DNA of 38,548 nt, from contig CABYEX010000013.1 of the NCBI GenBank assembly GCA_902518075.1, positions 1-38,548 of the forward strand. Reading direction: 5' to 3'. The translations under genes were made by a program, and so were the position numbers. Below the pieces are notes generated by a model. The model searched no databases, had not been told where the DNA came from, and worked only from the letters and a program-made list of their open reading frames with translations. This document shows positions 1 to 38,548 of this stretch, piece after piece. The stretch is from Halieaceae bacterium (lineage in GTDB: Bacteria > Pseudomonadota > Gammaproteobacteria > Pseudomonadales > Halieaceae). The stretch's first letter is position 1, and every line of letters starts with the position of its first letter.

Positions 1-39
1 CGAGTAGTGCAGGTGGGTGACCTGATGTGGATCCGCCAT
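1..39 (-). CDS. Start of a gene cut by the left edge
   Basis: Only 13 codons are visible, reading MADPHQVTHLHYS from an ATG at 39. The start lies two bases after the stop of the SPOR-domain gene, so it is probably the next gene of the same argS-led operon. In Pseudomonas-type genomes the gene after the SPOR gene is usually hslV, but these residues do not look like the HslV N-terminus. A DUF971-type protein is possible. The function cannot be assigned from so few residues. Confidence 0.45.
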   Translation of the reverse strand, partial: MADPHQVTHLHYS

Positions 40-41
40 GC

Positions 42-605
42 TCAGGGTGACTCGCGTTTGAGCAACAGGGTGTCCATATCAGCCTGTGCCGTGAGAGACC
101 GAGCACGCGCCATCTCGGAGCGGCTCTTGAAAGGACCGAGATAGACCCGGTACCACCGTCCGTTGTCACCGTCCCCCTGCTCCACCGTCGCTTCAAGGCC
201 CAGCAATGCGAGCTCGCCGCGGCGGCGATCTGCATCGGCCTGCAGGCGGAACGATCCGACCTGCAATAAATACTGTTCGTTGCTCCTGTTACCCGACTCT
301 AGATCTGCGGGTTCTATACCGGGATTCAGGTCGAGCTCCTGATTTGGCAGCACCGTATAGAAATCAAATCGCGGGCCAACCGTGACCTCCAGTGCCGGCA
401 GTGCCGCAGGCGGTGTGTCGGCAATCGTCTCATCCGCCTCCAGCGCATTGAAGAGCCCCAGACAGCCGAGCCCCCCGGCGACACACCCAACAACAAAACC
501 CTGCAGGTGCGCGCGGTTCACGGTGTGTGGGGCGCTGCTAGCCTGATCACTAGTCTTGCGAGTGGCGGACGCTTTACGCGCGGGCTTGGCGGGGCTCCCT
601 GCCAT
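42..605 (-). CDS. SPOR-domain cell-envelope protein
   Basis: A 187-residue inner-membrane protein. It has a basic cytoplasmic N-terminus (Lys/Arg-rich, residues 1-35), one membrane helix at about residues 36-53 and a Pro/Glu-rich linker. A C-terminal SPOR domain follows at about 110-185; YLLQVGSF, GRWYRVYLGPF and the alternating pattern between them are typical. SPOR domains bind denuded-glycan peptidoglycan at division sites, so this is an FtsN/DedD-like protein; the exact paralogue is unclear. The chosen ATG at 605 overlaps the argS stop by one base (TGATG), which implies translational coupling; a GTG one codon upstream is the alternative. The argS-SPOR gene pair is a known arrangement in gammaproteobacteria. 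Confidence 0.85.
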   Translation of the reverse strand: MAGSPAKPARKASATRKTSDQASSAPHTVNRAHLQGFVVGCVAGGLGCLGLFNALEADETIADTPPAALPALEVTVGPRFDFYTVLPNQELDLNPGIEPADLESGNRSNEQYLLQVGSFRLQADADRRRGELALLGLEATVEQGDGDNGRWYRVYLGPFKSRSEMARARSLTAQADMDTLLLKRESP

Positions 606-2290
606 CACATCGCGTCCGGCGCAGACACACCGAGTAATTCGAGACCGCTGGCGATCACCTGTTGCGTCGCTGCCACTAAGGCCAATCTGGCTGTCATGGT
701 TTCGGGGGACCCTTCAAGTACTTTGTGCGCGTTGTAGAAACTGTGGAAGTCGGCGGCGAGATCGCGCAGATAGTTTGCGACATCGTGGGGCTCCAGGCGC
801 TCGGCCGCTGTGGCCACGACCTCGGGGAAGCGCCCTAGCGTGACGGCCAGTGCCAGTGTTTCAGCCTCGCGAAGGCAACTGAGGTGTTCCAAACCGTTAC
901 TCCCCTCGAGGCTAGGGTTCGCCTCCTGCGCCTTGCGCAGCACACTGGCGCATCGCGCATGGGCGTATTGAATGTAGTAGACGGGGTTCTCGTTACTGCG
1001 GGCCAGCGCCAGATCCACATCGAAGGTGAGTTGTGAAGTGGGGGCTCGTGCGACCAGAAAATACCGGGTGGCGTCGCAGCCGACCCAGTCGATCAAGTCG
1101 CGCAGTGTGACATAGCTACCGGCGCGCTTGGAGAGTTTCACCTCGGCGCCCTCGCGCATGACGGTCACCATTTGATGGAGCACATACTCCGGCCAGCCCT
1201 CGGGTATGCCCACGTCTAGGCCTTGTAGCCCGGCCCTGACGCGGGTGATGGTGCTATGGTGATCGGCGCCTTGTTCGTTGATCACGCGCTCATAGCCGCG
1301 TTGCCATTTATTGTGGTGATAGGCGACATCGGGGACGAAGTAGGTATAGCCGCCCTCACTTTTGCGCATCACGCGATCCTTATCATCGCCAAAATCAGTG
1401 GTGCGCAACCACAGCGCATCCTGCTCTTCATAGGTATGGCCAGCACGCTGCAAGGCCTCTACGGTCTCCTCGACGGCACCGCTTTCATAGAGTGATGATT
1501 CAAGAAAATACTCATCGAAGATCACCTGAAAGGCTTTCAGGTCCTGGTCCTGCTCGCGCCGCAGGCACGCCACTGCAAAATCCCGGATGGCGTCCAGATC
1601 CTCCGGATCGCGGCCGCCTGTGATTTCCCGGTCAGCGGCCTGCACCGTTTCGCCCGAGAGGTATGCGCCGGCCACATTTTCAATGTAGCTACCCTGATAG
1701 CCATCAGCAGGCCAGTCGGGGTGATCGGGGTCTTTACCCAGCGCGCGGGCCTGCACCGACAGCGCCAGATTATTGATCTGCTGGCCGGCATCGTTGTAGT
1801 AGAACTCGCGTTGTACGGACCAGCCCGTGGCTTCCAGCAATCGGCCCAGCGAGTCGCCAATGGCTGCGCCTCGCCCGTGGCCCACGTGGAGGGGGCCTGT
1901 TGGATTGGCGGACACAAATTCCACCTGCACCCGCCGCCCGCCACCGGCATCAGTCTGCCCGTATGCCGCGCCGCTCTCGAGAATGGTGCGCACGACCTCG
2001 GTATGGTGGCCGGGGTTGATAAAAAAATTGATAAAGCCGGGGCCCGCAATGTCGCAGCGATCAACCAATGCGTTGGCAGGCAACGCTGCGATCAGCTGGG
2101 GGGCGAGCTCTCGAGGTGCCATGCCCGCGCGCTTGGCCAGCACCATGGCGATGTTGCAAGACATATCGCCGTGGCTCGGATCTTTCGGGCGATCGATCTG
2201 GGGTGCCGACTCCGGCACTTCAGCCAGCACACCGTCTGATACAAGTTGTTCCAGCGCCTCGCTGATGAGCGCAGCCAGTTCGGGTTTCAT
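605..2290 (-). CDS. argS: Arginyl-tRNA synthetase
   Basis: Class I aminoacyl-tRNA synthetase charging tRNA-Arg in the cytoplasm; 561 residues, normal for the family. The N-terminal Add-1 region (1-110) is followed by the catalytic Rossmann fold, with the HIGH signature as HVGHGR at about 135-140. The class-typical lysine loop reads KLSKRAG, and the C-terminal DALR anticodon-binding domain ends in [13 protein letters not shown] chose the ATG at 2290 because an AGG Shine-Dalgarno sits six bases upstream; an in-frame ATG two codons earlier (2296) lacks a usable spacing. It is followed with a one-base overlap by the SPOR gene and lies about 90 bases after priA on the same strand. A perfect 8-base inverted repeat occupies the leader (2309-2332). 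Confidence 0.97.
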
Positions 2291-2308
2291 GATCATCCTG
2301 TCAGGCAG

Positions 2309-2332
2309 GTCTGTGTAGCGAACAACACAGAC
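2309..2332. repeat. Perfect 8-bp inverted repeat in the argS leader
   Basis: The arms are GTCTGTGT (2309-2316) and ACACAGAC (2325-2332) around an eight-base loop. The element lies between the priA stop and the argS ribosome-binding site. There is no T-run on either strand, so it is not a standard intrinsic terminator. It may be a leader hairpin acting on argS expression or a protein-binding palindrome. Confidence 0.45.
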
Positions 2333-2380
2333 TGAGTGGCTATTATTACCAACCGGCGGGTATCACTCCAGCGGGTAAAA

Positions 2381-4588
2381 TCACAAGCTTTCGTAGGGAT
2401 CGATGTCCACCGACCAGCTTAGACGTGGAGAGTGTCGGGCAGCCTCCGCCGAGGCAATCAAATCCGCCATGATCTTTGCCAGCATTGGGCGATTCTTTGC
2501 TGAGACGACCAATTGTGAGCGATAGCGATTCTTTCGTCTTGCCATCGCCGCGGACAGTGGGCCGATAATCTGTGCGCCTCGGGGCGCGGTGATACCGTTT
2601 CTGATCTGGGAGAGGAAGCCGAGCCCCTCCTGTCGATCCTGGCTGTCGCAGCGAATGACGCCAAGCGCCCCATAGGGCGGCAGGCCTGCCTGCCTCCGCT
2701 GATTGAGCAGGGCGGGTAGTGCGATGTGATAAGGCTTGTCGAGATGCTGCATGAGCGGGTGATCGGGATGTCTTGTTTGAATCAGCACCTCACCCGGGGT
2801 CCCGTCTCGCCCGGCACGGCCTCCCACCTGCGTCAATAACTGTAATAGTCGCTCTTCACCCCGAAAATCAGGGCTGAACAGCAGGGCGTCAGCGTCGACG
2901 ACCGCCACTAGTGTCACGTAGGGGAAATGATGGCCCTTACTCAACATCTGCGTGCCGATCATCAGTACCGGGTTTCCACTCGCCAGTTGTTCAATCAGGT
3001 CAGGCATCGACTGGCGGCCGGTCATGGTGTCGCTGTCGACACGAATCACCGGGAAATCAGCAAAGCGCTCGGCGAGAAACGTCTCGGTTTGTTGGGTGCC
3101 GATGCCGGTGCCGACCAATCGACGGCTATGGCATCGGGGGCACTGGCGGGGTAGTGCTGAGCGCCGACCGCAGTGATGGCAGTGCAGTCCCGGTGGTGTC
3201 TTGTGCAGCGTCATGCGCGCATCGCAGTCCGCGCAGTCACTGCTCCAGCCACAATCATGACAGAGCAAGGCATTGGCGAAACCGCGGCGGTTGAGAAATA
3301 CCAGCACTTGATGACGCTGGTTCAGCGCCGCTTCGATTTTGGCCAGCAGCTCTGGCGACAGGCCCGCACACAGCTCTAGCCCGGAGATATCAATCTGCCG
3401 CAGCGCGGGTAGTTTTCCAGCACCCGCCCTATGCGTCAACGAATGGCGCTGGAAACGCTCCAGTTCGGCGTTGTGCCAGCTTTCTAGGCTGGGCGTGGCG
3501 CTGCCGAGCACGACCGGGCACTGTTCCAGCTGCGCGCGCTTAATCGCTACATCGCGTGCCGAGTATCTGAAGCCATCCTGCTGCACATACGCCGCGTCAT
3601 GTTCCTCGTCGACAATGATCAAGCCGGGCTCCAGTAAAGGGACAAAAACCGAGGAACGGGTGCCGAGAATGACCGCGGCGTGACCTCTGCGAGCAGCCGC
3701 CCAGGCGCGGTCTCGCTCTGCATCACCCATCGCCGAGTGCAGTGCGATCACCGGTGCCTCGAACCGCTCCTTGAATCTCGCTAGCGTTTGTGGCGTGAGT
3801 GCGATCTCGGGCAGTAGCACCAGCGCCTGCCGGTCCCGGTTGAGACAGTCGGCAACACTCTGCAGGTAGACCTCTGTCTTGCCGCTACCCGTTACCCCGT
3901 AAAGCAAATGCACCGAAAAGACCCCCGCCGCGGCCACGATCTGATCGATCGCGGCCTGCTGCTCTGCATTGGCGGGCAGTGGTGGAGATCGGGTTTGCCA
4001 GGCTGGCTCAGTGGCGAGCTCACAGTTCTCGATCAGCGCGTTGACCTTGAGCGCCCTAATCACAGCAGGGCCGAAACCTTCGGCTTTGAGTTCGGCTAGA
4101 GGCAAAGGGCCCGGCCTCAGTCGGGAGATCAGCGCCGCCTGTTTGCGTGCACGATGAGGGGCTCCATCCGGCAGGTCCTGGCCCCGAGCGGTCAGTCTGA
4201 TCACTGTTTCGGTCAGTGCGCGTTCGGGTTGGCCGCGACGCTCGCGCGGGGAAAGGCCCAAAGGCAATACCTCGCCCGGAGGATGCTGATAGTAGTTGGC
4301 GGCCCAGGAAAGCAATGCTCGCTGGGTCTCAGTATAGAGCGGCTGCTCGTCAAGTAGCGCCGTTGCCGCCTTAAGCTTCCTCGGTTCTACCGAAGATCGT
4401 GATGCGATCGAGAGGATCACGGCGGTGACACTCCGTTTGCCGAAAGGGACGGTGACTCGTGCGCCGGGCTTGGCGCCACCGTGGCCGCCTTCGACGGGGA
4501 GATAGTCAAAAGCCTGTCGCAAGGGGGAAGGGACCGCGCAGCGCCAGATCGCAGGTTCGACGGGGGTTTTCGCGGTTTTTTGGCTCAA
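2381..4588 (-). CDS. priA: Primosomal replication-restart helicase PriA
   Basis: A 735-residue 3'-5' DNA helicase that loads the replisome at stalled forks and D-loops. The N-terminal DNA-binding domain (VPSPLRQAFDYL at about 19-30) precedes the helicase core. Walker A GVTGSGKT is at 231-238 and the DEEHD box is near 325. A zinc-binding module with eight cysteines (CHDCG, CADC, CHHCG, CPRC) follows at about 440-485, then the second helicase half with the GGRAGRD motif. The start is a TTG at 4588: an in-frame TAG lies about 40 bases upstream, no ATG or GTG falls between, and the conserved N-terminus needs this start. It is divergent from rpmE2, as in many gammaproteobacteria. Confidence 0.97.
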   Translation of the reverse strand: MSQKTAKTPVEPAIWRCAVPSPLRQAFDYLPVEGGHGGAKPGARVTVPFGKRSVTAVILSIASRSSVEPRKLKAATALLDEQPLYTETQRALLSWAANYYQHPPGEVLPLGLSPRERRGQPERALTETVIRLTARGQDLPDGAPHRARKQAALISRLRPGPLPLAELKAEGFGPAVIRALKVNALIENCELATEPAWQTRSPPLPANAEQQAAIDQIVAAAGVFSVHLLYGVTGSGKTEVYLQSVADCLNRDRQALVLLPEIALTPQTLARFKERFEAPVIALHSAMGDAERDRAWAAARRGHAAVILGTRSSVFVPLLEPGLIIVDEEHDAAYVQQDGFRYSARDVAIKRAQLEQCPVVLGSATPSLESWHNAELERFQRHSLTHRAGAGKLPALRQIDISGLELCAGLSPELLAKIEAALNQRHQVLVFLNRRGFANALLCHDCGWSSDCADCDARMTLHKTPPGLHCHHCGRRSALPRQCPRCHSRRLVGTGIGTQQTETFLAERFADFPVIRVDSDTMTGRQSMPDLIEQLASGNPVLMIGTQMLSKGHHFPYVTLVAVVDADALLFSPDFRGEERLLQLLTQVGGRAGRDGTPGEVLIQTRHPDHPLMQHLDKPYHIALPALLNQRRQAGLPPYGALGVIRCDSQDRQEGLGFLSQIRNGITAPRGAQIIGPLSAAMARRKNRYRSQLVVSAKNRPMLAKIMADLIASAEAARHSPRLSWSVDIDPYESL

Positions 4589-4653
4589 GGTCTGCTCGGC
4601 GCGCTGGCTGACGTGTCCAGTGTACTAAAGCCTGGGAGCGGGCGTATTCCGTG

Positions 4654-4681
4654 TTGCTATCGGAGCGGGCTTTGGTATGAT
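4654..4681 (+). promoter_or_regulatory. Sigma70-type promoter for rpmE2
   Basis: TTGCTA (4654-4659) and TATGAT (4676-4681) are separated by 16 bases, about 40 bases before the rpmE2 start. The match to the sigma70 consensus is good. No clear Zur-type palindrome was seen around it. Confidence 0.5.
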
Positions 4682-4722
4682 CCGCGCTCTTTTTCTCATG
4701 ACAGATGCTGACGGAGGTTGGC

Positions 4723-4977
4723 ATGAAACCAGACATTCACCCCGAGTATCGAGACGTCCTTTTCCACGACACCTCATCGGACACCTACTTTGTTGTGGGC
4801 TCAACTGTGCAGACCAGTGAAACGAAGGAGCACGAAGGGCAAACCTACCCCTACATGATTCTGGATATTTCCAGCGCTTCCCACCCTTTTTATACAGGAA
4901 AGCAGAAGGTGGCGCAGAGCGATGGTCGTGTGGCAAGATTCAATAAGCGCTTTGGGGACCGAAGCCTAAAGAATTAA
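4723..4977 (+). CDS. rpmE2: Ribosomal protein bL31, type B (zinc-free)
   Basis: An 84-residue large-subunit ribosomal protein. It starts [16 protein letters not shown] and carries the bL31 HPFYTGKQK motif and a basic C-terminus, close to the family's usual length. It contains no cysteine, so it is the zinc-independent paralogue (YkgM/RpmE2 type), not the CxxC zinc form. The start at 4723 has a GGAGG Shine-Dalgarno a few bases upstream; the six codons before it in the same frame are not needed. In many bacteria the C-minus paralogue is Zur-regulated, but here an ordinary promoter and a strong terminator flank a monocistronic gene, suggesting it could be the only or main L31. Confidence 0.95.
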
Positions 4978-4993
4978 GCGATAATTACGAAAT

Positions 4994-5018
4994 CTCCGGC
5001 TTATGCCGGAGTTTTTTT
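4994..5018 (+). terminator. Intrinsic terminator after rpmE2
   Basis: A seven-base-pair GC-rich stem CTCCGGC/GCCGGAG with a four-base loop TTAT is followed by seven T residues (5012-5018). It ends the rpmE2 transcript just before the convergent mrcA stop. Confidence 0.93.
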
Positions 5019-5021
5019 GTC

Positions 5022-7430
5022 TCAAAAAATCTGTTCCAGGTTTTTCGCATCAATAGAGCCACCTGAGTCTGTGTCCCAGTCCGGGAGAGATTCCTCGAGA
5101 AAGTACTCCATCACACTGCCCTCGGGTTGTCCCCTTACCCGCATGCCGGACTCCCGGTCGACGCGAAGCCGGACTATGCCGGGCGGCATGGGCGGGGGCG
5201 GTTGCGCAGGAGGCAGTGCCTCGCGCACGTAGTCGATCCAGATGGGTAGTGCTGCGGTGCCACCAAACTCGCGACGCCCCAGAGGCCCGTAATCGTCAAA
5301 GCCCACCCAGGCCGTTGTAATCAGGTCGCGATTGAAACCCGAGAACCACGCGTCCCGCGGGCCATTGGTGGTGCCAGTCTTGCCGGAGATGTCCTGCCGG
5401 TCGAGCACCCGCGCGCGACGGCCTGTACCGCGCTGGATGGCATCGTTGAGAAAAGAGGAAATGATGAAGGCGACCCGGGGGTCCATGACCCGGTCGGCAG
5501 CGCGCACCTCGGGCACTGCCGTGCCTAATATATCTTCCATCCGCATTTCCTCGGGCTCGTTGCCCTCGGCATAGGCGCACTCGGCACACGCCACCAGTGG
5601 ATCGGCAGCGTAAACGATCTCACCTTTTGCGTTTTCAATGCGCTCAATCAGCCAGGGCTCCACCCTGAAGCCCTCATTGGCCAAGATGGCGTAGCCTGTC
5701 GCGATCTCGAGCGGGGTATAAGTATGCGTGCCGAGGGCGAGGGTCAGATTGGCCTGTATGTCCTCGGTATCAAACCCCAGGCCTTCTACGTAGCGTATGA
5801 AGCGCCGCACGCCGATGCGTTGCAGCACCCTGATCGAGACAAGATTGCGCGAGAAGGTCAGCGCCTCGCGAAGCCGTGTCGGCCCATAAAATTTCCCGCT
5901 GTCGTTTTCTGGCCGCCAGATTTCCGCAGCAGAAAGGTTGTCGAGTACCACCGGCGCATCGTTAATGACCGTGGAGGGCGTAACGCCTGCTTCCAATGCG
6001 CTGGCATACAGAAACGGTTTGAAGTTTGAGCCCGGCTGGCGTTTTGCCTGAGTCGCACGGTTAAATTTGGACAACTCGAAGCCCATGCCGCCGACCAGAG
6101 CCCGGATGGCGCCATGCTTGGGGTCTAGCGATACAAGCGCGGATTGCGCCTTGGGGACCTGCGTGAGCCGCCATCCCTCATCCGTCTCGCGGACGCGAAT
6201 CAGATCACCCGGGGCCAGCAGTGCTGTTGGCGTTTTCTCGGGCGCCGCAGTTTGGTTTACCGATCGATACTGTCGCACTTTCTCAAGGTCTCCCTCCCAT
6301 GACAGGGCGATAGCATCGCCTGACTTGAGCAGCACCGATGCTGCCTCGTCCCCAATCGCAGTGACGATGCCGGGTGGCAGCTCAGCGATGGTTGGCATGT
6401 TGCGCAGCGCTTCTTGCCAGCGCCCGAGGGTTTCCTCAGGTGACTCACCCTCGCGGGGTGCAAGGCGTCGCTCCGGCCCACGCCAGCCGTGCCGCCAGTC
6501 GTAGGTTCTCAGTCCGCTGAGCAGCGCATCGTGGGCGGCTTGCTGTAGTTCGGCCTCAACCGTGGTGTAGACCACATAGCCGTCGTTATAGGCGGCATTG
6601 CCGAAGCGCTCGACCATTTCACGACGGACCATCTCGGCGATGTAATCGGCGTCGACTTCAACAACTTGCCCATAAAAAGAGGCGGTGACGGGAGTATTTG
6701 TTGCGGCAAGCTGTTCAGTCTCATTGATCATGCCGAGATTCGCCATGCGACCCAAAATCCAGTCCCGGCGGATCTTGCCTTTTTCAGGGTTGCTCAACGG
6801 GTTGTTGCGCGATGGCGCTTTCGGCACACCCGCAAGCATCGCGTGCTGTGCGAGCGTGAGCTCCGCGAGGGGTTTCCCGTAGTAGGTCTCGGCCGCGGCC
6901 TCAAATCCATAGGCGCGATGACCGAGGAAGACCCGGTTGACGTACAGCTCAAAAATTTCCTCTTTGCTGAGTCGGGCCTCAATCTGAAATGCCAACAGGA
7001 TTTCGGTGAACTTCCTGAGGAAGGTCTGATCCAGCGTCAGAAAATAGTTCCTGGCTACCTGCATTGTCAGCGTGGAGCCACCACTGCCTTTTTTGCCGGT
7101 GAGTAATAACTCCCATACCGCCCTTATCAGGCTTAGCGGTTCGATACCACCGTGCTTGAAAAAGCCGTCGTCCTCTGCAGCCAAGAGTGCATCGATGAAG
7201 CTTTGCGGGATCTGTTCGAATTGCAGCGGCTTGCGCTTTTGTTCCCCGAACTGCCCGATCAGTGCGCCATCGCGGCTGAGCACACGCATGGGGGTGCGCA
7301 AGGTGATGTTGCGGAGCGCACTTTCCTCTGGGAGGTTTGGGCTGAGATAGAGGTAAAGCCCTGCCAGCCACCAGATTGCCGCACAGGCTATCAGCGCGCT
7401 ACATCGCATCACTTTCTTGGCTTTTGGCAC
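5022..7430 (-). CDS. mrcA: Penicillin-binding protein 1A (class A bifunctional)
   Basis: An 802-residue peptidoglycan glycosyltransferase/DD-transpeptidase in the periplasm, anchored by one helix (about 9-30). The GT51 domain shows the catalytic Glu86 in AAEDDGFF and the GSTLTMQ motif. An OB-like insertion follows. The transpeptidase has the acyl-ester serine in GSNFK (Ser468, Lys471), SRN as the SxN motif, and KTGT beginning at Lys684. The proposed start is GTG at 7430 with GGAGAG seven bases upstream; an ATG seven codons in is the alternative. In Pseudomonas-type genomes this gene is divergent from pilMNOPQ-aroKB; here aroK follows directly across a 297-base gap with no pil genes. Confidence 0.96.
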   Translation of the reverse strand: MPKAKKVMRCSALIACAAIWWLAGLYLYLSPNLPEESALRNITLRTPMRVLSRDGALIGQFGEQKRKPLQFEQIPQSFIDALLAAEDDGFFKHGGIEPLSLIRAVWELLLTGKKGSGGSTLTMQVARNYFLTLDQTFLRKFTEILLAFQIEARLSKEEIFELYVNRVFLGHRAYGFEAAAETYYGKPLAELTLAQHAMLAGVPKAPSRNNPLSNPEKGKIRRDWILGRMANLGMINETEQLAATNTPVTASFYGQVVEVDADYIAEMVRREMVERFGNAAYNDGYVVYTTVEAELQQAAHDALLSGLRTYDWRHGWRGPERRLAPREGESPEETLGRWQEALRNMPTIAELPPGIVTAIGDEAASVLLKSGDAIALSWEGDLEKVRQYRSVNQTAAPEKTPTALLAPGDLIRVRETDEGWRLTQVPKAQSALVSLDPKHGAIRALVGGMGFELSKFNRATQAKRQPGSNFKPFLYASALEAGVTPSTVINDAPVVLDNLSAAEIWRPENDSGKFYGPTRLREALTFSRNLVSIRVLQRIGVRRFIRYVEGLGFDTEDIQANLTLALGTHTYTPLEIATGYAILANEGFRVEPWLIERIENAKGEIVYAADPLVACAECAYAEGNEPEEMRMEDILGTAVPEVRAADRVMDPRVAFIISSFLNDAIQRGTGRRARVLDRQDISGKTGTTNGPRDAWFSGFNRDLITTAWVGFDDYGPLGRREFGGTAALPIWIDYVREALPPAQPPPPMPPGIVRLRVDRESGMRVRGQPEGSVMEYFLEESLPDWDTDSGGSIDAKNLEQIF

Positions 7431-7727
7431 CCTTGGACTCTCCGGCGAATTGTCTTTGCGGTCGGGTCCATAGGATGTATTCGGCTAGTAGTTGACCCAT
7501 CCACATGACCTACCAACACAAAGATATCAGGGCTTTAACGGGGTTTTTACACAATAGCGCGCGGGAAGTGACCTTTTACCGACTTTGACATTCGAGAAGT
7601 GCGTCGCAGGCATTTACGCGCTCTTGTTAGCTTAGAGCTCGGGCAATACCCAGCAGAAAACCGAGACACTCATTTTTATTACGCCTAGAATCCTGTCTGA
7701 GTCGCTGGTGAATTGACGGGCGGGACA
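7431..7727. other. Divergent intergenic region mrcA/aroK
   Basis: A 297-base gap that must hold the promoters of both mrcA and the aroK operon. A TTGACA hexamer lies at 7585-7590 on the plus strand, but no convincing -10 sits 16-18 bases after it. I see no gene, no repeat and no remnant of pilM-pilQ. Confidence 0.5.
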
Positions 7728-8282
7728 ATGGCTGGTAACGCCGCGAATCTGCGGCTATTTATGATTGGGCCCATGGGCTCGGGCAAATCGACGGTTGGCA
7801 GGCATCTGGCGGATCTGCTGGAATGTCCCTTTATCGACTCCGATGCCGAGATCGAATCCCGGGCGGGTGCCGATATACCCTGGATCTTTGATGTAGAAGG
7901 CGAGGCGGGTTTTCGCCGCCGTGAGACCACGGTGCTGAAGGATCTTGTCGAGCATCCGGCAGCGGTTATCGCCACCGGCGGCGGTGCAATCCTGGCGGCG
8001 GAAAACCGTGAAATGATGGCGCGCGCAGGCGTGGTTGTTTTCCTCAACGTGTCTGTAGCGCAACAGCTGAAAAGGACTGGGTCCGGCGAGGGTCGACCGC
8101 TGCTTCAGCTTGGGGACCGCGAGGAGACCCTGAATCAGCTGATGGCGGAACGCGAGCCGCTTTACAGGGCGCTGGCAGATGTCATCATCTCGGCTGGCGG
8201 GGGTAACGCGCGCAACGTGGCTCGCCAGATTGAGGCGGTATTGCGTGAGCGCGGACTGATACCCCGCCACGATGGTGAATAA
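7728..8282 (+). CDS. aroK: Shikimate kinase
   Basis: Phosphorylates shikimate at the 3-hydroxyl with ATP, the fifth step of the common aromatic pathway; 184 residues, cytoplasmic. Walker A GPMGSGKST lies at 14-22, the shikimate-binding DSDAEIE near 38, the GGGA motif near 83 and the lid region GEGRPLL near 118. ATG 7728 was chosen because it gives the normal short N-terminus; a TTG five codons upstream (7713) is an alternative. The Shine-Dalgarno is weak (GGCGGG). It lies 21 bases before aroB, forming the usual aroKB pair. Confidence 0.95.
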   Translation: MAGNAANLRLFMIGPMGSGKSTVGRHLADLLECPFIDSDAEIESRAGADIPWIFDVEGEAGFRRRETTVLKDLVEHPAAVIATGGGAILAAENREMMARAGVVVFLNVSVAQQLKRTGSGEGRPLLQLGDREETLNQLMAEREPLYRALADVIISAGGGNARNVARQIEAVLRERGLIPRHDGE

Positions 8283-8303
8283 CTGACCCGGAATCCTGTT
8301 TCC

Positions 8304-9401
8304 ATGCCCGAGCTGCTGCACACACTTCATGTTGATCTCGTCTCGGTCACGGCGGACCGGAGCTACCCGATCCAGATTGGTCGCGGGCTGATCAAGGATG
8401 CGTCTATCTGGCGGCCTTTGGTCGAGGGCAGAGGTGTGATCCTGGTGACGGATGATCAGGTAGGCCCGCTTTACGGTGCAGCCGTTAAAGCAGCGCTCAC
8501 CGGCGTCGGTCAGTTAACGGAGGTGGTGTTGCCGGCGGGTGAGTCTCATAAAGATATGACGTCAATCCAGCGAATACTCGATGCGGCGCTCGCGGACAAG
8601 CATGAGCGAGGCAGTTTGTTTATCGCCCTCGGTGGCGGTGTGGTGGGTGACATGACCGGCTTCGCCGCGGCCTGTTTTTTGCGCGGCGTGGATTTCGTAC
8701 AGGTGCCGACGACGCTATTGGCTCAGGTGGATTCTTCCGTGGGTGGTAAGACGGGCGTGAATCACGCGATGGGTAAAAATCTCATCGGCGCCTTTCACCA
8801 ACCGCAGCAGGTGTTGATTGACCTCGACACCCTCGCCACCCTGCCCGCCAGAGACTATGCGGCAGGGCTGGCCGAGATCATCAAGTACGGTCTCATTCGC
8901 GATGCCGGGTTTTTTGCCTGGCTCATCGATAACGTCGAAGCGTTGAAGCGCCGGGAAGCGGCGGCGCTGGCTTTTGCGATCGAGCGCAGCTGCGCGATCA
9001 AGGCCGCCGTCGTGGTAGCCGATGAGCGCGAGGGTGGCGTGCGGGCGCACCTGAATTTTGGACACACTTTCGGTCACGCCATCGAGCGGATTCAGGGTTA
9101 TGGTGACTGGCTCCACGGTGAGGCGGTGGCCGCCGGTATGGTCCTGGCCAGTCGGCTTTCAGTGCTTCGGGGCGGGCTGGATGCAGAGGTGGTCGACCAA
9201 CTGACCGCGTTCAATGAGTCGGTAGGTTTACCGGTCGCGCCCCCGGCCGATGTCACCGCTCAGGCAATGTTGGAGGCCATGAGTAGTGACAAAAAAGTGA
9301 GTGGCGGAAAAGTTCGCTATATTGTCTTGTGTCGGCTGGGTGAGGCGGTAATGGCTGAAAACGTCACGGATGACGACGTTGCGCGCGTGATAGAGGCCTG
9401 A
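8304..9401 (+). CDS. aroB: 3-Dehydroquinate synthase
   Basis: A 365-residue NAD- and metal-dependent enzyme converting DAHP to 3-dehydroquinate, the second shikimate-pathway step. Visible signatures are the NAD loop GGGVVGDMTGF near 113, VPTTLLAQVDSSVGGKTGVN, and the metal ligands in NFGHTFGHAIE and LHGEAVAAGM. Length and ends match the family. It follows aroK in the same operon. In Pseudomonas-type genomes damX (a SPOR protein) follows, but here gltB does, with its own likely promoter in the 91-base gap. Confidence 0.97.
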   Translation: MPELLHTLHVDLVSVTADRSYPIQIGRGLIKDASIWRPLVEGRGVILVTDDQVGPLYGAAVKAALTGVGQLTEVVLPAGESHKDMTSIQRILDAALADKHERGSLFIALGGGVVGDMTGFAAACFLRGVDFVQVPTTLLAQVDSSVGGKTGVNHAMGKNLIGAFHQPQQVLIDLDTLATLPARDYAAGLAEIIKYGLIRDAGFFAWLIDNVEALKRREAAALAFAIERSCAIKAAVVVADEREGGVRAHLNFGHTFGHAIERIQGYGDWLHGEAVAAGMVLASRLSVLRGGLDAEVVDQLTAFNESVGLPVAPPADVTAQAMLEAMSSDKKVSGGKVRYIVLCRLGEAVMAENVTDDDVARVIEA

Positions 9402-9420
9402 TCGGCGAAGTTTGCGCCAA

Positions 9421-9449
9421 TTGAGCGCCCCTTTTCGGGGGTGTACACT
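9421..9449 (+). promoter_or_regulatory. Sigma70-type promoter for gltBD
   Basis: TTGAGC (9421-9426) and TACACT (9444-9449) are 17 bases apart, in the aroB-gltB gap. A CCCC/GGGG hairpin lies within the spacer. It fits a promoter for gltB-gltD. Confidence 0.45.
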
Positions 9450-9492
9450 ACGCGCCCTGTTTGTTCTTGCTCCGTAAGGAGCGGTTTCGCCG

Positions 9493-15445
<5,953 letters not shown>

Positions 15446-15636
15446 TTGGCGGGTCCTGTTGATCCAGCCTCGGAGGTTACACTCTATAACAGCGGCGTTA
15501 TGTACCGGGGCGTATTCGCGGCGACATGACGATAAAAAGATGTGCAAAAGACGACGCAGCGACACAAAGATAATAACCAAAAAAGCAGTAAAAAAAAGCG
15601 CAAAACAAAAGAGATAGCCAAAAGAGAGTCGATAGC
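15446..15636 (+). other. hemE upstream region with an A-rich leader
   Basis: The 191 bases between gltD and hemE contain no gene. The last 100 bases (about 15531-15636) are strikingly purine- and A-rich on the plus strand, with runs such as seven or eight A residues, ending in AAGAGAG near the hemE start. This looks like an unstructured leader; no clear promoter pair was found. Confidence 0.4.
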
Positions 15637-16698
15637 ATGGTCAGCTTGCAAAATGACCGGTTCCTTCGCGCCCTGATGCGCGAGCCTGTGGACCGAACCC
15701 CATTATGGATGATGCGTCAGGCAGGGCGGTATCTCCCCGAATACCGCGAGACCCGCGCTGAAGCGGGCAGCTTTATGGGGCTCTGCGCCAACCCCGAGTT
15801 GGCGTGCGAAGTGACGTTGCAGCCGCTTAGACGGTATGCGATGGACGCTGCCATTTTGTTTTCCGATATTTTGACTGTGCCCGACGCCTTAGGCTTGGGG
15901 TTGTATTTCTCCGAAGGAGAGGGCCCGCGATTTGAGCGGCCCATATCTTCCGCTGTCGAGATCAACGCGTTGGATCCTGACCGCGCGGCGAATGAGCTGG
16001 GCTATGTGATGGATGCCGTCGCGCTGATTCGCAAGGAGCTCAAAGGCAGCATCCCTTTGATTGGTTTTGCCGGTAGCCCTTGGACGTTGGCAACTTACAT
16101 GGTCGAGGGCGGGTCGAGTAAGGACTTCGCCAAGGTCAAGTCACTGGCTTTGAACGAGCCCGGGGTGATGCATGAGTTACTGTCGAAGCTGGCGAAGTCG
16201 GTTGCGGTATATCTCTCTGAGCAGGTGCGTAACGGCGCGCAGGCGTTACAGATTTTCGATACCTGGGGTGGCTCGCTTAGCCACCATGCCTATCGCGAGT
16301 TTTCACTGCAGTACATGACTGAGATCATCGAGCAATTGCCCCGGGAAGCCGAGGGTCGGCGTGTGCCGGTCATTGTCTTTACCAAGGGCGGTGGCCAGTG
16401 GCTCGAAGCCATTGCCGAGTGCGGGGCCGATGCCGTGGGACTGGATTGGACCACGGATATTGGCGAAGCCCGAGCGCGGATCGGTGACAAGGTCTGCCTG
16501 CAGGGGAATATGGATCCGACCTTGCTAAATGCTTCACCGGAGCGCATTCGTACAGAGGTCGGTCAGATCCTCAATTCATTTGGCGAGGGTAGCGGTCACG
16601 TCTTTAATCTGGGCCACGGTGTCACCCCGGGCATTGATCCTGAGCATGTGGCCGCGATGGTTAATGCAGTGGTGGAGCTCTCACCTGCTTACCACTGA
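15637..16698 (+). CDS. hemE: Uroporphyrinogen III decarboxylase
   Basis: Decarboxylates the four acetate side chains of uroporphyrinogen III to give coproporphyrinogen III in heme synthesis; 353 residues, cytoplasmic. The first family signature [12 protein letters not shown] is at 27-38 and includes the substrate-binding arginines. The second is [17 protein letters not shown] near 145, and the catalytic-region [14 protein letters not shown] lies near the C-terminus. It follows gltD as in Pseudomonas. Its last ten bases overlap the end of convergent cysE. Confidence 0.97.
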
Positions 16699-17513
16699 GA
16701 CTCGGGGATGGCGTGATCCATATCGAGCGCCGGTGAGTTGCTGGTCGGTTTACCGACGACTTTCGCTGGGACGCCGGCCACCGTGGTATGTGCCGGCACG
16801 TCCTGTAGGACGACCGATCCGGCCCCCACTTTGGCGCCCTCGCCAACATGGATGTTGCCGAGGATCTTTGCCCCCGCGCTAATCAGTACGCCGTCGCCAA
16901 TCTTGGGGTGACGATCGCCATCTTCTTTCCCGGTACCGCCCAGCGTGACCGATTGCAAAATCGATACCCGGTTGCCGACAACGGCAGTTTCACCCACCAC
17001 CAGGCCTGTGGCGTGGTCGAGCATGATGCCGTGGCCGAAACGGGCGGCAGGGTGAACATCGATACTGAACTGTCGCGACATCTGGCTCTGCAGGAACAAT
17101 GCCAGTGGTTGTCGGTCGTGTGTCCACAGCCAGTGACCGATGCGGTGAATCTGCAGCGCCTGAAAGCCCTTGAAGTACAAAAAAGGGATGTACAGCTCGT
17201 GGCAGGCCGAGTCCCTATCAAGGATGGCGTTTAGATCATCCCGAATCGCACCTCGCATCTCGCTGTCATCGCGAAGGGCCTCAAGGATCAACTCGCGCAG
17301 CATCATCGCCGGCGCGGAAGGGTTATCGAGCAGGTTGGCCAGATGAAAGCTGAGTGAACACTCCAACTCCTCATGATTGAGGATAGTTGCGTGCAGGAAG
17401 CTGGCAAGGATGGGCTCTGCGGCAGCGGCGTCGCGGGTTTCGCTGCGGATTCGCTCCCAAATAGGATCGCCGTTCTGCATTTGCTGGATGCCGTCACTTT
17501 GCGTGGCTGTCAT
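16689..17513 (-). CDS. cysE: Serine O-acetyltransferase
   Basis: Transfers acetyl from acetyl-CoA to serine, the first step of cysteine synthesis; 274 residues. The N-terminal helical SATase domain ([17 protein letters not shown] at about 18-34) is followed by a left-handed beta-helix of hexapeptide repeats ([35 protein letters not shown]). The acetyl-CoA loop [12 protein letters not shown] follows, and the C-terminus resembles the segment that binds cysteine synthase. The start ATG 17513 has a GGAG about ten bases upstream. It converges on hemE with a ten-base overlap and lies 70 bases downstream of the end of the TrmB-like gene on the same strand. Confidence 0.95.
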
Positions 17514-17583
17514 GGGTGCTGCTCCGCGCCCACAGGGGCTTCATGGCAGGGATGCGAAGGGTAGCGCTTTAGCCTTTCCATAG

Positions 17584-18267
17584 CTAGGTGACGCATTTCC
17601 CTCGAAAACACCACAGGGTGTGGCCCCGATCCGCATACTTTCGTTCGAACAGCGTCATCGGTGAGTCGGGGGCGAAGGGTTCTATGTGGCCCTTGATGCC
17701 GATGAGGGCGGCCGCCTGGGCGAACTCCTGCGCAAAAATGTCCCAGTTGGTGTGGAGCTCAAGCCACCCTCCCAATCTGGAAAGCACGGGAAAAGCACCA
17801 TGCCCATGGACGCGTTTTTTGAGCTGCGCAGCCTTGGGCCAGGGGTTGGGGTACAAGAGCCAATGGCTGTGCAGTGTGACGCCGGCCTCTATAAGGCAAA
17901 GCCAAAATGGCTCGACTTCTGCGCGAAGCAGTAGGTAATTCTGCGCTCCGGTAGCCTGATGTTTTTCCAGCCGATGCGTGGACTGATCGATACCGACCAC
18001 CAGCGCATCAGGATGCGCTTCTGCGATGAGCGCGGTGCTCATGCCGGTGCCGCAGAATGAATCGAGGATCAGCGGTCTGTTGTCACGCGGCAGCCTCTTG
18101 AGCAGTTGCTCGAACGCATCCCGAGTATGCGTGGGGCAGGGTTTGCGCCATGGGTGGCTCTGGTGGTGTTGGACAATCTCCGTGAGATCAGGATGGGGTC
18201 CCACTTGGTCCGTTGAGAGCACAGGCGCAGTGTGTGCAGGTTGATCTGTTTGCGGAGCGTCAGTCAC
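17584..18267 (-). CDS. TrmB-like SAM-dependent methyltransferase
   Basis: A 227-residue class I methyltransferase if begun at GTG 18267. The SAM motif is ILDSFCGTGMST, with DALVVGIDQS as the acidic second strand. The family-specific block reads LYPNPWPKAAQLKKR. In TrmB, the tRNA guanine-46 N7-methyltransferase, this block is PDPW followed by basic residues. Here the Asp is replaced by Asn and the spacing is altered, so the protein may be a divergent paralogue with another substrate. The frame stays open to 18348, but starts there would run across the divergent acyltransferase start at 18317. The role is inferred from motifs only. Confidence 0.75.
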   Translation of the reverse strand: MTDAPQTDQPAHTAPVLSTDQVGPHPDLTEIVQHHQSHPWRKPCPTHTRDAFEQLLKRLPRDNRPLILDSFCGTGMSTALIAEAHPDALVVGIDQSTHRLEKHQATGAQNYLLLRAEVEPFWLCLIEAGVTLHSHWLLYPNPWPKAAQLKKRVHGHGAFPVLSRLGGWLELHTNWDIFAQEFAQAAALIGIKGHIEPFAPDSPMTLFERKYADRGHTLWCFRGKCVT

Positions 18268-18316
18268 CTTGCCATCATACCCCGCTACCCGAGCCTGTCC
18301 GGTCAATACTGAAAGC

Positions 18317-19045
18317 ATGCGCGAAGATCTCCGCCCTTTTTGGGTCAAACGTACATACCTCGCCTTCCGTTCAGTCTGGATCGACTGGTTCGTGCGACCG
18401 CGGTGTGTCCACCTTGGTACTCACGCGACCATCATGGCGCCTTGGTATGTCGATATCTCGGGGCCCAACATTCGCATCGGCCATTCGTTTACCGCGATCA
18501 ACACCGCCAGTCAGCGCGTACAGATTGGTGTTTGGGGACGCGAAGCGGGGCACGGCCGCATTACTCTGGGCAATGCCTGCCTGATGAGTCCGGGTTCCCG
18601 CATCAGCGCCAGCGATGACATCGCGCTGGGAGATGGCTGCATGCTCGCCAATGGTGCCTACATCACTGATTCGGATTGGCATGGCCTCTATGATCGCGTT
18701 GAACGTGCCGCCGAGCCCACACCGGTCAGGCTGGGCAATAACGTCTGGGTCGGTGACCACGCCACCGTCTTGAAGGGCGTGACGATTGGAGAAAACAGCG
18801 TGGTGGCTGCCAGGGCCGTGGTGACGAGCGACGTGCCGGCCAATGTGGTGGTCGCTGGCAATCCCGCCAAGGTGGTAAAAACTCTCGATCGGGATACACC
18901 CCGCTACACACGAGCCGACCTCTACGCTGACCCCGACAAAACAGCGCAACAGTTCAAAGAGCTTGATCGCTATGTGTTGGGGAAAAATCGCTTCTGGTTC
19001 TGGGTATGGACGTTGATTTATCCGGGTGCCCGCCGGGGGGGTTGA
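18317..19045 (+). CDS. Hexapeptide-repeat acyltransferase
   Basis: A 242-residue left-handed beta-helix O-acyltransferase of the LbetaH family (colanic-acid/maltose acetyltransferase type). Hexapeptide turns run from about residue 45 (IRIGHSFTAIN, ITLGNACLMSPG, IALGDGCMLANG, VRLGNNVWVGDH, VTIGENSVVAARAVVTSD). They end in the CoA-binding VVAGNPAKVVK. The usual catalytic His is probably in ITDSDWHGLYD. An aromatic N-terminus (FWVKRTYLAFRSVWIDWF) and C-terminus (RFWFWVWTLIYPG) suggest membrane association. The frame extends upstream to 18269, but ATG 18317 avoids overlap with the divergent gene. The substrate is unknown; cell-surface glycan or lipid modification is the usual role. Confidence 0.8.
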   Translation: MREDLRPFWVKRTYLAFRSVWIDWFVRPRCVHLGTHATIMAPWYVDISGPNIRIGHSFTAINTASQRVQIGVWGREAGHGRITLGNACLMSPGSRISASDDIALGDGCMLANGAYITDSDWHGLYDRVERAAEPTPVRLGNNVWVGDHATVLKGVTIGENSVVAARAVVTSDVPANVVVAGNPAKVVKTLDRDTPRYTRADLYADPDKTAQQFKELDRYVLGKNRFWFWVWTLIYPGARRGG

Positions 19046-19074
19046 CCCTGCCCCAATCCCCGGCCTCGCGGTGA

Positions 19075-20049
19075 TCACAAGAGCCTCAATGGCTCCTCTT
19101 TGAGCAAAGCCAGCTGCTCGCGCAGCGCTAAAATCTGGTCAGCCCAGTAGCGCTCCTGCCCAAACCAGGGAAAGGCGGCTGGAAAAGCCGGGTCGTCCCA
19201 GCGTCTGGCGAGCCAGGCGCTATAGTAGACCATCCGCGCGGTGCGCAGTGCTTCAATCCATTTGATCTCTCGTGAATCAAAGTTGTTGAATTCCTCATAG
19301 CCCGCAATGAGCTCAGCAAGCTGTAATTCTTTCTGCGCGCGATCGCCCGAGAGAAACATCCACAAGTCCTGAATCGCGGGCCCCGTAACGCAGTCGTCGA
19401 GATCAACAAAGTGCGGCGTGTCGTCACGCCAGAGAATATTGCCCACATGGCAGTCGCCATGCAGTCGTATGCCCTCTTGTGGCGCGTAGTCGGCCATCAA
19501 TCGCGTTGCGCTATCCACCAAATCCTTACCCAGGCTATCCCAGGCAGGACGCAGCTCACGGGGCACCCACTCGGTGCCAAGGTAGTCGAGGGGTTCGCTC
19601 AGCCAGCGCTCTAGGGTGTAATCGATGCGCTCCGCGAAATCAGAAGAGCTGCCTACGCCATGCATGCGCCCCAGTGTGCGACCCAGCCCGAGCAGATGAT
19701 CAAAGTTGTCGAGCTCCGGTGCATGACCTCCCCGGCGGAGAAAAGCGGCAATCAAAAAGCCTTGGGCCTCCTGCAGTGTCGCACCGTTAATCTCCATGGG
19801 TGCAACAACAGAGAGACCATTGTCGACCAGTTCTTGGGCGAAGGCATGCTCTTCCAGAATTTGCGCGCGGGTCCAGCGCCCAGGTCGGTAGAACTTAACG
19901 ATCACTGGGTCGGCCTCTTCGATGCCCACCTGATAGACGCGGTTTTCGTAGCTGTTCAACGCGAGCAGGCGCAGGTCACTGCGCAAACCAATGGCCTCGA
20001 CGCAGTCGACAACGCAGTCCGGTGTGAGCCCTTCAAAGGGATGGGTCAT
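19075..20049 (-). CDS. srkA: Stress-response kinase A (YihE-type Ser/Thr kinase)
   Basis: A 324-residue aminoglycoside-phosphotransferase-fold protein kinase. In E. coli SrkA protects against stress-induced death. Diagnostic shared blocks are LNSYENRVYQV near 30, VIVKFYRPGRWTRAQILEEH near 49, the catalytic loop LHGDCHVGNILW near 195 and the metal-binding VDLDDC. FPWFGQERYWADQI lies at the C-terminus. Length matches the family. Convergent with the acyltransferase (29-base gap) and transcribed away from the DUF3094 gene. Confidence 0.93.
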   Translation of the reverse strand: MTHPFEGLTPDCVVDCVEAIGLRSDLRLLALNSYENRVYQVGIEEADPVIVKFYRPGRWTRAQILEEHAFAQELVDNGLSVVAPMEINGATLQEAQGFLIAAFLRRGGHAPELDNFDHLLGLGRTLGRMHGVGSSSDFAERIDYTLERWLSEPLDYLGTEWVPRELRPAWDSLGKDLVDSATRLMADYAPQEGIRLHGDCHVGNILWRDDTPHFVDLDDCVTGPAIQDLWMFLSGDRAQKELQLAELIAGYEEFNNFDSREIKWIEALRTARMVYYSAWLARRWDDPAFPAAFPWFGQERYWADQILALREQLALLKEEPLRLL

Positions 20050-20335
20050 CAGTCGCCCCGCGATGAAAACGCTTATGTTACTCCAGGCTAAAAGGTGCGG
20101 GAGTGCGCGCCGGGCACCGCACGGTCACCGAGCGCACCCCGGCGTCCGCACAAGCACTCGCAGCTGCGCGAGCTGAGCACCGGTCGTTCTGCAGGGAAAG
20201 AGGCATCGCGAGCCGCCTTCCTCAAACTGGCGCGAAAGGGCTCTAGAATGTCGAGTTGGTGTGCAGCACGCCAACTGATGGAAGAACACCATAGTCGCCA
20301 GAGATTGGTCCCAAGCGGCTAGTGCTAGCGAGCGC
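20050..20335. other. Intergenic region upstream of srkA
   Basis: With the promoter that follows, this makes a 344-base gap between srkA and the DUF3094 gene. It holds no convincing ORF on either strand. The srkA-proximal half is very GC-rich. The only clear structure is the inverted repeat at 20255-20275. Confidence 0.4.
20255..20275. repeat. 9-bp inverted repeat (hairpin or operator)
   Basis: Arms GTTGGTGTG and CACGCCAAC pair over nine positions (one G-T) around a three-base loop. It is 60 bases upstream of the DUF3094 promoter and has no T-tail. It could be an operator or a small RNA hairpin. Confidence 0.4.
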
Positions 20336-20364
20336 TTGGTCGAACGGTGCGTAATCGATACAGT
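20336..20364 (+). promoter_or_regulatory. Sigma70-type promoter for the DUF3094 gene
   Basis: TTGGTC (20336-20341) and TACAGT (20359-20364) are spaced by exactly 17 bases, 30 bases before the GTG start of the DUF3094 gene. Confidence 0.5.
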
Positions 20365-20393
20365 GCACTTTTGAACCAGAGCAAAACACCGAC

Positions 20394-20606
20394 GTGCCAG
20401 AACCTGACTTTTCTAGCGATCTTGATGACACAAAGAAGCTCTCGGACGCCGATCAGGCCAGGGTCGACGCTTTCCTGAAGCGCGGGGTGAACTCGGTTGA
20501 GCGTAAGCCCTTTAAGCCGCTGGTCTTGATCTTTTTGTTGATGGCAGTGGTGGCGGCTTTCAGCCTGTTAAGCCAGGGCATCGCCCAGTGGGCAGGTATT
20601 TACTAA
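20394..20606 (+). CDS. DUF3094 small membrane protein
   Basis: A 70-residue protein with a charged cytoplasmic N-terminus containing LSDADQARVDAFL. Next come a VERKPFKP motif and a single membrane helix (about 43-63). The pattern fits the DUF3094 family, known from Pseudomonas and relatives; its function is unknown. The start is a GTG at 20394; the Shine-Dalgarno is weak. It has its own promoter and is followed by a terminator, so it is probably monocistronic. Confidence 0.85.
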   Translation: MPEPDFSSDLDDTKKLSDADQARVDAFLKRGVNSVERKPFKPLVLIFLLMAVVAAFSLLSQGIAQWAGIY

Positions 20607-20611
20607 GTGCA

Positions 20612-20640
20612 CCCCAATCTTGGACGGTATTGGGGGTTTT
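20612..20640 (+). terminator. Terminator after DUF3094, overlapping the tRNA promoter
   Basis: The stem CCCCAAT (20612-20618) pairs perfectly with ATTGGGG (20629-20635) around a ten-base loop. It is followed by G and four T residues. The loop contains the -35 box of the tRNA promoter. Confidence 0.7.
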
Positions 20641-20648
20641 GGTATTCT
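20620..20648 (+). promoter_or_regulatory. Promoter for tRNA-Pro
   Basis: TTGGAC (20620-20625) and TATTCT (20643-20648) are separated by 17 bases, with a GC-containing discriminator and the tRNA starting nine bases later. It is embedded in the upstream terminator hairpin. Confidence 0.6.
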
Positions 20649-20656
20649 GCGAACCT

Positions 20657-20730
20657 CGGTGTGTAGCGCAGCCTGGTAGCGCACTTCCTTCGGGAGGAAG
20701 GGGTCGGAGGTTCAAATCCTCTCACACCGA
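20657..20730 (+). tRNA. tRNA-Pro (anticodon CGG)
   Basis: A cloverleaf of 74 bases. The acceptor arms are CGGTGTG and CACACCG. The D-arm is GCGC-AGCCTGGTA-GCGC, and the anticodon stem is CTTCC/GGAAG with loop TTCGGGA and anticodon CGG at 20691-20693. The T-arm is GGAGG-TTCAAAT-CCTC. It is very similar to E. coli proK. The genomic 3' end reads A-CAA, so the CCA tail is not encoded and must be added by nucleotidyltransferase. Confidence 0.97.
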
Positions 20731-21146
20731 CAAAATTTGTATTTGATATTCAATCTGTTAAAGACGATTGGCCAGATTCTTAACTAGGGGTAGAAGGGTC
20801 GCACAACAATCGAACAACATCTAGCACATCAGATATACCCATTGGCTCTCTTCTATCCCATTCCACTTAAGATTCTCTCAGCTCTCTACGTGGGGCGGGG
20901 TCTAAATTTAGGCACGGGGAAGGGTAAATGCCTGTCGCTGATCCTGCTGAGACAACTAAAAGTTGCTTTTTGGAAAAGGTGTTAACTTCCGTTGTGATTG
21001 TGATGGTTACCGCCCCAAGATATTTAGGTCTCCGTCGAGGCGCGCCGTCCAACTATTCTTTTCAAGGTATGCAGAATGACAGTGATCTTTGTCTTATGGT
21101 TTCCTGATGGTGTCCCCGTCGCCCGGTAAGGGCTAAAGCTCCCCAA
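20731..21146. other. Intergenic region between tRNA-Pro and the first TPR gene
   Basis: 416 AT-rich bases with no convincing long ORF. The right 170 bases (20976-21146) are homologous to the region in front of the second TPR gene and are listed separately. The left part shows no tRNA repeat, integrase fragment or recognisable promoter. Confidence 0.45.
20976..21146 (+). repeat. Duplicated TPR-gene leader, copy A
   Basis: Aligns without gaps over at least 105 bases (21003-21107) to 23487-23591, with 83 identical positions, and the similarity continues into both coding regions. Both copies contain a 34-codon frame starting MV and ending CLMV plus one residue before TGA. However, 16 of the 18 differing codons change the amino acid, so protein-level conservation is not supported. 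A shared promoter or structured leader is more likely. No normal Shine-Dalgarno lies close to the TPR start. Confidence 0.7.
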
Positions 21147-23102
21147 ATGGAACTGACACTGGATCAAGCTTTACAGCAAGCTGTAGTGGCACACAGGGAA
21201 GGTAAGCTCCAAGATGCTGAACGCCTTTACCGTGCCATCCTAAAGACGCAACCCAACCATCCTGATGCCAATCACAATCTGGGTGTATTGGCTGTTGCTG
21301 TGGACAAACCGTTAGAGGCATTACCATTTTTTAAGCAAGCATTGGATGCCAATCCGCAGATAGAGCAGTTTTGGTTGAGCTATATCGATGCATTGGTCAA
21401 ATCTCAGCGTTTTGAACAGGCAACGCGAGTTATTGTGGATGCGACAGAGAATGGTGTGGCCGCGGATAAGCTCGACACTGTCACAAAGCAACTACCGCAA
21501 GCCCAGGCAAACGGTACTAAAAAAGCCGATCAGCATGTCGCGCCTTCAAAAAGTAAAGAAGGGCGCGCCGCTGGGAAAAGAGGTAGCGTTCGTAAGGCGA
21601 GCGGCTCCCTAACTACTGTTGAACCGCCGCAGAGAATGGTGAATAACTTGCTACAAAATTATCAAGCTGGGCGAATTCACGAGGCTGAGCAACTAGCAGC
21701 ATCAATGACGGAGGAGTTCCCGCAAAGTCCCCTTGGCTGGAAGGTTCTAGGATCAATAAAGAGACAAACGGGAAGACTAAAAGAGTCTATGGCCCTCTTT
21801 GAAAAATGTCTCTCGTTAGCTCCAAGGGATGCAGAATCTATGGCTAACCTCGGTAACGTTTTTAGACAGCTGGGAAGGTTAGCTGACGCAGAGATAAGTT
21901 ATAGCCAAGCGTTAAGCATAAAAGACGATGTTGCAGAATTTCACAGCAATCTAGGGCTTGTGCTGGAGGAGCTGGGCAGATTAGATGAAGCTGAGAGAAG
22001 CCATCGACGCGCCATAGCTTTGAAGCCTAACTTGTCTCAAGGGCACTATAACTTAGGAGTTACACTCAAAAAGCTTGGGCGATTAACCGAAGCTGCATCG
22101 AGCTATTCCCGAGCAGTAGAATTGAGGCCTGAGGATGCAAGAGCGCATTTTAACTTGGGTAATACACTCAAACTGCTTGGGAATAGCGAGGAGGCTGAGG
22201 CTTGTTATACGCGAGCGATTTCTTTAGATCCCGAATCTCACAAGGCGTTAAGTGGCCGAAGTTATTTGTTGTTGGAGAAAGGAGAATATGAAGCCGCGCT
22301 GGAGGACGCTGACGCATGTAAATTAAGCAAAAAGCATAAGGTACTTCCCTTGGCAGCGTTATTTGGCTTGGGACGCATAGACGAAGTATATGAGAGGTTG
22401 GCGATTCATTCAAAGGTAGACCCTGAGAATATCAGTCTGGCCGCTTTCTCAGCCTTTATATCTAAAGTAGACGGAAGAGCCACCAGATATAACTTTTGCC
22501 CGGACCCCTTGGAATTTATACACCTCGCGAACCTGTCTTCTCATGTGTCTGACTCAGGCGCTTACGTGGAGGATCTTATTGAAGAGCTGAATGAAGTGGA
22601 GACTAGTTGGGAGCCTCTAGGAAAAACTACAGTGGGGGGCTTTCAATCATCCCATGAAGTTAATTTATTCAAAAACCCTACCCCAAAAATCGCTCTCCTA
22701 AAGTCGATCATTGTTAGTGAGATAGAGGCGTATCTGTTGGAATATAGAGATGAACGCTGCCTTTTCATTAAAAATTTTCCAAACACCCGTAACCTTCGAG
22801 GCTGGACTGTCACGCTAAAGCAGCAAGGGCACCAGAAGTCACATATTCACCCCAACGGATGGTTAAGTGGAGTTATATATTTAAAGGTTGTCCCATCTCT
22901 AGGCAAAAATGAGGGGGCAATAGAGTTTAGCTTGAACGGCACGCATTATCGTGACGATAACAGCCCTGAAGCTACAATACTGCCAAATTCAGGGGATTTG
23001 ATTCTTTTTCCGTCGTCGCTTCATCACAAAACAATTCCTTTTACGACGAATTCGGAGCGGATGATTGTCTCATTCGATCTAACGCCAAGAACCTCCGATT
23101 AA
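21147..23102 (+). CDS. TPR protein with C-terminal 2OG-Fe(II) oxygenase-like domain
   Basis: 651 residues. The N-terminal module MELTLDQALQQAV is shared with the next TPR gene, and a low-complexity linker (about 115-165) follows. About seven 34-residue TPR units run from 170 to 400, with the family consensus NLGxxLxxLGRLxEAExxYxRAI. The C-terminal 200 residues resemble the putative 2-oxoglutarate/Fe(II) oxygenase family (TIGR02466 type). HIHPNGWLSGVIYL carries His566 and His568, FPSSLHHKTIPF carries His626/627, and an Arg follows in SERMIVSFDL. The likely job is hydroxylating a protein or small substrate presented by the TPR arm; the substrate is unknown. Base composition is clearly more AT-rich than the housekeeping genes. 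Confidence 0.85.
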   Translation: MELTLDQALQQAVVAHREGKLQDAERLYRAILKTQPNHPDANHNLGVLAVAVDKPLEALPFFKQALDANPQIEQFWLSYIDALVKSQRFEQATRVIVDATENGVAADKLDTVTKQLPQAQANGTKKADQHVAPSKSKEGRAAGKRGSVRKASGSLTTVEPPQRMVNNLLQNYQAGRIHEAEQLAASMTEEFPQSPLGWKVLGSIKRQTGRLKESMALFEKCLSLAPRDAESMANLGNVFRQLGRLADAEISYSQALSIKDDVAEFHSNLGLVLEELGRLDEAERSHRRAIALKPNLSQGHYNLGVTLKKLGRLTEAASSYSRAVELRPEDARAHFNLGNTLKLLGNSEEAEACYTRAISLDPESHKALSGRSYLLLEKGEYEAALEDADACKLSKKHKVLPLAALFGLGRIDEVYERLAIHSKVDPENISLAAFSAFISKVDGRATRYNFCPDPLEFIHLANLSSHVSDSGAYVEDLIEELNEVETSWEPLGKTTVGGFQSSHEVNLFKNPTPKIALLKSIIVSEIEAYLLEYRDERCLFIKNFPNTRNLRGWTVTLKQQGHQKSHIHPNGWLSGVIYLKVVPSLGKNEGAIEFSLNGTHYRDDNSPEATILPNSGDLILFPSSLHHKTIPFTTNSERMIVSFDLTPRTSD

Positions 23103-23629
23103 CATGGCTCATAAGCAGTCGCTAATTTGATTATTTTGAAGTAGGCCTCATATTGCAAGTCTTCGCCTGACTAAGCTTTCCCATAAAAAAACACCGCAAA
23201 AAACTTAGGCTCTAACACATAACTAGCACTAACCGCTTGCATGTTGGAGAGGCGATTTGACCACAGAAGTTTTGCAATTCCCGCACCATAGAAGCCAAGT
23301 AATCAAGTCATAATTAGAGACTGCCAAGGGTTTTAAAGACACTCCGCCAGAGACGTGCATAGCTATCCAGAGACAAGTTATCGCGATGATGTTTTGTGGG
23401 AGGTCGGTCAGTCAGTCTAGAACTACCTCCTATGCGGCTATGAATGCGATGTCTGAAAAGAGCTGCTAACTGCCGTGGAAGTTGTGATGGTTAATGCCAA
23501 GAGATATTCAGATCTGCGTCAAGACCCGCCGTCCTCCCATTCTTTTCAACGTATGCGGAAAGAAAGTAGTCTTTGCCTTATGGTTGCCTGATGGTGTTAC
23601 CGTCGCCGGCAAGGGCTTGAGTAATTCAA
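23103..23629. other. Intergenic region between the two TPR genes
   Basis: 527 bases, AT-rich, no convincing ORF of its own. It contains a short inverted repeat GGAGGT/ACCTCC (23399-23404 and 23425-23430). In its last 170 bases it carries the second copy of the leader. A 64-codon frame at 23494-23688 overlaps the TPR start; the equivalent frame in copy A is broken by stops, so I do not call it a gene. Confidence 0.45.
23460..23629 (+). repeat. Duplicated TPR-gene leader, copy B
   Basis: The counterpart of 20976-21146. Similarity begins around GAAAAG and runs into the coding region, where about 90 codons also match closely. The stop-to-start distance differs by only one base (38 versus 39), so the whole block was duplicated together. 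Confidence 0.7.
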
Positions 23630-25801
23630 ATGGAACTGACACTGGATCAAGCTTTACAGCAAGCCGTTGCGGCACACAGGGAAGGTAAGCTCCAAGATGC
23701 GGAGCACTTGTACCGTGCCATTCTTCAGTCACAACCCAACCACTCTGATGCTAATCACAATCTGGGTGTATTGGCTCTTGCCATGGGGAAGCCGTTAGAG
23801 GCAATACCATTGTTTAAGCTTGCGTTAAACGCCAATCCTGCGATCGACCAGTTCTGGCTAAGCTACATTGATGCGCTAATAAAAATGAAGCGATGTAGTG
23901 ACGCTAAGCAGGTAATGTGTGACGCAGAGCAGTCTGGTGTTCCTGCAGAAAAGCTCGGGGGCCTTAAACAGAGGCTAGAGGGCAGACAATCGGATGACAC
24001 TAATCAGATCGCAACGGACCAAATGCGCTCTGAGAAAGAAAACGCCGAGGTGGTTGTGGCACCGTCAAAGGAACAACTCAGTTGGCTGCGGAAAACTTAT
24101 GAAGCCGGTAATTTCAGTGAAGCGGAGAAGGTGGCGGGGTCACTGACCGAGATGTTTCCTCAACACCCATTTGGATGGAAGGTTCTGGGTGCTGTTTTCA
24201 ATCAAACGGGCAGATTTGATGAAGCGCTGATGCCCATGCAAAAATCAGTAGAGTTATCGCCTCAGGATGCCGAGGCCCACAACAACTTGGGTATCACTCT
24301 TCAAGAACTAGGCAGGCTAGACGAGGTCGAAGCAACCCATAGACAAGCGATAGCTTTGAAGCCTGACTACGCCGAAGCTCACTTCAATTTGGGTATCACA
24401 CTTCAAGAACTAGGTAGGTTAGACGAGGCTGAAGTAAGCTATACACGAGCCATAACCCTCAAGCCTGACTATGCCGAAGCGCACAACAATTTGGGTAACA
24501 CGCTCCAAGAGCTGGGCAGGCTAGACGAGGCTGAAGCAAGCCTTACAGAGGCAATGACTCTAAGGCCTGATTCAGCTGAAGCTCACAACAATCTAGGTAA
24601 TACGCTTAAAGAGTTAGGCAGGTTAGACTTGGCTGAAGCAAGCTACAGGCAGGCTATATATTTAAAGCCTGACTATGCCGACGCTCACTGCAACTTGGGT
24701 GTTACGCTCCAAGATTTGGGCAGGTCAGACGAGGCTGAAGCAAGTTATCGACAAGCGATAGCGCTGAAGCCTGATTATGCCGAAGCTCACCATAATTTGG
24801 CGACCGCGAAAAAATTTTCACTACAAGACGAACAGTTTGTTCAGATGAAGGCGCTTTATCGTGATCGAACTATTTCTGAGGACCAGCACTGCCACATTTG
24901 CTTTGCCTTGGCAAAGGCCTCCGATGATATCGGTGAACTGATTAATGCTTTTGAGTTTTACGCAGAAGGAAATGCACTCCGAAAAAAACAATTGCATTAT
25001 CACAAAGCGCAAGACAAGAAGTTATTTGAGAAGCTGAAAGCCTATTACCCACACATAGCTGCGAATCCACTCGGGGCGGAGATTGCTAGCCCCGAGCACA
25101 TTCCTATTTTTATAGTAGGTATGCCTCGCTCCGGCACGACATTGGTAGAGCAAATCATTTCATCACATCTTTTGGTTACGGGCGCAGGAGAGCTGCCCTT
25201 TGTATCTCAATTTGGCCGTTCACTGGCGGTTGGCCAAACCCGAGTAAATAGGGAGATTTTAAGGGCGTTCAGAGAGCAGTATCTGCAAGCCCTGCAGGCG
25301 CGCTCGAAGGGCAACACTATTGTCACAGATAAAATGCCTCAGAATTTTCGGTTTTTGGGGTTAATCGCAGCGGCTTTGCCAGAGGCAAAAATTATTCATG
25401 TCCAAAGAGATCCAGCGGCAGTGTGCTGGTCAAACTACACGCAATATTTTGTAAAAAACAACTTGAGCTACTGCTACAGCCTTGAGGACATCTTGCATTA
25501 TCAAGGGCTTTACGAGGACCTTATGAAATTCTGGCGTCACGCGCTTCCCGGCAGAGTATATGATCTTGACTATGAGTGTTTAACACAAGACCAAGAATCA
25601 GAGAGCCGCAAGCTCATCGAGCATTTGGAGCTGACTTGGGATGACCGCTGCTTATCGCCGCAAGACAATCAGAGATGGATTTCCACGGCTTCCAACATGC
25701 AAGCCAGAAAAAAAGTTTATCAAGGAAGCTCTAGCCGCTGGAGGCGTTACCTGCCCTACCTTGATGGGGCTTTTGATCATTTAAGTATCCGCGACAAATG
25801 A
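23630..25801 (+). CDS. TPR-repeat sulfotransferase
   Basis: 723 residues. The N-terminal 115 residues are nearly those of the preceding gene, and a linker follows. TPR units of exactly 34 residues run from about 200 to 390. The C-terminal sulfotransferase domain (about 490-715) has the 5'-phosphosulfate loop of PAPS binding in GMPRSGTTLVEQ (Arg500-Thr504) and the 3'-phosphate motif in VQRDPAAVCWSNY (Arg593). It should transfer sulfate from PAPS to a polysaccharide, lipid or protein. Proteins of this layout are common in marine gammaproteobacteria, but their substrates are mostly unknown. No signal peptide is seen, so it is cytoplasmic. Confidence 0.9.
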   Translation: MELTLDQALQQAVAAHREGKLQDAEHLYRAILQSQPNHSDANHNLGVLALAMGKPLEAIPLFKLALNANPAIDQFWLSYIDALIKMKRCSDAKQVMCDAEQSGVPAEKLGGLKQRLEGRQSDDTNQIATDQMRSEKENAEVVVAPSKEQLSWLRKTYEAGNFSEAEKVAGSLTEMFPQHPFGWKVLGAVFNQTGRFDEALMPMQKSVELSPQDAEAHNNLGITLQELGRLDEVEATHRQAIALKPDYAEAHFNLGITLQELGRLDEAEVSYTRAITLKPDYAEAHNNLGNTLQELGRLDEAEASLTEAMTLRPDSAEAHNNLGNTLKELGRLDLAEASYRQAIYLKPDYADAHCNLGVTLQDLGRSDEAEASYRQAIALKPDYAEAHHNLATAKKFSLQDEQFVQMKALYRDRTISEDQHCHICFALAKASDDIGELINAFEFYAEGNALRKKQLHYHKAQDKKLFEKLKAYYPHIAANPLGAEIASPEHIPIFIVGMPRSGTTLVEQIISSHLLVTGAGELPFVSQFGRSLAVGQTRVNREILRAFREQYLQALQARSKGNTIVTDKMPQNFRFLGLIAAALPEAKIIHVQRDPAAVCWSNYTQYFVKNNLSYCYSLEDILHYQGLYEDLMKFWRHALPGRVYDLDYECLTQDQESESRKLIEHLELTWDDRCLSPQDNQRWISTASNMQARKKVYQGSSSRWRRYLPYLDGAFDHLSIRDK
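24269..24778 (+). repeat. Five tandem 102-bp TPR-coding repeats
   Basis: Near-identical DNA units of exactly 102 bases begin at 24269, 24371, 24473, 24575 and 24677, each encoding one TPR of the AEAHxNLGxTLQELGRLDEA type. A partial sixth unit follows. The nucleotide-level similarity implies recent unit duplication or gene conversion, and repeat number could vary between strains. Confidence 0.85.
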
Positions 25802-25858
25802 GGTTGTAACACCAACCGCTAGAGTAACCACCTATAACACCCAAAGCCCCGACAGAGG

Positions 25859-26020
25859 CTATAGAAATGCCGCGTTGATGGCATAGGGTAGGCCGAAGAG
25901 GCAGCTCCAGTTGAACACCGTGAGCACCCAGAAGTGTAGGGGTTGAAGATCTTTGGAGAGGAACAACGCGGCTTGCACCGACATAGCACCGAGTGACAAC
26001 CAAAGTAGCGGTTCGCTCAT
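25859..26020 (-). CDS. Small hydrophobic membrane protein, 53 aa
   Basis: The reading frame begins MSEPLLWLSLGAM and ends LPYAINAAFL. It has two hydrophobic stretches (about 4-21 and 28-53) separated by a short SKDLQP turn, so two membrane helices are expected. A purine-rich AGAGGG lies a few bases before the ATG at 26020. Tryptophans and aromatic residues sit at the helix ends, as in real membrane proteins. I do not recognise the family. It lies 100 bases downstream of the next tiny ORF on the same strand and may share its transcript. Confidence 0.6.
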   Translation of the reverse strand: MSEPLLWLSLGAMSVQAALFLSKDLQPLHFWVLTVFNWSCLFGLPYAINAAFL

Positions 26021-26120
26021 CAACCCTCTCGATTCAGCGAGTCGTAATCCGTTGGGCCAATTACTGCTGCCGACAAAGCGCGGTCAATGCTCCGGTTAGG
26101 GCCGTCAGCGAGAACCGGTC

Positions 26121-26195
26121 TTAGATTGCTGAGGCAGCCATTACAAACAGTACCGCTGCTGCTGTAACAATTGAATAAGTATCAGATGTGGTCAT
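26121..26195 (-). CDS. Putative 24-aa single-pass membrane peptide
   Basis: A 24-codon frame starts MTTSDTYSIV, followed by an Ala/Val-rich hydrophobic stretch to its end. An ideal TAAGGAG Shine-Dalgarno lies six bases before the ATG at 26195. Such short ORFs are easily missed. The strong ribosome-binding site and the uniform hydrophobicity of residues 8-24 are the only support. The function is unknown; it could be a regulatory membrane peptide or a subunit of a small complex with the 53-residue protein. Confidence 0.5.
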   Translation of the reverse strand: MTTSDTYSIVTAAAVLFVMAASAI

Positions 26196-26327
26196 GATGT
26201 GCTCCTTAACACTTATGACGGTCAACACACATCTTTTAATCCCCAAGTGTCACTTGTTAGCAGTTATTGTTTGTACGTTCTGCTTGGTGTTTGATGAGTG
26301 TCACAAGCTAAGAAAGAGAAGATTACG

Positions 26328-27080
26328 ATGCGGTTACAGGGTTTAAAGTGTGTAGTGACCGGCGGCGCCAGTGGTATCGGTGCCGCGACGGTCAAGCGAT
26401 TTGCGGCTGAGGGCGCCGAAGTCAGCATTCTGGATCGAGACCTGCCAGCCGCCCAAATGTTGGCCGCGGAGTTAGGTCAAGATCATTTTGCCGTCGAGCT
26501 CGACGTGCGTCTTGAGCCCGCAGTCGAGCAGGCCGCGGCCGAGGTCTACGCACGCTGGGGGCAAATCGACGTACTCGTCAACAATGCGGGCTCCGAGCTT
26601 AATAAATCCTATAACGAAACGACGGTCGAAGAGTGGGATTGTGTGCTCGACACCGATCTCAAAGGCCCATGGCTCCTGTGCAAGCATTTTGTGCCCGGTA
26701 TGGTTGAGCGTGGCTCGGGTAGCGTGATCAATATCTCCTCTCTGAATGGGCTAGTCGGGTTTCCATTATCGACTGCGTACGGCAGTGCCAAGGGTGGCCT
26801 CGTGGTCTTTACCCGTGATATGGCCATTGAGCTAGCGACCAGCGGCGTGCGCATTAACTGTGTCTGCCCTGGCGTGATCGAAACACCTATGATGGAACGC
26901 TGGACAGATCTGATGCCCAATAAAGAGGAAGCCAAAGCCATGCTGCGTGGTGTGATGCCTATTGGCAGGATGGGTACCGCTGAGGAAGTGGCCAGCGCAG
27001 TGCTGTTCTTCGCCTCAGCAGATTCCAGCTTGTGTCAGGGCGCTGTGCTGAGTGTGGACGGAGGCTTTACCGCTCAGTAG
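26328..27080 (+). CDS. Short-chain dehydrogenase/reductase (SDR)
   Basis: A 250-residue classical SDR oxidoreductase. The NAD(P) motif TGGASGIG is at 11-18 and NNAG at 85-88. The catalytic Ser is at about 137 (NISSLNG), with Tyr151 and Lys155 in YGSAKGG, and the terminal CQGAVLSVDGGFTAQ is typical. ATG 26328 with AAAGAGAAG upstream gives the usual length; the frame extends to a GTG at 26298. An acidic residue after the second strand (LDRD) favours NAD(H) over NADP(H). The substrate is not determinable. It converges on a CaiB-type CoA-transferase with a 12-base gap. Confidence 0.92.
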   Translation: MRLQGLKCVVTGGASGIGAATVKRFAAEGAEVSILDRDLPAAQMLAAELGQDHFAVELDVRLEPAVEQAAAEVYARWGQIDVLVNNAGSELNKSYNETTVEEWDCVLDTDLKGPWLLCKHFVPGMVERGSGSVINISSLNGLVGFPLSTAYGSAKGGLVVFTRDMAIELATSGVRINCVCPGVIETPMMERWTDLMPNKEEAKAMLRGVMPIGRMGTAEEVASAVLFFASADSSLCQGAVLSVDGGFTAQ

Positions 27081-27092
27081 CGAGGCGGTGCC

Positions 27093-28271
27093 TCAGCCCA
27101 GCACGCCTTCCGACCGCAAGGTGCTGATTTGCTGGCTGTCCAAGCCAAAGTCGGCGAGCACCGCATCAGTATGCTCGCCGTGGGCCGGCACCGGACGCGA
27201 GGGTTCTAGCCGCTTGCCGCCAAAACGGGGCGGCGCCTTCACAACGCGGAGCGTGCCAAGATGTGGATGGTCGACCTCAGCGATGCTGTCGTTGGCGCTG
27301 AGTTGCTCCTGCGCGAGCACCTCGTCTCGGTTTAGGCACTTTGCGCAGGGCACCTCCACTTCGCGGAGCAGGGCCAGTAATTCATCACTGGTGTACTCAA
27401 GGCACTTTTCAGCGACGAGGCCCCGAAAAATTTGCAGATTCTCCACCAGCTTCTGCATGGTGTTGAAGCGCTCGTCTCCCAGCAGATGCAGCAGGCCAAT
27501 CGCCTTCAGCATGTGTCCCTGCATTTCCTGATTTGCCGCGGCCACAGTGATTCCTCCGTCTTTGGTCAGCGTGAGATCATACAAAATGTCGATCAGCATA
27601 CCGCCAGGGATGGCGTCCTCATCGAGCAGGGCATGATTCTGGAACCCGTCGGGGAACATGAAAAACAGCCCCGAATCGAGCATGGAGAGGTCGATTAGTT
27701 GACCTTCTCCGCTCCGCTCGCGGGAGAACAGGGCACTGGTCACTGCCTGGCAGGCGGTATAGGCGGTGATTTTGTCGCAGAGTAAAGAGCGGATAAACGC
27801 GGGGGAGTCATCGCTACCTTGGGTTGCCGCCATCCCTGAATGAGCCTGAATGATCGGGTCGTAGGCAGGTGCCCGGCGGAGCGGCCCTTCGGTGCCGAAA
27901 CCCGAAATCGCCATGTAGATCAGCCTCGGGTTGATGGTCCTGAGTGCGTCACAACCCAGATTCAGTGTATCCATCGTTCCGGGGCGAAAGTTATGGATGA
28001 CCACATCCACCTGAGAGGCTATGTCGCGGATGACCGCCTGACCCGCCTCAGTTTTGAGATCGATCTTGATCGACTCCTTGCCGCGGTTGCAGCCGGCAAA
28101 CAATGAGGAGATGTCGCCCTTGCGTGCCCCGATGTAGCGCATCGGGTCCCCCACATCACTGGGCTCTACCTTGATCACCCGCGCGCCCTGTTCCGCAAGC
28201 ATCATGCTCGCGAGCGCCGCAGTGATCATGGTGGAGAACTCAATAATGGTGATGCCTTCCAGTGGTTTCAT
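27093..28271 (-). CDS. CaiB/BaiF family CoA-transferase
   Basis: A 392-residue class III CoA-transferase. The N-terminal MKPLEGITIIEF and the following MLAEQGARVIKVEP are hallmark segments. The catalytic aspartate is Asp138 in AYDPIIQAHSGMA, which forms the acyl-CoA anhydride intermediate. The chosen start at 28271 matches the family N-terminus; the frame stays open 13 codons further. It moves CoA between carboxylic acids, in pathways such as carnitine, oxalate or bile-acid-like compounds; the substrate is unknown. With the convergent SDR it may belong to a catabolic module. Confidence 0.92.
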   Translation of the reverse strand: MKPLEGITIIEFSTMITAALASMMLAEQGARVIKVEPSDVGDPMRYIGARKGDISSLFAGCNRGKESIKIDLKTEAGQAVIRDIASQVDVVIHNFRPGTMDTLNLGCDALRTINPRLIYMAISGFGTEGPLRRAPAYDPIIQAHSGMAATQGSDDSPAFIRSLLCDKITAYTACQAVTSALFSRERSGEGQLIDLSMLDSGLFFMFPDGFQNHALLDEDAIPGGMLIDILYDLTLTKDGGITVAAANQEMQGHMLKAIGLLHLLGDERFNTMQKLVENLQIFRGLVAEKCLEYTSDELLALLREVEVPCAKCLNRDEVLAQEQLSANDSIAEVDHPHLGTLRVVKAPPRFGGKRLEPSRPVPAHGEHTDAVLADFGLDSQQISTLRSEGVLG

Positions 28272-28498
28272 ATCGTTACCCCGGCGAAGCGTTGTTCTGC
28301 TGTGTGGCATGCCACTGGCTGAACAGGCCTACGACTTGTAGAAACTGTTATGAGATGCGTTGGTTACCTCTAACCTAGATCCTAATCTCGCCAAAGGCAA
28401 TCTCGGCTGAGCTGGCGGAGCCGGCTCGCCAAGGTCATCCTGTCAGATGAACAACGATCACAAGCTCATGCGGGTACCCTCCCGTCAGGAGCAACATC
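28272..28498. other. Divergent intergenic region with a small palindrome
   Basis: 227 bases between the CoA-transferase start and the frameshifted gene. GGTTA-CCTC-TAACC at 28362-28375 is a perfect inverted repeat of five-base arms and could be a regulator site. A 20-codon frame from ATG 28447 ends at a TAA just before the next gene and may be its lost N-terminus. Confidence 0.35.
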
Positions 28499-28935
28499 AT
28501 TATTTTTAACGACGATTTGCTGCTGACTGAGGAAGCCCTCTGGATCAGCGACTGCGCTCAGGATGAAGAGGGCAAACGGGTGTTTGGTCACCCGACCGGT
28601 GTGCTACACAAGAACCGCAAAGCGCGACGCTTTGAGTGCTGGATGACCGCCATACAGCGCGATGGCGAGTGGACCTTTCGCCGTGGCATTGAGATCTATG
28701 ACCAGGGCGGCATGGTATGGCTGGAAACTGAGGAAGAAGCCCCCCAGCAGGTGGTGATCAAGATGCGCGCAACGTGCGCTGGCCTTATGGCAATAACCGG
28801 CCATCACTGGTCTTGTATGCCTATCGTCCCGACGAAGATCGTGCTGTCTCTTATGCCTGGGCAGATCCGTCCGCGCAGCGCATTGGCATCAATCTAAGGT
28901 GGATGCAGGCCAGCGGCACGCTGGCGGCTAAATGA
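28499..28935 (+). pseudogene. Frameshifted gene of unknown function
   Basis: The upstream frame encodes LLLTEEALWISDCAQDEEG and continues through WMTAIQRDGEWTFRRG to ETEEEAP. At six C residues (28740-28745) the sense switches frame. One extra C would join it to a downstream frame reading VRWPYGNNRPSLVLYAYRP and ending ASGTLAAK at TGA 28933-28935. That stop overlaps the next start as ATGA, supporting the second frame as genuine. The start is uncertain: AGGAG at 28487-28491 points to an ATT at 28499; a frame from ATG 28447 would join if one T of a five-T run were lost. It may be a pseudogene, an assembly error or a phase-variable tract. The family is not recognised. Confidence 0.6.
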
Positions 28936-29333
28936 GAGCACTGTGTGCTAACAAACTGGGCGTGTTAATACCGTCTCGATGGCTATCCAACATCTGCCTG
29001 CTTGTGACCATCCCGACTTTGGCTGAGGAATTGCCTGATCCCATTGCGGCGGGTTGGCAAGGCGAAACAGTATGCGAAATCCTGCGTGAGCATGCTGAGC
29101 TTCGGATATTCCGGTGCACGTTCCCGCCCGGGGTGGGTCATGAGCGCCACTTTCACCCGCGCCATTTTGGCTATGCGCTATCTGGCGGAACGACGCGAAT
29201 CACCAGTGATAGCGGTACTCGTGAGGTGACCTTGAAGAGGGGAAGTTACTTTTTCAGCGAGGGGATCGCTTGGCATGAGGGCCTGAACGTCGGCGATAGC
29301 GCGGTTTCGTATCTGATGATCGAGCCAAAGTAA
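28932..29333 (+). CDS. Secreted cupin-domain protein
   Basis: 133 residues. The N-terminus has a hydrophobic core (NICLLVTIPTLA) after Lys/Arg residues, followed by AEELPDP, which resembles a signal peptide cleaved near residue 31. The rest is a single cupin barrel with the metal-binding block HERHFHPRHFGYALSGG (motif 1) and a second block ending WHEGLNVGD. The enzyme activity, if any, is unknown. The ATG overlaps the preceding stop by the ATGA arrangement, so the two genes are translationally coupled. Confidence 0.75.
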   Translation: MRALCANKLGVLIPSRWLSNICLLVTIPTLAEELPDPIAAGWQGETVCEILREHAELRIFRCTFPPGVGHERHFHPRHFGYALSGGTTRITSDSGTREVTLKRGSYFFSEGIAWHEGLNVGDSAVSYLMIEPK

Positions 29334-29535
29334 CCTTTTACCGGTTGCTGCACGCAATTCCGCAAAAAGCTAGCCGCGGCCTATAGCGTCTCCGTAAAGC
29401 GCTCCGTCGGCACCTTACGATGAGACACCTCTTCAGGTTTTTCGAGGGATTGAAAAAACTCTCCAAAAAGGCATCCAAACGCCGTGATTATGCATAGAAA
29501 GCCCAACAATCAGCGCAAATTGGGTGACTTCTGTC

Positions 29536-30570
29536 GTGAAAGCATTGGTGAAAAAACACGCAAAGGAGGGTTTGTGGCTGGAAGATGTCCCAATTCCGGT
29601 GGTGGGCGGGAATGACGTATTGATCAAGGTCCATAAAACCGCGATCTGTGGCACCGATGTGCACATCTACAACTGGGACGACTGGGCGCAAAAAACGATC
29701 AAGACCCCGATGACGGCGGGTCACGAGTACGCAGGCGAAATCGTTGAGCTCGGCGCCAACGTCACGGGTCTGCAGGTCGGCGATCTTGTTTCGGGCGAGG
29801 GTCACATTGTTTGCGGCCGCTGCCGCAACTGTCTCGCAGGGCGTCTGCATTTGTGCCCCAACACCGAGGGGGTTGGCGTCAATCGCGATGGCGCCTTTGC
29901 CGAGTACGTGGTTATTCCCGCGACCAACGTTTTCCGCCCCAGCGTTTATCTGCCTACGGATCTCCTGAGTATTTTCGACCCCTATGGCAACGCCGTTCAC
30001 ACCGCTTTGTCATTCAATATGGTGGGTGAGGACGTCATCATCACCGGTGCTGGCCCCATCGGCATTATGGCCGCGATGGTCGCGGGCCACTGCGGCGCGC
30101 GCAATGTGATCCTGACCGACGTGAATGAATACCGGCTGGATCTCGCCAAGCGTATTGTGCCCAAGGTCCAGCCCATTAACGTGGCCAAACAGGAAATTAC
30201 CCGGAACTTCATGGAGAGCCTTGGGATTCTCGAGGGCTTTGATGTATGCCTCGAAATGTCGGGCTCACCCGCGGCCTTCAGAGATGTACTCAGCAAGATG
30301 ATCAACGGCGGCAACATCGCCATGTTGGGCATCATGCCCGACGATACCGGCATCGACTGGACCGACGTGGTTTTTAAAGGTTTGAACATCAAGGGCATCT
30401 ATGGCCGCGAGATGTATGAGACTTGGTACAAAATGGTGATGATGATACAGAGCGGCCTGCCGATTGAGCGCATTATCACGCACCGCTTCCACTACAGCGA
30501 GTTTCAGGAAGGTTTCGACATCATGCGCTCGGGACAGTCGGGCAAAGTGATTCTGGATTGGAAGGACTAA
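29536..30570 (+). CDS. tdh: L-threonine 3-dehydrogenase
   Basis: A zinc-dependent, NAD-linked medium-chain dehydrogenase making 2-amino-3-ketobutyrate from threonine; 344 residues from the GTG at 29536. That start aligns with the E. coli protein (MKALxK...EGxWxxDVPxP). Catalytic zinc ligands are Cys38, His63 and Glu64 ([19 protein letters not shown]). The structural zinc cysteines are in [15 protein letters not shown], and the NAD fold shows [10 protein letters not shown] near 176. A GTG four codons earlier is an alternative. It is followed after one base by kbl, the standard tdh-kbl pair, here in the order tdh then kbl. Confidence 0.97.
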
Positions 30571-30571
30571 C

Positions 30572-31765
30572 ATGAGTTATCAGGCAGCGAAACATACCTA
30601 CGCCGCAGAGATTGCTGAGATCAAAGCCGCTGGGCTGTGGAAGACCGAACGCGTTATCACCTCTGACCAGAGGAATGACATTACCCTTGAGGGCGGTGCC
30701 AATGTGGTCAACATGTGCGCCAATAACTATTTGGGTCTTGCCAATAACGCCGAGGTGATGCGGGCAGCGAGCGACAGCCTCAGCGAATGGGGTTTTGGGG
30801 CCGCATCGGTCAGATTCATTTGTGGCACGCAAGGCATCCACAAAACGCTGGAGCAGCGGGTCAGTCAGTTTCTGGGCATGGAAGACGCCATCCTATATGC
30901 GGCTTGTTTTGATGCCAATACGGGGCTCTTCGAGACGATTCTTGGCCCAGAGGATGCGGTGATTTCAGACGAGCTCAATCATGCCTCCATTATTGACGGC
31001 GTTAGGCTCTGCAAAGCGTCACGGTATCGCTACCGTAACAATGATATGGCCGATCTTGAGGCCAAGCTTCAGGAAGCGCGCGACGCGGGCGCCCGACGAA
31101 TTCTGATTACGACTGATGGTGTGTTCTCGATGGACGGTACGATCGCTCAGTTGGACGCGATATGTGATCTGGCTGATACCTACGGTGCGATGGTGCATCA
31201 CGACGACTGCCATGCCACCGGCTTCATGGGCGATCAGGGACGCGGTGTTCATGAGTACCGTGGGGTGATGGATCGAGTGGACATCATTACCGGCACTTTC
31301 GGCAAGGCACTGGGCGGCGGCTCGGGTGGTTTTACCGCCGGGCGCCAGGAGATCATTGATATTCTTCGCCAGCGTTCAAGGCCCTATCTTTTCTCCAACA
31401 CGCTTGCCCCTGCTATTTGCGCGGCATCATTGAAGGTGCTCGATATGCTCGAAGCGTCGACGGAGCTGCGGGATACGCTCCACGAGAATACAAGGTATTT
31501 TCGCGAGCAAATGCAGGCCAATGGTTTTGCAGTGCCGGAAGGTGACCATCCCATCGTGCCGGTGATGCTGGGCGATGCAGTGGTGGCGCAAAAAATGTCC
31601 GAGAGACTGCTGGAGCTCGGCATCTATGCCATCGGATTTTTCTATCCTGTCGTGCCGCAGGGCAAAGCACGCATCCGCGTGCAGATTTCTGCGGGCCATA
31701 CCCAAGACGATCTGGACAAGGCGGTGGCGGCTTTTGCCACCGCGTCCAGCGAGATTACGGCTTAG
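30572..31765 (+). CDS. kbl: 2-Amino-3-ketobutyrate CoA ligase (glycine C-acetyltransferase)
   Basis: A 397-residue PLP enzyme of the alpha-oxoamine synthase family. It cleaves 2-amino-3-ketobutyrate with CoA to glycine and acetyl-CoA. The PLP lysine is Lys245 in [10 protein letters not shown], and [10 protein letters not shown] holds the PLP-ring aspartate region. The N-terminal NNYLGLANN and C-terminal substrate-binding segments are complete. GGAAGGA precedes the ATG, and the start is one base after the tdh stop, so coupling is certain. Together the pair degrades threonine to glycine and acetyl-CoA. Confidence 0.98.
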
Positions 31766-31844
31766 GAGATCGTTCTCGCAGGCCAGTGGAAAAACGGCCA
31801 CGCCAGAGCGTGAGCCCTCTTTAGCTCAGGACGTTGTGCCCCGT

Positions 31845-32110
31845 TCAGTCCTGGATGTTATAGCCCTGTCCGTGCATATAGTTCTTTACGATCTGATCCG
31901 CCTGTGCGCTGGCATTGGCGCTCGCTGTCCGTCGGTTGAGCCTATTGCGGCTGGCGGCGGCAATCACGCCAATCCCCGCGTCTTTCTTGGCGGCTTTTGA
32001 ATCTCATCTACCGCTGACTGCGCCTACGGCTGCGCCCTTAACCGCAGTGCCCGCAACGCTCTACCTCTGGGGGAGCGTCGGGTTGGTTTTGCCCTGCCGC
32101 GGATCGCGGG
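31845..32110 (-). pseudogene. Decayed glycine-zipper family protein
   Basis: On the minus strand a frame reads AGTAVKGAAVGAVSGR, then an in-frame TGA (32004-32006). It continues DSKAAKKDAGIGVIAAASRNR and ends ADQIVKNYMHGQGYNIQD before TGA 31845-31847. A one-base shift near 32055 connects it upstream to QNQPDAPPEVER. The Gly/Ala zipper, the basic segment and the terminal M-x-G-x-GY pattern match the glycine-zipper proteins often annotated in proteobacteria. The 5' part is missing. With a stop, a shift and truncation it is best read as a pseudogene. It fills most of the 371-base gap between kbl and the secreted protein. Confidence 0.45.
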
Positions 32111-32136
32111 CGGGACATCAAAAAGTGACAGTTTCG

Positions 32137-32853
32137 CTATTGGCGCGGATAGGCCTTTAGGAACTGCAGTTGGGTTGTGTTCACGTTTACCCGCATGCCG
32201 GCAGTCTCTTTGGCGAAGGTCGCGTAAGCGGGGTGGGCGAACAGCCCCTGCTGGATTTGATCGAGCTGGGTCAGAGTCTCTGCACCAAGATACACCCAGT
32301 TGGTGAACATATCGTTACCGAAACCGACCAGGTCATTACCCCAGGATCGCAAGCCGACATCCTCAGCCGCGGCACTCATCATCTTGGCATAGGCTGCCGC
32401 ATATGCGCGCTGGTTCTGAGGCTCGATGATCACATCAAACTTTGCGAACACGAGATCTTGATTCCAGTCGCCTTCTTCGGTCAGTGCAAAGCCCAGATAC
32501 TCCCGAGTGGGGATCACGCCCGCCGCGTTGAGATCAGCGAGAAACTCAATAGCGCCTGGGCAGCTACGGAAGATCTCGGCGGCTTTTTGTTGATCCGCTG
32601 CATTTTGATAAGTGTTGATGAAGAAGTGCGTTGATTGGTAAGCACCGTTAAATACTTCTTCGGCCAGACCTACATCAGCCGGATAGGTTTTGCCGCAGTC
32701 TGATGCGTAGAACTTGTCGGTCGCCGCGACCACGGCCGCTGGGTCCGGCGCGATAAAGTGATAGAACCCATAGTACTTACTGTTGGGCCGGTGGTCGTCA
32801 GCGAGCGCGAGTGTGGAGAAGAGCGCTGCGAGTAGCGTCACAAAAAATTTCAT
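32137..32853 (-). CDS. Secreted protein of unknown function
   Basis: 238 residues with a clear signal peptide (MKFFVTLLAALFSTLALA, cut before DDHRP). The mature part is soluble and has two cysteines (in ASDCGKTYP and RSCPGAIEF) that may form a disulfide. The rest is rich in aromatic and helical segments (YGFYHFIAPDPAAVVAATDKF, FNGAYQSTHFFINTY). I do not recognise the family; an internal duplication is possible (both halves have a VFAKFDVI-like or STHFFIN-like strand). The start has AGGGG about six bases upstream. It lies 81 bases downstream of the cupin gene, probably in one operon. Confidence 0.75.
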   Translation of the reverse strand: MKFFVTLLAALFSTLALADDHRPNSKYYGFYHFIAPDPAAVVAATDKFYASDCGKTYPADVGLAEEVFNGAYQSTHFFINTYQNAADQQKAAEIFRSCPGAIEFLADLNAAGVIPTREYLGFALTEEGDWNQDLVFAKFDVIIEPQNQRAYAAAYAKMMSAAAEDVGLRSWGNDLVGFGNDMFTNWVYLGAETLTQLDQIQQGLFAHPAYATFAKETAGMRVNVNTTQLQFLKAYPRQ

Positions 32854-32934
32854 ATTGTTCCCCTTGGGTTTTGGTTGGCCGCAAAGTCCTTGGCATACGA
32901 TCCGTAGATTTGACGCTCCCTGTCTTTTTTGAAC

Positions 32935-33372
32935 CTACGCTGCTTCCGCATAGAGCTCTTTCATGCCATCAAAGGTCATGGTGTCGACGACATTTCCGTC
33001 ATCGTCGAGAATTTCATAGATCGGCCCGTCGCAGTAAGGCCGCAGGCTGAACAGAATCACCACGTCTGTGTCGCCGCCTCCTTCGGTATGCGGCTCCGGA
33101 TCAGCCTTACCGGCTTTATAGGTACCTACCGGGCGCACTTCTTTGAGTTCACCTTCCGGCGTGTAGATTCGATGCTCACCTTTGACGACAAAGGTGTGAA
33201 ACGCAGCGACGTGTCGGTGCAGCACAATTTTCTCGTTCGCCGCAAATCGGAATAACACGTCGACGATCTTGGCTGTCTCGTCGACGTCCAGAATCGACAG
33301 CCAAACGTGCTCCACGTCGGGCAGTTCGCGCCAGGTAATCGCGTTTTCGTCAAAAGAATTGATGTCTAGCAT
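32935..33372 (-). CDS. ChrR-like cupin protein
   Basis: A 145-residue cupin from the ATG at 33372, chosen because GGGGGAACCAC precedes it; the frame is open 33 codons further. The metal-binding block is VLHRHVAAFHTFVVKGEHRI, with HxH and a later His, Gly and Glu typical of cupins. Similar proteins are annotated as anti-sigma-factor ChrR-type cupins or as 2,4'-dihydroxyacetophenone dioxygenase-like. No zinc anti-sigma domain is present, so a dioxygenase-like or small-molecule-binding role is more likely. It probably shares a transcript with the secreted protein downstream. Confidence 0.75.
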   Translation of the reverse strand: MLDINSFDENAITWRELPDVEHVWLSILDVDETAKIVDVLFRFAANEKIVLHRHVAAFHTFVVKGEHRIYTPEGELKEVRPVGTYKAGKADPEPHTEGGGDTDVVILFSLRPYCDGPIYEILDDDGNVVDTMTFDGMKELYAEAA

Positions 33373-33893
33373 GTGGTTCCCCCTTAGACTGATCTTGTTT
33401 TGCTGCATCTTTACCACAAAAGCATGACGGGCGCTGTCTCTCTGTCTGTTTGTATCTAGCGCAACCTGCAAGCGCCTTGGTTTATCGGGCGGGCGCGAGC
33501 ACTAGGTTGAGCGCTACACTGAGACGGATTTCAGGGTGAGCCACTGTTCCGGAAGCACCGCTCCACTAAAGTCGTGTCACGGAAGACCGCCGTGCCAAGG
33601 AAGGCGTTTATGAGAGGGAGGCGGTGAGACGGACCTGAATCAGCACATGATTGACCGCAGCAGTGCGAAGCTTCACAGGATTGGCCGGCACTGTGACGAC
33701 TTTTCTACAGCCAACGAGATTTTGCAGGCACTGAAGCAGCGCACTGAATTGGGCGCTGACCGTCCAAAACTTCTCAATGCCGCAGCTTAAATTGGCAGTT
33801 GCATTGCGAGTCATTTGCGAGCGGCTCGGGCTGCTCTTGCCGATAGCCGATGCACATCCCATTATGTGCGCTCAGCATGCAAGCAGATTTGTC
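33373..33893. other. Long intergenic region
   Basis: 521 bases between the cupin gene and the DUF938 pair. It must include the cupin promoter. The only possible gene is the short plus-strand frame at 33647-33790; an 84-codon minus-strand frame (33608-33862) has no ribosome-binding site or recognisable motif. The first half shows no structure. Confidence 0.4.
33647..33790 (+). CDS. Possible small ORF, 47 aa
   Basis: A frame from ATG 33647 reads MIDRSSAKLHRIGRHCDDF and ends RPKLLNAAA. Codon use is similar to that of neighbouring genes, and the frame is open 11 codons upstream. A GGAGG lies 26 bases before the ATG, too far for a normal start. It could be a remnant of a longer soluble protein or a chance frame. 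Confidence 0.25.
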   Translation: MIDRSSAKLHRIGRHCDDFSTANEILQALKQRTELGADRPKLLNAAA

Positions 33894-34022
33894 ATGAGCA
33901 ACGGCCCCGAAAACCCCAATGGCGAACGCCCCAAGTGGCGTGGCCGAATCGAAGTCTTATTACTCGTGGCAGGTGGTTTGATTCTGCTCATACCTACACT
34001 CGCCATTTTTCTTGCGGGGTAG
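33894..34022 (+). CDS. Small single-pass membrane protein, 42 aa
   Basis: Begins MSNGPENPNGERPKWRGRIEV, followed by one strong membrane helix to the C-terminus (LLLVAGGLILLIPTLAIFLAG). The frame is open a further 39 codons upstream, but that part does not look coding. The N-in topology is predicted by the basic KWRGR before the helix. It lies nine bases before the DUF938 gene, so they are probably co-transcribed. The function is unknown. Confidence 0.6.
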   Translation: MSNGPENPNGERPKWRGRIEVLLLVAGGLILLIPTLAIFLAG

Positions 34023-34031
34023 GGTGACACG

Positions 34032-34643
34032 ATGACCAAACGCTACGCGCCCGCCACCGAGCGAAACCGCGAAGCGATTTTGGCTGTTCTCCAAGATACT
34101 CTTCCCGATCAGGGCACGGTTTTGGAAATCGCCTCCGGCACTGGGCAACACGCCGTTTTCTTTGCACAGCACCTCACCACGCGTTACTGGTTACCCACGG
34201 ATAGGGATGTCGCCAATCTTGCATCGATCGCAGCCTGGCGCGAGGAATCTGATGCGGCTAATTTGTTGCCGCCCTGCCAGCTCGATGTGCGCGACTCGGT
34301 ATGGCCTATTGACGGTAGTCTCCCCGAGCAGGTCTCGGCGATCGTGAATATCAATTTGTTGCACATCTCCCCTTGGTCCTGCTGCCAGGCACTGTTCACG
34401 GGCGCAGCTGAACTTCTGACTCAAGGGGGTGTAGTGATGCTTTATGGGCCATTTAAGCGAGACGGGTTGCATACGGCGCCTTCCAACGCGGCGTTTGACG
34501 AACAGCTCCGATCACAGGATCCAGGGTGGGGAGTGAGAGATCTGGAGGCCGTGGTGGACGTTGCGGTGGAGCAGGGGTTGGCTTGTCAGAGTGTCATTGA
34601 GATGCCGGCCAACAATCTGTCAGTCGTATTTAGAAGAGGCTGA
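34032..34643 (+). CDS. DUF938 SAM-dependent methyltransferase
   Basis: 203 residues. It matches the DUF938 family in the N-terminal RYAPATERNREAIL, the SAM-binding VLEIASGTGQHAVFFAQ, PTDRD as the second acidic strand, and INLLHISPW plus YGPFKRDG in the core. The C-terminal MPANNLSVVFRR is also typical. The methyl acceptor is not known. It follows a small membrane protein by nine bases. Confidence 0.93.
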   Translation: MTKRYAPATERNREAILAVLQDTLPDQGTVLEIASGTGQHAVFFAQHLTTRYWLPTDRDVANLASIAAWREESDAANLLPPCQLDVRDSVWPIDGSLPEQVSAIVNINLLHISPWSCCQALFTGAAELLTQGGVVMLYGPFKRDGLHTAPSNAAFDEQLRSQDPGWGVRDLEAVVDVAVEQGLACQSVIEMPANNLSVVFRRG

Positions 34644-34754
34644 GTTCCGCGGAGGTAAGGTGGTTAACAGTGCTTCGTGCAGCCCACGAATACTGTGGAT
34701 CTCTTAGTGAGTGGGGGATAAGGCAGGCAAAACCTAAGTGATGAGAAGTTTACG

Positions 34755-35027
34755 ATGAGGGGCTGCTGGTGGCACGGGCTGGCATGGGTCAACTTTGGTT
34801 TGCTGGCTGCGGCGGCCCTAAAATTTATCCCGATTGTCATCTCCTTAAGCCACGGAGTGACGCTGAATGCTGATCAGATTGCGAGTGGCCTGGCTGATGA
34901 GCGGGCCTGGGCGCTCGATCTGATTTCTGACACGCCTTACCTCTTGCTGGTCTGGACGCTGGTCGCGCTGCTGCTCCGACGCCAAACTGGTGACGCGATG
35001 ATCAGACCTTGGCGATCCGGTATGTAA
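34755..35027 (+). CDS. Small membrane protein, 90 aa
   Basis: Two predicted helices: LAWVNFGLLAAAALKFIPIVISL (about 9-31) and PYLLLVWTLVALLL (about 61-74), with a soluble stretch containing Asp/Glu between them. GAGAAG lies about seven bases before the ATG. I do not recognise the family. It is separated from the next membrane protein by 219 bases with no clear gene. Confidence 0.55.
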   Translation: MRGCWWHGLAWVNFGLLAAAALKFIPIVISLSHGVTLNADQIASGLADERAWALDLISDTPYLLLVWTLVALLLRRQTGDAMIRPWRSGM

Positions 35028-35246
35028 TGCGCGTACAGAGGGCCTTCTAAAACACTCCGTGTTATCACAGCATTGACTGGCACTGGAATACACCATGACC
35101 GGAATTGACAAGTACTGGCGATGAAGAGAGGTTTCGTCGTTGAGTGGATAGCTAAAAATATGCTCGACGTCGGCGGGATCAGCATCAAAGCGCAACCCCA
35201 ACGTACTGGCTTTCAGGTACATTGACGGTCGACAGCTATTACTGAG
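35028..35246. other. Intergenic region between two membrane-protein genes
   Basis: 219 bases. A minus-strand frame from ATG 35222 (MYLKASTLGLRFDADPADVE) has reasonable codons but no ribosome-binding site or known motif, so it is not called. No terminator or promoter is clear. Confidence 0.3.
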
Positions 35247-35624
35247 GTGCCCGGTATAGAAGCTTCCCTCGTCACCGCTGCTGCATTGATTGCCCTGGCC
35301 GGCGCCCTGTTTCATGGTGTGGTTGGCGGAAAAATCTACATGGGCAACATTAAGGCCAGTGAGCTCATGCCGTTGACCCAGTCTCTGAGTCTGTTGGCTT
35401 GGCAGATGTTCACCGTTTTTCTGGTGATGACTGGTGCGACCCTGCTTTGTGTAGCGATGAAGCCCGATCTTGCTTTGCTCGCTTACCCTGTATTGGTTGG
35501 TAATGCCTTGGGCGCGGCGCTCTTTTCGTTATTGGGCGTTATGGGTCATGCCCGGCTTTTAAAATTGCCAGGCATGTATCTGATGGGCCTTACCGCGCTG
35601 CTCGGCTGGCTGGGAATCGCTTGA
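35247..35624 (+). CDS. Four-helix membrane protein
   Basis: 125 residues from a GTG at 35247. Four hydrophobic stretches are visible (about 8-28, 45-69, 74-98 and 104-124) with few charges. The first contains ALFHGVVGGKIYMGNI, resembling small DoxX-like or unknown-function membrane proteins. No catalytic residues can be named. The Shine-Dalgarno is poor, so the start is uncertain. Confidence 0.6.
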   Translation: MPGIEASLVTAAALIALAGALFHGVVGGKIYMGNIKASELMPLTQSLSLLAWQMFTVFLVMTGATLLCVAMKPDLALLAYPVLVGNALGAALFSLLGVMGHARLLKLPGMYLMGLTALLGWLGIA

Positions 35625-35710
35625 TCATTCATCAAATCAACCAGCGTGTAACGGGGAAATGACACCGCCTTGTAGGGATTAATGGATTTTATGTTGGAGA
35701 GAATGAAGCG

Positions 35711-36058
35711 ATGATTATTGTGGTTGCAGCGCTGGAATTTGCCAGCCAATTCGATCGAGATGAGGCGGTGGCGCTTGTCGCAGATGTGCAGCGATTGACC
35801 CGTGAGGAAGAGCCGGGTTGTCACGATTACTGTTTTGCGCCTGACCCGGCTGTGCCCACGCGTATGCAGGTCTATGAGTTATGGGAGGACAGCGACAGTC
35901 TGGCGGCGCATTTCGAGCACCCTTATTACGAGCAAATGGCGAGCTTGCTCCGCGGTGTGGGGTTTGTGAGCAGCACCAATCAGGCCTATCTCATCGAACG
36001 GGGCGAACCAGTCTATACTGAGGATGGTGGCAAAAAGACGGCGTTTTTTCAGGATTGA
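35711..36058 (+). CDS. Antibiotic-biosynthesis-monooxygenase (ABM) fold protein
   Basis: 115 residues with the dimeric ferredoxin-like ABM pattern. A first strand (MIIVVAALEF) is followed by a helix and RLTREEEPGCHDYCFAPDP. Then come VYELWEDSDSLAAHFEHPYYEQM, the hallmark E-x-W and H-x-x-x-x-Y residues, and a last strand. Such proteins are cofactor-free oxygenases or heme-binding proteins such as quinol monooxygenase YgiN; the substrate is unknown. A GGAGAG and AAG precede the ATG. Its 3' end abuts the remnant of a TPR gene on the other strand. Confidence 0.85.
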   Translation: MIIVVAALEFASQFDRDEAVALVADVQRLTREEEPGCHDYCFAPDPAVPTRMQVYELWEDSDSLAAHFEHPYYEQMASLLRGVGFVSSTNQAYLIERGEPVYTEDGGKKTAFFQD

Positions 36059-36361
36059 CGGAGCCGCCTCGATGGCTAGGTCATAGCACGCTACTGCGTC
36101 CTGTTCGCGATCCATCTGTCGGTAGAGATTGCCTAGGTTGGTGACAACGGCTGGTGCAGGATGTAGGTCAATCGATTGTTTGAAGGCGACCTCGGCGCCG
36201 GCCGGGTCTAGCTGCCCCTTGCTTGCCAGAGCAATAAATTGCCACACATCAGCTTCCGTTGCTGACTGGTTTAGCAGGGGTGTGAGCAACACTTCAGCAT
36301 CGGCGTGTTGGTTGCCTTGAATCTAGCCGATTGCCTGATTCAGCTGTTCCGCGGTCGCCAT
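36059..36361 (-). pseudogene. Truncated TPR gene
   Basis: On the minus strand ATG 36361 begins MATAEQLNQAIG, followed by an in-frame TAG (36323-36325). The frame then continues IQGNQHADAEVLLTPLLNQ. A TPR motif follows (DPAGAEVAFKQSIDLHPAPAVVTNLGNLYRQMDREQDAVACYDLAIEAAP), after which the sequence runs into the antisense of the ABM gene. The TPR consensus is the same type as the large TPR genes at 21147-25801. A nonsense codon and loss of the 3' half make it a dead fragment, probably left by a deletion. Confidence 0.7.
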
Positions 36362-36511
36362 CTAGTCGCCTCTCATCAGCACGAATCCACGCTTAAAACC
36401 TGACCCAGATGGTCTCACAGGGCGTAATCCGCTGCATAATGCAACCTCCGGCATGCTGGGTGCTGGGTCTTTCAAACTGCTGCTATGCGCTGTCAGCTGA
36501 GATAGAAAAAT

Positions 36512-37378
36512 ATGAAATCTATTGCCCAATATCCCATGCTGATGGCAACGCTGGGCATCATGCTCTTTTCCATGATGGATGCAGTCATGAAGGGGCAGGC
36601 GCTGGCGATAGGTACTTACAACGCTATGTTTTGGCGCATGGCCATGGGGGCGTTGATCGTGGCGGTGCTGTACCTACCTACGCGCCCCTTACCAGCGTCG
36701 GGGCGAGTGCTGAAAATCCATCTGATTCGGGCCGCACTGACGGCGGTCATGGCTTATTTGTTCTTTTTCGGCCTGACGCGCATCCCACTGGCACAAGCGA
36801 TCGGTCTATCGTTTATCGCCCCCATCATCACGCTGTTTCTGGCGGTGCCCATTCTGGGTGAGCGCATCGGTGCCAATGCCAAGCTCGCTGCGTTGCTGGG
36901 CTTTGGCGGTGTCATGGTGGTTGTCGGCGGCGAGCTACTGGCAGTCGATAAGGGCAGCGATGCGGCGGGTATGGCCGCGGTGCTGCTCTCGGCAGTGATG
37001 TATGCCTTTAACTTGGTGTTACAGCGCATGCAAGCGTTGGTGGCGAGACCGCTCGAGATAGCCTTTTATCAAAACACCATCGTGTTCCTAATGCTCTTAG
37101 TTGGCGTGCCATTCGCCGTCTCATGGCCCGAGACTTCCTATCAGTGGGGCGGCGCGTCGTTGGCGGCAGGTCTCGCGGTGGGCTCGCTGATGCTGATGTC
37201 ACTGGCGTACCGGCAGGCCGAGGCGCAGCGGCTGGTCGTAATCGAATACACCGCGTTTATTTGGGCGGCGATGTTGGGGTGGTGGTTTTTCGCCGAGCCG
37301 GTCACAGCGCGCATCGCTTTGGGTACCGGCTTGATTGTGCTGGGCTGCTTAGTGAGCGCCCGGGGCGGCAGTCGCTAG
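36512..37378 (+). CDS. EamA-family (DMT superfamily) transporter
   Basis: 288 residues with about ten predicted membrane helices in two EamA halves. The first half starts YPMLMATLGIMLFSMMDAVMKG; the second contains QNTIVFLMLLVGVPFAV and ends GLIVLGCLVSARGGS. The motif FIAPIITLFLAVPILGERIG at the end of the first half is typical of RhaT/EamA permeases. It exports or imports an unknown small metabolite. It converges on the TerB-like gene. Confidence 0.93.
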   Translation: MKSIAQYPMLMATLGIMLFSMMDAVMKGQALAIGTYNAMFWRMAMGALIVAVLYLPTRPLPASGRVLKIHLIRAALTAVMAYLFFFGLTRIPLAQAIGLSFIAPIITLFLAVPILGERIGANAKLAALLGFGGVMVVVGGELLAVDKGSDAAGMAAVLLSAVMYAFNLVLQRMQALVARPLEIAFYQNTIVFLMLLVGVPFAVSWPETSYQWGGASLAAGLAVGSLMLMSLAYRQAEAQRLVVIEYTAFIWAAMLGWWFFAEPVTARIALGTGLIVLGCLVSARGGSR

Positions 37379-37421
37379 GCAGAGTGTGCGTAACGGGGGT
37401 CTGCTGTGCCGACAGCCAAGA

Positions 37422-37862
37422 TCACATCGCGCTTTGCTTGGCTGCAATAAAGTCACTGTGTGGTAAGTACAGCAGGTCTGCGACTTTACGTATCACGTGC
37501 TCCTCGTACTGACTCAATGCGTTATCCGCCATCGCCACCCGCCACATCATGGCCAGCAAATTACGCTTCTGCTCAGCCGATGCCAGCTCATTTAAGGTGC
37601 GGGTGAATTCAAAAAGGCAGGTGGCAGCGTCCGCCTGTTCAACCGCGACTTCGGTGATGGTGGAGACTTCGTCAGCGCTGAGACTGAACTGCTCTGTGAG
37701 CTGCGTAGTGACTGCCTCTTGTTCTATCGCCTCGACTGCAAAATCGGCCCGCGCCACCTCAAACATGAGGGCTGCGCAGGCGAGTTCCAGCGCACGGTGT
37801 TCGACTCCATTTGTCGCCGTGCCTTGCTTCCCAAGCAGATCCTTGAGTTTTTTGAGCAGCAT
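37422..37862 (-). CDS. TerB-like tellurite-resistance-family protein
   Basis: 146 residues, all-helical and soluble. The core LACAALMFEVARADFAVEAIEQEAV and NLLAMMWRVAMADNALSQYEEHVIRKVADLL show the TerB/TerB-like signatures (acidic helix pair with DN-x-L-x-x-E-E). Proteins of this family are mostly of unknown function; the name does not imply tellurite resistance. It is 18 bases from the end of the following small membrane-protein gene on the same strand. Confidence 0.85.
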   Translation of the reverse strand: MLLKKLKDLLGKQGTATNGVEHRALELACAALMFEVARADFAVEAIEQEAVTTQLTEQFSLSADEVSTITEVAVEQADAATCLFEFTRTLNELASAEQKRNLLAMMWRVAMADNALSQYEEHVIRKVADLLYLPHSDFIAAKQSAM

Positions 37863-37880
37863 ATGAGGTGTTGTCAGGAT

Positions 37881-38276
37881 CTACCGGAAGACAGAGTGTG
37901 TGTTGTGTCGTCGAATGGCTGAGGCGGTGAATAAAGCAACAATCAAGACAATACATTCTCCAGTAATTTCATCGGGCGTCCAGGCGCCGCCATGGGTGGT
38001 AGCGGATAAAACGCGACCGGGGATGACCAGCCCGACCAACAGACCGCCTGATATCACCAGGGCAGCGTGGCTTCGGACAGCCCCCAGCGCCAAAAGTCCA
38101 CCGGCGCCAATAAAAAATGCCCCCGAGTCGCCAATTTGGGTGCTACGGCCGGTGCCGTCCAGCAGACTGGCACCGAGTATTTCCGCTGCGGTAGCCGGTT
38201 GCAGCCACCAGATAATGCCAACGAGCAAAAGCCCCAGGCCGGACAGGGTTGTAAGGATTCGTAGTAAGGTCAGCAT
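37881..38276 (-). CDS. Small four-helix membrane protein
   Basis: 131 residues from the ATG at 38276 (GAGG eight bases upstream). Four hydrophobic stretches are visible (about 5-22, 52-68, 74-94 and 108-124). The pattern is compatible with DUF4345-type proteins, but the match is not certain. It is transcribed away from the ubiquitin-like gene and shares the 132-base intergenic region with it. Confidence 0.7.
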   Translation of the reverse strand: MLTLLRILTTLSGLGLLLVGIIWWLQPATAAEILGASLLDGTGRSTQIGDSGAFFIGAGGLLALGAVRSHAALVISGGLLVGLVIPGRVLSATTHGGAWTPDEITGECIVLIVALFTASAIRRHNTHSVFR

Positions 38277-38394
38277 CAGGTTGTCCTCGCAGTTTGCAAA
38301 GAGATGTGTCGTACCGCCGATAACGCTTTGACGCAGTGACATACTCTCCAAACTGTGGCGGTAAATCCAGCTCTAACCGGATGGCGTCGCTAAA

Positions 38395-38411
38395 GAGAGG
38401 TCCTCCCCATT
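38395..38411 (+). promoter_or_regulatory. Ribosome-binding site with a likely ATT start
   Basis: GAGAGG (38395-38400) is followed after eight bases by ATT (38409). No ATG, GTG or TTG lies between the in-frame TAA at 38391 and GTG 38433. Starting at GTG 38433 would remove the two arginines of the signal peptide, so ATT is preferred; translation at ATT is known for infC. Confidence 0.45.
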
Positions 38412-38548
38412 AGGCGCATATCGACTATCAGTGTGAGTCTCGTGCTGAGCTTCTTATTGCTGGATCCGCTCAATGCACTGGCCTCGCAGGTTTTCGTCAA
38501 GACGCTCACGGGCAAGACTATCACTCTTGATTTGGTGCCTTCGGACAG
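38409..38548 (+). CDS. Secreted ubiquitin-like protein, truncated by the window edge
   Basis: A signal peptide (residues 1-25: basic MRRI, hydrophobic LVLSFLLL, AxA cleavage motif in NALA) leads straight into a ubiquitin N-terminus. Residues 27-46 read QVFVKTLTGKTITLDLVPSD; 16 of the 20 match residues 2-21 of eukaryotic ubiquitin. The ubiquitin residues K6 and K11, the L8 loop and F4 of the surface patch are all kept. Only I3V, E16D, V17L and E18V differ. Bacterial MoaD/ThiS-type proteins share the fold but not this identity, so origin from a eukaryote is likely. A signal-peptide ubiquitin is known in Bacteroides fragilis. The C-terminus, and thus Gly-Gly, is not in the window. Confidence 0.92.
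   Translation, partial: MRRISTISVSLVLSFLLLDPLNALASQVFVKTLTGKTITLDLVPSD

Follow-up and report, generated by a model that had tools for sequence, protein, structure and literature searches.

The window, the whole stretch of 38,548 nucleotides analysed here from a Halieaceae bacterium, ends inside a ubiquitin gene on the + strand whose visible part (38409..38548) encodes a predicted signal peptide followed directly by ubiquitin residues 1-21 and is cut at the window edge. From 38409 the + strand reads ATT AGG CGC and translates, after the ATT, as RRISTISVSLVLSFLLLDPLNALA joined to SQVFVKTLTGKTITLDLVPSD, where the window edge is reached. The predicted signal peptide covers 25 codons (38409..38483, + strand), with Arg-Arg close to the start, a hydrophobic core and the motif ALA just before the ubiquitin part, and the stretch is matched in 54 database proteins. 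The ubiquitin part (38484..38548, + strand) comprises residues 1-21 and two bases of codon 22, and differs from human ubiquitin by a Ser in place of Met1 and by I3V, E16D, V17L and E18V. At the start position (38409..38411, + strand) stands an ATT, aligned with ATG in three related genomes (G001, G095, G098) and with ATC in a fourth (G002). ATT can act as a start codon, and here it is either a rare start or a lost one. A possible ribosome-binding site, AGAGAGG (38394..38400, + strand; noted by eye), lies 8 bases 5' of the ATT, and an in-frame TAA is located upstream at 38391-38393. Comparison of the translation with the database identified a GTG (38433..38435, + strand) as the start of a 50-residue database protein, P0221.

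Human ubiquitin residues 2-21 were identical to the window translation at 38487 (+ strand) in 16 of 20 positions, compared to at most 9 of 20 in six frames of 50 shuffles of the whole window. The original prediction of a signal fused to a sequence this close to ubiquitin was therefore borne out, the K6, K11, L8 and F4 it had named were all present, and an export signal directly before a ubiquitin sequence in a gammaproteobacterium stands as a sequence-based prediction. A database search with the 46-residue fragment scored 64 candidates, 57 of them at E ≤ 1 (best E 2.7e-14), and 54 of these 57 proteins aligned over 98% or more of the query, including its signal part. No Pfam domain was found at E ≤ 1 in the 46-residue fragment alone. 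For P0221 the precomputed database table gives PF00240, a partial match; P0221 stops at residue 33, and the window copy does not have a complete ubiquitin domain (PF00240).

P0221 (VSLVLSFLLLDPLNALASQVFVKTLTGKTITLDLVPSDSIENVKAKAHDK) was found by a search with the 58-residue protein P0004 (69 proteins listed, 7991 candidates scored). It is marked in the database as encoded by the window and is carried on three contigs, the longest of 18,156 bases. Residues 1-38 correspond to the translation of the window starting at the GTG at 38433, that codon being written V, and the protein runs 12 residues past the window edge to end after ubiquitin residue 33 (K33), the end given being that of the database protein. 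A frame broken soon after the edge, named at the outset as a refutation, is what P0221 shows for this copy, its end lying 12 residues on.

The ubiquitin gene is adjoined, here and in relatives, by a divergent DUF4345-like gene (37881..38351, - strand; Pfam match below cut-off). Pfam and alignment identified two conserved neighbours, a TerB-family gene (37422..37862, - strand) and an EamA-type transporter gene (36512..37378, + strand). Among the best 80 of 184 scanned loci, the nearest named relatives of the window lineage were Luminiphilus and Halieaceae. Elsewhere in the window, positions 21147-25801 encode two adjacent TPR proteins of large size, which carry a 2OG-Fe(II) oxygenase and a sulfotransferase domain, respectively.

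Orthologues at the same site and the full-length product

Window positions 36057-38548 were aligned with four related genomes at 91.0% (G098, 2492 bp), 89.5% (G095), 82.4% (G001) and 81.9% (G002). All four hold the gene at the same site and the alignment crosses the gene start, with three more genomes (G003, G072, G090) consistent over shorter or broken contigs. Reading frames in G098 and G002 place the gene between the divergent DUF4345-like gene and a convergent gene. The closest loci among the best 80 of 184 were L005 (Gammaproteobacteria P03SWT0bin.7), L006 and L007 (Luminiphilus) and L008 (Halieaceae). Matches were present in 13 of the 140 genomes of the family to which L006's genome belongs, G072 and G090 matching in pieces only. 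Sampling of the order of L006's genome, with no more than 10 first-look candidates scored per genome, gave matches in 6 of 390 genomes.

The full-length frame has 130 residues in G001, 136 from its ATG in G003, and 132 from ATC or 150 from an upstream ATG in G002. In G095, where the end is longer, six residues were altered in the manner of compensating frame shifts that leave the frame intact (L103, around 11416-11733); the change of IPPDQQR to ILAGRIK or close variants was found in G095 and in 8 grouped database forms. The nearest genome, G098, carries two in-frame stops, one at ubiquitin codon 34 and one at codon 62. G090 lacks the ubiquitin part between the signal start and the tail but keeps the flanks (L109, around 5316-5393), and the contigs of G072 stop inside the ubiquitin part. 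The end seen in P0221 is shared by 26 further database proteins that stop at the same ubiquitin residue 33 (27 selected by that end); in 27 database proteins the short frame stays open. A looser rule gave 34 short proteins, which keep 33 ubiquitin residues in 27 cases, 30 in 4, 40 in 2 and 42 in 1. On these alignments, the window belongs as the short form to a natural one-site series of intact, frame-altered, truncated and deleted genes.

In the full-length relatives of the Halieaceae type, the signal is followed by ubiquitin up to residue 72 and a Pro-rich link; a hydrophobic stretch comes next, and several forms finish with a basic end. Thirty full-length database proteins were identical to human ubiquitin in 66-71 of 72 residues (1-6 differing). 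PF00240 was detected in the proteins of L005-L008, G022 and G116 at E 1.6e-32 to 2e-22, so the domain search suggested at the outset, negative for the 46-residue fragment, was positive for full-length relatives. The C-terminal Gly-Gly (LRGG), also to be looked for, was found in none of the L005-L007 proteins or the 30 full-length database forms. This absence is not universal, because P0030 and P0210, which have similar signals and no tail, keep LRGG. The forms in G001, G002 and G003 have a hydrophobic tail, unlike a soluble 76-residue product.

In the relatives the predicted signal runs right up to ubiquitin residue 1, as judged from sequence and a hydropathy rule alone, and export with cleavage exactly at this point is predicted. 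The modelled mature L005 protein (from G001) displayed a ubiquitin fold in which every ten-residue block up to residue 70 averaged a pLDDT above 90; a helix spanning 84-101 was modelled at lower confidence. Top matches of this model to the PDB included ubiquitin complexes, with 1ubq at rank 33 (TM 0.97 by 1ubq length). A model of the whole precursor was poor (mean pLDDT 63) and was left unused. A beta-grasp fold with one membrane helix is the predicted product, its orientation and anchoring being predicted as well.

Constraint on full-length and short forms

Among G001, G002 and G003, ubiquitin 1-72 gave dN of 0.089, 0.086 and 0.075 with dS of 2.05, 1.60 and saturated, i.e., dN/dS of approximately 0.043 and 0.054 for two pairs, the third being saturated. 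By these codon comparisons the full-length relatives are under purifying selection. The window-G098 comparison of this gene, based on 45 codons, gave dN/dS values of 0.148/0.387 for the signal and 0.163/0.230 for ubiquitin 1-21, compared to 0.015/0.232 for TerB and 0.034/0.324 for EamA as controls. The DUF4345-like neighbour (37881-38351) also had a high dN to dS against G098 (0.049/0.057), unlike TerB and EamA, and because this control ratio is high too, the window-G098 pair alone is weak. Against the other four genomes the window ubiquitin ratio was lower (0.162/0.73 with G095, 0.138/0.42 with G001).

Pairwise protein divergence was 0.156 for the signal and 0.165 for ubiquitin 1-33 in the short forms (n = 24), and 0.086 for the signal and 0.042 for ubiquitin in the full-length forms (n = 30). 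At eight ubiquitin positions that we take to be buried, departures were counted in 42 of 216 cases in short forms compared to 0 of 240 in full-length forms, and I30 was changed in 27 of 27 short forms. Within the short forms, residues 1-17 were less variable than residues 18-33. The short forms read as having a relaxed constraint on the fold, and the window copy, a truncated member without ATG and with signs of such relaxation, is probably a relic.

Exported-like ubiquitins in other lineages

A scan of prokaryote genomes gave 213 candidate stretches, 184 of which encode relatives, and the best 80 of the 184 were kept. By a hydropathy and start rule 67 of these 80 loci were exported-like; the remaining 13 include some plain or repeated ubiquitins, maybe contamination, and at least one locus cut by a contig end. 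Bacterial titles among the best 80 of 184 comprised Alpha-, Beta- and Gammaproteobacteria, Desulfobacteraceae, Bacteriovoracaceae, Bacteroidota, Verrucomicrobia, Pirellulales, Bacillota, Actinomycetota, Synergistaceae, KSB1 and cyanobacteria, and archaeal titles comprised two Methanotrichaceae. Titles without a MAG label accounted for 15 of the 67 exported-like loci, one being a complete genome, with L063 (Prochlorococcus, by its name taken as a single-cell genome) left out of the 15. Cultured bearers among the 80 loci include isolates of Neptunomonas antarctica, Dyella and Saccharibacillus.

Pfam detected PF00240 in 10 of 10 exported-like proteins scanned out of the 67, accompanied by Autotransporter in 2, SLH in 2, PEP-CTERM in 1 (L059), IPTL-CTERM in 1 (L075), a beta-helix in 1, only sub-cut-off Ig-like matches in 1, and nothing else notable in 2. 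Four loci from Dyella and Pedobacter (L044, L048, L051, L078) encode a signal and ubiquitin alone, that of Dyella sp. OK004 (L044) ending in LRGG. The archaeal loci (L018 866-5281 and L067 5027-5986; Methanothrix/Methanotrichaceae) encode a signal-like stretch, ubiquitin and long C-terminal parts, with repeats visible by eye in that of L018.

In the 63 non-Halieaceae exported-like loci (from the best 80 of 184), identity to human ubiquitin was 61-71 of 72 residues (median 66), conservation that is inflated because the search pattern and the best-80 selection favour near-identical ubiquitins. L8 and H68 were invariant in these 63 loci, residues 7-15 (L8 included) being so by construction because they are part of the search pattern; residue 44 was I in 60 and V in 3, and residue 70 was V in 57. 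LRGG was kept in 5 of the 67 exported-like loci (among the best 80 of 184). The third-position GC of the ubiquitin codons tracked the flanking GC (Pearson 0.90, Spearman 0.88; 64 of the 67 loci, three short-flanked ones dropped), which suggests genes long at home with the protein unchanged. Ser22 was present in 40 of the 67 exported-like loci compared to 45 of 177 units from mostly eukaryotic-by-name hits; this residue, which is not exclusive to exported forms, hints that the exported ubiquitins share ancestry.

With P0022 as query, 7969 candidates were scored; of 2315 matches the best 120 all had 199-231 residues and, by score and names, were polyubiquitins, uninformative on the exported family. 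A viral origin was set aside: three of four viral loci (L001, L002, L004) were ordinary ubiquitins of one to three units. The fourth (L003) had no clean reading at its match.

Interpretation and rival explanations

The join of signal and ubiquitin, the shared place, the early end (from the database protein), the lack of Gly-Gly in the same-site full-length relatives with the purifying selection on them, and the greater variation of the short forms are read from sequence, and we infer the role of the exported ubiquitin. We consider it reasonably probable that the window gene is a decaying copy of a full-length, predicted-exported, membrane-anchored ubiquitin, and that its relatives display a non-conjugable ubiquitin outward. 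In the intact relatives ubiquitin would be displayed outside the cytoplasm, with its binding face (presumably L8, I44, H68 and V70) kept and conjugation impossible. Displayed in this way, it may engage protist or host proteins that bind ubiquitin, as a ligand or a decoy, and the loss in the window lineage would reflect the loss of that encounter. The mimicry, sequestration or decoy roles first suggested are likewise hypothetical. The complete exported ubiquitin originally proposed is then not found in the window copy, where P0221 ends at residue 33, but is predicted in its orthologues and in many unrelated bacteria.

Ubiquitin is generally presented as a signal of eukaryotes. Most likely the local copy is decaying and the intact wider family is the interesting and surprising part. 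The balance tips slightly toward near-eukaryotic ubiquitin being a recurrent exported surface module, kept at its eukaryotic sequence through selection for an outside partner, of which the window would carry a copy caught decaying. That reading spans bacteria of many phyla and some archaea, with the module fused to barrels, S-layer, sorting and membrane anchors. If true, such an anchored envelope ubiquitin, present across many bacterial lineages, would suggest a common partner outside the cell, with consequences for the encounters of bacteria with protists, with hosts and among themselves.

The chief rival, which we regard as unlikely, is that the full-length relatives act as BfUbb does, poisoning bacteria of the same kind via an envelope protein, and that the window lineage has lost the gene. 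BfUbb, encoded by ubb of Bacteroides fragilis, is the closest published case found and the one bacterial secreted ubiquitin, already known as antibacterial, found in the literature. It has a signal sequence but not the two terminal glycines, shares 63% identity with human ubiquitin and can bind human E1 covalently in vitro (PMC3352274). It is secreted, its signal stops exactly in front of residue 1, and B. fragilis strains are inhibited by the synthetic 76-residue protein but not by bovine ubiquitin (PMC5705921). Sensitivity to BfUbb is reported to depend on a tyrosine of a B. fragilis peptidyl-prolyl isomerase (PMC12396204, citing Jiang et al., 2024). The full-length relatives resemble it in the signal directly before ubiquitin residue 1, the missing Gly-Gly and the patchy presence (13 of 140 family genomes), which fits a competition trait, and the only tested bacterial relative found does act on bacteria. 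We also counted as shared that BfUbb is thought to be horizontally acquired and that the available parts of PMC3352274 and PMC5705921 report no conjugation enzymes.

The two also differ, in part in ways that speak against the rival. The Bacteroides ubiquitin is a real precedent, but at 63% it is less similar to human ubiquitin than the 30 full-length clade forms (66-71 of 72), and bovine ubiquitin, unlike BfUbb, is inactive on the BfUbb targets, which speaks against such a role for forms so close to human ubiquitin. BfUbb is soluble and without a membrane tail, whereas the full-length clade forms have a predicted membrane tail and the window copy stops at 33. Its secretion and antibacterial action are demonstrated, while export of the clade forms is predicted. 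A secreted ubiquitin effector of Globodera rostochiensis likewise combines a signal peptide with a C-terminal extension, but it is made by a plant-parasitic animal, the 12-residue extension is removed in the plant, and the available part of the source mentions no membrane anchor, compared to the predicted anchor here (PMC5705921). No survey of exported or anchored ubiquitins was found among the titles listed from the open-licence PMC literature, and the available parts of PMC12751079 and PMC3482391 do not mention an exported ubiquitin of this kind.

That the short form is itself the product, an exported antimicrobial peptide of ubiquitin 1-33 (hairpin and helix), appears improbable. Antimicrobial activity is described for ubiquitin 1-18, and synergy for 1-34 with 65-76, in the available part of a review (PMC10892293), and both the exact end of 27 database proteins at residue 33 and the lower variability of positions 1-17 would suit such a peptide. 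However, the ubiquitin part of the short forms has diverged as much as the signal, with I30 changed throughout, the window start codon is altered, a second stop is present in G098, and four proteins end earlier still. The window-G098 dN of ubiquitin 1-21, set beside those of TerB and EamA at similar or higher dS, also argues against it.

We find it very improbable that ubiquitin serves envelope proteins only as a stable tip cap or spacer, as its joining to several unrelated C-terminal parts (in the 10 proteins scanned) might suggest. In 21 barrel-type proteins chosen by tail length and end, 60 of 210 pairs were alignable in their C-terminal parts, and in those 60 pairs these parts averaged 38% identity (22-94%) compared to 91% (83-99%) for ubiquitin; a spacer would not hold such identity while the attached parts diverge.

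A conjugation system with E1, E2 or JAB partners is extremely improbable. LRGG in 5 of the 67 exported-like proteins, and in P0030 and P0210, would agree with one, but the same-site full-length forms are without Gly-Gly, and the neighbour check called for at the outset found no E1, E2, JAB or deubiquitinase domain among the window's main reading frames (32 of 35 covered). Prok-JAB did not exceed the cut-off in any of 9 genomes, three of which gave weaker matches; controls matched in 8 of 14. The E2 search matched in 0 of 9 genomes but carries no weight, the controls likewise being without a match. MoaD/ThiS and the CBASS- or Bil-type ubiquitin-like proteins have a beta-grasp fold. The gene differs from these systems in its predicted export, in same-site forms without Gly-Gly and in that no E1/E2/JAB neighbours were seen among the window frames covered.

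A chimeric contig or eukaryotic contamination, to which the window edge falling inside the gene might point, can be practically dismissed: the check for an artificial bacterial-eukaryotic join found none, as the 2.5 kb alignment with four related genomes (82-91%) crosses the gene start, the ubiquitin third-position GC fits the flanks, and the exported-like titles include the 15 without a MAG label described above.

Proteins sorted by exosortase (PEP-CTERM, IPTL-CTERM) are alike in having a short Pro motif, a hydrophobic stretch and, in several forms, a basic end. They differ in that no CTERM domain above cut-off was found in the Halieaceae-type forms scanned, and exosortase sorting in the window clade was rejected, as exosortase was found in 0 of 5 same-site genomes tested, which may be incomplete. 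Overall, exosortase was found in 2 of 9 genomes (G116, G022), and a control matched in 1 of 14. The tail was not clearly common to other proteins, with extra matches only at E 0.098 (G001) and 0.37 (G095). The ubiquitin form of G022 has an IPTL-like tail, its IPTL-CTERM match (E 0.011) lying below cut-off. On contig C1 of the same genome (1286116-1292783), approximately 6 kb separate an exosortase from a protein whose tail is weakly similar (E 0.975).
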